A stretch of DNA of 64,000 bases from contig JAJEBT010000109.1 of NCBI GenBank assembly GCA_022822405.1, positions 44,652-108,651 on the forward strand. The letters are read 5' to 3'. This stretch comes from Alphaproteobacteria bacterium. Its GTDB lineage: Bacteria > Pseudomonadota > Alphaproteobacteria > MPNO01 > UBA830. The notes under the pieces are model-generated. The model saw nothing but the letters and a program-made list of their open reading frames with translations, ran no database searches and was not told where the DNA came from. Shown piece by piece: positions 1-64,000 of the stretch (positions are counted from its first letter, which is position 1; each line of letters begins with the position of its first letter). The position numbers and the translations under genes were made by a program.

Positions 1-741
1 CGCGCGCCCCGATGGCGCTGCCCCGTACGCCGAAAGGCCTGTACCGCCGCTCCCTTGAAGGGCGACCGCCCGAACCGATCATGATTTACTCATGATTTGT
101 TCCTTAATCGGCCAATTGCGCACATGTAACACCTGCGTTGGACTGTCTGGTACCGCAGAAAACCGACATTACATCGATGCTCGCTTGCTTGCGAGCAGAT
201 GTGATGCATGCCTTAGTCATCCTTCGGATCGGCCGGCGGGCCGGAGTCTGTGGAGGGTCTGTATTGACGCGGTCCGGACCTGAGCCCATACCCGAGGCTG
301 ACGATCGGGAAGAGCCATCGGTATATCGGCCGAAGCCGCGCAGCACTGGACCCGGTCAACAACATCGTGGCCGTGCCCGAGGCGGGAGGAGCGGATCGTG
401 ACCAACGGGGATCGCTTCCGGACGCACGTGCGGCCGATGCCGGAAAAACTTCGACGATCGCACCTTGTCCGAGCGCTTGCTCTCTGCGTCGCTGGGGCGG
501 GCCGGTCACCCACAGCTCCAACGAGTCCAACACCCCGGCACCGAACCTGGAGCAACAAACTCACGCCAAAACTGTTGGATTTTCGTTTGCCACAAATGTC
601 GGGTTTTCGTTTGCCATTGACACCGAGATGCGGCGCATGTCGGGTGTGAGCCGTGCGACCGAGGCAGCCATGGCTCGTTCCCGCATACCACGAGCAGGCC
701 CCGAGCAGCGCAGCGCACCCTCTCCGGACGGGAGATAGACC
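1..741. other. Gene-poor left edge
   Basis: No reading frame here looks like a real protein. The longest open frames overlap on both strands and have the arginine/proline-rich composition of high-GC shadow frames. A tandem 9-bp direct repeat (TCATGATTT at 79-87 and 90-98, 11-bp period) and a 16-bp repeat at 577-616 are the only structures I noticed. The first 90 bases could hold the end of a gene starting left of the window, but I cannot tell in which frame. Confidence 0.5.
577..616. repeat. Two direct copies of a 16-bp motif
   Basis: The motif GGRTTTTCGTTTGCCA occurs at 577-592 and again at 601-616 with one mismatch and a 24-bp period. It is more AT-rich than its surroundings. It could be a regulator site for the downstream gene at 742 or a remnant of an insertion-sequence end. 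Neither can be decided from the window. Confidence 0.45.
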
Positions 742-1197
742 ATGCCATCGACGGAGATTTCCAGGGACGAGGACGTCATCCGGGCACTGATAAAGGCGCA
801 GTTCGACAGTATCGACTGGGCGCCCGGCCGCAATGCCGACTGGCGGACGGTCCAGCGGGGTTTCGAGCAGGGCGCGCAGCTCTGGCCGGCACGAAGACCG
901 GCCCGGCCGCAATCGTCGGACGATTTCGTCGACAGGCTGCGCAAGCTCCGTGACGATGGAACCCTGGAATCGTTCACCGAGACAGGCGCCGGCTGCCACG
1001 TATGGATCATCGGCAACGTCGCCGTCGCGCTCGCCGGCTGCGAGATGGTCGAGAACGGTTCGACGGTCACGCGGGACGTCAGTGGATTCCTTCTGGTCAA
1101 GGATGCCGGGGAATGGCGGATCGCGGCACAGGCTTGGGATTATGTGGACGACATCCTCGCCGCGTTCGCCGCCGCGGGACTGGGGGAAGACGGCTAG
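742..1197 (+). CDS. NTF2/SnoaL-like domain protein (151 aa)
   Basis: This is a small cytoplasmic protein without signal peptide or membrane segment. An N-terminal helix is followed by a curved-sheet pattern; the stretch VWIIGNVAVALAGCEM and the C-terminal EWRIAAQAWDYV look like the nuclear-transport-factor-2 fold that covers DUF4440/SnoaL proteins. Such proteins are often small-molecule isomerases, hydrolases or binding modules, so no substrate can be given. The ATG at 742 is the natural start, 14 bases after GGGAG. It stands alone, with 185 bp before the next gene. The family assignment rests on fold-like pattern only. Confidence 0.6.
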   Translation: MPSTEISRDEDVIRALIKAQFDSIDWAPGRNADWRTVQRGFEQGAQLWPARRPARPQSSDDFVDRLRKLRDDGTLESFTETGAGCHVWIIGNVAVALAGCEMVENGSTVTRDVSGFLLVKDAGEWRIAAQAWDYVDDILAAFAAAGLGEDG

Positions 1198-1382
1198 ATG
1201 GCTCGGGCTCCTGGCGGTTCCCGACAAGGCCTTCGGGGTGCGTGCGAAGCGCCGGGCGGGCAGGAACGTTCCGAGGCAAGGGTTGAGGAGCGCATCGGGC
1301 AAATCTGCCGCATGCGCCTCCCGGCAAGCTCCGGCGCGCCACGGTAGCCTGTTCCGGCACCGTCGCGGTCCTGCAGGCCGTT

Positions 1383-2447
1383 ATGGAGAGGAATGACGCT
1401 GTGCTTTCGAGGCACCCTCTTGCGGCGGCTCCCGTCCAGGCTCTCGTCCTCGGGGCGTGGTTTCTGTGCCTCACGGCAATCTCCGCTGCGCCCGCCGCTT
1501 CGCAGCCACGCGCCTGCACGGAGGGTGAGCGTCCGCTGAAGCTCGGCTTCTACGCCCATTTCGAGCCGGTGAGCCACAGCGCCGTCAGGGCTCCGGGCTC
1601 TGCTGGCTTCGACGACCACCGGGGTTACGAGGCCGACCTGCTGAGCGCTCTCGAAGCCATCGACAGCGCGAATCTGTCGTTCTCCCGGCGCGGGATCGCG
1701 GCTTGGGACGGTATCTGGCTGCTTCCCGCCGGGCCTCGATACGACATCGTCGGCGGCGGCATCACGATCCTCGACCCGCGCACCCGCGATGCCTCGGGAG
1801 AGACGGCAATCGTCTTCACCTCGGGCCATATCGCGTTCCGCCAATCTCTCTTGGTGCGCGCGGAGGACGCGGAGCGGCTCGTCCGGCATCGGGACCTGAG
1901 CGGCACAGACCGGGTGGGCGTGCTCGCCGGAACGACGGGAGAGGCCCGGCTGCTGGAGTTGACCGGCATCGCGGATGGGAACGGGGTGCTGGCCGCTGGT
2001 ACGCGGGTGGATACGCCGGACGGCGCGGTTGTCGCGGACGGTGGTACGGACTACCGCATCGAAGCCGCGGGCGCCTCGCCAGGGATCGCCAGTCGCCAAC
2101 AACTACACCCGGCGTCGGTCGCGCTGCCCACGGTCGTGTACTACCCGGACGATACTGAATTGATCGCCGCGCTCGCGGCCGGCCGGATCGACGCTGTCGC
2201 CAGGGGCGAAATCGGCAACCGGGCCGAAGCTCAGGCCCATAGTGAGGCCTTCGCGGTGACCGCTCTCGACAGCCGGGCCCAGACCGGCGGGTTCGCGCTG
2301 GCGGCCGAGGACGCGTCGCTCGCCTCCTGTATCGACCGACACATCGACTGGCTGACCGACGGTGGCCGGATCGGCTTCCGGGAATGGTTCGACGATCCTT
2401 CGGTGTTCATGAGGCGGGCATTGCAACCAGCGGCGGTGGAGCGGTAG
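1383..2447 (+). CDS. Periplasmic solute-binding protein, SBP family 3-like
   Basis: This 354-residue protein probably binds a small solute in the periplasm. An N-terminal hydrophobic segment (about residues 16-39, ending AAPAASQ) reads as a signal peptide. The mature part has the order seen in amino-acid-type binding proteins: KLGFYAHFEP, a G-YEADLLSALE segment, the DIVGGGITIL hinge region, VGVLAGTTGEA and a C-terminal DGGRIGFREWF. No permease or ATPase gene is adjacent, so it is either an orphan receptor-like protein or served by a transporter elsewhere. An in-frame ATG at 1395 is an alternative start. The ligand is unknown. Confidence 0.7.
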   Translation: MERNDAVLSRHPLAAAPVQALVLGAWFLCLTAISAAPAASQPRACTEGERPLKLGFYAHFEPVSHSAVRAPGSAGFDDHRGYEADLLSALEAIDSANLSFSRRGIAAWDGIWLLPAGPRYDIVGGGITILDPRTRDASGETAIVFTSGHIAFRQSLLVRAEDAERLVRHRDLSGTDRVGVLAGTTGEARLLELTGIADGNGVLAAGTRVDTPDGAVVADGGTDYRIEAAGASPGIASRQQLHPASVALPTVVYYPDDTELIAALAAGRIDAVARGEIGNRAEAQAHSEAFAVTALDSRAQTGGFALAAEDASLASCIDRHIDWLTDGGRIGFREWFDDPSVFMRRALQPAAVER

Positions 2448-2770
2448 CCGCAGACTTGGATGGTTGCGCCCGGGTCGAGCAATCGATCCGACCAACCTGC
2501 GAGGACAGGCGACTCACGAGAGGCGTTCGTCACACCGCTTGTCCGAACATGATCGGACAAGGCAGCAGGGGCTCTTTAAAGATGAACGGTGTTTCCGCGT
2601 CCGTCGGGGCCAACAGCGCGTCCGGAATGGACCACGCTGCGGTACCGGGGTCTGCAAGAACTCACGAATCCCAGCGTCCTCGATGTCCGCAACGGTCAGA
2701 TCAACGGTCGCGCCGATGACAGGGCCGTCCGCCAGCGGGTCGAAGTCGTGAAGAAAGGCCCTCGTCATAG
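2448..2770. other. Spacer ending at a likely rearrangement breakpoint
   Basis: The 323 bases between the binding protein and the livH remnant hold no recognisable gene. A minus-strand frame (2514-2768, 84 codons) starts with an ATG at 2766-2768 and has a protein-like beginning (FDPLADGPVIGATVDLT) that loosely resembles the first strand of TauD-type dioxygenases. It becomes shadow-like after about 45 residues. It starts within two bases of where the livH remnant begins, so it may be the truncated 5' end of another gene joined here. Confidence 0.35.
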
Positions 2771-3217
2771 GGCCAGCTCTATTCCGGAATCGTGTCCCTC
2801 ACGATCATCTCCGCGCTTGCGCTCTTCCTCAAATACTCGGCCTTCGGAAACGCGATCCGCGCGACGACCCAAAACCGCGACGCGGCCGAGCTCCTCGGCG
2901 TCAACGTCAATTTTGTGGGCCTCGTCAGCTTTGCCATCGGCATCGGGCTTGCCGGGGCGCTTGTCAGCTTTGTCTTCTCCTTCTTTCCGGCCAAGCACTG
3001 GGAGTGGATCGCGATCCTGATGTCTCTTGTCGTCCTGGGCGGCATGGGCTCCATCCTCGGAACCGTTCTTGCGGCCTTCATTCTGTCGGTGATCGCTGCC
3101 TATGTCGGCTTCTTCTTCGGCGCGACATAGTCGACATTGACCTTCTTCGTTGCACTTTTCGTCGTGCTTCTGGTGCGGCCGCAGGGCCTCTTTGGCGAGA
3201 AACCGGAGCTTGCCTGA
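2771..3217 (+). pseudogene. livH: livH remnant: branched-chain amino-acid ABC permease, C-terminal half
   Basis: The open frame covers only about the last 148 residues of an inner-membrane permease of the LivH family, which is normally close to 300 residues. The EAA-type cytoplasmic loop is clear (FGNAIRATTQNRDAAELLG), followed by membrane segments and an end reading LLVRPQGLFGEKPELA. A stop codon sits just before the fragment at 2768-2770. An in-frame TAG at 3128-3130 splits it, in a place where tryptophan would fit (GAT-stop-STLTFF). The true stop (3215-3217) overlaps the livM ATG. It is broken twice, by 5' truncation and by nonsense, so I call it non-functional. Confidence 0.85.
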
Positions 3218-4245
3218 TGCCGGCCATTGACACCGACGACATCCTCGAACAACACCGCGCGTACAACGAGACGCCGGCGTGGCGGCGGACAAGACCCGTG
3301 TCGTGTGGTTTCCGATTGCGATCATGGCGGCCCTGCTGGCGCTACCCGCGCTGCAGTTTGTCGGCAACTACAATTACCTTATCCACCTGGTCCTCTTCAC
3401 GGCTTCCTACGTGGTGATGGCCTCGGGCTGGAACGTGCTTGGCGGGTTTGCTGGCTACATCTCGCTGGGTCACAACGTGTTCTTTGCGGTCGGCGGTTAC
3501 TTCGCGGGTATGGCCTTTGCCCGGCTCGAGATATCCACGATCATCCTCGCGCCGGTTGCAGGGCTAGTCGCCGGCGCGCTCGGCTATCTCATCGGCCTGA
3601 TTGCACTCCGCGTGCGAGGACCGTCATTCATCATCTCTTCACTGGCGCTGGTCAAGATCTTTCGGATACTCTTCGAAAACTGGGAGTTCGTGGGTGGTGC
3701 CGCCGGTGTGGCGCTGAAGGCAAACAGCCTGCCGGTGGAATAGGCGAAGCTGCCCTACTACTATGCATTCATCGTGATGGCAGCCTTCGCGGTCTGGGCC
3801 TCGTACCGGATCAAGCACTCGAAGTTCGGGCTGGGACTGAGGGCAATCTCGAAAGACGAGATCAAGAGCGAGAGCGCTGGCATCGACACGCGGTTCTACA
3901 AAGTCATGGTCTTCGATCTCGGCTTTTTTCGTGGGCATGGCAGGCGCTGTCTGGGGCGAGTACCTCACCTACATTCGGCCGAACATCTTCCTGGTCATTC
4001 TTGTCAACGTGAACATGGTCCTGATGTGCATCTTGGGTAGAAAAGGGACGATCGCGGGCCCAGTGATTGGCTCGGTTCTGATCGTTGCCTTCAACGAGTT
4101 CTTTGTGGCAACCCTTGGCGCTTCCGAAATCAACATCTTGGCCACCGGCCTGATCATGATGCTCTGCCTGATGTTCTTTCCGCTCGGCATCGTCGGCATG
4201 CTCGCAAGGCATCGGAAGCTTCCACAAATATTGAACTGGGACTGA
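3217..4245 (+). pseudogene. livM: livM remnant with two frameshifts and an internal stop
   Basis: The product would be LivM, the second inner-membrane permease of the branched-chain amino-acid ABC transporter, about 340 residues. The ATG at 3217 opens a natural N-terminus (MPAIDTDDILEQHRAY) that shifts frame near 3280. The body continues from 3279 (AADKTRVVWFPIAIM) and contains the LivM loop GLGLRAISKDEIKSESAGID. An in-frame TAG lies at 3741-3743, again where tryptophan is expected (PVE-stop-AKLPYYY). A second frameshift lies at a run of six T (3925-3930), after which the frame reads to the stop at 4243-4245. Three lesions make function very unlikely unless they are sequencing errors. Confidence 0.88.
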
Positions 4246-4246
4246 A

Positions 4247-5032
4247 ATGGTCGGGTTCGTCCTGTACAACGCACCGCAATCGACCTGCAGCCAGCGTGTA
4301 AGGTACGCCTTGCACGCGAAGGCATTGCCGTTTGAGGAGCGCAAGCTTGATCTGTTCTCGGGCGATCAGCTGAAGCCGGAATATCTCGCGATAAATCCCA
4401 ATGGCGTGGTGCCTGCGCTGGTTCACGACGGCGTGCCTGTGATCGACAGCGCGGTGATCCTCGAATACCTTGAAGACGTCTTTCCGGACGTTGCACCGAT
4501 GCGCCCCAGGGATCCCATGGATGTTGCGCGGCTTAGAGCCATGATGCGCTTTGTCGACGAAATTCCGACGCCTGCGGTGCGTGTCCCGTCGTACAATCTC
4601 GCGTTCCTGCCGCACTTTCAGTCGATGTCTGACGAGGAGTTCCAGGCGCTGTGCGACAGCAAGCCGTTGCGTCGCGAGTTCTTGATGCGCATGGGGAGGA
4701 CCGGTTTTCCGGAAGCGGACATGGATGAGGCACTGGGGCGACTTCGCCGAGGAGTAGAGCGGTTGGGGCAATGGCTGGATGGGAGCTGCGGGCCTTGGAT
4801 CATGGGCGATCGGATCAGCTTGGCAGACATCGCCATCATGCCGGTGATCGTCCGGATGGATGACATCAATCTCGGATCGAGCTGGGATGACATTCCAGCC
4901 GTTGCGGCATGGCTGGACCGGATCAAGGGGACCGAGCCATTCGGCAAGACATACTATCCCGGCTCGCTGCTCACCGAAAAGTACCCGCATTTGACCGAAC
5001 TTGCCCGCACGAAGGCCGACAAGGTCACGTAG
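4247..5032 (+). CDS. Glutathione S-transferase family protein (261 aa)
   Basis: The gene encodes a cytosolic two-domain GST. The thioredoxin-fold N-terminal domain has the STCSQRVRYAL active-site helix, a cis-proline region NPNGVVPALV and the glutathione-contacting DSAVILEYLED. The helical C-terminal domain ends with the conserved SLADIAIMPVIVRMD capping box. It starts one base after the livM stop and is intact, unlike the two genes before it. It probably conjugates, isomerises or reduces a small electrophile; the nearby hydrolase and dehydrogenase genes suggest a role in the breakdown of an organic compound, which is inference. Serine or cysteine at residues 12-14 could be catalytic. Confidence 0.88.
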   Translation: MVGFVLYNAPQSTCSQRVRYALHAKALPFEERKLDLFSGDQLKPEYLAINPNGVVPALVHDGVPVIDSAVILEYLEDVFPDVAPMRPRDPMDVARLRAMMRFVDEIPTPAVRVPSYNLAFLPHFQSMSDEEFQALCDSKPLRREFLMRMGRTGFPEADMDEALGRLRRGVERLGQWLDGSCGPWIMGDRISLADIAIMPVIVRMDDINLGSSWDDIPAVAAWLDRIKGTEPFGKTYYPGSLLTEKYPHLTELARTKADKVT

Positions 5033-5119
5033 GATGCAAATGCATGGCTTCATGCTAGCCGCCGTAAAGGTCGGTGCAATAGCCACCGTCCGGCCCCCCA
5101 TGAACGCGATCATTGCGCG

Positions 5120-6199
5120 GTGAATGTCGGTCGTGACGAGATGGATCCGCGCATCGCCGCGGCCGCAGCGCATTGGTCGCACCGGATGGTGGCGAACGGC
5201 GTTCCGCTTGCCGATTTCCAGGACGTGACTGGATCGATCTCGCACTGGGACGAATGGTGTCCGGCTTGGGTCGCGCCCGGAAAAGTCCATGATGGCCTTG
5301 GGGCAGCAGCCGAAGCCGAAGGGCGGCCGCGCAGTGCGGGCGAGCATTTCGGCGCCGCTGCAGTATGCTATCATTTCGGCAAGTTTCTTTTCGTTCACGA
5401 TCCGGACCGGATGCGGGAGGCGCACGACCTTGCGATCGCGGCCTATGGCCGGGCTCTGCCGAACATGGATCCACCCGGCGAGCGGGTGGCAAAGCCGTAC
5501 GAGGATACCAGGCTGGCCGGTGTCCTCCGCAAGCCGCGGGACGTGGAAAGGCCTCCCGTCGTCGTCATGTGCATGGGACTCGACAGCGCGAAGGAGGAGA
5601 TGCGCACGAACGGGACCGTGTTTCTCGATCGGGGCATTGCAACGCTGGCATTCGACGGCCCGGGACAGGGCGAAGCGGAATACGCACTCCCGATTCGACC
5701 TGACTGCGAGGCGCCGGTCTCTTCGATCATTGACTGGCTTGAAGAGAGGACCGATGTCGACGCAAAGCGTGTCGGGCTCGGGGGCGTTAGCCTTGGTGGC
5801 TACTATGCGCCCCGTGCCGCGGCCTTCGAAAGGCGCGTGCGGGCCTGCATCGCGCTGACCGGACCCTCCGATTTCTCCGTAGCTTTCATGCACACACCCG
5901 ATCTGACTCGTGCGGCCTTCATCGCCCGCAGCCATTCATCGGATGAGCATGCGGCCGCAGACGTAGCGCGGCAGATGAGTCTCGTTGAAGTCGCGCATCA
6001 GATCGAGTGCCCGGCCTACAATGTTGGCGGCACTCTGGATCGTGTGATCCAGCCGGATCATGCTGAAAGACTGGCCGATGCGGTGTCCGGTCCCGCGGTG
6101 CTGAACATGATCGAGGATGGCACGCATGTGGTCAACAATCGCTCCTACAGGTATCGCCCATCATCAGCGGACTGGATGGCAAGGGAACTGCATGCCTGA
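5120..6199 (+). CDS. Alpha/beta hydrolase, 2,6-dihydroxypseudooxynicotine hydrolase-like
   Basis: The 359-residue enzyme has a helical N-terminal part (AAVCYHFGKFLFVHDPDRMREA) followed by an alpha/beta-hydrolase core. That layout matches the C-C bond hydrolase of nicotine breakdown and its relatives. The nucleophile elbow is GVSLG (Ser224 counting from the GTG); an acid is present in GGTLDRVIQP and the histidine in IEDGTHVVNN. An oxyanion-region motif CMGLDSAKEEM precedes it. The start is uncertain: GTG at 5120 or ATG at 5141, neither with a strong ribosome site. It lies 87 bp after the GST gene. It could also be an esterase of the FrsA-like group. Confidence 0.82.
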   Translation: MNVGRDEMDPRIAAAAAHWSHRMVANGVPLADFQDVTGSISHWDEWCPAWVAPGKVHDGLGAAAEAEGRPRSAGEHFGAAAVCYHFGKFLFVHDPDRMREAHDLAIAAYGRALPNMDPPGERVAKPYEDTRLAGVLRKPRDVERPPVVVMCMGLDSAKEEMRTNGTVFLDRGIATLAFDGPGQGEAEYALPIRPDCEAPVSSIIDWLEERTDVDAKRVGLGGVSLGGYYAPRAAAFERRVRACIALTGPSDFSVAFMHTPDLTRAAFIARSHSSDEHAAADVARQMSLVEVAHQIECPAYNVGGTLDRVIQPDHAERLADAVSGPAVLNMIEDGTHVVNNRSYRYRPSSADWMARELHA

Positions 6200-6329
6200 A
6201 AGAGGTCGAAGAATATCCGAAGTGGACGAGAATTGTGCAGAGCTAGGCTGGTGTTTGGGATAGGTTGGCGCCAGCAGAAAACCAGAACGCAAGCGGTCCG
6301 TAGGGGTCGCCTCAAGAGAGGATTCTGAC

Positions 6330-7637
6330 ATGAACGTACACAACACAGCACTGACCCCCAACATCCTGTCTCCCCAGGATCTGCAACCGAACTGGAACTG
6401 GGAGGGTCGCTTGCCGGCCTGGGGCCACACGTCTGTCGATTTCGAGCGCCGCGTCGATCACGATCGTCTGCGTCGATATCGTCTGAGCCGAACCCGCGAG
6501 GCGCTGAAGGCATCTGAATGCGGGACGCTCCTGCTCTTTGACGTCAACAACATACGCTACGTTTCGGGCACCAAGATTGGCGAATGGGAACGGGACAAGA
6601 TGTGCCGCTTCGCGCTTCTGACCGGCGACGACTCGCCTTATGTCTGGGATTTCGGCTCTGCCGCGGTGCACCATAGAAAGTACGCCGACTGGCTCGAGCC
6701 GGACCATTGTCGCGCGGGCGTAGTCGGCATGCGCGGGACCATCCCGCCGTCCTTCGGGCTGATGAAGCACTATGCCGAGGAAATCGCCGGCCTCATCCGC
6801 GATGCCGGCATGGCCGACATGCCCGTTGGCGTCGACTATGCCGAAACGGCGATGTTCCACGCGCTGCAGGAAGCCGGACTCAGGATTGTTGATGGCCAGC
6901 AAGTTATGCTGAGCGCGCGCGAAATCAAGAACTGGGACGAGATCCAACTCTTGACCCAAGCCGCCAGCATGGTCGATGGCGTTTACCACATGATCTACGA
7001 GGAACTGAAACCGGGTGTTCGTGAAAACGACATCGTGGCACTGTCCAACAAGATGCTCTACGAGATGGGTTCGGACGATGTCGAAGCGATCAACGCCATC
7101 AGCGGCGAACGCTGCAACCCGCACCCGCACAACTTCACCGACCGGTACTTTCGCCCCGGCGACCAGGCGTTCTTTGACATCCTGCAATCCTACCAGGGAT
7201 ATCGGACCTGCTACTACCGGACATTCAACATCGGCAGGGCAACGTCTGTCCAGCATGACGCTTACGAGAAGGCACGCGAATGGCTCGATCTTGCGATCGA
7301 CGCGATCAAGCCGGGCGTAACCACTGACAAGGTGGCGAAACTCTGGCCGGCGGCGCAGGACTACGGCTTTCCTGACGAGCTTTCGGCATTCGGCTTGCAG
7401 TTCGGTCACGGGTTAGGTCTCGCCCTGCACGAGCGCCCGATCATTTCCCGCGCGGTCAGTCTGGACAATCCAATGGAAATCCGGACTGGCATGGTGTTCG
7501 CGCTGGAGACCTACTGTCCTGCGGCAGACGGTTTTTCCGCAGCCCGGATCGAGGAGGAAGTCGTTGTCACGGACACGGGCTGCGAAGTGATCTCGCTCTT
7601 CCCGGCTGAAACACTGCCAATTTCCAATCGCTATTGA
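6330..7637 (+). CDS. M24 (Xaa-Pro peptidase/creatinase-fold) protein with a changed metal ligand
   Basis: The 435-residue protein has the two-domain layout of prolidase and creatinase: an N-terminal domain with VNNIRYVSG and a C-terminal pita-bread domain. The usual five metal ligands would be Asp, Asp, His, Glu, Glu. Here I see Asp283, His360 (in FGHGLGL), Glu393 (FALETY) and Glu408 (ARIEEE). The second aspartate position, 11 residues after Asp283, is Cys294 (GYRTCYYRTF). The enzyme may therefore bind one metal or none, as in creatinase, and may not be a peptidase. It does not match the DMSP lyase DddP pattern that I remember. A ribosome site AGAGAGG precedes the ATG. Its neighbours are the hydrolase and the dehydrogenase genes. 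Confidence 0.85.
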   Translation: MNVHNTALTPNILSPQDLQPNWNWEGRLPAWGHTSVDFERRVDHDRLRRYRLSRTREALKASECGTLLLFDVNNIRYVSGTKIGEWERDKMCRFALLTGDDSPYVWDFGSAAVHHRKYADWLEPDHCRAGVVGMRGTIPPSFGLMKHYAEEIAGLIRDAGMADMPVGVDYAETAMFHALQEAGLRIVDGQQVMLSAREIKNWDEIQLLTQAASMVDGVYHMIYEELKPGVRENDIVALSNKMLYEMGSDDVEAINAISGERCNPHPHNFTDRYFRPGDQAFFDILQSYQGYRTCYYRTFNIGRATSVQHDAYEKAREWLDLAIDAIKPGVTTDKVAKLWPAAQDYGFPDELSAFGLQFGHGLGLALHERPIISRAVSLDNPMEIRTGMVFALETYCPAADGFSAARIEEEVVVTDTGCEVISLFPAETLPISNRY

Positions 7638-7677
7638 TCGCCTTGGGCCTACGGCCCGGAAATCGAAGGATCCGCGG

Positions 7678-8697
7678 ATGCCACCCGACAAGCAGACGAA
7701 TGCCGAGGCCTACATTCGGATGTACCGCCAAATGGTGAAAATCCGAGCGTTCGAAGACAACGCCAACCAGCTGTACCTCAATGCCAAGATGCCTGGGTTG
7801 ACCCACATGTACTCCGGTCAAGAGGCGGTGGCGGTGGGCATTTGCGAGGCGTTGACCGATGATGACCGCATCACCTCAACCCATCGCGGCCACGGCCATT
7901 GCTTGGCCAAGGGTGCCGAGCTCAAGCTGATGTTCTGCGAACTTTTGGGCAAGGAAGAGGGCTATTGTCGAGGCAAGGGCGGCTCCATGCACATTGCCGA
8001 CCAAGCCCATGGCAACCTGGGCGCCAACGCAATTGTTGGCGGTTCGGCCGGAATTGCCACCGGCGCGGCTCTTTCCGCCAAGCGATTGGGCAGGAACTAC
8101 GTGACAGTCTGCTTCTTCGGTGACGGCGCAACCGCCCAAGGTCTCTGGTACGAGGTCATGAACATGGCGGCGCTCTGGAAACTGCCCGTCATCTATGCCT
8201 GCGAAAACAACGGGTATTCCCAATACACGTCGACGGACGAGGTTGTTGCCGGCTCGCTGACGGCACGGGCGGAGGCATTCGGGATCGAGGCGCATCAAAT
8301 CGACGGCCAGGACGTGCTGGCTGTCAACAAGCGTGCAACGGAACTGGCCGAACGTTGCCGCAGGGGCGAGGGCCCATTCTTCATGGAACTCGAAACCTAT
8401 CGCTATCACGGGCATCATGTGGGCGACATCAATCGCGACTACTACCGCTCGAAGGAGGAAGAGGCTCGCTGGAAGGCCGATCGCGACCCGATCATCAACT
8501 TTGGCAAGTGGCTTCAGTCTGAGGGCGTCGCCACCAAGGACGAACTGGCCGTAATCGACAGCGAGATTGGCGGCGAGGCGGCGGCGGCGGTGGAATATGC
8601 GCTCGCTGCGCCCTATCCCGATGCAAACGAGGTCGACATGCACGTCTTCAAGGGCGTCGAGCATGCCCTGCCCTACATGTCCGGAGCGCGTCAATGA
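7678..8697 (+). CDS. TPP-dependent 2-oxoacid (pyruvate/acetoin-type) dehydrogenase E1 alpha
   Basis: This is the alpha chain of a heterotetrameric E1, a cytosolic enzyme that decarboxylates a 2-oxo acid (or cleaves acetoin) on thiamine diphosphate and passes the acyl unit to lipoate. The thiamine-binding motif is complete: GDG at 148-150 and ENN at 176-178. The phosphorylation-loop-like RYHGHHVGD and the N-terminal THRGHGHCLAKG are typical. The length of 339 residues is normal. It starts 40 bp after the M24 gene, and its stop overlaps the E1-beta start (ATGA). The sequence does not separate pyruvate, acetoin or branched-chain acids. Confidence 0.92.
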   Translation: MPPDKQTNAEAYIRMYRQMVKIRAFEDNANQLYLNAKMPGLTHMYSGQEAVAVGICEALTDDDRITSTHRGHGHCLAKGAELKLMFCELLGKEEGYCRGKGGSMHIADQAHGNLGANAIVGGSAGIATGAALSAKRLGRNYVTVCFFGDGATAQGLWYEVMNMAALWKLPVIYACENNGYSQYTSTDEVVAGSLTARAEAFGIEAHQIDGQDVLAVNKRATELAERCRRGEGPFFMELETYRYHGHHVGDINRDYYRSKEEEARWKADRDPIINFGKWLQSEGVATKDELAVIDSEIGGEAAAAVEYALAAPYPDANEVDMHVFKGVEHALPYMSGARQ

Positions 8698-9692
8698 CCC
8701 GCGACATCACCCTGTCGCAAGCCGTGAAAGAGGCAATCACCGAAGAGATGCGGCGCGACGAGACCGTGATCCTGATTGGCGAGGACGTGGCCGAGGCGGG
8801 TACGCCTTTCAAGATCCTTTCCGGTCTCGTGGATGAATTCGGCACTGACCGCGTCATCGATACGCCTATCGCCGAGCCTGGTTTCATGGGCATTGCCGTT
8901 GGTGCGGCGATGACAGGGCTGCGCCCGATCGTTGACCTGATGTTTGGCGACTTTCTCTACTTGGTCATGGACCAGCTTTGCAATCAAGCCGCGAAGACCC
9001 ACTACATGTCAGGGGGCAAGTTGAACGTGCCGCTTGTGTTGCGAACCAACCTTGGGGCCACCCGGCGTTCGGCCGCACAGCATTCGCAGTCGCTTCACGC
9101 ATTGGTGGCGCACATCCCCGGTCTCAAGGTGGCCATGCCGTCCTCGGCCTACGAGGCAAAGGGCCTGCTGAAGGCCGCGATCCGCGACGATAATCCGGTC
9201 GTGATATTCGAGGACAAGCTGATGTACCAGGACAAGGCTCCGGTGCCAGAGGAGGAGTACCTGCTTCCCCTTGGCGAGGCGGCGATCCTCCGCGAGGGGC
9301 CTGAAATCACCTTGATCGGCACGTCGTCAATGAGGCAGGTCTGCGAAAGGGCTGCCGAGATCCTGGAAGCCGACGGCATTGGCGCGGAAGTGGTCGATCC
9401 GCGGACCCTTGTGCCATTGGACGAAGGGACAATTCTTGGATCGGTTCGCAAGACCTCGCGCGCAATCGTAGTTGACGAGGGGCATCAGAACTTCGGGGTC
9501 ACGGCAGAAATCGCCGCACGCATTTCCGAGAAGGCGTTCTATCATCTTGATGCACCGGTGATCCGGATGGGCGCGATGGACGTGCCGGTGCCGTTCAGCC
9601 CGGTGCTCGAGGATCTGACCGTGCCGACGCCCGAGGGCGTGGCCGCCAATGCCCGTGCACTCGTCAGGGGGGTCCTGGTGCATGCCCCATGA
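8694..9692 (+). CDS. TPP-dependent 2-oxoacid dehydrogenase E1 beta
   Basis: The 332-residue partner of the E1 alpha chain carries the transketolase pyrimidine-binding and C-terminal domains. Recognisable blocks are IGEDVAEAGTPFKIL, RVIDTPIAEPGFMGIAVGAAM, the SQSLHALVAHIPGLKV loop and the C-terminal VVDPRTLVPLDEGTI. It overlaps the alpha gene by four bases, and the lipoyl-protein gene starts inside its end, so the three are translated as a unit. Nothing appears truncated. Confidence 0.93.
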   Translation: MTRDITLSQAVKEAITEEMRRDETVILIGEDVAEAGTPFKILSGLVDEFGTDRVIDTPIAEPGFMGIAVGAAMTGLRPIVDLMFGDFLYLVMDQLCNQAAKTHYMSGGKLNVPLVLRTNLGATRRSAAQHSQSLHALVAHIPGLKVAMPSSAYEAKGLLKAAIRDDNPVVIFEDKLMYQDKAPVPEEEYLLPLGEAAILREGPEITLIGTSSMRQVCERAAEILEADGIGAEVVDPRTLVPLDEGTILGSVRKTSRAIVVDEGHQNFGVTAEIAARISEKAFYHLDAPVIRMGAMDVPVPFSPVLEDLTVPTPEGVAANARALVRGVLVHAP

Positions 9693-10635
9693 AGTAAGGA
9701 TGCCGCAGCTAGGCATGGTCCAGGACTCGGGAGTCATCGTGGCTTGGCTCAAGCGCAACGGCGACCCGGTCAAAGCGGGGGATCCAATTTTCGAGGTTGA
9801 GACGGACAAGGCCACGATGGAAGTCGAGGCCGCGACGGATGGGTACCTGAGCGGCGTGAGGGCGGCCGAAGGAGACGACGTGCCTGTTGGCAACCTGATC
9901 GCCATGATCGTCGAAGCCGAAGGCGAAGTCGAAGAGGCCAGCAGCGGCACACCCGTTACGGAGCCGCAGGAGGTTGGCGTCGTAGAGGCCGCACTAAGGC
10001 CTGATCCGGAGCCTGAGAAGCGGCCGATGTCTGCTCCGGTACAGCGGGCAATGCCGAAATCGGTTGCTTCCGGCCGCGTTCTCGCCTCGCCCAAGGCACG
10101 CAGGCTTGCGATCGAGCGGGGAATCGATCTGCACCAGCTTCGCGCGCACGGTGTTGCCGAACCGATCCACGTAGCGGATCTGGACGCGGCATTTGCGGTC
10201 GGCGGAAATTCTTTACTTTCAGCGGTTGTCGATCCGACGTCCTTTGACGAGATTCTGGACCGTTCCAAGACAGCCAACCGAACCAGGCTTCTTGCCTCGT
10301 TCGCGGCAAGCGCCTGGCGTGCCACGTTTGATGTCTCTTCGGTGTCGGTCGCTATAAAGGACCTCGACGGAAGGATCGAGGTCATCGCCAACCCCGACAG
10401 AGGCGGTGCCGGTACTTCGGAAGATCCCGTGCTGACGCTGGTCGACCTTTGCGGCACGCGGATCAACGGCTACGTGCCTATGGGCGGTGGCGTGACACTA
10501 TGCGTGGCGCGAAGCGCAGCGGGATACGGGCTGTTGCTCGCTTTCGCGGAATCCCGGCTTGCACTATCCAGCGCCGCAGCTCTTGCTGAAGACATTGCCG
10601 CCCGCATCGAGAATCCACTCCTGCAGCTTCTTTAG
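9682..10635 (+). CDS. Lipoyl/E3-binding protein with degenerate E2 acyltransferase domain
   Basis: From the ATG at 9682 the protein has 317 residues. A lipoyl domain occupies residues 1-80, with the acceptor lysine in ETDKATME (Lys43). A linker follows, then a peripheral-subunit-binding domain around 131-167 (LASPKARRLAIERG), then only about 150 residues where an acyltransferase core of about 230 is normal. The end still reads like E2 (IENPLLQLL). The catalytic HRxxDG box is replaced at 291-296: Ser for His, Leu for Asp, Ser for Gly. The protein can probably carry lipoate and dock E3 but not transfer the acyl group by the usual mechanism. It overlaps E1 beta by 11 bases. No E3 gene is nearby. 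Confidence 0.85.
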   Translation: MPHEVRMPQLGMVQDSGVIVAWLKRNGDPVKAGDPIFEVETDKATMEVEAATDGYLSGVRAAEGDDVPVGNLIAMIVEAEGEVEEASSGTPVTEPQEVGVVEAALRPDPEPEKRPMSAPVQRAMPKSVASGRVLASPKARRLAIERGIDLHQLRAHGVAEPIHVADLDAAFAVGGNSLLSAVVDPTSFDEILDRSKTANRTRLLASFAASAWRATFDVSSVSVAIKDLDGRIEVIANPDRGGAGTSEDPVLTLVDLCGTRINGYVPMGGGVTLCVARSAAGYGLLLAFAESRLALSSAAALAEDIAARIENPLLQLL

Positions 10636-10641
10636 CAATGG

Positions 10642-11217
10642 TTGCAATCGGCAGGGAATTTTGGGAATCGAAACGGGCGCAATGTCGGCCGGGTGTTACG
10701 CGTGTGCCTCGAATGGGCACCGGAACCGGCGAAGGAATACCTTGCCGACCGCACGGCCTTCGACGCGTTCATCGAGTACGAGATGCCCGACGGCGGGATC
10801 GGCTTCACCGGTATTGAGACCAGGCTCAGCGAGCCGTTTTCTGACCCCAAGTACGACAGGCCCGATTGTCGACGCTGGATGACGGGGAATCATCCGTGGC
10901 AGCCCAACGCCGACGTGACTGCCCAGCGCCACAACCTGTTGTGGCAGGGGCACTGCTCGCGTGGAGCATGCTGAAGCACCGCCGTTCGCGCTATGTACGG
11001 GGTGAGTTTGCGGTTGTGTTTCACCCGGGGGTACGAACAGTGCCGCAAGATAATCAGGGGTTACAGGGAATTGCTGCGCGACGAGGAGACGTTTTCGTCA
11101 TTCGATCTCTCGGAGACTGCGGACGCCTGGTCGCCACTGGCCGGCTCGTGGTTTCAGGAGTTCGGGCGGCGATACCTTGCTCTGGACTTGAGCGAAGACG
11201 ACTGCGAACCTCGGTGA
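10642..11217 (+). pseudogene. Broken PD-(D/E)XK nuclease-like gene (PGN_0703-type)
   Basis: Three overlapping frames read as one protein. The first contains AFDAFIEYEMPDGGIGF and GIETRLSEPF, the second MLKHRRSRYVRGEFAVVFHPG, the third YEQCRKIIRGYREL to the stop at 11217. The junctions lie near 10950-10975 and at a run of five G (11027-11031). This resembles a family of small PD-(D/E)XK-like proteins of unknown role, whose core contains IETK; here the lysine is arginine. The 5' part is also missing. It lies just after the E2-like gene, in the same direction. The nuclease label is a family inference. Confidence 0.7.
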
Positions 11218-11418
11218 CCGTTCGGACGGGGCGCCATTGTCGCTCCGGTTCAGATCCGGACACAACCGGAATACCGTCCGTAACCGGCGTTTCAAATCGG
11301 CAGCTTGCGGGGTTAGACTCCGCCGGACCGAGCAGACTTCCCGACGGACCGGACGGGTGCCTGCCGGGCAAGAGCCGGCGTGACGCGGGCTCTACAGCGA
11401 AGAGCGCCGGGATCCGTC

Positions 11419-12852
11419 ATGAAATTCGACGACTACCAACTGGATACCGGCATCCATGACGAGATGTTTCTCGATGATGGAACGTGCCGCAACGCCTGGC
11501 GGCCGCTCCTGGATGCGCTCGGGGAACTGTCGGCCGACGAACTCGACGGCATTCAGGAACGGGCAGCCTATTCCTTCTCGCGGGAGGGCATCTCCTTCAT
11601 CGTCTACAGCGACGACGAAGATGTGGAACGGATCATTCCGGTAGACTGCGTGCCACGCATCATGCCCGGCGACGAATGGCAGATGGTGGAGCGCGGCCTG
11701 GCGCAGAGGCTTCGCGCCCTGAACAGCTTCCTAGAGGACATCTACGGCGACGGGCGCATCGTCGCCGACGGGGTCATCCCGTCCGACATGGTCCACGACT
11801 GCCCGCAATACCGCCCGGAAATGCTTGGCATCGCTGCACCCGGTGGAATCCGGGTCGCCGTCTGCGGCACCGACCTCGTGCGCACCAATGACGGCTTCAT
11901 GGTGCTGGAGGACAATCTCAGGGTGCCGTCCGGGGTGTCCTACATGATTGCCAACCGCCGGGCGGCAAAGACCAGCCTGCGCCGCCTCTATCGAAGCCTG
12001 CGGGTCAGGGACGTGGAACATTATGGCCGGCTCCTGCGACAGACGCTGTGCGAACTCGCGCCGGCCGGCCGCGAAACACCGTGCATCGCGCTGCTCACGC
12101 CGGGGGTACACAACTCCGCCTTCTACGAGCACATGTTTCTCGCGCGCGAGATCGGGGCGGCGCTGGTCGAGGGCCGCGATCTCCTGGTCAGGAACGGATT
12201 CGTCTACATGCGGACCACGGCCGGGCTCGAGCGCGTCGACGTCATCTACCGGCGTCTCGATGACGACTTCCTCGATCCGCACGCATTTCGCGCGGATTCG
12301 CTCCTCGGGACGCCGGGCCTCCTCGAGGCCTACGCGCGCGGCAACGTCACGCTCGCCAATGCGCCGGGAACCGGAGTCGCCGACGACAAGAGCGTCTACG
12401 CCTTCGTTCCCGACATGATCCGATACTATCTCGGCGAGGAGCCGATGCTCGCGAGCGTCGAAACCCGGCTGTGCCGGCGGCCCGAGGATCTCGAATACAC
12501 GCTCGACAACCTGCAGGACCTTGTCGTCAAGCGCGTCGGCGAGTCGGGCGGCTACGGCATGCTGATCGGCCCCGCGGCCAGCGCCGGAGAGCGCGAGGCC
12601 TATGCGCGGGAGATCCGCGCCGACCCCGCCGACTTCATATCACAACCGGTACTGGCGCTGTCGCGGGCGCCCTGCCTGATCGACGGCAGGATGGAGCCCC
12701 GGCACGTCGACCTGCGCCCGTTCGTGCTTCAGGGAGCGGAGACCCGCGTCGTTCCCGGCGCCCTGTGCCGGGTTGCGCTGCGGCGCGGCAGTCTCGTCGT
12801 CAATTCGAGCCAGGGCGGCGGAACCAAGGACTTCTGGGTGGTCGACGGCTGA
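11419..12852 (+). CDS. Circularly permuted ATP-grasp type 2 protein (DUF404/407)
   Basis: The 477-residue protein belongs to the permuted ATP-grasp group that is usually encoded beside an alpha-E (DUF403) protein, as here. Visible blocks are RALNSFLEDIYG, the conserved VLEDNLRVPSGVSYM, a YGMLIGP glycine-rich part after the VVKRVGESGG segment, and the final SSQGGGTKDFWVVD. These proteins are thought to ligate amino or carboxyl groups in a peptide-like product; the substrate is not known. I chose ATG 11419 because MKFDDY matches the usual start and the longer frame upstream reads as shadow. Its stop overlaps the next start by one base. Confidence 0.9.
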   Translation: MKFDDYQLDTGIHDEMFLDDGTCRNAWRPLLDALGELSADELDGIQERAAYSFSREGISFIVYSDDEDVERIIPVDCVPRIMPGDEWQMVERGLAQRLRALNSFLEDIYGDGRIVADGVIPSDMVHDCPQYRPEMLGIAAPGGIRVAVCGTDLVRTNDGFMVLEDNLRVPSGVSYMIANRRAAKTSLRRLYRSLRVRDVEHYGRLLRQTLCELAPAGRETPCIALLTPGVHNSAFYEHMFLAREIGAALVEGRDLLVRNGFVYMRTTAGLERVDVIYRRLDDDFLDPHAFRADSLLGTPGLLEAYARGNVTLANAPGTGVADDKSVYAFVPDMIRYYLGEEPMLASVETRLCRRPEDLEYTLDNLQDLVVKRVGESGGYGMLIGPAASAGEREAYAREIRADPADFISQPVLALSRAPCLIDGRMEPRHVDLRPFVLQGAETRVVPGALCRVALRRGSLVVNSSQGGGTKDFWVVDG

Positions 12853-13829
12853 TGTTGTCGCGCAACGCCGAAGGACTCTACTGGATGGGGCGCTATCTCG
12901 AGCGCGCCGGACACCTGTCCCGTCTCCTCCTGCTGCAGATCGAGACCCTGGTCGACCGGCCGATCCGCGAGATCGACTACGGCTGGAAGCGCATCTACGG
13001 ACAGCTCGGCCGGGCGCCTCTGGTCGGCGGGCTGGAACCGTCCGGCACCGACGACATCGCGCTGGCCGACTCCTACACGCTTGCGGACGACCTTACCTTC
13101 GAGCGCGCGAATCCGGATTCGGTCTGGAACTGCCTTGCGGCCGGGCGCGAGAACGCCCGCCAGATGCGGCACTGCATCAGCGCCGAGATGTGGTCGTCCC
13201 TCAATCTGATGTGGCTGCGCGTGCGCGGGGTGCAGCTCCAGGACGTCTGGAGGGATTCGCCGGAGGATTTCTACATCGACACAGTGCGCGAAATCGAGAC
13301 CTTCTGGGGCGTTACCGACACCACCATGTATCGGGACGAGAGCTGGCATTTCACGCGGCTCGGCCGCCACCTCGAGCGCGCGCAGCTGGTGTCGTCCCTC
13401 CTGCTCGCGCACCTGGCCAGCGAGTCCGGCAGCGGCCTCGACGGCGGCGCGTCGGACTCCGAATGGATCAGCCTGCTCAGGGCGTGCCAGGCCTTCGACG
13501 CCTATACGCGGACGTACGGCTTCGAGATCCGCCCGGAGCGGGTCCTCGATGTCCTCATCATCGCGCCCCGCGCACCACGCACCCTGTGCCGCGCGCTCGA
13601 TATCTGCTCCGATGCTCTCGACGGCATCGATCCGGGCCCGGTGGCAGCGGCGGACGCGGCGGCGCGGCAGGCCGCCAGACAGCTCGGCACGCGGCTTGGC
13701 GCGGACTGGCAGCGCGCCGGGGATCCCGAGGCGACCCTCGGCGAGATGCTGGCGCAATGCCAGGATCTTCATCACCGGATCATGACGGCCTTCGTCGATT
13801 ACCCGGCGGATGAGATCCCGACGGCCTGA
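12852..13829 (+). CDS. Alpha-E domain protein (DUF403)
   Basis: The 325-residue, mostly helical protein begins with the family signature MLSRNAEGLYWMGRYLERA, and a second copy of a similar helix occurs at FTRLGRHLERAQLVSSLLL. It is the customary partner of the permuted ATP-grasp protein encoded just before it, with overlapping stop and start (TGATG). In many bacteria a transglutaminase-like and a proteasome-like gene complete the set. Here they are missing: the next 537 bp are non-coding and then rhodanese-dnaA begins. The biochemical role is unknown. Confidence 0.92.
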   Translation: MLSRNAEGLYWMGRYLERAGHLSRLLLLQIETLVDRPIREIDYGWKRIYGQLGRAPLVGGLEPSGTDDIALADSYTLADDLTFERANPDSVWNCLAAGRENARQMRHCISAEMWSSLNLMWLRVRGVQLQDVWRDSPEDFYIDTVREIETFWGVTDTTMYRDESWHFTRLGRHLERAQLVSSLLLAHLASESGSGLDGGASDSEWISLLRACQAFDAYTRTYGFEIRPERVLDVLIIAPRAPRTLCRALDICSDALDGIDPGPVAAADAAARQAARQLGTRLGADWQRAGDPEATLGEMLAQCQDLHHRIMTAFVDYPADEIPTA

Positions 13830-14366
13830 ACCCCCGAGCGGTCCGTGCGCCAGGACCGACAAAAAATCTTTCGAAAAAAAATCGCAGGGCAGCGCCGGCT
13901 GCGTCACGTTGCAAACAGGGGGCTGGGGAAATCCCCGCGCAGATCCGGCAGCGGGGGTTCCAGGCGGTTGCAGCGACAGCGGGATAGCGGGCACAATGAT
14001 AACAAAGGCTTGCCGAGCGCGGCGGTGGCGGCGGCGATCGCGCCCCATGGTCCGCGCCGAAAACGGACCCAAATTTCTCTCCACAGATTTGACCTTTTGC
14101 CGCCCTGTCAAGCAGTTTTTTTGACCGACAACGAAAAAAATCTCCGAAAATTTCGCTCCGGGCTGCTTGTTTCACGCCACGGGCACGGTTACAGTTTGCT
14201 TACATACCCACCCACGGTCAATGAAATTGAATAAGGAATTGAAAAGGCCATGTCAAAAGAACTATAAACGAGGGTAAAATTGTTGCTTTAGAGCAATAAT
14301 TCATGTCAATAACCCTGATCTCCCCAAGATTTTCCAAGCCAAAGATCAGATGAAGAGACATTTCGA
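13830..14366. other. AT-rich intergenic region upstream of rhodanese-dnaA
   Basis: The 537 bp contain no credible gene and are much richer in A/T tracts than their surroundings, especially 13854-13885, 14075-14160 and 14205-14366. An approximate repeat, GACCGAC followed by A-tracts and TTTCG/TCGC, occurs at 13854-13885 and 14123-14156. Only a weak DnaA-box look-alike is present (CTCTCCACA near 14080, two mismatches to TTATCCACA). Being just upstream of dnaA and AT-rich, it is a candidate for part of the replication origin or for dnaA control, but the box evidence is poor. Confidence 0.5.
14239..14268 (+). promoter_or_regulatory. Candidate sigma-70 promoter for rhodanese-dnaA
   Basis: TTGAAA (14239-14244) and TATAAA (14263-14268) are separated by 18 bases. 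Transcription would start near 14275, leaving a leader of about 90 bases before the rhodanese ATG at 14367. Because dnaA begins five bases after the rhodanese stop, this promoter could drive both. Confidence 0.5.
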
Positions 14367-14831
14367 ATGAACGCCACGAGCCAGCCGAATCCGACCAGCC
14401 CTGCCAACCGCACCGCGGGCTACGCTGGCGAGATCGGTGTTGGCGAGTTGTGGGACGCCCTCGGATCGGCGCCGGACGCGACGCTCGTCGATGTGCGTAC
14501 ACGAGCCGAATGGAACTTCGTTGGCGTTCCCGAACTGTCGGAGCTCGACAAGGCGCCGGTCTTCGTCGAATGGCAGACCTACCCGACAATGGACATCAAC
14601 CCCGCCTTCGTCGAGACGGTGGAGGCGGCAGTCACCGACCGCGACGCACCCGTCTTCCTGCTGTGCCGGTCGGGAGCGCGTTCACGGGCGGCGGCGATCG
14701 CCCTTACCGAGGCCGGCTACAGCAACTGCTACAACGTGACCGAAGGTTTCGAGGGGCCGCCGGATGCGGAGAGGCACCGCGGCAGGACAGCCGGATGGAA
14801 GGCGCAAGGCCTTCCCTGGGTACAGGCCTAG
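14367..14831 (+). CDS. Rhodanese-like domain protein (154 aa)
   Basis: A single rhodanese domain fills this cytosolic protein. The substrate-side block TLVDVRTRAEWNFVG is followed by the active-site loop CRSGARSR, whose cysteine would carry the persulfide sulfur, and by GYSNCYNVTEGFEG. The loop CRSGxRS is typical of rhodaneses that also occur fused to other proteins. It stands directly before dnaA, with four intervening bases, so the two are probably cotranscribed; a functional link to replication is not implied. The acceptor is unknown. Confidence 0.9.
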   Translation: MNATSQPNPTSPANRTAGYAGEIGVGELWDALGSAPDATLVDVRTRAEWNFVGVPELSELDKAPVFVEWQTYPTMDINPAFVETVEAAVTDRDAPVFLLCRSGARSRAAAIALTEAGYSNCYNVTEGFEGPPDAERHRGRTAGWKAQGLPWVQA

Positions 14832-14835
14832 TCGA

Positions 14836-16251
14836 ATGGCCGGACCGCGAACAGACGGCGATATCCACGCGAACTGGACCTCCGTTCGCGGCGTTCTGCG
14901 TTCGGAGCTTGGAGAGCCGAGCTACAACGCATGGATCAAGCCGCTGGTGCTGCTCGGCTGCGCGGGCGGCACCGTCAAGCTGGCGCTGCCGACGCGCTTC
15001 ATGCGCAACTGGGTCATCAGCCACTACGGCGAGCGCCTGAAGGAGCTTTGGGCGGAAAACGGTCGCGGGGTCGACGCGGTCGAGATCGTGGTCGTCGCCC
15101 AGTCGGTCAGCGCCGCAGGCGCGGAGACGCACGCCCTGCAGCCGGCCGAAACACAGGCAAGGACAACCGACCGCGGCACCCGGAAGGAAACGTCCATGGA
15201 GACCGCGGGCAGCGACGTGGGCGACTCACCGCTCGACCAGAACTACACCTTCGAGAACTTCGTGGTCGGAGACTCGAACCGGCTGGCGCACGCCGCCGCC
15301 TCGCGGGTGGCGGACTCGCCGACGCTGCTCACGAACTACAACCCACTCTACCTCTACGGAAACGTCGGCCTCGGCAAGACCCATCTGATGCATGGCATCG
15401 CATGGCGGATACGCAGGAACCAGCCGGACCGCAAGGTCGTCTATCTGTCGGCCGAACGCTTCATGAACACCTTCGTGCGGGCGATTCAGGAACGCCACAT
15501 CATGGCATTCAAGGACCGCTACAGGTCCATCGATGTTCTGATGATCGACGATTTCCAGTTCATCTGCGGCAAGGGGCGGACGGAAGAGGAGTTCTTTCAC
15601 ACGCTCGACGAGTTGATGAACAGGAACCGCCAGATCGTCATATCCGCCGACACTGCGCCGTCCGCGCTCCCCGATATAGGCGAGCGCCTCCGCTCGAGAC
15701 TGGGATCCGGCCTCGTGGCGGACATCGGCGCGACCACCTACGAGCTCCGGCTCGATATCTTGCGCAGCGTCGACCGGGCCCACGCCACCAAGGCGCCCGA
15801 AACGGTTCTCGAGTTCCTCGCGCAACGCATCGCCTCCAACGGACGCACGATCAAGGGAGCGCTCAACCGCTTGGTCGCGCATGCCGAGCTTCTTGGCGGC
15901 GACATCACGATCGAGCGCAGTCAGGAAGTGCTGCACGACCTGATGAAGGCCGGCGACCGCCGGATCACCATCGAGGAGATCCAGCGGCGGGTTGCAGAGC
16001 ATTTCAACGTCACCGTCGCCGACCTGCATTCGGCGCGCCGGGCGCGCGTCGTCGTCAGGCCCAGGCAAATCGCGATGTATCTCGCGCGCCAGCTCACCGA
16101 GCGGTCGATGCCCGAAATCGGGCGCCAGTTCGGCGGGCGCGACCACACCACCGTTCTGCACGCGGTGAGGAAGGTCGAGGAGCTGAAATCCAGCGAGTCC
16201 ACCATCGCCGCGGATATCGACACCCTCCGCCATGTCCTGGAGAACCGATGA
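14836..16251 (+). CDS. dnaA: Chromosomal replication initiator DnaA
   Basis: DnaA binds origin boxes and opens the duplex to start replication. From ATG 14836 the protein has 471 residues. Domain I is at the start (NWTSVRGVLRSELG). A short linker is followed by the AAA+ domain with Walker A GNVGLGKT at 175-182 and Walker B LMIDDFQF around 235-242. Domain IV ends with GGRDHTTVLHAVRKVEEL (Asp436, His437), the box-reading signature. A longer frame from 14764 would overlap the rhodanese end and adds a non-conserved tail, so I reject it. dnaN follows after 412 bp and has its own likely promoter. Confidence 0.97.
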   Translation: MAGPRTDGDIHANWTSVRGVLRSELGEPSYNAWIKPLVLLGCAGGTVKLALPTRFMRNWVISHYGERLKELWAENGRGVDAVEIVVVAQSVSAAGAETHALQPAETQARTTDRGTRKETSMETAGSDVGDSPLDQNYTFENFVVGDSNRLAHAAASRVADSPTLLTNYNPLYLYGNVGLGKTHLMHGIAWRIRRNQPDRKVVYLSAERFMNTFVRAIQERHIMAFKDRYRSIDVLMIDDFQFICGKGRTEEEFFHTLDELMNRNRQIVISADTAPSALPDIGERLRSRLGSGLVADIGATTYELRLDILRSVDRAHATKAPETVLEFLAQRIASNGRTIKGALNRLVAHAELLGGDITIERSQEVLHDLMKAGDRRITIEEIQRRVAEHFNVTVADLHSARRARVVVRPRQIAMYLARQLTERSMPEIGRQFGGRDHTTVLHAVRKVEELKSSESTIAADIDTLRHVLENR

Positions 16252-16663
16252 ACGCATCATGACCGGCTGGCGCCGCGGGCCGCGGCATGACCGATTCGGC
16301 GGCCCGCAGCGCAGGACGGCGCTGGCGCATCGAGCCCGTGACCGACAGCGGTGATCCGGTTTCGCGGCTTCGCCTCCACTTGGCCGTCGGCCGCTTTCTA
16401 TCTTAAAAATCAACATGTTGCGGCACACCGACGACGGCATGCCTGCCATCGGCAACGGGCGGCGCGGCAGTCGGGGGATGCCGTGGCCGGGGCCGCCGGC
16501 GCCGAAGCGCCGACAGCCGCGAACCTTGACTGAAAACGCATTCTGCACGACAATCTCGCAAACGTCGTGCCTGCATCCGGTGACCGGAACGAAGCGCCGG
16601 ATGCGCCGCCGTGCCGAGGCGTCGGCAGGGCTTTGAATTTTCCGCAAGAACCGGTCCGGATAC
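16252..16663. other. dnaA-dnaN spacer
   Basis: This 412-bp gap has no convincing gene. It contains a perfect 10-bp palindrome CAACATGTTG at 16411-16420 beside an A-tract, and a promoter at 16526-16554. I see no clear DnaA box. Confidence 0.5.
16526..16554 (+). promoter_or_regulatory. Candidate dnaN promoter
   Basis: TTGACT (16526-16531) and GACAAT (16549-16554) lie 17 bases apart, close to the sigma-70 consensus. The start of transcription would be near 16561, about 100 bases before the dnaN ATG. It would let dnaN-recF-gyrB be expressed without dnaA. Confidence 0.55.
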
Positions 16664-17782
16664 ATGCAACTCAACATCGAACGCGGCACCATCCTGAGAG
16701 CGTTGTCCCACACGCAAGGTGTCATCGAGCAGCGCAACACGATTCCCATCCTGTCGAACGTCCTGCTGCAGGCGACCGACGGCGCGCTTCGCCTCACTGC
16801 CACCGACATGGACCTGACCGTCGTCGAGCTCGTCGAGGCGAACGTCGTCCAGGAGGGGGCAATCACTGTGTCGGCACAGATGCTGCATGACGTCGTCCGC
16901 AAGCTGCCCGAAGGATCGGAGGTCCACATCCAGTCGGACATCGAGACCGGCCAGCTCGCCGTCAATTCCGGCCGCTCGCGGCTCCAGCTGACCACCCTGC
17001 CCGACTCGGACTTCCCCGCCGCCCAGGAAGACGACCTTCCTCACAGCTTCGCGATTTCGGCGGATACGCTCCTGCGCCTGATCAACCGGACGCACTTCGC
17101 CATGTCGAACGAGGAGACTCGCTACTACCTCAACGGGCTGTATCTGCACGCCACGCCGTCCGAGGGCGCCGACGTACTGCGCGTCGTGGCCACTGACGGA
17201 CACCGGCTCGCCCGGTTCGAGGTGCCGGTTCCCGACGGCGCCGCCGGGATGCCGGGCGTCATCGTGCCGCGCAAGACCGTCACCCAGATCCGGAGACTGC
17301 TCGACGAGACGTCCGGGGATGTCGGGGTGGCGCTATCGGATACCAAGATCCGCTTCAGGTTCGAGAACATCGAACTCGTCTCCAAGCTCATCGACGGCAC
17401 CTTTCCCGACTACAACCGCGTCATCCCGGTCAACAACGACAAGAGCCTCGAAGTCAGCAGGAAGGACTTCGTCAAGGCGGTGGATCTCGTCTCCACGATC
17501 TCGAGCGAACAGAGTCGTGCCGTCAAGTTCGCCGTTGATTCAGGCATCCTGGTGCTGACGGCGAACAACCCGGACAGCGGCAGCGGGCAGGAAGAACTCG
17601 ACGTGCAATATCAGCATGACCCCATCGAGATCGGCTTCAACTCGCGTTACCTTCTCGACATCACACAGCAGATGGATGGTGACGACACAAGGTTCCTGAT
17701 CTCCGACGAGGCATCGCCCACGATCGTGCAGGATGTCAGCGATTCGAGCGCGCTCTACGTGCTGATGCCGATGCGCGTCTGA
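16664..17782 (+). CDS. dnaN: DNA polymerase III sliding clamp (beta subunit)
   Basis: The 372-residue clamp protein encircles DNA and tethers the replicase. The three repeated clamp domains are visible: QGVIEQRNTIPILSNVLL and TATDMDLTVVE in the first, FAMSNEETRYYLNGLYLH in the second, and the C-terminal DPIEIGFNSRYLLDI with the ending YVLMPMRV in the third, which forms part of the partner-binding pocket. Length and ends are normal. Its stop codon lies within the ribosome site of recF. Confidence 0.97.
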   Translation: MQLNIERGTILRALSHTQGVIEQRNTIPILSNVLLQATDGALRLTATDMDLTVVELVEANVVQEGAITVSAQMLHDVVRKLPEGSEVHIQSDIETGQLAVNSGRSRLQLTTLPDSDFPAAQEDDLPHSFAISADTLLRLINRTHFAMSNEETRYYLNGLYLHATPSEGADVLRVVATDGHRLARFEVPVPDGAAGMPGVIVPRKTVTQIRRLLDETSGDVGVALSDTKIRFRFENIELVSKLIDGTFPDYNRVIPVNNDKSLEVSRKDFVKAVDLVSTISSEQSRAVKFAVDSGILVLTANNPDSGSGQEELDVQYQHDPIEIGFNSRYLLDITQQMDGDDTRFLISDEASPTIVQDVSDSSALYVLMPMRV

Positions 17783-17792
17783 GGATCGGACC

Positions 17793-21436
<3,644 letters not shown>

Positions 21437-21524
21437 ACCGGAACCAGGAGCGCTGTCCGGGAGACCCACCGGACGCAACTCCCGGAAAGCCGTCCGGAAG
21501 CCGTTCCACGGAACATGTCCGATT

Positions 21525-22076
21525 TCAGCCGCGATCCTTCGGGGCCGGAATGCCACCCATGCCCAGGAGGCCCCATCCGGCCAGGGAGAGGACGACACCT
21601 GCAAGCGTGGCACGAATGGTGTTCCAGAACTGCCAGGGGTCGGAGTAGTTCCGCCAGGCTTCCCGCGCCCCCACAGGGTCGAGGGGCGCCTCGACCATTG
21701 CCAGCGTCTCATTCAGCGGCACGTTGGCGATCATCGTCGGAAGCATGGCGCCAAGGACATAGACGAGGCCGGCCAGGGCGAAGCAGATTGCGGTCCGCCG
21801 CTCCGCGACCTTCAGCGCAAGCAACGCCGTAAGGATCAACAGCACGGGCGTGCCGAAGAAAGCCGGCGCGAAGACCCAGTTGCGCACGCTCGCGTTGATG
21901 GCCTGCATCGCGGCTATCGCAACATTGGGGTCCGCCGCATCAAGACCCCACATGGTCGAGCAGACCCAGGCGAAGAAGAAGCCGAACATGGCCCCGGCAA
22001 ACACGAGCGACAGGAGAGCCAGCGGCTTCAGCCTGTCGGCCGCAGCGCCGCCGTCGTGCCGAATTGCTTTCGACAT
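21525..22076 (-). CDS. DUF1772-like membrane protein
   Basis: The 183-residue protein has about four membrane segments: LLSLVFAGAMFGFFFAWV, FFGTPVLLILTALLAL, ICFALAGLVYVLGAM and a C-terminal hydrophobic segment around LAGVVLSLAGWG. The LNETLAM motif and the spacing of segments resemble DUF1772 (anthrone-oxygenase-like) membrane proteins. Transcription comes from the TetR side. The upstream membrane gene ends TAA overlapping this ATG (TAATG), so translation is probably coupled. Function is unknown; the TetR context suggests an inducible small-molecule response. Confidence 0.75.
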   Translation of the reverse strand: MSKAIRHDGGAAADRLKPLALLSLVFAGAMFGFFFAWVCSTMWGLDAADPNVAIAAMQAINASVRNWVFAPAFFGTPVLLILTALLALKVAERRTAICFALAGLVYVLGAMLPTMIANVPLNETLAMVEAPLDPVGAREAWRNYSDPWQFWNTIRATLAGVVLSLAGWGLLGMGGIPAPKDRG

Positions 22077-22489
22077 TACAGGCCCCTCCCGCCGGCAGAA
22101 CGCACCCGTCGGACAGCCTGACAGATGGCCTGCCACAAGATGACCGCCATTGCGACTTGGGCAACGATCACTGCGGGCCAGATCTTGGGAAACGCGGGAT
22201 CGACATATTTTTGCGGCCCGTAGGACGCCAGCGCGGTCAGCACGAACAGAAGCGCGATTGCCATGGCGAACCGCATACCGCGGACCACGAGGCCATAGGC
22301 TGCAGTGCCTATCGCCAGCGACGCGGCAAGGAAAGGTCCGAGCGCAAAGGGTTCGACCTCGAGCGGCGGGTGAGGTTCGCTGCGGGTGAACATTGCCAGC
22401 AGCATGACGCCTGTAAGCACCAGAAGCGCGAAGATTGCCGCCGCGGTATAGCTGTCTCCGGCCTGGTCTCTGCCTGTCTGTTTATGCAT
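22076..22489 (-). CDS. Small four-segment membrane protein, unknown function
   Basis: From the ATG at 22487-22489 (MHKQTGRDQ) the protein has 137 residues. I see about four hydrophobic segments: IFALLVLTGVMLLAMF, FLAASLAIGTAAYGLVV, FAMAIALLFVLTALA and WPAVIVAQVAMAVILW. I do not recognise the family. It is the first gene of a two-gene unit with the DUF1772-like protein and is divergent from a TetR regulator across the double operator at 22506-22559, so it is the likely target of that regulator. Confidence 0.7.
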   Translation of the reverse strand: MHKQTGRDQAGDSYTAAAIFALLVLTGVMLLAMFTRSEPHPPLEVEPFALGPFLAASLAIGTAAYGLVVRGMRFAMAIALLFVLTALASYGPQKYVDPAFPKIWPAVIVAQVAMAVILWQAICQAVRRVRSAGGRGL

Positions 22490-22505
22490 CTCGCACCTCG
22501 CGCCA

Positions 22506-22559
22506 ATATCCGAACCTATGGGTACGGTTTGACAACACCGTACCGATTGGTTCGGATAT
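22506..22559. promoter_or_regulatory. Mirror-symmetric double TetR operator between divergent genes
   Basis: The 54-bp element is exactly symmetric around 22532/22533. Outer 11-bp arms (ATATCCGAACC at 22506-22516 and its complement at 22549-22559) and inner 8-bp arms (GGTACGGT at 22521-22528 and ACCGTACC at 22537-22544) pair perfectly, with 4-base gaps. Each half also contains its own dyad GNACC-4-GGTNC (22512-22525 and 22540-22553), so two dimer sites lie 28 bp centre to centre. A TTGACA hexamer (22529-22534) sits in the middle. It lies between the TetR gene and the membrane-protein genes. Confidence 0.85.
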
Positions 22560-22606
22560 GTCAACCATCAACTTGCGGATATAGGAACATGAAGGAGACT
22601 CACCGG

Positions 22607-23200
22607 ATGCAGCGCCGGGATATCATTCTCGATGCCGCCACCGCCATCCTTCGCGAAAAAGGCTACCGCGACACCACGATGCAGGACGTCGCCAGGCGAG
22701 TCTCGGCCTCGAAGGAAACGCTATATGCCTGGTTCGGAAACAAGTCCGGCCTCTTCCAGGCTGTCATTCGCCGCAATGCGGATACGGTGCGTACCGTGCT
22801 CGAGGGGCATCTAGACGGCGACGCACCGGTGGAGGAGGCGCTCACCGACGTCGGCCGGGAACTCGCCAGACTCCTTTTTGGCGATGGCGCCGTCGCAATC
22901 AACCGCGCTGCCATTTCCGAGGCGCGTTCGGAGCCGGTGCTTGCGCGCATATTGGTGGAGACAGGTCGCGAGGCGACCTTGCCGTTTTTGGTTCGGTATC
23001 TTGAACGGTGCCGCGGAGCTGACCTCCTGGATTTCGACGACCCTTGGGAAGCGGCTGAGACCTTCCTCGGACTGCTGTTGGGAGACTTGCAGGTCCGCCG
23101 CCTGCTCGGGGTCGTCGATGCTCCCGATGCCAAGGTAATCGAGACCCGGGCAAAACAGGCTGCCGTCAAGTTTCTGAGGCTCTACGGAAGCAAGCAGTGA
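22607..23200 (+). CDS. TetR/AcrR-family transcriptional regulator
   Basis: The 197-residue regulator has an N-terminal helix-turn-helix typical of TetR (ILDAATAILREKGYRDTTMQ, then VSASKETLYAWFGNKSGLF) and a C-terminal ligand-binding/dimer domain of the kind seen in AcrR-like members. I take ATG 22607 because AAGGAG lies nine bases before it; an ATG at 22589 adds six residues. It very likely represses itself and the divergent membrane genes through the operator at 22506-22559. The ligand is unknown. Confidence 0.9.
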   Translation: MQRRDIILDAATAILREKGYRDTTMQDVARRVSASKETLYAWFGNKSGLFQAVIRRNADTVRTVLEGHLDGDAPVEEALTDVGRELARLLFGDGAVAINRAAISEARSEPVLARILVETGREATLPFLVRYLERCRGADLLDFDDPWEAAETFLGLLLGDLQVRRLLGVVDAPDAKVIETRAKQAAVKFLRLYGSKQ

Positions 23201-23380
23201 GAGCAGGGCACCTGGCTTTCAGCTTGACGGAAGCCTGGAGTTCCAGGGACACGGGACGTTGCGATTGCACGCTCAAGATGCGGGTCGACGGACACAGGGA
23301 ATGCGGTGAACCGACATCAGTTTCCCGCTCTCGCATGCCCACAGCATACGCGATTGCCTCATCGCCAGGCGCGGCGCAAG

Positions 23381-23788
23381 CTACGCCGCGTCGCCCCGCG
23401 CTGAGCCCAGGCGCCCCGTCCCCTCGATCTCCACCAGCATTTCCGGTTTCGCGAGCGCCGAGACCTCGATAAGGGAACAGGCCGGAAAATCGCCCTCGAA
23501 GAATTCCCTCCGCGCCCGCCAGACCGCCTCGCGAAACGATATGTCGGTCACGAAAATCGTCAGCTTCAATATGTCGTTCATGGATCCGCCGGCCGCATCC
23601 AGATAGTGCTTCATCTTGCCGAATATGAGCCTCGCCTGCTCATATGCATCGGCCCCCTCGATCGTGTCCCCGTCGAGAGCGCGAGACGTAAGGCCGGCGA
23701 TGAAGAACAGGTCGCCGCTGACCAGGAAGTTGGACCAGGTCTGCGGCGGGGGTTCGGCCACATGATCGGTGTATATCCGTTTGCGCAT
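23381..23788 (-). CDS. RidA/YjgF/UK114-family protein
   Basis: The 135-residue protein has the RidA fold: PPPQTWSNFLVSGDLFFIAGLTS, then YEQARLIFGKMKHYLDAAGGSMNDILKLTIFVTD and the end EVSALAKPEMLVEIEGTGRL. RidA proteins hydrolyse reactive enamine/imine intermediates or act as related deaminases. The usual catalytic arginine position before the last strand (CR-V-in canonical RidA) is not obvious here, where CSLIEVSALAKP is seen, so it may belong to a divergent subgroup. Start is MRKRIYTDH at 23788. It stands alone, divergent from the relaxase-like gene. Confidence 0.85.
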   Translation of the reverse strand: MRKRIYTDHVAEPPPQTWSNFLVSGDLFFIAGLTSRALDGDTIEGADAYEQARLIFGKMKHYLDAAGGSMNDILKLTIFVTDISFREAVWRARREFFEGDFPACSLIEVSALAKPEMLVEIEGTGRLGSARGDAA

Positions 23789-24264
23789 GGCTTCGTCCTC
23801 CGAGTGCCGGTGCTTGCGGCCCGGACCAGCCGCCGCCTTAAGCGGGCGCCGGGACGGGGAACCCAGTGGCATTCGTCCCGCGCCGTTCACGAACCGCCGC
23901 CCCTTCGACCCGCCGGGGCCCGATGCGGCGGAGGCGACTGTTTACGACTCCGCGCCCGGACCCGCAAGTGCCTCGGGCTCCTGCGGCGGCAAAGCCGCCG
24001 CCTTCCACATCGTCCCGGCAGGAAACGGCGGCCCGCCTCGCCGGCTGCGGGCCCGCAACCGGGCGCAGGAAACCCGCGTCCAAAACCGTGTGCATTCGAG
24101 GCGCGGGTTCGGATAGCGTGCAGCCCCCGGACCGGCGCCCTCCGGGCGCGCCGGCCGCCCGATCCCGCACGGAATGCCGCCCATGCCCGTCAACGCCACC
24201 CCCGACCGTTCCCGCCCCGCTCGGCGCCGGACCCCCGGCCCGGCCGTCCAGGAGACCGCCTGAG
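23789..24264. other. Spacer between ridA-like and MobF-like genes
   Basis: The 476 bp contain no recognisable gene. The frame of the following gene is open back to 23866 but the translation is proline/arginine-rich and lacks conserved features, so I treat it as non-coding. I see no origin-of-transfer-like inverted repeat that I could defend. Confidence 0.45.
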
Positions 24265-27200
24265 ATGGTAGCTGCACTCGGCAGGCCGGGCCCGGCCGAG
24301 TATTATCTCGACAGCCAGCAGACGCTCCACGGCCCGCTTGATGGCGCCGGGGGCCGGCGCGAGGCCGCCGGGCAGTGGTGGAACCCGGCCGGCCTGTTCG
24401 GCCTCGCCGACTGCGATTCGGTCGAGGGCGCGGCGTTCTCCAACCTCTATCGCGGCTTCTCCCCGGACGGCGGAACGGCGCTGCTGCGGAACGCCGGCGG
24501 GCGCCGCCGGCGCAGCGGCGTCGACCTCGTATTCCCGGCCGACAAGTCGGTCTCGGCGCTGTGGGCGATCGCGGATGCGGCGACGGGACGGCGGATCGAG
24601 GAGGCGCATGACGACGCCGTCCGCCTCGCGCTCCTGGAAATCGTCGCAAAACACGCGATGTCGGGGGCACATGTCAGAGCCGGCACCTGGACCGAGATTC
24701 ACGCCGCCGACGTCATGGGAGCCACGTTCCGGCACGGGTCGAGCCGCGCCCGCGACCCGCATCTTCATACCCATTGCGTGATCTTCAACCTCGCGCGGCT
24801 TCGCGACGGCAGCCGCTGGTTCGCCGCGAGCAGAGACGCTCTCTATTGCTGGCTGAGGGCCGCGGGAGCGGCGTACCAGCACGCACTGGCCTGGAACCTC
24901 TGCGAGCGCATCGGCGTCCACTGCGAGCCCTACGGCCGCAACGACGGCTTCGTCCGCGTCGCGGGCATGCCCCGCGGGCTGACCCGCGAGTGGTCGAAGC
25001 GCAGGCGGGTGATGGAAAACGCATTGGAGCTCGCGGGGGTGCGGGCGCGCAGCGCGACGGGCGCACAGGCCGCGATGATCGCCAAGGCCACGCGCGACGA
25101 CCATGACCGGCACCCGGACCTTGAGGAGCTCCGCCCCGTATGGGCGCGCGAACGGAAGTCCTGGGTCCCCGACCCCGCCCGCCTCATGGCCTCGCTGTCG
25201 AAGCCCGACGAGCTGTTCCCGTCACCGAGCCGCTACGAGATCCTCCGCAAGCTGGAACGCGTGCCCGACGATCTCGCGTCGTGGCGCTCCCCGTTCTCCC
25301 ATCCCGACCTCGTCCAGCGCGTCTGCAGCGTCTCCGCCGGCTACATCGACTGGCGCGACGCAAGCGGGTGGATCGCGGCGGCCGCCGGCCGCTCCGATGT
25401 CGTCCGGGTCGACAATCCCGAGCGGTCGCCGGCGGCGCGCGCCGGCCAGATGCACTCGCGGCTCTATGCCCTCGAGGACACCGCCGAATCCGGGGACGCG
25501 CTCAGGGAGGCTGCGCGCGAGCTGTCCCGGGACGCGCGCTTCGCCGTGCCGCAGGCCAGGGTCGAGGAGCGCATCCGGAGCCTCGACGCGGCCGGCTACC
25601 CGCTCTCGGCCGACGACATCGCGGCGATCCGCCACGCCACGTCGGGGTGCCGCATCGCCGTCATCGAGCTCGCGCCCGCGCTCGACCGCAGCCTCGCCCT
25701 GCGCCCGGCCGCCGACCTTCACCGCGACGAGGGCTACCGGGTGATCGGGGCGGCCGCCACGCTCCGCGCGGCGGCCGAACTCCAGAACGAGACCGGCATC
25801 GCGTCGATGCAGATCGACAGGCTCCTGAATATGAACGACAAGCGCGCGCTCGACGACAACCGGGCCTGGGTGTTCGTGATCGCCGACGCCGGCATCCTGC
25901 TTGCCCGCCAGCTCGGAACGCTGTTCGCGCTCGCCGGGCGCTACTCGGCGAAGTTCGTCCTGGTCGCGGAGGCGGGCCAGCGCCCGTTGCTTGCGGCGGC
26001 TCCCGGCCTCGACCTGGTCACCGGCGTCACCGGCTGCCTGCGTTCCGGCGGGCGGGCGGGCGGCGACGCCGTGTCCGAGGCCTTTTCCAAGGATCTCGTC
26101 CGGCTCGGCAACGGGCTCGGGGAGACGCTGGAGGGGATGGTCGGGGACTGGGACTGGCACAGGAGCAACTTTCCCCGCCATTCAGTCGCGGTCGTCGCCC
26201 GCACCCGCAAGGAGGAGCGGGTGCTGACCCACATGCTTCGCACGCGCCTGCTCGGCCCCGCCGCCGATGGCGCGCGCGCCTGCATCCGGGTCCACCAGCA
26301 CCACGGACAGATGGCATACGGAAAATCCGTACCGATGGAGATCCGGACCGGCGACCGGCTGAGGCTCGGCGCCACCCTGTGGGAGGCGCGCCTGTTCCGG
26401 GGCTCCGTGGTCACCATCGAGGACATCGTCCCCGCCTCATCAGTCACCGAAGAGCCGCGTTTCCTCATCCGCGCGGCAACCCGCGAGGGCCGGCAGGTCG
26501 AGTTTTTCCACGACGACGTCCGCGACGGCCATGGCGGCGTCCGTCTCGCACACGGATACGCCTGCACGGTCGACGAGCTGGTCGGCAGGTTCGACCGCAT
26601 CTTCGCGCTGGCCGACGACGGGTGGCGGCGCGGACAGATCGAGCGCGTCGCGGCCTGCTGCCGTGTCCGGCCCAGAATCCATGTCAACCGCGAGCAGCTG
26701 GCGGCCGCGCTCGGGGCGCCGACCGGCGACGACGCGCTTCTCGACCGCCTGCGCCAATGCTGGTCGCTTGCCCGCGGGCGCGACCACCCCTGCGGGGACC
26801 AAAGACTCCGTCCCGACCGCCGCGCCAAAGCTGAAGACTGGCTTGCGGCCAATGACGGCGGCGACGGAACGCTGCGGCGGCTCGGCCAGGACATCGCCCA
26901 GGCCGCACTCGACCTGCGCCACGGCGACACGGTCGCCGCGTTCGCCGCCGGCAGGGCCGTGGTGCTCGAAGAATGGGCGGCATACCGCGAGCGCATCGCT
27001 GTCGACGGCGATGCGGCGCTGCTCGCGCCGTCGGTTGCCGGGACCCTGCGCCGGCACAGGGCGCTCCTCGCCTCCCTCGAGACCCTGCCACGGGAGTGGA
27101 AACCCCCGATGCAGAGGATGATCGCGGCGCGTGGCGGCCTGTCGCCAAACGACATCCGGGAGTTCGCCGCGCTCTACCGCCGGCTGCGCGACCAGCGGAG

Positions 27201-27651
27201 GATCGCGGCGGCGCGCCAGCCGCTGCAGCAACCCCGGAAAGAGGCCGCTGGCGCGGACACCGCTCCCGTCGAGGCGTGGCTGGCCGAGGTCGCACGCCAG
27301 CGGCGCTTCCGCGCCTTCGTGCTCGATGTCGCGGAGCGCCACGCCGGGCACGCCCGCGAGATCCCGTCATGGCGGAACAGTCTGGCCGACGCCAGACGGC
27401 TGATCGCCCGCGGACGCGAGATCCTCGCCGCGGGCGGCGTGCCGCAGACGGGCGACGCGGGACGCAGCGCGGTGCAGGCCGCCGTGGCGGCGCTCGAGGC
27501 GGAACGACGCGAGGACCTGTCGGTCCCCGACCGCAAGCTCAATCCCGCGCCGGAGACGACGCCGCGCCAGGGTCTCGCTGCCGCATTGGCCCAAGCGCGC
27601 CAGGAGCCCGGGGACCATCGCCTGGCCCGGGGGAGATCGATGGCCTTCTGA
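24265..27651 (+). CDS. Orphan TrwC/MobF-type relaxase-domain protein with degenerate helicase
   Basis: The 1128-residue protein starts like MobF relaxases of conjugative plasmids. The catalytic tyrosine pair is AEYYLDSQ (Tyr13/14), and the metal site HLHTH is at 166-170 in a THCVIFNLARL context. The second half aligns by pattern with the RecD-like helicase of TrwC/TraI (YRVIGAAATLRAAAELQNETGI, DRLL), but the P-loop expected just before it is gone (ELAPALDRS instead of GxxGxGKT), and the Walker B DEA is ADA (VFVIADAGIL). No type IV secretion, coupling-protein or other mobilisation genes lie near; housekeeping genes are on both sides. It may nick DNA without unwinding it, or have been repurposed. 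Composition matches the host. Confidence 0.82.
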   Translation: MVAALGRPGPAEYYLDSQQTLHGPLDGAGGRREAAGQWWNPAGLFGLADCDSVEGAAFSNLYRGFSPDGGTALLRNAGGRRRRSGVDLVFPADKSVSALWAIADAATGRRIEEAHDDAVRLALLEIVAKHAMSGAHVRAGTWTEIHAADVMGATFRHGSSRARDPHLHTHCVIFNLARLRDGSRWFAASRDALYCWLRAAGAAYQHALAWNLCERIGVHCEPYGRNDGFVRVAGMPRGLTREWSKRRRVMENALELAGVRARSATGAQAAMIAKATRDDHDRHPDLEELRPVWARERKSWVPDPARLMASLSKPDELFPSPSRYEILRKLERVPDDLASWRSPFSHPDLVQRVCSVSAGYIDWRDASGWIAAAAGRSDVVRVDNPERSPAARAGQMHSRLYALEDTAESGDALREAARELSRDARFAVPQARVEERIRSLDAAGYPLSADDIAAIRHATSGCRIAVIELAPALDRSLALRPAADLHRDEGYRVIGAAATLRAAAELQNETGIASMQIDRLLNMNDKRALDDNRAWVFVIADAGILLARQLGTLFALAGRYSAKFVLVAEAGQRPLLAAAPGLDLVTGVTGCLRSGGRAGGDAVSEAFSKDLVRLGNGLGETLEGMVGDWDWHRSNFPRHSVAVVARTRKEERVLTHMLRTRLLGPAADGARACIRVHQHHGQMAYGKSVPMEIRTGDRLRLGATLWEARLFRGSVVTIEDIVPASSVTEEPRFLIRAATREGRQVEFFHDDVRDGHGGVRLAHGYACTVDELVGRFDRIFALADDGWRRGQIERVAACCRVRPRIHVNREQLAAALGAPTGDDALLDRLRQCWSLARGRDHPCGDQRLRPDRRAKAEDWLAANDGGDGTLRRLGQDIAQAALDLRHGDTVAAFAAGRAVVLEEWAAYRERIAVDGDAALLAPSVAGTLRRHRALLASLETLPREWKPPMQRMIAARGGLSPNDIREFAALYRRLRDQRRIAAARQPLQQPRKEAAGADTAPVEAWLAEVARQRRFRAFVLDVAERHAGHAREIPSWRNSLADARRLIARGREILAAGGVPQTGDAGRSAVQAAVAALEAERREDLSVPDRKLNPAPETTPRQGLAAALAQARQEPGDHRLARGRSMAF

Positions 27652-27730
27652 CGCCCGAATCCCTGCGAACGGACGGACGGAAAACGCTGCCGCCGGGCTT
27701 TCAGGACCCGGCCGCCACAGCTCCGCCGGG

Positions 27731-29677
27731 TCAGGAAGGCCGGTTTTGCCGGTTCTCCACCAGATCGTCGACCACCGCCGGCTCGGCCAGCGTCGTGGTG
27801 TCGCCGAGCTGGTCGTGCTCGTTGCTGGCGATCTTGCGCAATATGCGGCGCATAATCTTGCCGGAACGGGTCTTCGGCAGACCCGGCGCCCACTGGATCA
27901 GGTCGGGCGTCGCGATCGGACCGATCTCGCGGCGCACCCACCGCGCCAGCTCGTCGCGCAACGCATCTGACGGCTCTTCGCCCTCCATCAGGGTGACATA
28001 GGCATAGATGCCCTGCCCCTTCACGTCATGCGGATAGCCAACCACCGCAGATTCCGCGACCTTGGCATGGCCGACGAGCGCGCTCTCCACTTCGGCCGTT
28101 CCGATCCGGTGTCCCGAGACATTGATCACGTCATCGACCCGCCCGGTGATCCAGTAGTAGCCGTCCTCGTCGCGACGGCAGCCGTCGCCGGTGAAATAGT
28201 TTCCCCTGTAGGTCGCGAAATAGGTCTCCCGGAAGCGGTCGTGATCGCGGAAGACCGTGCGCATCTGTCCCGGCCAGGAGTCCGTCAGGATGAGATTCCC
28301 CGAGGCGGCGCCCTCGAGGACGTTGCCGTCGGCATCGACGATGGCCGGCTGGACGCCGAAGAACGGGCGCGTCGCCGAACCGGGCTTGAGCGCGGTCGCG
28401 CCAGGGAGCGGCGTGATCAGGATGCCGCCGGTCTCGGTCTGCCACCACGTGTCGACGATCGGACAGCGGCCATCGCCGACCACGTCGTGGTACCAGAGCC
28501 AGGCCTCCGGATTTATCGGCTCGCCGACGGTCCCCAGAAGCCGCAGCGAGCTGCGGTCCGTGGCATCCACCGGTTCGTTCCCGGCGCGCATCAGCGCCCG
28601 GATCGCGGTCGGCGCGGTGTAGAAGACGGTGACCCCGTGCTTGTCGCAGACCTGCCAGAAGCGCGAGAAGTCGGGATAGGTCGGCACCCCCTCGAAGATC
28701 AACGTGGTCGCCCCGTTGGCGAGCGGGCCGTAGACGATGTAGGAGTGCCCCGTGATCCAGCCGACATCCGCCGTGCACCAATAGATGTCGTCCTCGCGGA
28801 TATCGAACACATACTCATGGGTCATCGACGCGTAGACCAGGTACCCGCCAGTGGTGTGGAGCACGCCCTTCGGCTTGCCCGTGGAGCCCGACGTGTAGAG
28901 GATGAAGAGCGGATCCTCAGCGCCCATCTCCTCGGGCGGGCAGTCGGCCGCAGCTTCGGCCATCGCCTCGTGGTACCAGACGTCGCGGCCATCGGTCCAG
29001 CCAACATCGGCGCCGGTGCGGCGGACAACGACGCAGCCGCGCACCGACGGGCATTTTTCCAGGGCCTCGTCGACATAGGCCTTGAGCGGGATCTTGCGGC
29101 CACCGCGGACCCCCTCGTCCGCAGTCACCACCAGGCAGGAATCGGAATCGTGGATCCGGCCGGCGATGGATTCCGGCGAGAAGCCGCCGAACACCACAGA
29201 ATGGACGGCACCGATGCGCGCGCAGGCGAGTACGGCGACCGCGATTTCGGGGATCATCGGCAGGTAGATCGTAACCCGGTCGCCCTTGCCGACACCGCTC
29301 GCCTTGAGAACGTTCGCGAAGCGGCAGACCTCACCATGAAGCTCGCGGTAGGTCAGGGTCCGCGACTCGGCCGGATCGTCGCCCTCCCAGATGATCGCGG
29401 CCTTGTCGCCACGGGTCTCGAGATGCCGGTCGAGGCAATTGGCCGACGCGTTGAGCGTGCCGTCTTGGAACCACCGCACATGGACGTCGTCATAGGCGTA
29501 GGAGACATCCTTGACCTCGGTGTAGGGCTGCATCCAGTCGATGCGGCGGCCGTGCTCGTTCCAGAATCCCTCCGAGTCCTCGACCGAACGCCGGTACATC
29601 TCCTGATACCGCGCGTCGTCGACATGGGCCGAGTCCGCCCATTCCCTGGGAACCGCGAAGACCTCGTTTTCCGACAT
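27731..29677 (-). CDS. acs: Acetyl-CoA synthetase
   Basis: The 648-residue AMP-forming enzyme activates acetate to acetyl-CoA. The core motifs are complete: [19 protein letters not shown] for ATP binding, the substrate-side [26 protein letters not shown], and the C-terminal hinge and lysine [13 protein letters not shown], whose lysine is the site of regulatory acetylation in this family. Start [13 protein letters not shown] at 29677 fits the family; the upstream extension to 29713 is not conserved. It is convergent with the MobF-like gene and follows the Rieske gene in the same direction. Confidence 0.97.
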
Positions 29678-29737
29678 TGCCCTGTCCTTTCGTGCCGTCC
29701 CGGAAACTTCCACGCCGGATTATCCGTCCAAACCCGC

Positions 29738-30127
29738 TCAGGGGCAAGACGCCGGCGCCGCCGTTTCCGGCGGCGGGCCGGCCAGATAGACCTTGCCGCC
29801 CCTCACCGCCACGGGCACCGCGGTCAGCGCCTCGCCCGGACATGGCCCCTCGACGCAGGCACCGCTCGCGATATCGAAGAGCGCGCCGTGCATCGAACAG
29901 AGGATCAGCCGGCGGTCGCGCGTGAGGAACGCGTCCGGCTTCCAGTCGAGCGGCGCCCCGTAGTGGGGACAGACATTGCGGTAGGCAAAAACCTCGCCGC
30001 CACGCCGTACGACAAACAGCGGCGCCTCGTCGGCAACGTCCTCGAAGCCGCGGCTCCCCGGGTCCTCGATCTCGTCGAGCCGGCACAGCAGGCGCTGCCC
30101 GCCCCCGGCCGCTCCGTCGCCGGTCAT
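29738..30127 (-). CDS. Small Rieske [2Fe-2S] protein
   Basis: The 129-residue protein is one Rieske domain. The cluster ligands are CPHYG and CSMHGALFD, separated by a slightly long insert, and the end is VRGGKVYL. Proteins of this kind act as ferredoxin-like electron carriers for oxygenases, or as nitrite-reductase small subunits. It starts seven bases after the EVE gene stop. A 2OG oxygenase and other genes upstream do not clearly need it, so its partner is unknown. A GTG one codon upstream (30130) is an alternative start. Confidence 0.88.
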   Translation of the reverse strand: MTGDGAAGGGQRLLCRLDEIEDPGSRGFEDVADEAPLFVVRRGGEVFAYRNVCPHYGAPLDWKPDAFLTRDRRLILCSMHGALFDIASGACVEGPCPGEALTAVPVAVRGGKVYLAGPPPETAAPASCP

Positions 30128-30134
30128 CACGTCC

Positions 30135-30548
30135 TCAGGGGTCGACCCCGGCCATGCGGCAGATTAGCGCCCATTCGTCCTCGGCGACCGGCACCACCGA
30201 CAGCCGGGATTGCCGCACCAGCGCAAGGTTCGACAGCGCCGGTTCGGCCTTGATATCGGCCAGGGTGACCGGGGCCGCAACCGGCATGACGGCCTTCACG
30301 TCGACCATTCCGAACCGCCCCGACTCGTCGGTGGGGTCCGGATAGTGCTCCCGCACCACCTCAACGATGCCGACGATGCGCTTTTCGTTGACAGAGTGGT
30401 AGAAGAACCCCCGGTCCCCGTTCCGCATTGCCTTCATGTTGTTGTTGGCCTGGTGGTTGCGGACGCCGTCCCATTCCGCCGTTCCCTCCTCGACCTGGTC
30501 GTCCCAGGACCATGCTCCCGGTTCCGATTTGAACAGCCAGTAGTTCAT
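30135..30548 (-). CDS. EVE domain protein
   Basis: The 137-residue protein is a complete EVE (PUA-like) domain: MNYWLFKSEPGAWSWDDQ at the start, WDGVRNHQANNNMKAM, and GDRGFFYHSVNEKRIVGIVEV. EVE domains read modified bases in DNA or RNA; bacterial stand-alone copies like this are common beside gpsA in alphaproteobacteria, from memory. Its ATG overlaps the gpsA stop by four bases, so the two are co-translated. What modified base it binds is unknown. Confidence 0.93.
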   Translation of the reverse strand: MNYWLFKSEPGAWSWDDQVEEGTAEWDGVRNHQANNNMKAMRNGDRGFFYHSVNEKRIVGIVEVVREHYPDPTDESGRFGMVDVKAVMPVAAPVTLADIKAEPALSNLALVRQSRLSVVPVAEDEWALICRMAGVDP

Positions 30549-31585
30549 GACTTCGGTTTCCCGTCTTCGAGTTCAGTGATCCCGCGCGCCGTTCCGTCTG
30601 CCTCTGCCCTGAAGGGCCGTGACAACAGCGCTCCGATGACATCGTCGATGTCGGCGCCACGGTTGAGCACCGCGTCGATGGCTTCGATGATCGGTACGTC
30701 GACGCCGAGCTCGGCCGCCAGGGCACGGGCGGCAGCCGCAGTATAGACTCCCTCGGCCACGCTGTTGCGCCCGTCCAGGATGGCGGCAAGTTCGCGCCCG
30801 GCGGCAAGTTCGGCGCCGAGCGCGTAGTTGCGCGACTGCGTGCTCGTGCAGGTCAGCGTCAGATCGCCGAGACCCGAAAGCCCCATCATGGTGTCGGCCC
30901 GACCGCCCTTGGCGACACCCAACCGGGTCAGCTCGGCAAGGCCCCGCGTGATCAGCGCCGCCCGCGCGTTGTTCCCGAGACCGCGCCCATCGGCGATTCC
31001 GCAGGCGATCGCCAGAACGTTCTTGATCGCACCGCCGATCTGGGCTCCGATCACGTCGTCCCCCGCATAGGGGCGGAACCGTTCCGATCCGAGTTCCCCT
31101 GCGAGACGGGCGGCGCCCGCGAGATCGGGACCCGCGAGCGTGACCGCGGTCGGCCTTCCAAGGGCAACCTCACGGGCAAAGCTGGGCCCCGACAGCACGA
31201 AGACGGGATGGACCGGCAGCAGCGCAGCAACCACCTCGCTCATCAGGCACAGCGTTTCCTGTTCGATGCCCTTGGCGCAGACGACAAGTTCGGTCGACGG
31301 CGCCAGACGGCCGGCCAGCGGCGCGATGGTCCGGCGGAGGTGCTGGGCCGGAACCGCGAGCAGCAGCCGACCGCATTCCGCCATGGCGGAAAGGTCGACG
31401 GTTGCCCCGATGCGGGGATCGAGATCGACGCCGGGCAGATAGGCCGGATTCGTGCGGGTGCCGTTGATCGCATCCGCCACCTCGGACCCGAATGACCACA
31501 GGCGCGGCGCGTGGCCGGCGCGGCACAGCGCAACAGCCAGCGCCGTGCCCCAGGCGCCGGCGCCTATGACGCCGAAGGCGACTAT
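30545..31585 (-). CDS. gpsA: Glycerol-3-phosphate dehydrogenase [NAD(P)+], apparent ATA start
   Basis: GpsA makes sn-glycerol 3-phosphate for phospholipids. The Rossmann motif GVIGAGAWGTALA opens the protein. The catalytic region IGAQIGGAIKNVLAIACGIADG, the conserved GLSGLGDLTLTC and RNYALGAELAAG follow, giving about 346 residues. No ATG, GTG or TTG lies close to the conserved start in this frame. The best candidate is ATA at 31583-31585, overlapping the upstream gene stop (ATAG), with AGAGG seven bases before it. ATA is known but very rare as a start, so a sequencing error or unusual initiation should be considered. Downstream, EVE overlaps its stop. Confidence 0.93.
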   Translation of the reverse strand: MVAFGVIGAGAWGTALAVALCRAGHAPRLWSFGSEVADAINGTRTNPAYLPGVDLDPRIGATVDLSAMAECGRLLLAVPAQHLRRTIAPLAGRLAPSTELVVCAKGIEQETLCLMSEVVAALLPVHPVFVLSGPSFAREVALGRPTAVTLAGPDLAGAARLAGELGSERFRPYAGDDVIGAQIGGAIKNVLAIACGIADGRGLGNNARAALITRGLAELTRLGVAKGGRADTMMGLSGLGDLTLTCTSTQSRNYALGAELAAGRELAAILDGRNSVAEGVYTAAAARALAAELGVDVPIIEAIDAVLNRGADIDDVIGALLSRPFRAEADGTARGITELEDGKPKS

Positions 31586-32244
31586 CCCGGCCCTCTGGCG
31601 GGGGTGAGGTTCACGGCCACGGAAATGCGGACCCCGCTGCCCCGGTAGGGCCGCACCCCGTGGGACAGCCATGACGGAAACATCAGCATCATCCCCGTGC
31701 GTGGCGGGATCAGTTCGCTGGCGCCTGCGGACTGCCCGCCGGGCATGTTGAAGCCGAGGTGTGGCGCGAGCATGGCGGGCGCGACGCCGCGCGGATCCTG
31801 GATCTCGAACTCGCCGCCGACCGCGGCGTCGGCGCCGGCGCCGCCATCGTCGACGAAATAGGTTGCGGACCAGAACGCCCCTGGATGGGTGTGAAATTCG
31901 TTGCCATGGCCGCCGCGGTTGACGTTGGCCCAGGCGTTCACGAGCCATTTGACGTCGACCGGTCGGCCGGTTCGGTCGCAGGTCAGGCGGCCGGCGAGCC
32001 TCCGCGCCTCGCCGATGACCCTTGCGGCCGCCTCGCCGCCCCAGTCTGCGAGATCCCAGCTCGACTGCCAGCCGCCGAGGTTGCTGTGCTGCGTGCTCTC
32101 GTGGCTGGCGCGGCGGTCGAAGATGGTCTTGCGCAGATCCCGGTTCAGCGCGCGCGTGTCGTCCAGCATCCACCGGACGATCGGGGTTGGAAAGGTTCCG
32201 ACAACCGACACCTCGGCCGACTGTCCGGCAGGCGGTTTCGCCAC
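31582..32244 (-). CDS. 2OG-Fe(II) oxygenase family protein
   Basis: From GTG 32244 the protein has 220 residues. The iron site would be the histidines in NEFHTHPGAFWSATYFVDD, and the distal histidine and the 2-oxoglutarate arginine in WLSHGVRPYRGSGVRISVAVNL. This matches a family of putative hydroxylases common in marine bacteria and phages. An ATG at 32313 would overlap the end of the hydrolase gene by 65 bases and adds a non-conserved stretch, so I prefer the GTG, which follows the hydrolase stop by four bases. Its own stop overlaps the gpsA start. The substrate is unknown. Confidence 0.82.
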   Translation of the reverse strand: MAKPPAGQSAEVSVVGTFPTPIVRWMLDDTRALNRDLRKTIFDRRASHESTQHSNLGGWQSSWDLADWGGEAAARVIGEARRLAGRLTCDRTGRPVDVKWLVNAWANVNRGGHGNEFHTHPGAFWSATYFVDDGGAGADAAVGGEFEIQDPRGVAPAMLAPHLGFNMPGGQSAGASELIPPRTGMMLMFPSWLSHGVRPYRGSGVRISVAVNLTPARGPG

Positions 32245-32248
32245 GGTC

Positions 32249-33061
32249 CTACTGGCCGGATCCGCGCATGCGGTGGCGGCGCAGGAAGTCTCCCACCGCT
32301 TCGTTGTATGCATCGACCAGGATATGGATCACGAAATGGCCGCCGGTCGGCAGCACCACCTTTTCCGCCCCGGAGACGGCTTCGGCGATCTCGTCGGACA
32401 GGTAGCGCGGCGTTACCATGTCATCCTCGGCGACAATGACCAGCGTCGGCGCCTTGATGTCGGCGAGCCGGTCGCGGCGGTCGAAGGCGCAGATGGCGTC
32501 GATCCGACTCCGCATGATCTCCATCGGCTGGCCGGAACCGGCGATATGGGCCTCCTGCTCGGCCATCAGCCCTTCGTTCTCGGTGATGTACCACGGCGAA
32601 TGGAGGCTGAGCACGGAATGGCGGGCATATTCCGCCGTGCCGAGCGCCGTGAGCACTGCGCGCCGCGCCGCGAACGCGCGCCGGAAATACGGATCCTGGC
32701 CGGGCCAGGTCGCGCTCAGCACCAGCGCTCCGAGGCGGTCCGGATAGTCCTGGGCAACGATCTGGCCCATCGCGCCACCGGTGGAATGGCCGACCCAGTG
32801 CGCGCGCTCTATTTGGAGACGGTCCAGAAGCCGGATCGCATCCGCCGCCATCTGGTCGACCGAGTAGTCGATGAGCGAGGGGGTGCTTTGGCCGCATCCG
32901 CGATGGTCGTGGGTGATCACCCGGAAATCGCGCGCCAACTCGGGCACCTGGCGATGCCAGACATTGCCGCCGCCGCCGAGGCCCGGCACCAGCATCACCG
33001 GTTCGCCGACTCCGGTTTCCTCGTAGTGGATCTCGGCGTCGCCGATATCAACCGCCGGCAT
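32249..33061 (-). CDS. Alpha/beta hydrolase (enol-lactonase-like)
   Basis: The 270-residue cytosolic hydrolase has the full fold: HYEETGVGEPVMLVPGLGG with the oxyanion region, HDHRGCGQS, the nucleophile elbow GHSTG (Ser93), the acid in IVAEDDMVTP and the histidine in PTGGHFVIH. It is of the 3-oxoadipate enol-lactonase/RutD size class, but the substrate cannot be assigned. It starts five bases after the cupin stop, so it belongs to the same unit as the cupin and 2OG oxygenase genes. Confidence 0.88.
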   Translation of the reverse strand: MPAVDIGDAEIHYEETGVGEPVMLVPGLGGGGNVWHRQVPELARDFRVITHDHRGCGQSTPSLIDYSVDQMAADAIRLLDRLQIERAHWVGHSTGGAMGQIVAQDYPDRLGALVLSATWPGQDPYFRRAFAARRAVLTALGTAEYARHSVLSLHSPWYITENEGLMAEQEAHIAGSGQPMEIMRSRIDAICAFDRRDRLADIKAPTLVIVAEDDMVTPRYLSDEIAEAVSGAEKVVLPTGGHFVIHILVDAYNEAVGDFLRRHRMRGSGQ

Positions 33062-33066
33062 GGCCG

Positions 33067-33582
33067 CTACACATCCCCGTCCGCCGTGCGCACCGTGTCG
33101 TTCATGCCGAGCGAGCGTTCTATCGCGACGACGTCGGCCGGACGCTCGAACGGCTCCGGCTCCGGATCATGTAGCTCGCGCCGGCGGCCGATCGTCTCGA
33201 AGAAGTTCTCGAGGCCCGGCGGCGCGATCACCCACAGCATCACCAGCTCCTCATCCCCGTCATTTACGATCTCGTGCTTGACGTCATATCCGAGGAAACA
33301 GGCCGATCCGGGCGTCAGCTCGTGGCGAACGTCGTCGACGAGTACATGGCCGCGGCCGCGGAAGCAGACCTGGATCTCGATCTGGTCTCCGTGCGAGTGC
33401 GGACGCACGCGCCCGCCCACAGCTATGGTCTGGTAGCCCATCGACAGGCCATCGAACCCGGTGTTCGCCGGCATCAGCTTCGGATCGGCGTGGCCGTTGG
33501 CCGGAACCGGCTGCCACCAACTCGGCCCCTCGTCGGGCTGCATCACGACGGCATGCCCGCGCGGTCCAGCGTCACTGCTCAT
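33067..33582 (-). CDS. Cupin-domain protein
   Basis: The 171-residue protein carries one cupin barrel: RVRPHSHGDQIEIQVCFRGRGHVLVDD contains the first metal-binding motif with H-S-H and glutamate, and KHEIVNDGDEELVMLW the second with histidine. It may be a metal-dependent oxygenase, isomerase or sugar-binding sensor. The start is MSSDAGPRG at 33582. It is the first gene of the minus-strand run that continues through a hydrolase and a 2OG oxygenase to gpsA. Confidence 0.85.
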   Translation of the reverse strand: MSSDAGPRGHAVVMQPDEGPSWWQPVPANGHADPKLMPANTGFDGLSMGYQTIAVGGRVRPHSHGDQIEIQVCFRGRGHVLVDDVRHELTPGSACFLGYDVKHEIVNDGDEELVMLWVIAPPGLENFFETIGRRRELHDPEPEPFERPADVVAIERSLGMNDTVRTADGDV

Positions 33583-33679
33583 GATATGTCTCCCGACCGT
33601 TTTGCGTACTGCTACCTTACGCCGCTTCGCCGGCAAAACCAAGCTGCCGCCCGGCGCGCCCCAAGGTGCCGCACAAGCC

Positions 33680-33710
33680 TTGCCGGGACCGCAACCGGGC
33701 GCTTATAATG
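33680..33710 (+). promoter_or_regulatory. Possible promoter with a -10 adjacent to the small-protein start
   Basis: A perfect TATAAT is at 33705-33710, only five bases before the ATG at 33716, with a weaker TTGCCG at 33680-33685 (19-base spacing). If used, the transcript would begin at or next to the ATG, that is, be leaderless. Confidence 0.4.
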
Positions 33711-33715
33711 ACGGC

Positions 33716-33886
33716 ATGAAGGACGCACCGCCCGAAAAGCCTTCGAAATGGCTGCGGCCCGAATACGTCCTGATCGGCGCGCTGCTGCTGATCGGCGCCG
33801 TCGCGGTGCCCGCCGTCGCCAATGTCTACCTCCTGCAGTCGATGGTGGTGGCGTTCTGCGCCGGGCTCGGCATCCCCGTCAACTAG
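33716..33886 (+). CDS. Small membrane protein (56 aa), unknown
   Basis: The 56-residue protein has a charged, proline-rich start (MKDAPPEKPSKWLRPEY) and a long hydrophobic stretch that could form one or two membrane helices (VLIGALLLIGAVAVPAVANVY, then a second around MVVAFCAGLGI). The charge pattern would place the N-terminus in the cytoplasm. I do not know the family. It sits between two minus-strand units, is the only plus-strand gene there, and ends 16 bases before the convergent end of the next gene. No ribosome site precedes its ATG. Confidence 0.6.
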   Translation: MKDAPPEKPSKWLRPEYVLIGALLLIGAVAVPAVANVYLLQSMVVAFCAGLGIPVN

Positions 33887-33902
33887 CGCCGCCGGCGAGC
33901 CA

Positions 33903-35948
33903 TCAGCGCCCCTCGCGGCGCCACGCCCACACCAGCGCCCCGAGGCCAAGGAGCAGGACTGCGAGCGGCGGCAGGAGCGGCGTTTCGCGTACGCTGGCGA
34001 CACGGTAGTCGCGGTTCGCGACGACGCCCATCCACTGCGATCCCGATGCCGGACGGCCGGGCCGTACGCGGCGGAGGTCCGGCAGGCCATCGCGCAGCCA
34101 GGCGATGCCGCCGCCCGACAGCGCAGCTGCGTTGGCCAGCGGTTGGGCGCTCGCGCGCATGTCGGCGAACTCCCTGGGGTTGGGGTTACCGACCGCGATC
34201 ACGGTGCTGCGCCGACCGTCCCCGATCCTGTAGATGCCGATTTCCTCGACCGGCAGAGCGGCCCTTGCACGCCCGCCCGCACCCTTCTCGAGGACGAGCG
34301 TCCGCGCGGCGCCGGACGGCGCCTTCACCGTGATCTCGCCATGCTCGTCGGAAGCGCTCCTGCTGACGATCACCAGCTCGTTGCCCTCGACCCGGGCGCT
34401 GATGGCCTCCTCCTCGAGGCCAGGCTCCTTCATCAGCCAGTGCGCGAGCCGTCGCAGGATCTCGGCATGCGGCCCGCCGCCCTCAAAGCCGCGCGCCCAC
34501 AGCCAGATATGATCGCTGAGCAGTTGCGCGACCCGGCCCTCGCCGATGCGGTCGAGCATCAGCAGCGGCTGGCGGCCGGCGCCGTCCATCAGCGTCTCGC
34601 CCCGTCCGGCGGTCACCGCGACCTGCCTGAACCAGCGCCCCCACGGCGGCCCCTCGCCGTCGGCGCCGACCAGGTCCGCGGTCACCGGATGGCGGCGGCC
34701 GTAGGACGTGATCTGCGGCCTGAGGCCGCCCTTGATCACACTGCCCGACGGGTGGCCGGGGAGGATGTCGCCGAGCGCCGTCCGATGGAGGCTGAGCGGC
34801 GACGCGGCCGCCGGCCCCGCGACGTTGAGCACCGCGCCGCCATTCTGCACGTAGCGCACGATGTTCTCGAAATACAGGCCGGGGAGCACGCCACGGCGGT
34901 GGTAGCGGTCGAAGATGATGAGGTCGAACTCGTCGATCTTCTCCTCAAACAGCTCGCGCACCGGAAAGGCGATCAGCGCGAGTTCCCGGACCGGAGTCGA
35001 GTCCTGCTTGTCGGGCGGCCGCAGGATGGTGAAGTGGATCAGGTCGACGGAGGGGTCGGCCTTGAGGAAGTTCCGCCACACGCGCTCACCGGCATGGGGC
35101 TCGCCGGAAACGAGGAGGACGCGGAGCCTTTCGCGGACGCCGTTGACCTGGACCACGGCGCGGTTGTTGCCGTCGAAGATCTCGCCGTCCGCGGACGACG
35201 CCTGCAGCTGCAGGATGTTCGCGCCCGCATGTTCGAGCCGGAACGGTATGCGGACGCTGCGGCCTGCGGGGACGGTGATCGTGCGCACCGCCGCGCCGTC
35301 GCGCCTGAGTTCGACCTCGGCAGCGGCCCCGTCCCGGTCATGGATCGAGACCTCGATCTCGACGGTCTTGCCGACGAGGCCGAAACGCGGCGCGCGCTCG
35401 ACGACCAGGCGGCGGTCGCGCTCGCCGGGCGCGCCGGTCAGCAGGGCATGGACCGGCCCGGGCAACGCCAGGTCGGCCGCCTCCGCGGGCGCGTCGTGCA
35501 CCTGGCCGTCGGTGACGAGGAAGGTTCCGCCGATGCGCCCGCGCGGCACGTTCGCGAGCGCCCGCTCGACCGCGTCGAAAAGCGCCGTGCCGTCGTTGCG
35601 GGCGCCGTCGGCGCCGGCGCGGATGACACGCGGCTCGACCCCGCGCAGGCGGTCGAGCCGCGTCGTAAGCCGCTCGACCGCGGCCTGGGTCTCCGCGCTG
35701 CGGCTGCCAATGCGTTGCGACAGGCTCTCGTCGACGACCACCACCGCCACGTCGTCTACCGGTATCCGCTCCTGTTCGACCAGCACCGGGTCGGCGAGTG
35801 CGCCGAGCAGCACCGACGCGGCCGCGATCCGCCAGGCGGCGCCGCGGGCGCGGCGCCACAGCGCGTATCCGCCGATCAGCAGGATCGCCGCCGCGAGCCC
35901 AGCAAGGACGGGCCACGGAAAGGACGGCGCGAAGGCGATCTGCGTCAT
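33903..35948 (-). CDS. Membrane-anchored VWA/GATase-like protein of the MoxR cluster
   Basis: The 681-residue protein has two membrane helices near its start (VLAGLAAAILLIGGYALW and a second hydrophobic stretch) and one at its end (LLPPLAVLLLGLGALVWAW). Between them are a von Willebrand-A-like part (VAVVVVDESLSQRIGSR, ... TFLVTDGQVHD) and a class-I glutamine-amidotransferase-like part (FDLIIFDRYHRRG, NGGAVLNVAG). It is last in the unit MoxR, DUF58, DUF4159, this gene. Such clusters resemble Bat (aerotolerance) operons and are thought to serve a periplasmic or membrane chaperone-like complex; the role is not established. The gene starts two bases after the DUF4159 stop. Confidence 0.85.
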   Translation of the reverse strand: MTQIAFAPSFPWPVLAGLAAAILLIGGYALWRRARGAAWRIAAASVLLGALADPVLVEQERIPVDDVAVVVVDESLSQRIGSRSAETQAAVERLTTRLDRLRGVEPRVIRAGADGARNDGTALFDAVERALANVPRGRIGGTFLVTDGQVHDAPAEAADLALPGPVHALLTGAPGERDRRLVVERAPRFGLVGKTVEIEVSIHDRDGAAAEVELRRDGAAVRTITVPAGRSVRIPFRLEHAGANILQLQASSADGEIFDGNNRAVVQVNGVRERLRVLLVSGEPHAGERVWRNFLKADPSVDLIHFTILRPPDKQDSTPVRELALIAFPVRELFEEKIDEFDLIIFDRYHRRGVLPGLYFENIVRYVQNGGAVLNVAGPAAASPLSLHRTALGDILPGHPSGSVIKGGLRPQITSYGRRHPVTADLVGADGEGPPWGRWFRQVAVTAGRGETLMDGAGRQPLLMLDRIGEGRVAQLLSDHIWLWARGFEGGGPHAEILRRLAHWLMKEPGLEEEAISARVEGNELVIVSRSASDEHGEITVKAPSGAARTLVLEKGAGGRARAALPVEEIGIYRIGDGRRSTVIAVGNPNPREFADMRASAQPLANAAALSGGGIAWLRDGLPDLRRVRPGRPASGSQWMGVVANRDYRVASVRETPLLPPLAVLLLGLGALVWAWRREGR

Positions 35949-35949
35949 T

Positions 35950-38706
35950 TCACTGGCCCAGCCGTTCGATGATCGCGTTCACATGCACCTGGTCGGCCTT
36001 GTAGTTGCCAGTCAGCGCATACATCACCCAGTTGACGCCGAAGCGGTAGGCCATCTCGCGCTGCCGCTCGCCATCGGGCACCACCGCGGCCAGCGGCCGG
36101 CCGGACCGGTCGACCGCCCATGCTGCGGCCCAGTCGTTGGAGCCGATCACGACCGGCGAGACACCGTCATTGTGGCGGCCGCCGCGGCGCTCGACCCATA
36201 CCGGGCCGCCGGCCCACCGCCCGGGGAAGTCGTCGAGCAGGTAGAACGACCTGCTAAGCACGTGATCGTCCGGCAGCCTCGTCAGCGAGGGCACGTCGAG
36301 CCCGTCGAGCAGCCGCCGGAGATGAAGCGCGGCTGCGCCGCTGCCGCCGCGGGCGCGCGTGTCGAACAGTATCGTGCCGCCGGTGCGGAGGAAGCGGGCG
36401 AGCTGGCGCCGCGCGCGTTCCGAAGGCAGCTGCTGGCGCGGCGAGACCGCCCAGTAAAGGAGCGGAAAGAGCGCAAGGTCGTCGGTCTCGATGTCGACGG
36501 CAATCGTCGCGCCCGGCTCGACCGACGTGCGGGTCTTCAACACCCCGGCGAGGCCGTGCATGCCGGCCTCCGTCATCTTGTCGAGCGCCCGATCGCCAGT
36601 GCGGACATAGGCGAGCCGGGTCACGGACGTTGCCTCGAGCGCCCGGCGGTCGGCGGCATCCGCCGCACCGCCGGGCAGGGTCTGGGCCGTGCCGGCGCCT
36701 GGATCCGCGGCGAACAGGGCGAGGCCGGCGAGGCCGGCAGCGACAGCCCTTCCGGGTCGCGGGAAGCGCAGCAGCCCGCGGAGCGCGAGGCTTGCGGCGA
36801 AGTCGGCCAGCACGAGGAGAAGCGCCGCGAGAAGGAGCCACGGCCTGAAATCGAGCACCGAGCCGCGGACCAGCGCCTGCCGCTCGACCCCGGCAGGCAG
36901 GCCGCCGATGGCCGCAAGGCCGTCGATGCCGGCCGCCAGGTTGAGGGCGTGCCGCGCCGTCTCGGTCCCGTAATAGCCGGGCGGCGTCGCCGCCGACGGC
37001 GCCAGTCCGGGCAATTCCCGCGACGGCACGCTCACCGCATCCGCTGGCGGCGGGCCCAGCCGGCCGAACCCGTCGAGGGTCCGGAACGGAGGCAGGACGG
37101 CGGCGGCGCGGTCGCCGGCAACGCCGACGCTCAGCGCGACGATGCGGCGCAGCATGTCGACGAACAGGCCGGAGATCGGCAGGTTCGACCAGTCGGTGTT
37201 CGCCGTCGTGTGAATCAGCGCCAGCCAGCCACGGCCGCGCTTCTCCGCGGTAACCAGCGGTGTTCCGTCGGAAAGCCGCGCCCAGGTCCTGCGGTCGAGG
37301 CCGAGTTCGGGCTCGGCGAGGACCTGACGACGGACGCGCACGTCGGCCGGCGGCGCGAGGCCGGCGAAGGGGCTGGCATCCTCGAACGGCAGCAGCCGCG
37401 CCGGTTCGGTCCACGACATCGTGCCGCCGAGCGAACGGTCGCCGCCACGCAGCCGCACCGGCAGCATCGCGTCCCCGGCGCCGGCGGCGCTGGCGGCAGC
37501 GGCAAGCTTCGGTCCGGCGAAGCGCAGGAGGACCCCGCCACCGTCGATCCAGCCGGCGAGCGCCGCCGCGTCGCCGGCAAGCAACCGACCGGCGTCCGGA
37601 AGCGCAATGACGGCGAGTCCGCGTTCCAGCAGTTCCACGACGCTCCCCCTGCGCACCTCAGCGAACGGAGCCAGCGCCCTCTCGAGGTAGTAGGTGGCGG
37701 ACAGGAGGGGCTGTTCTGCCTCGACGGCATCGCCCGGAACGACGCCAACGGGGCGGCGCCGCCAGCGTTCGTCGACGAGGAACACCCCGCCGGCGCTGTC
37801 GGCGGCGACGAGCGCGACGCGCGCGACTTCGTTGCGGAGCTCGGCCGGCAAGTCGATGCGAATCGTGGCCTGCGCGGCGCCGCTCTCGAAACGGCCGGCG
37901 CGCCCCTCGGCGATGAGGCGTCCGTCCTCGGCGAGCGCCTGGAGCCGGATGTCGCGAACGGCCGGCGCGGCGACGCGCGACACCGGAACCGAGAATCCGT
38001 CATCGCCCGATTCGGGCGCGCCAACGAGCCATGCCCGCGCCGCGGCGGGCTGCTCGATGACGGTGAGGCTTCCGAGCGACTGAAGCCGCTTGGCGAGGGC
38101 GGCCGCGGCGGGATCTCCGATGCCGTCGGCGATCCAGACGGCATGGGCAGAGCCCTCCACGCTGAGTTCGCGCAACGCCGTCAGTGCCGCAGCGCGGTCG
38201 GGCGGCCACGGCTTGGGCATCAACCCGGCGAGCAGGCTCCTGGCATCGGCGGCGCGCATGAGCCTGCTGACCTCAAGCGGTTCGGACGCCCGCGCGGGCG
38301 CGGTCGTCACGAAGTGCACCGGCCGATTCTCCCGCTCCGCCCGCACCAGCAGCTCGTCGATCCTGTTCCGGCGCTCCGTCCAGTCCGGCGCCGACGCCCA
38401 GCCGTCATCGACGACCAGCACCAGCGGCCCGGTGCCGTGGAATCTGACCCCCGGGTTGAGAAGCGGATGCGCGAGCCCGATGATAACCAGCGCCGCGGCG
38501 AGCATGCGCAGCACGATCAGCCACCACGGCGTGCGGGCGGGGGTCTCCTCGCGGGGGCGCAGCGCAAGCAGCAGCCTGACCGACGGGAAGCTCACCACGC
38601 GCGGCGACGGCGGCGTGACCCGCAGCAGCCACCACAGCGCCGGCAAGGCGGCGAGCGCGGCCAGCAGCCATGGCGACGAGAAGACGAGGCCGCCCAGTTC
38701 CGGCAT
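35950..38706 (-). CDS. BatA-like/DUF4159 membrane protein
   Basis: The 918-residue protein begins with the BatA-type double helix (SPWLLAALAALPALWWLL, then WWLIVLRMLAAALVIIGLAHPLL). A large soluble part with VWA-like features (LVLVVDDGWASAPDW, HAVWIADGIGD) follows, then a middle membrane segment (WLLLAALLLVLADFAASLAL), and a C-terminal DUF4159 domain (TRLAYVRTGDRALDKMTEAGMHGLAGVLKTRT to the end, with GVNWVMYALTGNYKADQVH). It is the third gene of the MoxR unit and abuts DUF58. An unusually long antisense open frame (1710 codons) lies opposite it; I regard that as shadow. Confidence 0.92.
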   Translation of the reverse strand: MPELGGLVFSSPWLLAALAALPALWWLLRVTPPSPRVVSFPSVRLLLALRPREETPARTPWWLIVLRMLAAALVIIGLAHPLLNPGVRFHGTGPLVLVVDDGWASAPDWTERRNRIDELLVRAERENRPVHFVTTAPARASEPLEVSRLMRAADARSLLAGLMPKPWPPDRAAALTALRELSVEGSAHAVWIADGIGDPAAAALAKRLQSLGSLTVIEQPAAARAWLVGAPESGDDGFSVPVSRVAAPAVRDIRLQALAEDGRLIAEGRAGRFESGAAQATIRIDLPAELRNEVARVALVAADSAGGVFLVDERWRRRPVGVVPGDAVEAEQPLLSATYYLERALAPFAEVRRGSVVELLERGLAVIALPDAGRLLAGDAAALAGWIDGGGVLLRFAGPKLAAAASAAGAGDAMLPVRLRGGDRSLGGTMSWTEPARLLPFEDASPFAGLAPPADVRVRRQVLAEPELGLDRRTWARLSDGTPLVTAEKRGRGWLALIHTTANTDWSNLPISGLFVDMLRRIVALSVGVAGDRAAAVLPPFRTLDGFGRLGPPPADAVSVPSRELPGLAPSAATPPGYYGTETARHALNLAAGIDGLAAIGGLPAGVERQALVRGSVLDFRPWLLLAALLLVLADFAASLALRGLLRFPRPGRAVAAGLAGLALFAADPGAGTAQTLPGGAADAADRRALEATSVTRLAYVRTGDRALDKMTEAGMHGLAGVLKTRTSVEPGATIAVDIETDDLALFPLLYWAVSPRQQLPSERARRQLARFLRTGGTILFDTRARGGSGAAALHLRRLLDGLDVPSLTRLPDDHVLSRSFYLLDDFPGRWAGGPVWVERRGGRHNDGVSPVVIGSNDWAAAWAVDRSGRPLAAVVPDGERQREMAYRFGVNWVMYALTGNYKADQVHVNAIIERLGQ

Positions 38707-39617
38707 TCAGCGGTTCTCCTTCTCCGACATGAGCATGTGAAGCGCAAGCAGCGTCGGTCCGGCGGAGCGGTCGGTCCGGTGCAGGGTCAGCGACCAGCCG
38801 TTGCGGCGGCAGATGTCGGCCAGCGCGTCACGGTCGGCGCGGACGGCGAGGCGGTACTCCTCGTCGACCGAGTCGGCGCGCCCGAGCAGCACCCCGCCCT
38901 CGCCTTCGAGGCCCTCGAACCGGGTCCGTCCGCGAAACGGCAGATCCTCTTCCGCCGGATCGCGGATGGCGATGAGGTGGCCCAGATATCCCCGCGTCGA
39001 GAAGGCGCGGACCACCGGGGCGATGTCCGCCGGCGCGTCGAGGAAATCGCCGACGAGGACGACGCGGCTGTGGCGCCGCAGCGCCTCGAGCCGCGGCAGG
39101 CCGGATCGGCCGTGGCCGTCCCCGTCGCCGGCCAGCACCGCGGCCAGGCGCAGCAGGGCGGCGCGCCCGGCGGCAGGCCGCGCGCCGGTCTCGAGGAGCG
39201 CGATCCGCTCGCCGCCATCGACGAGCAGCGAGGCGAGCGCGAGCGCGATCACTGCCGCCCGCTCGGCCTTGGTCGGCAGTTCGGGATGGGAATGCCAGCC
39301 CATCGACGGCGACCGGTCGACCCAGAAATACACGTTCTGCGCGGCTTCCCATTCGTTCTCGCGGATATAGGCGGACTGCGCTCGCGCCGACTGGCGCCAG
39401 TCTATGTCCTGCGCCGGGTCGCCCGGCTGGTAGCGGCGGTACTGCCAGAAACTGTCTCCGGTGCCGGTGCGGCGCCGGCCATGGACGCCCTGGGCGACCA
39501 CGGTGGCGACCCGTTCCGCCTGGACCAGCAGCGGCGGCAGCGGCGCTGCCGCCTCCTCGGCGCGCAGCCAGACCCTGCCCTCGGAGAGCGACGTGTTGAC
39601 GGCTGGCCGCGGCGATC

Positions 39618-39621
<4 letters not shown>
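38707..39621 (-). CDS. DUF58 protein
   Basis: The 304-residue protein has the DUF58 core: the conserved FWQYRRYQPGDPAQDIDWRQSAR, followed by VYFWVDRSPSMGWHS, which is the start of a VWA-like fold with a partial metal site, and VVLVGDFLDAPADI. I choose GTG 39621, which overlaps the MoxR stop (GTGA); an ATG far upstream would lie inside moxR. DUF58 proteins almost always pair with MoxR ATPases, as here. It is probably a cytosolic adaptor for the membrane proteins encoded next. Confidence 0.93.
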
Positions 39622-40634
<1,013 letters not shown>

Positions 40635-40740
40635 GCTGCGGGGTGTAGATTCTAGCCGATGTCGAACCGTCCTGTCTCATTTTCTTCGCGCCGCCGCCCG
40701 GCAGGCTCCGGCGACCGCCGTCAGGGGACGGCCGCGCGCC

Positions 40741-41301
40741 ATGACTGACGACACGCTGGCCAGCCTCGGCTCCGTGCTGCCACCGCGCAGCGACGCGCCG
40801 GCAGGCGGCGGACCGCAGATGTGCGGCGACATCGACATGCGGATCGCGCGCGACGGCACCTGGCACTATCTGGGCTCGCCGATCGGGCGCAAGCCGCTGG
40901 TCCGGCTCTTCGCCTCGGTCCTGCGGCGCGACGACGCCGGCGACTACTGGCTCGTCACCCCGGCCGAGATGTGCCGCATCAGGGTCGACGACGCGCCGTT
41001 CACCGCGGTCGAGGTGACGGCGACCGGCGACGGCGACCGCCAGGAGCTTGCGTTCCGCACCAACCTCGACGACACCGTCACCGCCGGCCCCGACCATCCC
41101 ATCCGGGTGGACATCGCCGCCGGCACCGGCGAGCCGTCGCCATACGTCCTTGTGCGCGACCGGCTCGAGGGCCTGATCACGCGGCCGGTCTTCTACGAGC
41201 TGGTGGAACTCGGCGTGGAGCGCGCGACCGCATCGGGCACCGTGCTCGGGGTATGGAGCGGCGGTGCGTTCTTCGAGATCGGAGCGCTCGGGGATGGCTG
41301 A
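40741..41301 (+). CDS. DUF1285 protein
   Basis: The 186-residue protein is a full DUF1285 domain: CGDIDMRIARDGTWHYLGSPIGRKPLVRLFASVLRR at the start in two blocks, then YWLVTPAEMCRIRVDDAPF and the end VYE-like FYELVELGVE. The fold is a small two-part beta structure without known catalysis. Its stop overlaps the Nudix start, and in many alphaproteobacteria it is found with the same Nudix gene and the CCA-adding enzyme (memory). Function is unknown. Confidence 0.93.
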   Translation: MTDDTLASLGSVLPPRSDAPAGGGPQMCGDIDMRIARDGTWHYLGSPIGRKPLVRLFASVLRRDDAGDYWLVTPAEMCRIRVDDAPFTAVEVTATGDGDRQELAFRTNLDDTVTAGPDHPIRVDIAAGTGEPSPYVLVRDRLEGLITRPVFYELVELGVERATASGTVLGVWSGGAFFEIGALGDG

Positions 41302-41923
41302 CGCGGGCACGTGCGCACTCCATGAGCGCCTCGCGCTGGCGCTCCGCACCGCGGAGGGTGGCGCGGCGGCGGCCGACCATGACGGCTTCGGATGGCTGGA
41401 GCAGAAACCCGACATCCGGCCGGCGAAGCTCACCTCGGCGGCCGTGCTGATGCCCATCGTCGCGCGTCCGGAGGGGGCGACCGTGCTGCTGACGCGGCGC
41501 GCGCCCGACCTCGCGAACCATGCCGGACAGGTCTCCTTTCCGGGCGGAAAGATCGATCCGGACGACGCATCCGCGGAGGACGCGGCGCTGCGCGAGACCG
41601 AGGAGGAGATCGGCCTCGCCCGCGACCGCATAGAGGTGCTCGGACAGCTCGGCGACCGCGTTACCGGCAGCGGATACCGGGTCACGCCCGTGCTCGGCCT
41701 GGTGCGGCCGCCGTTTCCGCTGGCGCCGGCAAGCGCCGAAGTCGAGACGGTCTTCGAGGTTCCGCTATCCTTCGTTCTCGACCGCGGGAACCACCGGACC
41801 GAGACCCGCTACCAGAAGGGCCTCGAGCGGGTCTTCTACGTGCTGCCGTACGGGGAGTTCTACATCTGGGGCCTGACGGCGCGGCTCCTGGTCGCGCTCT
41901 GCAACATCCTGGACCCGCCATGA
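41294..41923 (+). CDS. Nudix hydrolase, CoA pyrophosphatase type
   Basis: The 209-residue enzyme has the Nudix box GGKIDPDDASAEDAALRETEEEIGL with its REXXEE core, preceded by the CoA-type signature around VLLTRRAPDLANHAGQVSFPGG. It would cleave CoA or a related nucleotide diphosphate in the cytosol. ATG 41294 lies within the DUF1285 end (8-base overlap), and its stop overlaps DUF6111 (ATGA), so three genes are translated together. Confidence 0.93.
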   Translation: MADAGTCALHERLALALRTAEGGAAAADHDGFGWLEQKPDIRPAKLTSAAVLMPIVARPEGATVLLTRRAPDLANHAGQVSFPGGKIDPDDASAEDAALRETEEEIGLARDRIEVLGQLGDRVTGSGYRVTPVLGLVRPPFPLAPASAEVETVFEVPLSFVLDRGNHRTETRYQKGLERVFYVLPYGEFYIWGLTARLLVALCNILDPP

Positions 41924-42207
41924 TCAGGCTTATCCTTCTCACCCTCGTCCCGTTCGCAGCCCCCTATGCGGGGTGGTATCTGTGGAAGATATTCTTAGCG
42001 AGCCCGCGTATCGATCCCGCTACCGGCGACCAACTACCGCCGGACTTCGGCGAGGCGCCGCGAGGCAAGCTGCTCGCCGCCGGCGTGGCCTCGATGCTCA
42101 TCGTGATCGGCGGCTTCCTGCTGGTGCATGACCGCTTCAAGGAAGAGCCGTACCGGCCGATCGACGTCGAGGAGTTCGAACGGAGCGAACAGCGCGGCGG
42201 CGAGTGA
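41920..42207 (+). CDS. DUF6111-type small membrane protein
   Basis: The 95-residue protein has two membrane helices (IRLILLTLVPFAAPYAGWYLW and AAGVASMLIVIGGFLLV) and an acidic tail (RPIDVEEFERSEQ). It resembles the small protein found between the CoA pyrophosphatase and CCA-adding enzyme genes in alphaproteobacteria. Here the CCA gene is 7 kb downstream. The start overlaps the Nudix stop by four bases. Confidence 0.8.
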   Translation: MIRLILLTLVPFAAPYAGWYLWKIFLASPRIDPATGDQLPPDFGEAPRGKLLAAGVASMLIVIGGFLLVHDRFKEEPYRPIDVEEFERSEQRGGE

Positions 42208-42500
42208 CGATCGGCGAGGCAGTGGCGCGAACGATCCCGATCGATCCGGGCGCGTTCTGCAACGCTATGGCTGGTGCGGCACGGATGACGGCGGACGGAC
42301 GGCAGCGGAACACGAGCGCCATGCGCGAGCCCCTTTAGGCGGCCGGAGAGAGGGGCCGTCTCTCCGCTCTCCAGGCTTCCTCCCGTCATGGTTGCAGAAG
42401 GTCTTTGCGACGCGAGGGTACGGGACGACGGGAAACGGTTCCAACCGAACCGGAGACCATATAGAGTTCCCGGGACGACAACCGCAGGAGGCGGACAGCC

Positions 42501-43076
42501 ATGACCGCAACCAGACGCGAGATCGACGCGCTCGGCCTTCACCATTCGGCCTATCGCTGCCGCGACGCCGAGGAAACCCGCACCTTCTGGGAGGACAGGA
42601 TCGGCTTTCCGCTGGTCATGGCGCTGCAGATCGACGAACACCCGACCAGCGGCGAGGCGGTGAGCTACATGCACATCTTCTTCGACATCGGCAGCCACGG
42701 CGCCGGACCGGGACAGTCGAACTACCTCGCCTTTTTCGACGTCCCGTTCCGCGAGGGCGACGACCCGGCCGAGCTCTACAAGACCCGGTGGGGCATGGAC
42801 CTCCACTTCGCCATGCGGGTCGCCGGCCACGCCGCGCTCGGCGCATGGGCCGATCGCCTGTCCGCCGCCGGGATCCCCTTCGAGGGACCGATCAGGCATG
42901 GCATCTGCAGCTCGATCTATTTTCACGATCCCAACGGATACCGATTTGAGTTCACCGCCGAAAACGACGCCGAAACCCGGGAGTTCCTGGAGCACGGAGA
43001 CACGGCACACGAAAACCTGCATGCGTGGAACAACTGGAAGGCAGCGGAGGCAGAGCGGCGGGACCGCGCGGCATAG
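42501..43076 (+). CDS. VOC-superfamily (glyoxalase/dioxygenase-fold) protein
   Basis: The 191-residue protein shows the paired beta-alpha-beta units of the vicinal-oxygen-chelate fold. Candidate metal ligands are His14 in LGLHHSAYRCRD, a histidine in DLHFAMRV, and the glutamate in DPNGYRFEFTAE, which is the classic third ligand motif. It may be a ring-cleavage dioxygenase, isomerase or lyase. It is the first gene of the segment that splits DUF6111 from the CCA enzyme; the 293 bp before it contain only a short inverted repeat (CGGTTC/GAACCG at 42436-42452). Confidence 0.88.
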   Translation: MTATRREIDALGLHHSAYRCRDAEETRTFWEDRIGFPLVMALQIDEHPTSGEAVSYMHIFFDIGSHGAGPGQSNYLAFFDVPFREGDDPAELYKTRWGMDLHFAMRVAGHAALGAWADRLSAAGIPFEGPIRHGICSSIYFHDPNGYRFEFTAENDAETREFLEHGDTAHENLHAWNNWKAAEAERRDRAA

Positions 43077-43197
43077 GCCGCTGCCGCCATATCGACCGGC
43101 ACCGCACCGAGCGCGCCTGGCAGACTGAAGGCGGACTTTCGGCGAGACGCCCCCCGGCGCATCCTGCGGCACAGCGCCGAACGTCGGAGCACGACAT

Positions 43198-44097
43198 ATG
43201 GAGTTCAGATCCATCGGCGGTGCACAAGGCAATGCGCTGACCGTCTCGGTGGTCGGGCTGGGTTGCAACAATTTCGGCCGCAGGCTGGACGAGCGCGACT
43301 CGCGAGCGGTCATTCATGCCGCACTCGATGCCGGGATCACCCTGTTCGACACCGCCGAGTCCTACGGCGGCGGCCGGTCGGAAAACTATATCGGGAAGGC
43401 GCTGGGCGCCCGACGCCACGAGATCGCCATTGCCACCAAGTTCGGCTGGAGCGACGCGCGGCCCCGCACCATCGCCAGCGCGGTCGAGGGCAGCCTGAAA
43501 CGCCTTCGCACCGACGTGATCGACCTCTACCAGCTCCACCGGCCCGACCCGTCGACGCCCATCGCCGACACCCTCGAAGCGCTCGATGCGCTGGTGGCCC
43601 AGGGAAAGGTCCGCTTCGTCGGCTGTTCAAATTTCTCGGGCGACCAGATCGCGGAGGCGCGGGCGGTTTCGGATGCGCGCGGCTGGTGCGCATTCGTCAC
43701 CGCGCAGAACCGCTACAGCCTGCTCGACCGCGCCGTCGAGCTCGACGTGGCGCCGGCCTGTGCGGCGGCAGAGATGGGAATCCTGCCCTACTACCCGCTG
43801 GCCAGCGGGCTGCTGACCGGCAAGTACCGGCGCGGCGGGCCCTGGCCGCACGGGACGCGGCTGTCGGCTGGGCAGGTCTCCGAGGCCGAGTGGCAGGTGG
43901 CCGAGCGGCTGCAGCGCTTCGCCGAGGCGGAGGGCCGCAGCCTGCTCGAATTGGCCGTCTCCTGGCTCGCCGCACAGCCCAGCGTCCTCAGCGTGATCGC
44001 CGGCGCCTCCTCCCCCGGGCAGGTCGCGCGCAACACCGCCGCGGCGGGCTGGCGGCTCGCCGAAGCGGAACTCGCGGCGATCGACCGCCTCACCTGA
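43198..44097 (+). CDS. Aldo/keto reductase
   Basis: The 299-residue NADPH-type reductase has the TIM-barrel signatures: LFDTAESYGGGRSEN with the catalytic Asp and Tyr, ATKFGWSD with the catalytic Lys, LYQLHRPDPSTPI with His, VGCSNFSGDQI, and VIAGASSPGQVARNTAAAGW for the cofactor phosphate. All four tetrad residues appear present. It reduces an aldehyde or ketone, unknown here. It lies between the VOC protein and the TauD-type oxygenase. Confidence 0.93.
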   Translation: MEFRSIGGAQGNALTVSVVGLGCNNFGRRLDERDSRAVIHAALDAGITLFDTAESYGGGRSENYIGKALGARRHEIAIATKFGWSDARPRTIASAVEGSLKRLRTDVIDLYQLHRPDPSTPIADTLEALDALVAQGKVRFVGCSNFSGDQIAEARAVSDARGWCAFVTAQNRYSLLDRAVELDVAPACAAAEMGILPYYPLASGLLTGKYRRGGPWPHGTRLSAGQVSEAEWQVAERLQRFAEAEGRSLLELAVSWLAAQPSVLSVIAGASSPGQVARNTAAAGWRLAEAELAAIDRLT

Positions 44098-44187
44098 CCG
44101 GAACGGCCCGCCCGTGTGACCGTTGTCGCCGGCACCGGACGGATCCGGTGCTATAGTGGGACGGCAGCTTTCCCGGAGAGAAGATCA

Positions 44188-45255
44188 ATGGCCGTTGCAA
44201 CAGGCACTGCAGATCGCCCTGCCGCCGTCAGCGGCAGGCCGGTCGTCGATCCGGCGGACTGGACCGGCACCGAACTGCGCTCACGGAACGACTGGCGCTT
44301 CGAGGCGACCGGTGCCGAATCCGCCCATCTGGTCGACATGGCCCGCGCCGCTGCCGCCAGGCTGAACGGCGACCCGAACCGGCTCCTCGAGACTTCGCGG
44401 TCCGACTTCGATCTCGGCCCCTTCACCGAGCGTGCCACCGCCATGCTGGACCGGCTGCGCGACGGCCCCGGCGTCGCATTCTATCGCGGCCTGCCGATGG
44501 ACGAGCTGTCGCTGATGGAAGCGGCGGTGGTGTATTGGGCGATCGGGTTGCATATGGGCGTCGCCCAGTCGAACAACCCCGAAGGCGACATGATCGGTCA
44601 TGTGCTGGACGCCGGCCGCGACTACGACAATCCAAAGCACCGCGGTTACCAGACCAGCGCAACGATGGACTATCACTGCGATCAGACAGACGCCGTCGGC
44701 CTCCTGTGCATCCACACCGCAAAATCCGGGGGCCAGTCCAAGATTGCGAGTTCGGTCAGGCTCTACAACGAGGTGCAACGCCGACGTCCCGACCTCGTGG
44801 ACGCGCTGACCAGCCCCTATTGCTGGACCAAGCACGCCGAGCAGGACGCGGACGAGCGGCCGTGGTACGAAAGCCCGGTCTTCAACTTCCTCGACGGCAG
44901 GCTGTGCACTGCCTTCGGGCCGCAGCACATCATGAAGGGCCATGCCCTGGCCGAAGCGCCCGACATGACGCCCCGGCAGCGTGAAGCGATCGATTTCGTT
45001 TCCGCCTTGGCCGAGGAGCATCACGCCGCGATGTCGTTCCGCCGCGGCGACATCCAGTTCCTCAACAACTACACGGTCGTCCACACGAGGACGGGTTTCG
45101 TGGACTGGCCCGAGCCGGAGCGCAAGCGCGTCCTATGGCGCCTCTGGCTGAGGGTGCCGGATTTCCGTCCGGCAACGCCCTATTCGGCGCAATGGTCTCG
45201 CGGCGTCAGCCTCAGGCGGACGCAGCAGCAGATCCAGCTCGTATACAGCGGATAG
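44188..45255 (+). CDS. TauD/TfdA-family 2-oxoglutarate dioxygenase
   Basis: The 355-residue Fe(II)/2-oxoglutarate oxygenase has the facial triad in DYHCDQTDA (His163, Asp165) and His299 in NNYTVVHTRTGF, and the 2-oxoglutarate-binding arginine in RVLWRLWLRVP. The fold and length resemble the group that includes gamma-butyrobetaine-like and clavaminate-synthase-like enzymes. The ATG follows CGGAGAG. Its last 185 bp are duplicated downstream at 48847-49031, at about 95% identity. The substrate is unknown; a flanking aldo/keto reductase and cupin may act in the same route. Confidence 0.92.
   Translation: MAVATGTADRPAAVSGRPVVDPADWTGTELRSRNDWRFEATGAESAHLVDMARAAAARLNGDPNRLLETSRSDFDLGPFTERATAMLDRLRDGPGVAFYRGLPMDELSLMEAAVVYWAIGLHMGVAQSNNPEGDMIGHVLDAGRDYDNPKHRGYQTSATMDYHCDQTDAVGLLCIHTAKSGGQSKIASSVRLYNEVQRRRPDLVDALTSPYCWTKHAEQDADERPWYESPVFNFLDGRLCTAFGPQHIMKGHALAEAPDMTPRQREAIDFVSALAEEHHAAMSFRRGDIQFLNNYTVVHTRTGFVDWPEPERKRVLWRLWLRVPDFRPATPYSAQWSRGVSLRRTQQQIQLVYSG
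45051..45235 (+). repeat. 185-bp direct repeat, copy 1 (inside TauD gene)
   Basis: Codons for about residues 289-350 of the TauD-type oxygenase are repeated in the same direction at 48847-49031 with nine base differences and no gaps. Here the copy is part of the intact gene. The two copies are 3,796 bp apart, start to start. Confidence 0.95.
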
Positions 45256-45291
45256 GCTGCAGGGCGCGGCACCCATGGCGCAGAACGGCTC

Positions 45292-45307
45292 CGAACCGGC
45301 CGGTTCG
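45292..45307. promoter_or_regulatory. Perfect 16-bp palindrome
   Basis: CGAACCGGCCGGTTCG is an exact inverted repeat between the TauD gene and the cupin gene. It may be a dimeric regulator site for the cupin; it lacks a T-run and so is not a standard terminator. Confidence 0.45.
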
Positions 45308-45431
45308 AGAACATCGCAAGATCGAGTGCGTTGCCACCGAACGGTGTCATCTGGCGGGGGAACTCCGGAGTTGAGGCAAGGATCCGGCGGTGCCTGAGCC
45401 AAGAACGGGGATCCGGATCCAGGAGAAGCAA

Positions 45432-45797
45432 GTGATTGCCAAGAAGAGTCTCGCGGAGGGGTTTGCCGCGATCGACGAGCCGTGGTCGCCGCGTGTCGCG
45501 GGCGACATCAACGAGATGCAGATCAAGCTGGTGAAGCTCGAAGGCGAGTTCATCTGGCACCGCCATGACGAGGAAGACGAGCTCTTCCTCGTGACCTCGG
45601 GCCGTCTGCGGATGGAATTTCGCGATCAGCCGTCACAGATCGTCGAGCCGGGAGAGTTCATCATCGTGCCGCACGGCGTCGAGCACCGCCCCGTCGCCGA
45701 GATACCCTGCGAGGTCGTGCTCCTGGAGCCCGGCACGACGCTCAACCCGGGCAATGTCGCGAACGAGCGAACGGTTCGAAACCTGGAACACGTATGA
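45432..45797 (+). CDS. Cupin-domain protein (121 aa)
   Basis: A single small cupin barrel. The metal site is WHRHDEEDELFLVTSGRLRMEF with His, His and Glu, and the second motif is VPHGVEHRPVAE with His. I select GTG 45432 because AGGAG lies six bases upstream and the sequence matches the family start (IAKKSLAEGFAAIDEPWSPR); the ATG-less longer frame from 45390 has no such site. It follows the TauD gene and may share its pathway or sense its product. Confidence 0.85.
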   Translation: MIAKKSLAEGFAAIDEPWSPRVAGDINEMQIKLVKLEGEFIWHRHDEEDELFLVTSGRLRMEFRDQPSQIVEPGEFIIVPHGVEHRPVAEIPCEVVLLEPGTTLNPGNVANERTVRNLEHV

Positions 45798-45800
45798 TGG

Positions 45801-46292
45801 ATGCGGTTCGACGGGCCAGAGCGCAGCCGCGGTAGCCCGATCTGTCCGCCGGCGGCGATGCGGACCGGGGTAAAGCTGACCCTTGTTGCCAATCAGCCCG
45901 TTCGCCTTCCCGTTTCGCCACTCATCGAGTTCGTGCAGGCCAGCCCGGGGTTCGACGTCGCGGACAACGAGATCGTGAAGCGAGCCGGGTGTGGCGACCT
46001 CGTCATCACCGCCAACATCCCACTCGCAGTGGAAGTGATGGGGAACAGCGTCCATGCCCTCAGCCCGCGCGGCGAACTCTGTTCCACCGAGACGATCGGT
46101 CAGCGGCTCAACATGAGCGACTTCTTGGACACGTTGCACACAAGCGAGATCCACACCGGCAGACCGTCAGCGAAGAGCCAGTACGTCACCGTCGACGATG
46201 CGCCGCCGAGGAACGGCGCGTGGTGGGCGGCTTCAGCCCATAAGCCCGGCCGCGGACCTACCTGCGCTGGCGTTGACGCTCCAGGTGCTTAA
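45801..46292 (+). pseudogene. Truncated YaiI/YqxD (DUF188) gene
   Basis: The translated frame contains the family core VKLTLVANQPVRL, GFDVADNEIVKRAGCGDLVITANIPLAVEV and ALSPRGELCSTETIGQRLNMSDFLDTL. The usual N-terminus, with the metal-binding Asp-Ala-Asp-Ala-Cys-Pro motif of this NYN/PIN-like fold, is absent. The beginning reads as unrelated sequence, and the end after about position 46160 is also not family-like. It overlaps the end of the convergent AlkD-like gene. I regard it as a remnant. Confidence 0.75.
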
Positions 46293-46953
46293 GCGCTTCG
46301 CGCCGGCTCAGCGTGGAGAGCTCGGGATGCGCGTCCACGAAGGCCGTCACCCATCCCGGATCGGTCTTGGAGTATTCGCGCAACGCCCAACCGATGCCCT
46401 TTCGCAGAAAGAACTCCGGGTGGCCGATGGACGGCCGGATCGCGTCGGCAAGCAGCCTCGTGTCCGTCCCATGCTTCGCGCGGAGTTGCGCGAGAATGGC
46501 GGTCCGCCGCTTCCAGATGTCGCCATCCATCGCCCATTCCCGGAGAACTGTCTTTATCGGGCGTGGATGAGCGGCGAGCATGGCCCCCACCCCGCGGCCG
46601 GCAATCGCGTCCACATAGTCCCACCAAGCACCGGTGACCACCATCTCCTCGACCATGGGGAGGCGTGCCGGCTCGAGCCACTTCGAATAGCGCTGGAAGA
46701 GCAGCAGTTCGACCGCCGCGTAGCGTTCCTCGCGGTGGGTGGCGCTGCGCCAGAGGTCGAGAACGGCCGCCTCCCAGGCGTCAGCGTCCGGCAGCAGATG
46801 CCTCGCGAACACGGTTCCCGCGATGCGACGGCATTGCGGAACGCCCACCCCCAGATAGGGCATGTCCGACTTCATGTATGCCTGCTGCTGCGGTGCCCTG
46901 ACCGGGTCGGCGGCATCGCGCAGCGCGACAATGACGGATTCTCGAATGTTCAT
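46258..46953 (-). CDS. DNA alkylation repair protein, AlkD-like HEAT-repeat family
   Basis: The 231-residue helical protein shows AlkD features: QQQAYMKSDMPYLGVGVPQCR near the start, VELLLFQRYSKWLEP, WWDYVDAIAGRGVG, and DIWKRRTAILAQL followed by EFFLRKGIGWALREYSKTDP. AlkD-type proteins excise or bind alkylated, cationic bases in DNA. The start is MNIRESVIV at 46953. It stands between the yaiI remnant and a toxin-antitoxin module, both of which point to an accessory region. Confidence 0.9.
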   Translation of the reverse strand: MNIRESVIVALRDAADPVRAPQQQAYMKSDMPYLGVGVPQCRRIAGTVFARHLLPDADAWEAAVLDLWRSATHREERYAAVELLLFQRYSKWLEPARLPMVEEMVVTGAWWDYVDAIAGRGVGAMLAAHPRPIKTVLREWAMDGDIWKRRTAILAQLRAKHGTDTRLLADAIRPSIGHPEFFLRKGIGWALREYSKTDPGWVTAFVDAHPELSTLSRREALKHLERQRQRR

Positions 46954-47107
46954 CGCCTGACCGGGTCGCCTTCCTCGCCTTTGTCCCTCACCTTCGACCG
47001 CACCCCACTCCATGCCATCCGGCGGCGAAGAGAGGCTCCACCAATACGGATCGCTTCTCGCGACCTCCCTCGGATCCCTCCTATGGCGGTGCGGCGTGCC
47101 GGAGCCG

Positions 47108-47521
47108 CTACATGGCCGCATCGAAGGTGTAGACCGCATTCAGCGCCTCGCAACCCTCCGAAGCGGTCTTCAGCGCCTTGTACACGATGAGCGCATCCGC
47201 GAAACCGGCGCCGCTCGCCAACCCTGCTTCGCCTTCCTCCGCCGACGCAGCGCCACGGTACGCCTGCAAGGCGCGCCACACGACCTGATCGTCCTCGAAT
47301 CGGATGTTCGGCTCGCTGAACAGCCGTTCGAGGGCGACCACCAGGTCGGGTTTGGTCAGCCGGTACTTGCGTCCGGAGAGCGTCCAGACGGTTTCTACCA
47401 GCACGACATCCGTCACGAGGACGGTCTCCGCAGTATCGAATACGGCGTCCGCGCGCGCCGCATGGACCTCGTCGTCGTGCAGCAGATATCGGAGGAAGAC
47501 GCTGGCATCGACGGCTATCAA
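47108..47521 (-). CDS. PIN-domain toxin (VapC-like), module 1
   Basis: The 137-residue PIN ribonuclease has acidic residues in the expected order: Asp5 (IAVDAS), a glutamate in VLVETVWTLS, and an aspartate in GAGFADALIVYKAL, with a final acid in VYTFDAAM. VapC toxins cut tRNA or rRNA unless bound by the antitoxin. Its start overlaps the antitoxin stop (ATGA). It is the distal gene of the module. Confidence 0.92.
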   Translation of the reverse strand: MIAVDASVFLRYLLHDDEVHAARADAVFDTAETVLVTDVVLVETVWTLSGRKYRLTKPDLVVALERLFSEPNIRFEDDQVVWRALQAYRGAASAEEGEAGLASGAGFADALIVYKALKTASEGCEALNAVYTFDAAM

Positions 47522-47745
47522 GGCGTCGGCTCTTCCAGCGCGTCTTGCAGCGACTCCTCGTCGCTGACGTCAGAGTCGCCAACCGCATGGCGGAGGATCC
47601 CCCTGGCTGCCCCGGCCGTCTTGCGAACGATGGTGATGCGGCCATCGGCGACGTAGCTGCGGTACTCGTCCCCCGGCCCAATCCCGACCTCCCTGCATTG
47701 ATCGATGGGGAGTGTAATCTGGCGCTTCGCACTTACTCGCGGCAT
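47518..47745 (-). CDS. AbrB/MazE-fold antitoxin, module 1
   Basis: The 75-residue antitoxin has the swapped-hairpin DNA-binding fold (RVSAKRQITLPIDQCREVGIGPGDEYRSYV) and an acidic C-terminal tail that would wrap the toxin. It is followed by the PIN toxin with a four-base overlap. It probably represses its own promoter at the inverted repeat 47792-47820. Confidence 0.9.
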   Translation of the reverse strand: MPRVSAKRQITLPIDQCREVGIGPGDEYRSYVADGRITIVRKTAGAARGILRHAVGDSDVSDEESLQDALEEPTP

Positions 47746-47791
47746 GAGATCGTCCTTCTCGAAATGGCCGGTTTCAACGAGCAGTACGCGA

Positions 47792-47820
47792 TTCTTTACT
47801 TGTCATGAATTTGTAAAGAA
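47792..47820. promoter_or_regulatory. Inverted repeat upstream of toxin-antitoxin module 1
   Basis: Arms TTCTTTAC (47792-47799) and GTAAAGAA (47813-47820) pair exactly around a 13-base centre, in an AT-rich stretch 47 bp before the antitoxin start. This is the position expected for autoregulation by an AbrB-fold antitoxin/toxin complex. Confidence 0.6.
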
Positions 47821-48035
47821 AAGAAAACGGGATAGCGCTCGAAGCCATGCGCGGCACTTCCGCGCAGACCGGCCCGGTCGGGAACGCGTCCCGCCGCCCG
47901 CAGAGTGGCCGCGATATTCAGCAATCGCGCCGCCGTGTTGCCAATCGCCCGGCCGGGCCAGGCGACGGACCCCGCAGAGGCGGGGCCTGAAGGTCAGGAC
48001 CGTGTCGCAAGCATCCCCGTTGCCGTTCCCCCATT

Positions 48036-48057
48036 TTTCCGGTAATATTTCCGGAAA
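48036..48057. promoter_or_regulatory. Dyad element upstream of toxin-antitoxin module 2
   Basis: CCGGTAATATTTCCGG (48039-48054) is a near-perfect dyad around AATATT with one mismatched pair. TTTCCGG recurs at 48036-48042 and 48048-48054, and TTTCCGGAAA is itself palindromic (48048-48057). It lies 12 bases before the antitoxin ATG and probably is its operator. Confidence 0.6.
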
Positions 48058-48068
48058 TTGAGGAAATC

Positions 48069-48353
48069 ATGACCAACACCGATCCGTCTCCCGTGACCAA
48101 GTGGCGCAAGCACCGCCAGCGGCAGGGCTTTGTGCGCGTCGAGATCCAGGTTCGGAAAGAAGACGCTTCGCTTGTGCGGGACGTCGCCAAAGCGCTAGTC
48201 GATCCCGAGCGCGAGACCGAGACGCGCGCCGTTCTGCGCGAGAAAATCGCCGCGCCGCGCTCCGGAGGGCTCAAGGCGCTGCTGGCCTCGGCGCCGCTCG
48301 ACGGGATTGACCTTGAACGCTCGCGCGATTTCGGGCGTGACGTCCCCCGATGA
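48069..48353 (+). CDS. Antitoxin of PIN toxin module 2
   Basis: The 94-residue protein has a basic ribbon-helix-helix-like N-terminal region (KWRKHRQRQGFVRVEIQVRKEDASLVRDVAKAL) and a C-terminal toxin-wrapping segment (SRDFGRDV). It resembles antitoxins paired with FitB/VapC-type toxins in alphaproteobacteria. GAGGAAATC precedes its ATG. Its stop overlaps the toxin ATG by four bases, so it is coupled. Confidence 0.82.
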   Translation: MTNTDPSPVTKWRKHRQRQGFVRVEIQVRKEDASLVRDVAKALVDPERETETRAVLREKIAAPRSGGLKALLASAPLDGIDLERSRDFGRDVPR

Positions 48354-48763
48354 CCTTCCTGATTGACACGAACATCATCTCTGAGGTGCGCAAGGGTGAA
48401 CGTGGCGATCGGGCCGTGGCGACGTGGTGGAGCGGCGTCGCCGAGGACGATCTGTGGCTCAGCCCTTTGGTACTGGGCGAGATTCGCAAGGGCGTGGAGT
48501 CGGTGCGTCGCCGTGATCCGGGAAGGGCCGAAGCGCTTGAGGCATGGCTCGCCGACGTGATATCGCACTTCGGCGATCGCATTCTGCCCATTGATGCGGC
48601 TGTTGCCGAACAATGGGGCAGAATGAATGCGATCCGCCCGGTGCCTGTCATCGATGCGCTCCTGGCCGCGACGGCCAAGGCCAACGGCCTGATCCTCGTG
48701 ACACGCAACGTTGCTGATGTGGCGGGATTGGACGTGGACGTGCTGAACCCGTTCGAAGCTTGA
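48350..48763 (+). CDS. PIN-domain toxin (FitB/VapC-like), module 2
   Basis: The 137-residue PIN ribonuclease starts with the canonical FLIDTNIISEVRKG (Asp6, Glu). It continues with LSPLVLGEIRKGVE and the central acids in PVIDALLAATAKANGLILVTRNVADVAGLDVDVLNPF. All four acidic positions look present. It is distinct from module 1 in its start and its partner. It ends 84 bp before the second copy of the TauD-end repeat. Confidence 0.93.
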   Translation: MTFLIDTNIISEVRKGERGDRAVATWWSGVAEDDLWLSPLVLGEIRKGVESVRRRDPGRAEALEAWLADVISHFGDRILPIDAAVAEQWGRMNAIRPVPVIDALLAATAKANGLILVTRNVADVAGLDVDVLNPFEA

Positions 48764-49252
48764 AAGGGCTGTTCCGCTTGTGCCTCGCCGATTCCGAATT
48801 CGCTGACAGTCGACCTCTCCCTTCATGCCACGGTCGGCCTGGACCTCATCCAGTCCCTCAACAACTGCACGGTCGTCCACACGAGGACGGGTTTCGCGGA
48901 CCGGCCCGAACCGGAGCGCAAGCGCGTCCTGTGGCGCCTCTGGCTGAGGGTGCCGGATTTCCGTCCGGCAACGCCCTGTTCGGCGCAATGGTCGCGCGGC
49001 ATCAGCCTCAGGCGGACGCAGCAGCAGATCCCACGGGGAAACGGAATCCGCCACAGCGCCGGTTGGCAACCGCGCTGCGCACAGGCATCCTGCGATCGGC
49101 GTAGAAATGCGGACAGGGATGCCGATGACGATGTTCTCTTTGCCGGCGGCAGGATCGGCGCCGCGGGCAGCATGGCCAAAACATCCCTTGGGCAGCTGCC
49201 CGGAGCGGCATGATCGGCGGCGCGATGCGCAGCAATACCGGGCCGATCCGTG
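48764..49252. other. Spacer with remnant sequences before the CCA enzyme
   Basis: This 489-bp stretch has no intact gene. Apart from the 185-bp repeat (48847-49031) I see no protein-like frame that I can name. A minus-strand frame around 49030-49140 contains a protein-like run (KENIVIGIPVRI) that I do not recognise. Confidence 0.5.
48847..49031 (+). pseudogene. TauD C-terminal fragment; 185-bp repeat copy 2
   Basis: The sequence matches 45051-45235 at 176 of 185 positions with no gaps and would encode residues 289-350 of the TauD-type protein. There are changes such as Trp to Arg in the DWPEPER stretch, and no start. It keeps the distal histidine and arginine of the active site but is far too short to work. 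Unrelated sequence lies on both sides, so it is a duplicated piece, not a decayed whole gene. Confidence 0.92.
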
Positions 49253-50545
49253 ATGGCCGTTCGAACCGTCATCTCGTGGCCCCGAACAGCAGCGACCGGC
49301 GATCTCGGCAGACTGTTCGACGTTCTTGAATCCTCGGGCGCATCCGTCCGTTTCGTGGGAGGCTGCGTGCGCGACGCCCTGCTCGGCCGGCCATCGGAAG
49401 ACACGGATCTCGCGACCGACGCCCCGCCGCAGCGCGTCATCGAGATCCTCGACGGCGCCGGGATCGCGACGGCGCCAACCGGCCTTTCCCATGGCACAGT
49501 GACCGCGATCATGGGCGACGGTCCTGTCCAGATCACCACGTTGAGACGAGACGTGTCGACGGACGGACGGCGGGCAACCGTCGCCTACACCGCCGACTGG
49601 GCCGAAGATGCGGCGCGCCGGGATTTCACGATGAACGCACTGTCGGCGGATCGCGACGGAAACGTCCACGACTACGTGGGCGGGCTCGAGGATATGGAAG
49701 CCGGCCGCGTGCGCTTCATCGGCGACGCGGCGGACCGCATCGCCGAGGATCATCTGCGCATTCTCCGGTTCTTCCGGTTCAATGCCTGGTATGCCAGAGG
49801 GGCGGCCGATGCCGGCGCGCTCGCGGCCTGTACGGCGGCTGCCGACCGGATCGACCGGCTGTCGGGAGAACGGCTGTGGCACGAGCTGTCCCGCACGCTG
49901 ACGGCGCCGGATCCCGGAACCGTGTTCGCGATCATGGACACTGCCGGCGTGCTCGAACGGCTGCTGCCGATGGCCCGGCACCCGGAACGGATTGCGGTGC
50001 TGCCGGCACTCGAGCGCGGCGCCTCCGTCAAGCCGGAGGCGCTCAGGCGTATGGCCTCCCTCATCGATGCCTCGGAAGAGGAGGTCGTCGGGCTCAGCCG
50101 ACGGCTCCGCATGTCGCGCGCCGAGGCAACCCGGCTGAAGGCCCTGATCACGCGGCGCGGGGCTTTCCTGCCGCCGCCCGGAAAGGCCGCGGCGCGCCGG
50201 CTGCTCTACGATGCCGGCGCCGCGCTTTTCGTCGACCTGCTGCTTCTCGATCACGCCGAGGAGACAGCGCGCGATCCGGACGCTTCGGCGCGGCACGCCC
50301 AAACCCGGGAAGGCCTCCTCCGGATCGCCACCGACTGGCACACGCCGCGTTTTCCGCTCGGCGGAAGGGATGCCGCCAACGCCGGACTCGGCGAAGGCCC
50401 CGGGGTCGGCAAGTGCCTCCGCATGGTCGAGGAATGGTGGATAGGCAACGACTTCGCACCAGGCCGGGCTGCCTGCCTTGACCGTCTTCAAAAGGTCGCC
50501 GAAGAATGGAAGCGGGGCCAGCCTGAGGGCAATCCCCGTAGTTGA
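49253..50545 (+). CDS. cca: CCA tRNA nucleotidyltransferase / poly(A) polymerase family
   Basis: The 430-residue enzyme adds or repairs the CCA end of tRNA. The nucleotidyltransferase motif is FVGGCVRDALLGRPSEDTDLATDA with the metal-binding Asp-x-Asp. The RRDFTMNAL motif and the neck helix AEDHLRILRFFRFNAWYA follow, then a longer C-terminal part usual for alphaproteobacterial forms. GTG 49250 directly precedes ATG 49253. In relatives this gene normally follows the Nudix/DUF6111 genes; here an accessory segment separates them. Confidence 0.93.
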   Translation: MAVRTVISWPRTAATGDLGRLFDVLESSGASVRFVGGCVRDALLGRPSEDTDLATDAPPQRVIEILDGAGIATAPTGLSHGTVTAIMGDGPVQITTLRRDVSTDGRRATVAYTADWAEDAARRDFTMNALSADRDGNVHDYVGGLEDMEAGRVRFIGDAADRIAEDHLRILRFFRFNAWYARGAADAGALAACTAAADRIDRLSGERLWHELSRTLTAPDPGTVFAIMDTAGVLERLLPMARHPERIAVLPALERGASVKPEALRRMASLIDASEEEVVGLSRRLRMSRAEATRLKALITRRGAFLPPPGKAAARRLLYDAGAALFVDLLLLDHAEETARDPDASARHAQTREGLLRIATDWHTPRFPLGGRDAANAGLGEGPGVGKCLRMVEEWWIGNDFAPGRAACLDRLQKVAEEWKRGQPEGNPRS

Positions 50546-50577
50546 CGCGCGACGGCGCCAGGCAGGAGAGGAACGGA

Positions 50578-52164
50578 ATGCACAGCGGTTTCGAGATTGT
50601 CCGGCTCGCTGCCGACCGCACGCCCGACCATCTCGCGATGATCGACGACCGGACCGAGCGGCAGCTGACCTACGGCCAGCTCATGGCAGAGATCGATGCG
50701 GTCGCGGCCGGCTTTGCGGCGCACGGAATCAAGCGCGGCACCCGGGTGGCGACCGTCCTTCCGGGCCTTTGGGAACATTGCATCGCGCTGCTCGCGCTGA
50801 TGCGCCTGAACGCCGTTCCGGCGCTCCTCAACTTCCGACTCGGACACGAGGAACTGGCCGGGCTGTGCAAGGCCGGCGATATCGGCGCAGCGGTCATCGG
50901 ACCCGACCCGGAACTGGCCCGCCAGCTTGCCGACGTGCTCCCGGAAGGCGCACCGATCTGGTCGGCAGGCGGCGACGCGGGATCCGCCCTCGCCTTCGCG
51001 GACTGCCGCGGCAACGCCAGCGCACTCGCACCCTACGAGAAGCCGGACGCGGAAGAGACCGCTTTCCTGTTCTACACCTCCGGCACCACCGGACTGCCGA
51101 AGGCCGTGGTGCTCGCCCACCGGACGACCGAGCCCCGGCTCCTGTGGCTCGCGACCCAGGGCGGGCTGTGCCACGGCACGCATAACAGGGCGCTCGGCTG
51201 CATGCCGCTCAGCCATGCGATCGGCTTCTACGGCGTCTTTCTCGTGACCCTCGCCTTCAACGGCAGCTATTTCGTGGTGTCGGAATTCACCCCGGCAGCG
51301 ATCGTCGACCTGGTAGCCCGCGAGCGGTTGACCTACGCCTTCTGCATACCCCCGATGTTCCAGGCGATGGTGTCGGCCCCGGGCTACACGCCCGCGAAGA
51401 TGGTCTCGATCGAGCGCGTGCTCTATGGCGGGGTGACGATCGATCCCGAGCTTCTGGTCCGGATGGACCGGGAATGGGGCTGCACCGTGCGCCACATCTA
51501 CGGCACGACCGAGACGATGTGCTCGCTCTATCATCCCAGCCCTGTCGGCCGCCACGCCAAATTGCGGCCCGGCTACTATTCGCATGTCCGCATCGCGCGC
51601 ATCGGTGGCGCCGGACCGCACGACACTGTCGGAGCGGGCGAGGAAGGCGAACTGATCGTCGATGCCACCGTGGACACCATATTCTCCGAATACCTCGGAC
51701 GCCCCGATGCGACTGCCGAGAAACTGCGCGATGGCTGGTACTACACCGGTGACATCTTCGCGCAGGATTCCGACGGCGACCTGACACTGGTCGGAAGGGT
51801 CGACGACATGATCCGGTCCGGCGGCGAGAGCATACACCCCGAGGAAGTCGAGGCCGCGCTGGAATCCTGCGCGGCGGTCCGCGAGGCCGGCGTGGTCGGG
51901 ATTCCCGATCACCGATGGGGGCAGATGACCGTGGCCTGCGTCGTTCCCGCACCTGCAGCGACTCCCGGAGAGAAACTCGCAAGCGAGATCGACAGCTGGT
52001 GCCGGCAAACGGTGCTGGCCCGCTTCAAGCGGCCGCGGGGTTATGTGTTTCTCGACGACCTGCCGCGCAACGCCGCAAACAAGGTCTTGCGGCGCCGACT
52101 GCGGGATCTTGCCGCAGCAGCGCGGGACGGCGAAGCCGCCAAACAGTTCTTCAGACCCGAATAG
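50578..52164 (+). CDS. AMP-forming acyl/aryl-CoA synthetase
   Basis: The 528-residue adenylate-forming enzyme activates a carboxylic acid to its CoA thioester. The P-loop-like motif is FLFYTSGTTGLPKAVVLAH. The A5 motif IYGTTETM, A7 YYTGDIF, A8 GRVDDMIRSGGESIHPEEVE and the C-terminal catalytic lysine region (PRNAANKVLRR) are intact. It resembles benzoate/4-chlorobenzoate or medium-chain acyl-CoA ligases; the acid is unknown. ATG 50578 has GGAGAGGAAC upstream. It follows the CCA gene by 32 bp, and the 210 bp after it hold no gene. Confidence 0.93.
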   Translation: MHSGFEIVRLAADRTPDHLAMIDDRTERQLTYGQLMAEIDAVAAGFAAHGIKRGTRVATVLPGLWEHCIALLALMRLNAVPALLNFRLGHEELAGLCKAGDIGAAVIGPDPELARQLADVLPEGAPIWSAGGDAGSALAFADCRGNASALAPYEKPDAEETAFLFYTSGTTGLPKAVVLAHRTTEPRLLWLATQGGLCHGTHNRALGCMPLSHAIGFYGVFLVTLAFNGSYFVVSEFTPAAIVDLVARERLTYAFCIPPMFQAMVSAPGYTPAKMVSIERVLYGGVTIDPELLVRMDREWGCTVRHIYGTTETMCSLYHPSPVGRHAKLRPGYYSHVRIARIGGAGPHDTVGAGEEGELIVDATVDTIFSEYLGRPDATAEKLRDGWYYTGDIFAQDSDGDLTLVGRVDDMIRSGGESIHPEEVEAALESCAAVREAGVVGIPDHRWGQMTVACVVPAPAATPGEKLASEIDSWCRQTVLARFKRPRGYVFLDDLPRNAANKVLRRRLRDLAAAARDGEAAKQFFRPE

Positions 52165-52374
52165 TCAAACCTACCCGAACCGGACATCGAACATCATCTG
52201 CAACCGGCATACCGGGCAAGCAACCGATTTCGTCATCGATCCGCTTCGCTATCGCCATATGGACCCGAACCGCAGCCCTTTGCGCGCCTCGTCACGCGAA
52301 AACCCTGGACAGGTGACAGCTGTGGAATTCTGCAGGGACCGAATAGCCGGGCAGCAGGGCGAGACGGTCGTCAT

Positions 52375-53226
52375 TCACGGCCACCGGACCTCGGGCGGCA
52401 GGGACATCAGGATCGCGTCGACGTTGCCACCGGTCTTCAGCCCGAAGGCCGTACCGCGGTCATGGAGCAAATTGAACTCGACGTAACGGCCGCGCCGGAC
52501 CAGCAGGTGCTCGCGCTGCGCGGCCGTCCATGGCCGGTTCATGTGCTGCCTTGCGATCTCCGGACAAACCTCGAGGAAGGTGCGGCCCACGTCACGGGTG
52601 AAGGCAAAGTCGGCGTCCGGGTCGCCGGAATCGAGGTTGTCGTAGAATATGCCGCCAACTCCGCGTGTCTCGTTGCGGTGCGGAAGAAAGAAGTATTCGT
52701 CGCACCATTTGCTGAATTTCGGATAGTACGACCGATCGTGCCGGTCGCAGGCCTCTCTGAGGGCATCGTGGAAACGCCGCGTGTCGGCGTCGTCGGGATA
52801 GCAGGGCGTCATGTCGATGCCGCCGCCGAACCACTGCCGGGTTGTGACGATAAAGCGCGTGTTCATGTGAAAGGCCGGGACCAGCGGCGACTGCATGTGG
52901 GCAACGACCGAGATCCCGGACGCCCAGAAGCGCGGGTCGTCGTCGGCGCCGGGAATCTGCTTCCGGAACTCCTCCGAAAACTCTCCGTGAACGGTCGAGA
53001 CGTTGACTCCGACCTTCTCGAAGACCCGCCCGCGCATGATCGACATCACGCCGCCGCCGCCGCCCGGACGGTCCCAGGGGGTACGGACGAAACGGCCGGC
53101 GACGCCGCTGCCCACGGCATCGTTGGGAGGCGCAACCTCATCCTCGAGCGCCTCGAAAGCCGCGCAGATGCTGTCCCGGAGCTCGCGAAACCAGGACGCG
53201 GCGCTTTGCTGCCTGTCCGTCGCCAT
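52375..53226 (-). CDS. hemF: Oxygen-dependent coproporphyrinogen III oxidase
   Basis: HemF converts coproporphyrinogen III to protoporphyrinogen IX using oxygen, in haem synthesis. The 283-residue protein has the family signatures [35 protein letters not shown], split across the active site, [20 protein letters not shown], and [24 protein letters not shown] near the end. All appear intact. It stands alone on the minus strand with rpsT upstream. Confidence 0.96.
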
Positions 53227-53407
53227 GCCCGGAGCGGCTCAGGCGCCGCGCGCCGGACGGGACGGATTGCCGGAGCCCGTCCGCTGGTGCGGAGGCACCG
53301 GTTCGCCAATGATCCCGAAGATCCGTGCGCCCCACGGCGGCATCATGGCTGGCCGTCGTCCTGTCCGGACAGGGTAAAAATGGAGGGCCGCGGCGCGGCC
53401 GGCACGG

Positions 53408-53668
53408 TCAGAGAGTCTTGATGCGGCGGGAGAGCCTGGAAATCCTGCGCGCGGCCGTATTCTTCTTGACCACGCCGCGGGTTACGCCACGCATGATTTC
53501 GGGCTGCGCCTGGCGCAGGGCTTCGGCGGCAGCGTCCCTGTCGCCCGCCTCGATGGCCGCCTCGACCTTCCTGATGAAGGTGCGGATGCGTGACCTCCGG
53601 GCGCCGTTGACCGGGGTCTGGCGGGCATCGCGCCTCACCCGCTTTCTTGCAGATGTCGTGTTTGCCAT
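53408..53668 (-). CDS. rpsT: 30S ribosomal protein S20
   Basis: The 86-residue, very basic three-helix protein of the small subunit reads [17 protein letters not shown] at its start and [19 protein letters not shown] near its end, as in other S20 proteins. AAGGG lies upstream of the ATG (53666-53668), and a strong promoter is at 53694-53722. S20 is known to act on its own translation in some bacteria; I see no specific leader element here. Confidence 0.97.
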
Positions 53669-53980
53669 CGTTTTTCCCTTGCAGAGCATGCCGCATCTAG
53701 ATCAAAAGAGCCCCCCCGTCAAGCGCGGACTGATCCGGCGCCCCTTTTCCGCCAGGCCATGCCGTGGCCCGATCCGGCGTCGACACGGCGAATTTTCCCG
53801 ACAGGTCCGGCAAGGAGAAAGCGCCCCGCCGGCGTCCTCAACCGGCAGCGGGCAAGCGGCTTCCGGACCGGAATGCGAGCCCGACGCGCAGGCTCCGGGC
53901 ACGGCTGCCGGCCCGTCATGCGGTTGCATAGCCTCGTCATCTGCACTAAACGGGCTTCCGGGCGAAATCGGAATCCGGTG
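53669..53980. other. Divergent spacer between rpsT and an MFS transporter
   Basis: The 312 bp carry the rpsT promoter near their left side. The rest has no gene I can name; the MFS frame is open upstream to 53759, but that translation lacks membrane character. Confidence 0.5.
53694..53722 (-). promoter_or_regulatory. rpsT promoter
   Basis: On the minus strand TTGACG (53717-53722) and TAGATG (53694-53699) are 17 bases apart, close to the housekeeping sigma consensus. The start of transcription would be near 53687, leaving a leader of about 20 bases before the rpsT ATG. Confidence 0.7.
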
Positions 53981-55213
53981 ATGAAGGCGTTCTGGCGAAC
54001 ACCAGTATATGTGCTCTTCGCAGCTACGCTGTTGCTGCTGGTCGCCAACGGCACACGCCAGAATTTCGGTCTCTTCCTCATTCCGCTGAGCGCCGATCTC
54101 GGCTGGGGCCGCAGCGAATTCGCACTCGCGATCGCCATCCAGAACCTGGTGATGGGGGCGGCGGCGCCGTTCGTGGCCGGTCTCGGGGACCGGTTCGGGC
54201 CAATACGGATCATCGCGCTCTCGAGCCTGCTCTACGCCGGCGGCGTGGCGCTGATCTCGGTCTCGACCACCCCGGAAACCATGGTCCTGTCGGCCGGGCT
54301 GATCGTCGGTCTCGGCGCTTCGGGGATCGGCTTTACGTTGCCCCTGGCCCTGGTCGGCCGGGTCGCGTCGGCCAGCAGACGGAGCCTGTGGCTCGGCATC
54401 GTCACCGCCGGCGGCTCGGCCGGGCAGTTTGTCTTTGCACCGGTCAGCGCCGGGTTGATCGGCGGTTTCGGCTGGTCCGACGGCATCATCGGCCTCTCGA
54501 TCATCATCGCGATCACGGTGCCGCTGGCATTGTCCATGCGGGCCGGCAGCGCCTCCACACTGGCCGCACCGGACACCCAGAGCCTGTCGGCGGCGCTCCG
54601 CGAGGCGAGCGGCCACCGCGGCTACTGGCTGCTGGTGCTCGGCTTCTTCGTCTGCGGATTCCAGATACAGTTCGTCGGCGTGCATCTCCCGGGCTTTCTC
54701 CAGGACGCCGGCGCAAGCCCGTGGCTTGCGGCGTGGGCGCTCGGAGCGATCGGGCTGTTCAACATCTTCGGCACGCTCCTGGCCGGCTGGATGGGCGCCC
54801 GGTGGCGCAAGAAGAAGCTGCTGAGCCTCCTCTACCTCTCCCGCGGCATCCTGTTCCTCGTCTTTTTCATGCTGCCGGTAAACGAGTTCACGGTGCTTGG
54901 CTTCGCCTCGATCTTCGGGCTCCTCTGGCTTTCCACCGCCCCCCTCACGATGGGCATCGTCGCCCAGATTTTCGGCCCGCGCTACATGGCGACGCTGTTC
55001 GCCATCGTCTTTTTCAGCCATCAGGTCGGCGGCTTCGCGGGAATCTATCTCGGCGGCTATTTCTACGATCTCTACAATTCGTACGATGTTGGCTGGTGGC
55101 TCGCCATGGCTCTCGGCGGCATCGCCGCGCTGATTCACTGGCAGCTTGACGACACCCCGGTCGAGCGCTGGCTCCGCGAGAGCGCGGCATCCGTGGGCAC
55201 ACCCGGACGTTAG
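53981..55213 (+). CDS. MFS transporter
   Basis: The 410-residue protein has about 12 hydrophobic segments in two halves. The first-loop motif is GLGDRFGPIRI and the central loop is short. The ending is WLAMALGGIAALIHWQLDD. It belongs to the major facilitator superfamily, in the group of carboxylate/sugar-acid or oxalate-formate-like carriers; the substrate is not predictable. GTG 53978 directly precedes ATG 53981. It lies 101 bp before the binding-protein gene of the ABC transporter. Confidence 0.88.
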   Translation: MKAFWRTPVYVLFAATLLLLVANGTRQNFGLFLIPLSADLGWGRSEFALAIAIQNLVMGAAAPFVAGLGDRFGPIRIIALSSLLYAGGVALISVSTTPETMVLSAGLIVGLGASGIGFTLPLALVGRVASASRRSLWLGIVTAGGSAGQFVFAPVSAGLIGGFGWSDGIIGLSIIIAITVPLALSMRAGSASTLAAPDTQSLSAALREASGHRGYWLLVLGFFVCGFQIQFVGVHLPGFLQDAGASPWLAAWALGAIGLFNIFGTLLAGWMGARWRKKKLLSLLYLSRGILFLVFFMLPVNEFTVLGFASIFGLLWLSTAPLTMGIVAQIFGPRYMATLFAIVFFSHQVGGFAGIYLGGYFYDLYNSYDVGWWLAMALGGIAALIHWQLDDTPVERWLRESAASVGTPGR

Positions 55214-55314
55214 GGCGGCGCGCCCCCCTTGCCGCTGGCCGCCGTGGTTTGCGGCCCGCCGGGCAATTCCCTATGGTTGCCCGGATCAAGCATGTCTTCA
55301 CAGGGAGAAAAACC

Positions 55315-56322
55315 ATGCGGACAAGGCAAGCAATCCTGGCCAAATGCGGCATCGCGGCGGCGGCCGTGGCGGCGATCGGGCTGTCGACGGGCGCGTACGC
55401 CGCCTGCGGCAAGGTCACCATTGCAAACATGACCTGGGCGTCGGCATCAGTGGCGGCGCATGTCGAGAACACCATCCTCTCGAAGGGGTATGGCTGCAAA
55501 TCCGAGCTCGTTCCCGGCGACACGGTGCCGACCGTGACCTCGATGTCAGAGAAGGGCGAACCGGACATCGCCCCTGAAGTGTGGATCAACTCGGCCCGCG
55601 AGGTCGTCGAGAAGGCGGTTGCCGAGGGACGCCTCAAGATCGCCGGCGAGATTCTGAGTGACGGCGGCGAGGAAGGCTGGTTCGTTCCCAAATACCTGGT
55701 CGACGCCAACCCCGGGCTCACGACCCTGCAGGCGGTCCTCAAGCGGTCGGACCTGTTCCCGGACAAGGAAGAGCCGGGCAAGGGCCGTTTCTACACCTGC
55801 CCCCCGGGTTGGGCGTGCGAGATCATCAACAAGAACCTGTTCAAGGCCTACGGCCTCGACAAGGCCGGGTTCACGCTGTTCAATCCGGGTTCCGGCGAGG
55901 GCCTTGCAGCCGCCATCGACCGCGCGAACACGCGCAAGCTCCCGATCTTCACCTACTACTGGGCGCCGACCGCGCTGATGGGCCGGCACCCCATGGTCAA
56001 GCTCGGCGGCATGAATCATGATCCCAAGACCTGGAGCTGCGTGACCAGCAAGGACTGCGCCGATCCGAAGCCCAACATGTATCCGAAATCCGTCGTGCTC
56101 ACGGTGGTGACATCGAGCTTCGCCAAGAAGGCGCCGGAGGCGTTCAAGTTCGTCTCCTCGGTGTCCTGGCCGAACCAGGTCGTGAACAAGGTTCTCGCGT
56201 GGAAGGACAAGAACCAGGCCAACAACGAGGAAACCGCGAACTACTTCCTCAAGAGCTACGAGTCCGTGTGGACGAAATGGGTGCCCGCGGACGTCGCGGC
56301 CAAGGTCAAGGCGGGCCTCTGA
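55315..56322 (+). CDS. proX: Quaternary-amine (glycine betaine-type) ABC substrate-binding protein
   Basis: The 335-residue protein has a signal peptide with basic start MRTRQ and a hydrophobic core ending GAYAACG. The mature part is an OpuAC-type domain: VTIANMTWASASVAAHVENTILSKGYGC, followed by VPTVTSMSEKGEPDIAPEVW. Aromatic residues such as FTYYWAPTALMGRHP could form the cation-binding cage. AGGGAG precedes the ATG. It is followed by permease and ATPase genes in order, so the system is complete. Choline, betaine, carnitine or a related compound are all possible. Confidence 0.9.
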   Translation: MRTRQAILAKCGIAAAAVAAIGLSTGAYAACGKVTIANMTWASASVAAHVENTILSKGYGCKSELVPGDTVPTVTSMSEKGEPDIAPEVWINSAREVVEKAVAEGRLKIAGEILSDGGEEGWFVPKYLVDANPGLTTLQAVLKRSDLFPDKEEPGKGRFYTCPPGWACEIINKNLFKAYGLDKAGFTLFNPGSGEGLAAAIDRANTRKLPIFTYYWAPTALMGRHPMVKLGGMNHDPKTWSCVTSKDCADPKPNMYPKSVVLTVVTSSFAKKAPEAFKFVSSVSWPNQVVNKVLAWKDKNQANNEETANYFLKSYESVWTKWVPADVAAKVKAGL

Positions 56323-56361
56323 CCCTGACCGGAGGCCGCGCCGCAACCCGCGCTCCCGATC

Positions 56362-57249
56362 ATGGCCGACTGGCTGCAGCAGTTTCCGACGCTCGACGCC
56401 GCCGTCCTGCGCGCGCTCGAGAAGTCGATCGACGCCAGCTACCGGAACTTTTCGAGGAACTATGGCGACGCGATTGAAGGGTTTTTCGATCCGCTGCTCT
56501 ATTTCCTGATCTGGTTCGAACGCCTGCTGCTCCACTCGCCATGGTGGCTGGTGATCGGCGTGATCGTCGGGCTCTGCCTGGCCGCCAGCCGCAAGGTCTT
56601 CCTGACGATCGGGGTGGCGACGGCCTTCCTCCTGATCGGCGTCCTCGGCATGTGGGACGACACGATGCGCACGCTCGCGATCATCTTCGTGTCGTCCCTC
56701 ATCGCCATAGCAATCGGCATTCCGCTCGGAATTCTGATGTCGCGCTCGCATGGCGCGCAGGCGGTCATGACGCCGATCCTCGATGTCATGCAGACGATGC
56801 CGATCTTCGTCTACCTGATCCCGGTGGTGATGCTGTTCGGCCTCGGCAAGGTGCCGGGGCTGATCGCCGTCGTCATCTATGCGGTGCCGCCGGTCATCCG
56901 CCTGACCAATCTCGGGATCCGGCTGGTCGACGCCGAGGTACTCGAGGCGGCGGACGCGTTCGGCGTCGATCCGTGGCGACGTCTGGTCGGCGTGCAACTG
57001 CCGCTGGCGCTGCCGAACATCATGGCGGGCATAAACCAGACCATAATGATGGCGCTGTCGATGGTGGTGATCGCATCGATGATCGGCGTCAAGGGCCTGG
57101 GCCAGCCGGTGCTCCAAGCGGTGACCAACCAATACTTCGCGCTCGGGCTGTTCAACGGCGCGGCGGTGGTGGCGCTGGCGATCGTCTTCGACCGGGTGAC
57201 CCAGAGCTACGGCCGGCGCATCCAGGAAAACCGGCAGGCGCGGTCATGA
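56362..57249 (+). CDS. proW: Quaternary-amine ABC transporter permease
   Basis: The 295-residue inner-membrane protein has about six segments (PWWLVIGVIVGLCLAASR, TIGVATAFLLIGVLG, then LIAIAIGIPLGIL) and the permease EAA loop near VDAEVLEAADAFGVDPWRRLVGVQLPLALPNIMAGI. It works with the ProX-like and ProV-like proteins encoded on either side. Its stop overlaps the ATPase start by four bases. Confidence 0.93.
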   Translation: MADWLQQFPTLDAAVLRALEKSIDASYRNFSRNYGDAIEGFFDPLLYFLIWFERLLLHSPWWLVIGVIVGLCLAASRKVFLTIGVATAFLLIGVLGMWDDTMRTLAIIFVSSLIAIAIGIPLGILMSRSHGAQAVMTPILDVMQTMPIFVYLIPVVMLFGLGKVPGLIAVVIYAVPPVIRLTNLGIRLVDAEVLEAADAFGVDPWRRLVGVQLPLALPNIMAGINQTIMMALSMVVIASMIGVKGLGQPVLQAVTNQYFALGLFNGAAVVALAIVFDRVTQSYGRRIQENRQARS

Positions 57250-58352
57250 CCGACGCCCCGGCAATCAGGATCCGCGATCTCAGCAAGGTCTTCGGCGACA
57301 ATGCCCAGGAGATGATGCCGCTGGTGCATGATGGCATCTCGAAGCAGGAACTTCTCGAAGTGCATGGCCATGTACTCGGCCTGCGCGACATCGAACTCGA
57401 CATCGCGCCGCGGAGCATCCAGGTCGTCATGGGACTCAGCGGATCCGGCAAGTCGACCCTGGTCCGGCACGTCAACCGGCTGATTGACCCCACCGAGGGC
57501 GAGGTCCGGGTCGACGACGAGAACGTACTCGATCTCGACCGCGTGGCGCTCAGGCAGTTCCGCCGCCACCGCATCAGCATGGTGTTCCAGCGTTTCGCGC
57601 TGTTCCCCCACCGCACGGTCATGGAGAACGTGGAATACGGCCTGACCATCCAGCGGCTGGCGCGCAAGGAACGGCGCGACCGGGCCGCCCGGTGGGTCGA
57701 CCGCGTCGGGCTCGGCGGCTACGAGGACTCCTATCCGCACCATCTCTCGGGCGGCATGCAGCAGCGGGTCGGCCTGGCGCGCGCGCTCGCAACGGACGCC
57801 GAGATCCTGCTCATGGACGAAGCCTTCAGCGCCCTCGACCCCCTGATTCGCGCCGACATGCGGACGCTGCTGCTCGAACTGCAGGCCGAGCTCCACAAGA
57901 CGATCGTGTTCGTCACCCACGACCTCGAGGAAGCGATCGAGATCGGCGACCGCATCGCGATCCTGCGCGACGGCGAGGTCATCCAGAACGACAATGCGCA
58001 GGACGTCATCCTGAAACCGGCCGACGACTACATTTCCGACTTCACCCGCAACATCAATCGCGGACGCGTGCTCGTCGTCGGCTCGATCATGCAGCCGTTG
58101 CCGCCGGGACTCGAACCGCCGCCCCAATGCCCGGCCGAGTTGACGCTCGAAGAGGCCCTGCCCGTGGTCACGACCGCGCCCGGCGAGGAATGCTGCGTGG
58201 TCGATCCCGACGGCAAGCCGGTCGGGATGGTCTCGACCATCGGGCTGATGCTGGCGCTGGCCGGGCAGCAGTCGGACGCGGCAGCGGGCGGCAACGGCCA
58301 TGATGCCGCAGCCAACGGCGCCACGGGGGGCAACGGCCGCCCTCGGACGTGA
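57246..58352 (+). CDS. proV: Quaternary-amine ABC transporter ATP-binding protein
   Basis: The 368-residue ATPase has Walker A GLSGSGKST (63-71), signature LSGGMQQR, Walker B LLMDEAFSALD and the H-loop FVTHDLEEA. The long N-terminal extension (VFGDNAQEMMPLVHDGISKQELLE) is typical of the ProV/OpuA group. A short C-terminal part resembles a partial CBS domain (ECCVVDPDGKPVGMVSTIGLMLAL) and ends in a low-complexity Gly/Asn/Ala tail. In that group CBS domains sense ionic strength. Confidence 0.95.
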   Translation: MTDAPAIRIRDLSKVFGDNAQEMMPLVHDGISKQELLEVHGHVLGLRDIELDIAPRSIQVVMGLSGSGKSTLVRHVNRLIDPTEGEVRVDDENVLDLDRVALRQFRRHRISMVFQRFALFPHRTVMENVEYGLTIQRLARKERRDRAARWVDRVGLGGYEDSYPHHLSGGMQQRVGLARALATDAEILLMDEAFSALDPLIRADMRTLLLELQAELHKTIVFVTHDLEEAIEIGDRIAILRDGEVIQNDNAQDVILKPADDYISDFTRNINRGRVLVVGSIMQPLPPGLEPPPQCPAELTLEEALPVVTTAPGEECCVVDPDGKPVGMVSTIGLMLALAGQQSDAAAGGNGHDAAANGATGGNGRPRT

Positions 58353-58382
58353 CATGTCCGGAACGCCGGCCCGAGCGGCACC

Positions 58383-59618
58383 ATGGATAACGCGGCTTCC
58401 CGCGCGAGCCCGATAGACGGCCGCTACGCGTGGTTCCGGCTCGGCCTGTCGACGCTGCTCGGGACCATCGGCAGCGCCGGTTTCTGGGCCGTCGTGGTCG
58501 TGCTGCCGGCGGTGCAGGAGGAATTCGCCACCGACCGCGCCGGCGTGACCGTTTCCTACACGCTGACCATGGTCGGCTTCGCGCTGGGCAACGTGCTGCT
58601 CGGACGCGTCGTCGACCGGTTCGGGATTGTACTGCCCCTGGTCGCCACCTCTCTCGCCCTCGCCGTCGGATTTGCCGGCGCCGCCATGGCCACGGCATTC
58701 TGGCAGTTCGCACTGATCCAGGGCATCCTGATAGGGGTCGGCTCGGCCGGCACCTTCGGCCCGCTGCTCGCGGACGTGTCGCACTGGTTTCGCCGACGCC
58801 GCGGAATCGCGGTCGCGCTCACCGCCTGCGGCAACTATTTCGGCGGCGCGCTGTGGCCCCTCGTCATTCGCGTCTTTCTCGAGATCGATGGCTGGCGGGC
58901 CTCCTATCTGGTGATCGGTGCCGTCTGCCTGCTCGTGATGGTACCGTTGTCGCTGTGCCTGCGCCGCAAGCCGCCCGTCGCCGAAATCGGCGGCGGAGCG
59001 ACACCGAACGCCGCTCCCCTGCCGATCGCGCTATCCCAGCGCAACCTCATGGTCCTTCTTGCAGTAGCCGGAATCGGCTGCTGCATCGCGATGTCGATGC
59101 CGCAGGTGCATATCGTCGCCTACTGCACCGACCTTGGATACGGGGTCGCACGCGGCGCCGAGATGCTGTCCCTCATGCTGGCCGGCGGTGCCGTCAGCCG
59201 CATCGCCTTCGGGTTTCTCGCTGACCGGATCGGGGGAGTGTGCACACTGCTCTGCGGCTCTGTCCTGCAGTGCATCGCCCTGTTCTTCTTCCTGCCATTC
59301 GATGGGCTCGTGGCGCTCTATGCGGTGTCACTGGCATTCGGGCTCGCCCAGGGCGGCATAGTTCCGTGCTACGCGATCATCGTCCGCGAATACATGCCCT
59401 GGCAGGTCGCCGGCCAGCGCGTCGGATTCCTGATCATGTCGACGATTGTCGGCATGGCGCTCGGCGGCTGGATGTCGGGCCGGATCTTCGACCTGACCGG
59501 CTCCTATCAGGCCGCGATCCTCAACGGAATCGCCTGGAATCTCGTCAATGTCGGCATCATGATCCTGATCCTCACGCGAACGCGTGGCACCCACCGCACC
59601 TCACCCGCGATCGGCTGA
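58383..59618 (+). CDS. MFS transporter (monocarboxylate-type)
   Basis: The 411-residue protein has 12 predicted segments. The first-half loop is GRVVDRFGIVLPL, the second-half loop GFLADRIGGVCTL, and YFGGALWPLVIR is typical of the oxalate-formate/monocarboxylate group. It starts 30 bp after the ABC ATPase gene in the same direction and is followed by 246 bp of spacer and the tRNA gene. The substrate is unknown. Confidence 0.9.
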   Translation: MDNAASRASPIDGRYAWFRLGLSTLLGTIGSAGFWAVVVVLPAVQEEFATDRAGVTVSYTLTMVGFALGNVLLGRVVDRFGIVLPLVATSLALAVGFAGAAMATAFWQFALIQGILIGVGSAGTFGPLLADVSHWFRRRRGIAVALTACGNYFGGALWPLVIRVFLEIDGWRASYLVIGAVCLLVMVPLSLCLRRKPPVAEIGGGATPNAAPLPIALSQRNLMVLLAVAGIGCCIAMSMPQVHIVAYCTDLGYGVARGAEMLSLMLAGGAVSRIAFGFLADRIGGVCTLLCGSVLQCIALFFFLPFDGLVALYAVSLAFGLAQGGIVPCYAIIVREYMPWQVAGQRVGFLIMSTIVGMALGGWMSGRIFDLTGSYQAAILNGIAWNLVNVGIMILILTRTRGTHRTSPAIG

Positions 59619-59864
59619 CCGGATCCGTCTGCCCGCTCCGTCCACGCGCGTTGCCGATGGCCGGGGCGAAGACACAGGGATTGCCGGCACGTCCCGCGGT
59701 CAGGGGAGAATCCCGGAAACCGCGGGATCGTGGGCCGGCACACGCGCGGCGCGGGCGGCACGGGACGGCCATGGCGGCGTGCCCGTGGCGGCTTGACATC
59801 CGCATGCGACATGTACATTTTCCGGGCGTCGTCACCGACCGGAATCGTGCGGTGGCCGGGACGT

Positions 59865-59940
59865 GGGGCCGTAGCTCAGTTGGGAGAGCGCAGCGTTCGC
59901 AATGCTGAGGTCAGGGGTTCGACTCCCCTCGGCTCCACCA
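59865..59940 (+). tRNA. tRNA-Ala (anticodon CGC)
   Basis: The 76 bases fold into a full cloverleaf. The acceptor stem GGGGCCG pairs with CGGCTCC and contains the G3-U70 pair that defines alanine tRNAs. The D arm is AGCTCAGTTGGGAGAGC, the anticodon loop TTCGCAA on a CAGCG/TGCTG stem, the T arm AGGGG-TTCGACT-CCCCT, and CCA is encoded. It decodes GCG. Confidence 0.97.
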
Positions 59941-60832
59941 CTCCTTCTACCCGGACGTTCCCGAGACTCCAAAACACCTGATAATCAACGGTTTTCTCCG
60001 CAAGAGATTCCTGAATGCTCCTGCGCACGCGATCCGTTCGCGTATCCCAGCTGCGGAAAGATGGTTGCCGACAGGGACTGGCCTCGACCGCATCAACCCT
60101 GGCCGGATCCGGATCCTGCGTCTCCAAGTCAGCATGGAAACCCCGTCGTCGGCGACCTTCACGACCGCACACCGTGACGCGCTACAGCAACTGGAGCAAA
60201 TCGGTCCTGGCCTCGAATGCACCACCCGGAACCGTCGAGAACGGAAATTTGTTGTGGATAAACATGTGGATGATTCTGTGTCTGATCACCGCCGGCATGC
60301 TGCCTGTCGTGGCGGTGGCATCAAGATTCATGTGAACCTCCCCAAAATTCGACACTGTCCCGCCCGCCGCGAGGCGGATTTCGGCGGAGGGTCAGGGCTC
60401 TCCATCTGATCGGCGGCGACCTTGACCCCAAGCGGACAGCGCGACAAACCAAGCACTGCGACCGGCCGCAACGGTTCGGGAACGCTCCGTCCGGTCCTGA
60501 ATCCGGCACGGCAACACCGCCACGTCACGCAACGCGCACAGGGCGTTCCGGGGCGCCGCCAGCACCTTGCAAATCGACTGCCCGGACAGGCTACTCCCGT
60601 TCGGAGAACGCTATGCGCCCGGTTTCAGCCGTGCCGCGTTTGCATCGGCGCCCAGGCTCCTGTAGGGTGCATTGACATAAGAAAACGTCAGCCGCTGCCC
60701 GGCAGCCTTCACAGGCTCCGACGTGGCGATGCGGCTGCGGTGCGGGAGGAATGCGTAGGCAGTTTCAGGACAGTGGCCGGCGCCGCAAGGGCGCAACGGT
60801 ACCTTGTCGGGCAAATCAACGGGGAAAACGGG
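59941..60832. other. Long gene-free region after tRNA-Ala
   Basis: These 892 bp contain no frame that reads as a known protein. A pair of DnaA-box-like sites lies at 60253-60273. Around 60335-60430 is a stretch (CCCCAAAATTCGACACTGTCC and what follows) that feels like an insertion-sequence end, but I cannot name the element. Being just 3' of a tRNA gene, the region could be an old integration scar. Confidence 0.5.
60253..60273. promoter_or_regulatory. Two tandem DnaA-box-like sites
   Basis: TGTGGATAA at 60253-60261 is an exact match to the 9-bp DnaA box on the minus strand, and TGTGGATGA at 60265-60273 differs by one base. They are 12 bp apart in the same orientation, about one helical turn. 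They could mark an origin, a titration site or chance. Confidence 0.5.
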
Positions 60833-61015
60833 ATGACCAGCACACCGCCAGCGACCTTCGAAACCGACGAGGCATCGGAAGAAGATGTCCGCGCCCATCA
60901 CCACGTACCGGGCGAACGGTCATGCCTGTCTTGCGGCGAGAAATTCATGAGCGAAGGCTGGCACAATCGCCTGTGCCTCAGGTGCCGCAAGCGTAGCGCG
61001 GCGGACTACTACTAA
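60833..61015 (+). CDS. Small zinc-ribbon protein (60 aa)
   Basis: From ATG 60833 the 60-residue protein ends with two cysteine pairs, SCLSCGEKFMSEGWHNRLC and LRCRKRS, that would bind one zinc ion. An acidic start (TDEASEED) and a histidine cluster (RAHHHVPGE) precede them. Similar small treble-clef/zinc-ribbon proteins are widespread in alphaproteobacteria without assigned function, as I recall. A weak GGGG lies upstream. It stands alone. Confidence 0.7.
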   Translation: MTSTPPATFETDEASEEDVRAHHHVPGERSCLSCGEKFMSEGWHNRLCLRCRKRSAADYY

Positions 61016-61335
61016 CCCCATCCCCTCATGCATGGCCTGCCGGCCACTGCATGGTGACTTCCCGGAAACAGCAAAAAAACGGAAAGTGCGGAGCACTGCG
61101 CTGACTTCCGTCGGCGCCAGGGTGGCTGACTTCAGTCTTTCGAACCGGAACGGAGGGCTGCCCGCTTGCGACGGCTTGCCGGGCCGCGTTCTGTCATGGC
61201 GGCATCCAGCAGCCATCAGATTCCGTGCACCAATCCGTGGCTTCGAAGACCGCCATCGCCGGAATCAACTGCGACGGCGGCGAAACCAACAGCAGATCCC
61301 GCCCCATCGGCCATGCCGGGTCCGTCCCAGCGGAG
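61016..61335. other. Spacer after zinc-ribbon gene
   Basis: This 320-bp gap between the small zinc-ribbon gene and the convergent oxygenase beta gene contains no recognisable gene or clear terminator. I see nothing in it that I can support. Confidence 0.5.
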
Positions 61336-61941
61336 TCAAAGCGTGATGCTGGGATTGCGGAGATTGCGGTCGCAGTCGATGAGATTGACCTGCTTGACGA
61401 GTATTTCCCAGCCGCACGCCGCGTCCGCGCGCCGGCGGAGCCGGTGCGCGTACCAGCCGGCCCAGTTGCGGTAGTCACCGGCCTGAAACTCCGCGGTCAG
61501 GAAATTCGACCGCACCATGACGATATCGGCATCCGCGGTGGCGAAGACGGTGACGTTGGAAACGATGCGGCTGGTCCGCGAACGGGGCAGCTGCGACCAG
61601 GCGTATCCGCTCCCGAGCCGAAAAATTCGGTCCTCCAGCCGGCGGCGGTCGTCGAAGGCGACGCTGACCTCACGGCGCGGATCGCCACCGGACGGCGACG
61701 CGGGCACCCAGTAGAGGCATTCATCGGCATAGAGGCCGAGCCAGTCGTCGTCGCGGCGCTGGTCGAGGAGGCGGGCTTCGCGCTCAAGCAGGCGCCGGCA
61801 GGACTCGCGCACCTCCTGATCGGCGATCTCCAGCTCGTCGGCCTGCCAGTCTGCAAACCGGGTGACGAGGTCGTGATAGAAGGCGGTCCCCACATAGCGC
61901 GAGGTCCGCGACGGATCATCTCCGGTCCCGGCTCCGGTCAT
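61336..61941 (-). CDS. Ring-hydroxylating dioxygenase beta subunit
   Basis: The 201-residue protein is a full small subunit of a Rieske oxygenase (NTF2-like fold): YHDLVTRFADWQADELEIADQE, the EARLLDQRRDDDWLGLYADECLYWVP block, RIVSNVTVFATADADIVMVRSNF near the middle, and VNLIDCDRNLRNPSITL at the end. It supports the hexamer of the catalytic subunit. It lies 43 bp after the alpha gene. No ferredoxin or reductase gene is visible in the window. Confidence 0.93.
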   Translation of the reverse strand: MTGAGTGDDPSRTSRYVGTAFYHDLVTRFADWQADELEIADQEVRESCRRLLEREARLLDQRRDDDWLGLYADECLYWVPASPSGGDPRREVSVAFDDRRRLEDRIFRLGSGYAWSQLPRSRTSRIVSNVTVFATADADIVMVRSNFLTAEFQAGDYRNWAGWYAHRLRRRADAACGWEILVKQVNLIDCDRNLRNPSITL

Positions 61942-61984
61942 GCCGGCACGGTTCTCGGCCGCCGCACCGCGTCCACGGCGGCGG

Positions 61985-63352
61985 TCATGATGCCTCGCGG
62001 GTGATCTCGATGCGCGGCTCGGCGGCCATGAGCTGCCTGTAGAACTTGAAATACTCGCGCAGGAACACCTCGTCGGTTGCCGGCCCGCGAATGGCGCCGT
62101 CCTCCTCGACCCGGTAGCGGTCGGGCAGTCCGAGGCCGCGATGGGTGTAGACCCATTCGTCCTCCTCGGCCGCGAGGCCGGCCTGGATCTGCTCGAAATT
62201 CATCAGGTCGTCGACTTCCCCGAAGTTGGGAAACCCTTCCTGGGTGCGCATCCGGATGGCATTGATGTCCTCGAGCGCGCCGTCGAGCGTCCCGGCGTCG
62301 TCGACCACCGCCGTGCCCCACCACGTCGTGTCGGTCCGGTCCACCGCGAGCGGCTGAACCACCTGCACGTGATTGCCGAGAATGTGAAGATTGGGAAACA
62401 CGTTGATGTTCACGGGTTCCGACGAAGCGAGGTCGAGGAACTCGTCGGCGCGCGCCGGGTGCTCGCGCCTGAGCTTGTCGGCAAAGAACTCCATCCCGGG
62501 ATGGCTGGCCTCGATCTCCCACAGGGCGCCGGGCCGGCCGCGTTCGACATTGCCGCGCTTGTCCTTGAAATGATGGCCGTTGGGGTAGGCATAGACATAC
62601 ATCGGGCGGGTGTCGGGCGAATCGCGGTAGAACGCCAGGCCCTTGGCATCGTCCGTCGCCATGCGGTTCTCCATCGCCAGCAGCGAGCGGTGGGAGAACA
62701 GCACGTGATACCCGTCGGCAGAGTTGTCGTAGACCAGCTTCCAGTTGCCGTGAAGCCGGAGCCGGTTGGCGTTGCAGAGGCTGATCGTGCCGCCGGGCTG
62801 GCGGTCAAGCCATTCCTCGATCGGCCGCGCGACCGGGCCCAGATAATCGGGCAATGGCGGTGCATCCGCGTTGAGCGTCCCGAACACGAAGCCGCGGAAG
62901 GATTCGACCCTCGGCACCTGGGCCAGGTTGAACCGCGAATCGCCGAAGTCGCAGGCATAGCCTTCCGGCCAGGGCACGCCGCTGAGGCGGCCCGAATTGA
63001 AGAAGGTCCAGCCGTGATAGGGGCACTGAAACGCCTTCGCCGAGCCGCTTTCCTGGCGGCAGACGGTAGAGCCGCGATGGGTGCAGCGGTTGTAGAGCGC
63101 ACGGATCTGGCCGCCGGAATCGCGGACCAGGATGAGCGGGCGAAGCCCCATCCGGGTCTGCACGAAGTCGTCGTTTGCGGGGATCTGGCTCTCGTGTCCG
63201 AGATAGACCCAGACCGCGGCGAAGACCCTGGTCATCTCCATGCGGAAGATCGCGGGGTCGGTATAGATGCTGCGATGGACCCGGTCTTCCCTGATCAGCT
63301 GGTCGAAATCGTGGCCTCCGAGGGCGGGAACCTGCAGGTCGGTGCCGTCCAT
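61985..63352 (-). CDS. Ring-hydroxylating dioxygenase alpha subunit
   Basis: The 455-residue catalytic subunit has the Rieske ligands Cys90, His92 (CTHRGS), Cys110 and His113 (CPYHGW), and the iron site Asp213, His216, His221 (ADGYHVLFSHRSL). The C-terminal domain is complete. It would add oxygen to an aromatic or similar substrate using electrons from a reductase chain. It is preceded by a glutamine synthetase-like gene 35 bp upstream in the same direction and followed by the beta gene. That order resembles aniline dioxygenases, where the synthetase first attaches glutamate to the amine. Confidence 0.95.
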   Translation of the reverse strand: MDGTDLQVPALGGHDFDQLIREDRVHRSIYTDPAIFRMEMTRVFAAVWVYLGHESQIPANDDFVQTRMGLRPLILVRDSGGQIRALYNRCTHRGSTVCRQESGSAKAFQCPYHGWTFFNSGRLSGVPWPEGYACDFGDSRFNLAQVPRVESFRGFVFGTLNADAPPLPDYLGPVARPIEEWLDRQPGGTISLCNANRLRLHGNWKLVYDNSADGYHVLFSHRSLLAMENRMATDDAKGLAFYRDSPDTRPMYVYAYPNGHHFKDKRGNVERGRPGALWEIEASHPGMEFFADKLRREHPARADEFLDLASSEPVNINVFPNLHILGNHVQVVQPLAVDRTDTTWWGTAVVDDAGTLDGALEDINAIRMRTQEGFPNFGEVDDLMNFEQIQAGLAAEEDEWVYTHRGLGLPDRYRVEEDGAIRGPATDEVFLREYFKFYRQLMAAEPRIEITREAS

Positions 63353-63387
63353 GGCCGAGTTCCTCCGTCTATCGCCGCGCGGGCCGG

Positions 63388-64000
63388 TCAGAAGAAGTCA
63401 TAATACTCGTTCTGTTCCCATTCGGTCACCTCGCCGCCGCCGTCCCGCCCCCGCTCCGCAGATGCGGCATGGAACCGGTCGAGTTCCGCCCGCTTGAGCC
63501 GCAGATAGTAGTCGATGAACCGGTCGCCCATCGCGGCACGGAACAGGCCGCCGGCCTCGAGGGCGGCGAGCGCCGCGTCCAGGTCGGCCGGTAGAACCGG
63601 CCGCCCGGACTCGTAGGGTGCGTCGTCGGGCGGCGGCGGCTCCAGGCCGCGCTCCAGCCCGTCGAGCCCGGCGATGATCTGGCCTGCGATGAACAGGTAC
63701 GGGTTGGCGGACGGTTCGCCGGCCCGGTTCTCGATTCGCGCGCCGGCGCCGTCGATCACCCGCATCAGGGCGCCGCGGTGGTCGGTGCCCCAGGTCACCC
63801 GGTCGGGCGCCAGCGAATTGGGGCGGAAGCGGCGGAAGCCGTTGACGGTCGGGCACGCAAAGACGGTTCCGGCGACCGCGTGTTCCAAAAGCCCGGCAAG
63901 CCAGGCCTGTCCGATGGCCGAGAGCCCGGCGCCGTCGCCCGACACGAACCGGTTGTCGGCGTCCTCCGCCCCCGACAGGGACTGGTGGAGGTGCCAGCCG
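63388..64000 (-). CDS. Glutamine synthetase-like protein, partial
   Basis: The frame enters from the right edge, so only the last 203 codons are visible. They show the glutamine synthetase C-terminal features: WHLHQSL with a histidine block, FRRFRPNSLAPDRVTWG, the RIENRAGEPSANPYLFIAGQIIAGLDG segment that contains the usual arginine and Asn-Pro-Tyr, and an end VTEWEQNEYYDFF. It is more likely a specialised gamma-glutamyl-amide ligase than the housekeeping enzyme, since it precedes oxygenase genes, but the active-site half is outside the window. Confidence 0.88.
   Translation of the reverse strand, partial: GWHLHQSLSGAEDADNRFVSGDGAGLSAIGQAWLAGLLEHAVAGTVFACPTVNGFRRFRPNSLAPDRVTWGTDHRGALMRVIDGAGARIENRAGEPSANPYLFIAGQIIAGLDGLERGLEPPPPDDAPYESGRPVLPADLDAALAALEAGGLFRAAMGDRFIDYYLRLKRAELDRFHAASAERGRDGGGEVTEWEQNEYYDFF

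Follow-up and report, generated by a model that had tools for sequence, protein, structure and literature searches.

A glutamine synthetase-like gene beside a Rieske oxygenase pair in an alphaproteobacterium: a candidate two-step unit for acidic aromatic amines

The window, the whole 64,000-nucleotide stretch of DNA that was analysed, ends in three minus-strand genes, one for a glutamine synthetase-like (GS-like) protein and one for each subunit, alpha and beta, of a Rieske oxygenase (Table 1). On balance we lean towards reading this trio as a two-step unit, in which glutamate would be ligated to an acidic, aminobenzoate-like aromatic amine and the gamma-glutamyl arylamide so formed would then be dihydroxylated. 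Judged from their sequences, the trio and its relatives are a clade of their own, set apart from the aniline operons by an invariant arginine and leucine in the GS amine tunnel and by a basic patch in the alpha subunit; the acidic character of the amine is something we infer from these residues and from neighbouring genes only. To our knowledge, most known cases in which a substrate is tagged with glutamate ahead of oxygenation come from pollutant degraders (of aniline, chloroaniline, 1-naphthylamine and sulfanilate), and no published account of this GS-oxygenase clade was found among the literature matches listed.

The gene trio and its conservation

A preliminary description of the window had reported a partial GS-like gene followed by complete alpha and beta genes, with 35 bases between GS and alpha and 43 between alpha and beta, an arrangement confirmed by the open reading frames and by Pfam, in which the alpha subunit matches Rieske (7.3e-19) and Ring_hydroxyl_A (4.6e-14). 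The GS-like reading frame is open at the window edge and matches Gln-synt_C (6.8e-46) over profile positions 149-335 of 344.

Contig C118 stops at the window edge, within the GS-like gene, and the front part of the gene, which the preliminary description had proposed to look for beyond position 64,000, was recovered on another contig of the genome, C78, again at a contig end. An exact overlap of 20 bases links the end of C78 to the start of the window as read on its minus strand, and this 20-mer is unique in a check of the whole genome. The genome has five Gln-synt_C matches, three of full length and two partial and complementary, at the window end and at the C78 end. The best match of both parts falls in the same ortholog clade, and the joined reading frame is 491 residues long. 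Upstream of the front part, C78 encodes a permease of the NCS2 type as well as a class II aldolase; amidotransferase and reductase queries had no match in the window or in the last 20 kb of C78. The host genome assembly has a contamination of 6.2%.

Table 1. Features of the cassette, in window positions unless another contig is given
Feature	Position	Strand	Details
Rieske oxygenase beta subunit	61336-61941	minus	201 aa; Pfam Ring_hydroxyl_B 3.6e-31
Rieske oxygenase alpha subunit, assigned to an aniline-dioxygenase-like clade	61985-63352	minus	455 aa; Pfam and tree
Alpha D382, predicted third iron ligand	62207-62209	minus	aligned to naphthalene dioxygenase D362
Alpha basic patch H261/K263/K265, clade-specific	62558-62572	minus	position scan
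Alpha D213 (predicted bridge), H216/H221 (predicted iron ligands)	62690-62716	minus	aligned to naphthalene dioxygenase D205/H208/H213
Alpha Rieske [2Fe-2S] motif, C90-x-H92 ... C110-x2-H113	63014-63085	minus	coordinates from codon positions
Putative GS-like gamma-glutamyl-amine synthetase (GoaS type), C-terminal part	63388-64000	minus	203 complete codons and stop
Exact 20-base overlap with the C78 end, junction within the GS gene	63981-64000	minus	sequence match
GS-like gene, N-terminal part	end of contig C78, L095:19118-20000		Gln-synt_C 3-154; same genome

A search of genome_contigs gave 301 relatives of the alpha subunit, of which the best 80 were used, and all locus counts refer to these. 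A GS homologue lies close to alpha in 79 of the 80 and a beta gene in 75; the sole locus that misses GS (L031) begins inside alpha at a contig end. Within the 74 non-actinobacterial loci (L015-L088), which come from Rhodospirillales, Hyphomicrobiales and some Betaproteobacteria, GS is upstream of alpha on the same strand in 73/73 and beta is downstream in 69/69, with a GS-to-alpha match gap of 78 bases at the median and 2651 at most. The six actinobacterial loci all hold alpha, beta and GS, and an amidotransferase besides. The preliminary description had named loss of the neighbourhood in relatives as evidence against a functional pair; since adjacency is kept in 79/80, and GS is upstream throughout, we reject a chance neighbourhood of the two genes. 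Among related genomes, 15 of 20 from the same order have an alpha match at E <= 1e-120, against none of 6 from the same family and none of 34 others from the class, so that the gene is common in the order yet patchy.

Family and residues of the synthetase and the oxygenase

The GS-like protein belongs, judging from its sequence, with the glutamyl-arylamine synthetases (NpaA1/AtdA1, GoaS) and not with GlnA or PuuA. The GS of an ortholog (L017) has NpaA1 as its best match among PDB entries (8wwu, 450 bits), the next being a GlnA-type chain at 163 bits. When the joined GS of the window is compared with the synthetases of aniline-type clusters, it scores 374-450 bits, and it scores 416 bits against a second aniline-type GS of the same genome, on contig C167. 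Against another GS of the genome (C130) it scores 145 bits, against E. coli GlnA 118 and against PuuA 108, and an identity as housekeeping GS or PuuA, which the preliminary description had kept in view, was rejected on these values and on the differing ammonium-site residues. In a tree of 51 rows, from which far outgroups were left out and in which 27 of the clade's 74 GS proteins were sampled, the window clade and the sad-type proteins each have support of 100/100, and the aniline-type rows stand together except Nostoc, which joins the window clade at a weak 84/53. The N-terminal loop of the 15th motif (NpaA1 68-81) is present in the window GS and its orthologs and gapped in E. coli GlnA. The GS of one ortholog, L041, is interrupted by a single stop within the region aligned.

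With residues numbered as in Salmonella GS, E129, E131, E212, E220, H269, R321, R344, R355, E357 and R359 are kept in 74/74 sequences and R339 in 73/74. D50, whose column falls in a poorly aligned loop, and E327 are kept in 0/74, the latter being replaced by Leu, as it is in NpaA1. The ammonium-site residues thus appear lost and the metal, ATP and glutamate ligands kept, as expected of GoaS. The GoaS text in the available part of PMC11335346 names Glu357 and Asp50' as lost, with which our alignment conflicts in retaining E357 and losing E327.

The amine tunnel of NpaA1 is formed by loop 68-81, F75, F86 and W235; the substitutions F75A and M81A almost remove its aniline activity, and M81W shifts preference to aniline (PMC11335346, section 13, as far as available). 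At the positions equivalent to 75 and 81, the window clade has Leu and Arg in 74/74 sequences. Among 18 distinct aniline-type GS proteins, position 75 is Phe in 16 and Val and His in the others, and position 81 is Ile, Met, Phe or Val and never Arg (0/18). Six positions specific to the clade emerged from a scan made blind, and two of them are these tunnel positions. F86 is kept in 74/74 and residue 235 is aromatic in 68/74, and the tunnel loop is polar, with mostly Thr/Ser replacing Pro/Phe/Phe. The clade therefore lacks the aromatic/hydrophobic tunnel of the aniline-operon GS (F75; M/F/V/I at 81).

The alpha subunit likewise belongs with the aniline-type oxygenases rather than with an unrelated oxygenase clade, an outcome that the preliminary description had considered. 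In a tree of 42 GS-paired alphas and 14 others, in which 27 of the clade's 75 alphas were sampled, the GS-paired alphas split from the others at 99/99 and the window clade is supported at 100/100; several outgroup branches in this tree are long and one outgroup row, from contig C98 of the same genome, is probably in the wrong frame. Eight of the 14 others are own-genome outgroups, and their GS neighbourhood was looked at for a minority; one of the 14, encoded on C167, is separated by about 14 kb from that contig's GS. The window alpha scores 326-468 bits against GS-paired alphas and at most 250 against others. Among plasmid matches, a Nostoc plasmid comes first (48.5% identity), followed by actinobacteria (47-49%) and a further 17 plasmid alphas at 41-44%, including those of pTB30, of pDCA-1 and of pJS3066, the plasmid for 1-naphthylamine. 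Below this group, identity drops to 36%. Of these 21 plasmid clusters 12 were inspected: ten are annotated with a GS-family protein, and in the two without such annotation (Nostoc and Rhizobium BG4) a GS was found by tblastn. For six relatives at 31-36% identity, the gene table, which is incomplete, lists no GS within 3 kb.

All Rieske and mononuclear iron ligands of the alpha subunit are intact and align with those of naphthalene dioxygenase, whose residue roles (Rieske, bridge and iron ligands) we take as given for assigning the sites, and a beta subunit is present. A position scan of 75 clade alphas against 18 aniline-type sequences found 17 clade-specific positions, among them H261, K263, K265 and H328. 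H261 and K263 are each present in 75/75 and K265 in 74/75 of the clade, and all three are found in 0/18 of the aniline-type alphas, which have Ser/Thr/Met, hydrophobic and Gln residues at these sites. K263 corresponds to naphthalene dioxygenase V260 in an hhalign profile alignment, and to residue 253, not 260, in two MAFFT alignments.

Neighbouring genes, proposed reactions and alternatives

Partner genes were sought in the flanks of the 74 non-actinobacterial loci (median lengths 8.9 and 10 kb). Six query proteins found no AtdA2-like amidotransferase in any of them, in keeping with the earlier remark that none lies between GS and alpha. Reductase and ferredoxin queries matched in eight loci (L024, L026, L027, L072, L076, L077, L078 and L087), and a reductase adjoins the cassette in only two (L076 and L087), so that the description of a different or reduced system extends to the clade. 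Seven ring-cleavage queries had no match in the 74 loci, nor had glutaminase queries. Elsewhere in the window's own genome, four further contigs carry candidates for a reductase (FAD_binding_6), and an intradiol dioxygenase is encoded on another contig.

Beside the GS start, within 210 bases, 15 of the 74 loci have a gene for a class II aldolase (11 loci) or a UbiD-type decarboxylase (4 loci), families that include aryl-acid decarboxylases. The aldolase genes are 98-207 bases from GS, six pointing towards it and five away, and those scanned score below the curated cut-off for dihydroxyphthalate decarboxylase. The UbiD-type genes lie under 100 bases from GS and point towards it in four closely related genomes, loci that are hardly independent because they are 92% or more alike. 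Genes resembling pcaD occur in the same four loci, and pcaB-like genes in two related ones. A Pfam tally of neighbours, covering 218 of 328 selected ORFs and the 25 most frequent families in lists of 105 and 129, is diverse, with no single pathway prominent.

By homology with NpaA1 and AtdA1, the GS would use ATP to join glutamate to the amine, giving a gamma-glutamyl arylamide. The oxygenase would dihydroxylate this arylamide at the amide-bearing carbon and its neighbour, and the unstable product would shed its nitrogen side to leave a catechol-type diol. From what is absent beside the cassette, electrons would be drawn from a reductase whose gene lies at another site, and the glutamyl amide would not be recycled by an amidase of the system's own; the dispensability of NpaA2 in the 1-naphthylamine system fits a cassette without A2.

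An acidic amine is suggested by Arg81 in the tunnel, by the Lys75 of sad-type synthetases in the same tunnel and by the His/Lys/Lys patch of the alpha subunit. It is favoured by the finding that positions 75 and 81 steer substrate choice when mutated in NpaA1 (available part of PMC11335346), and by the aldolase and UbiD-type genes in 15/74 loci, an argument weakened by the orientation of 5/11 aldolases, by their scores and by the likeness of the UbiD loci. The association of a basic tunnel residue with an acidic arylamine comes from strain SA1, one case with a known host substrate, in which the link to the gene pair is presumptive, and the analogy is weakened because sad-type synthetases have their basic residue at 75 rather than 81. 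Arg81 and K263 are not independent observations, since both mark one clade and one lineage. Against an acidic aromatic substrate stand the lack of matches to the seven ring-cleavage queries, the pcaB-like genes in only 2/74 loci and the diverse neighbours.

An ordinary aniline-type system, in which the GS glutamylates neutral anilines, the oxygenase yields catechols and the residue changes merely tune the pocket, would agree with the position of GS and alpha beside aniline and 1-naphthylamine enzymes in the trees and with the sufficiency of a set without A2 for 1-naphthylamine (available part of PMC11335346). We nevertheless regard it as unlikely: F75 and M81 are replaced in every clade member, and F75A and M81A in NpaA1 nearly abolish aniline activity, although Leu and Arg are not among the changes reported in that part of the paper; ring-cleavage matches are absent nearby, and none of 940 plasmid records matching the alpha subunit does so at 60% identity or above, unlike the known plasmid-borne aniline genes. 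The preliminary proposal of an aniline-type amine oxidation system holds in outline, for families and adjacency, but the tunnel residues depart from that type; of the aromatic or alkyl amine it envisaged, the aromatic alternative is the likelier, probably as an acidic one by the tunnel residues, and nothing was seen that points to an alkyl amine.

The polar tunnel loop, the varied catabolic neighbours and the missing ring-cleavage matches would also suit a natural amine that is polar or not aromatic, such as an alkyl amine, an amino acid or an amino sugar; the Rieske enzyme would then hydroxylate or dealkylate its glutamyl amide and form no aromatic diol. This is unlikely given an alpha subunit within the aniline-type clade, the retention of F86 and of an aromatic residue 235, and UbiD and pcaD-like genes (four loci) and pcaB-like genes (two loci) that favour aromatic acids where they occur. 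That the GS serves ammonia or putrescine and lies by accident beside an oxygenase is highly improbable. In NCBIfam its C-terminal part comes nearest to the models for type III GS, type I GS and gamma-glutamylputrescine synthetase, with scores that all fall far short of the cut-off, and against these stand the conserved adjacency, the distance from GlnA and PuuA and the altered ammonium site.

If the acidic-amine reading is taken further, the clade may represent an ancient, unrecognised natural pathway of environmental Alphaproteobacteria for acidic aromatic amines (e.g. aminobenzoates), with obligatory glutamate tagging by a charge-reading synthetase, subsequent dioxygenation, no amidase undoing the tag and a shared reductase, the pollutant-aniline operons being its neutral-substrate cousins; we hold this wider picture to be possible, though we would not call it probable. 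A strictly kept trio with its own tunnel signature in many environmental Alphaproteobacteria suggests a natural chemistry of wide distribution. Arg81 would offer a residue-level handle on how GoaS-type synthetases choose amines, and the cassette, if the reading is true, would supply two linked enzymes able to hydroxylate acidic arylamines.

Comparison with known systems

The aniline systems AtdA1-A5, TdnQTA1A2B and DcaQTA1A2B likewise cluster a GS-like gene with those for alpha and beta. The window proteins are 44-45% (GS) and 43-44% (alpha) identical to their counterparts on pTB30, on pDCA-1 and on a plasmid of Hydrogenophaga, which we take to be (chloro)aniline plasmids. Unlike the aniline systems, the window clade has no AtdA2-like gene in the flanks searched (0/74), no adjacent reductase in 72/74 loci, Arg81 and Leu75 in the GS tunnel, and the basic patch in alpha.

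The 1-naphthylamine system NpaA1-A5 of Pseudomonas sp. JS3066 shares the same three components (GS and alpha each 41% identical), but no counterpart of A2 or A5 adjoins the window trio, and the hydrophobic tunnel residues of NpaA1 (F75, M81 and W235) are L, R and Y in the window GS. In that system NpaA1 glutamylates the amine and NpaA3A4A5 act on glutamyl-1-naphthylamine, converting the amide to a diol; NpaA1, A3, A4 and A5 suffice and A2 is dispensable (PMC11335346, section 7, as far as available).

The sad system of Hydrogenophaga PBC pairs a GS-like protein with a Rieske oxygenase for an acidic arylamine, sulfanilate (4-aminobenzenesulfonate); its operon includes a GS gene (sadB), and in the available part of the paper the authors also suspect a natural substrate (PMC5632844). 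The PBC system was compared by description, and sequences were taken from the pSA3 pair of Novosphingobium resinovorum SA1. We take SA1 to be a sulfanilate degrader, and the pair is presumably its sulfanilate gene set. Its GS has the basic tunnel residue Lys75, as do 8/8 sad-type rows, where the window GS has Leu75, and the sad-type GS proteins form a clade separate from it. The SA1 Rieske partner is distant and has no beta annotated alongside, and scores 35 bits against the window alpha, which has one (35-43 bits across SA1-like partners).

The actinobacterial GS-Rieske clusters (Rhodococcus, Dietzia, Corynebacterium and Pseudonocardia) are 47-52% identical in alpha and 39.5-47% in GS. Unlike the window clade, they have an amidotransferase between beta and GS or beside them (6/6 loci), and three actinobacterial plasmids also have ferredoxin, reductase and catA genes nearby; their GS has Ile at position 81, where the window clade has Arg.

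Rieske oxygenases and neighbouring genes in the source genome

The 5-Mb genome that carries the trio appears to be rich in Rieske oxygenases: it contains 34 matches to the alpha subunit at E ≤ 0.001, many of them partial. The assembly is 6.2% contaminated. Elsewhere in the window, MFS-like ORFs, putative on ORF reading, flank the ABC transporter set on both sides.

Features in the window and on a further contig of the source genome
Feature	Location	Remarks
Putative ABC transporter set of glycine-betaine-like type, with a binding protein, a permease and an ATPase	window 55249-58352	ORF reading
tRNA-Ala gene, anticodon cgc	window 59865-59940	
Sad-type Rieske protein and GoaS	L107:16442-19200 (G000 contig C167)	order Rieske -> GoaS

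A cyanobacterial cluster on a Nostoc plasmid

Plasmid pn1 of Nostoc sp. UHCC 0926 (locus L098) carries a beta-alpha-GS cluster that is without annotation. It is the closest to the trio's clade in both the alpha and GS trees, with weak support, and its GS has Phe75 and Met81 (NpaA1 amine-tunnel numbering).

GoaS proteins with Lys75

On a plasmid of Palleronia sp. LCG004 (locus L127), a GoaS with Lys75 adjoins a protocatechuate (pca) gene cluster, and no Rieske gene is annotated in the stretch covered; this setting hints at aminobenzoate use for the Lys75-type GoaS.

The trio's own genome contains an additional GS-oxygenase pair, of the sulfanilate (sad) type, on contig C167. The GoaS downstream of its Rieske protein has Lys75, and the Rieske protein itself shares 59-62% identity with the partners from SA1, Polaromonas and Methylobacterium.
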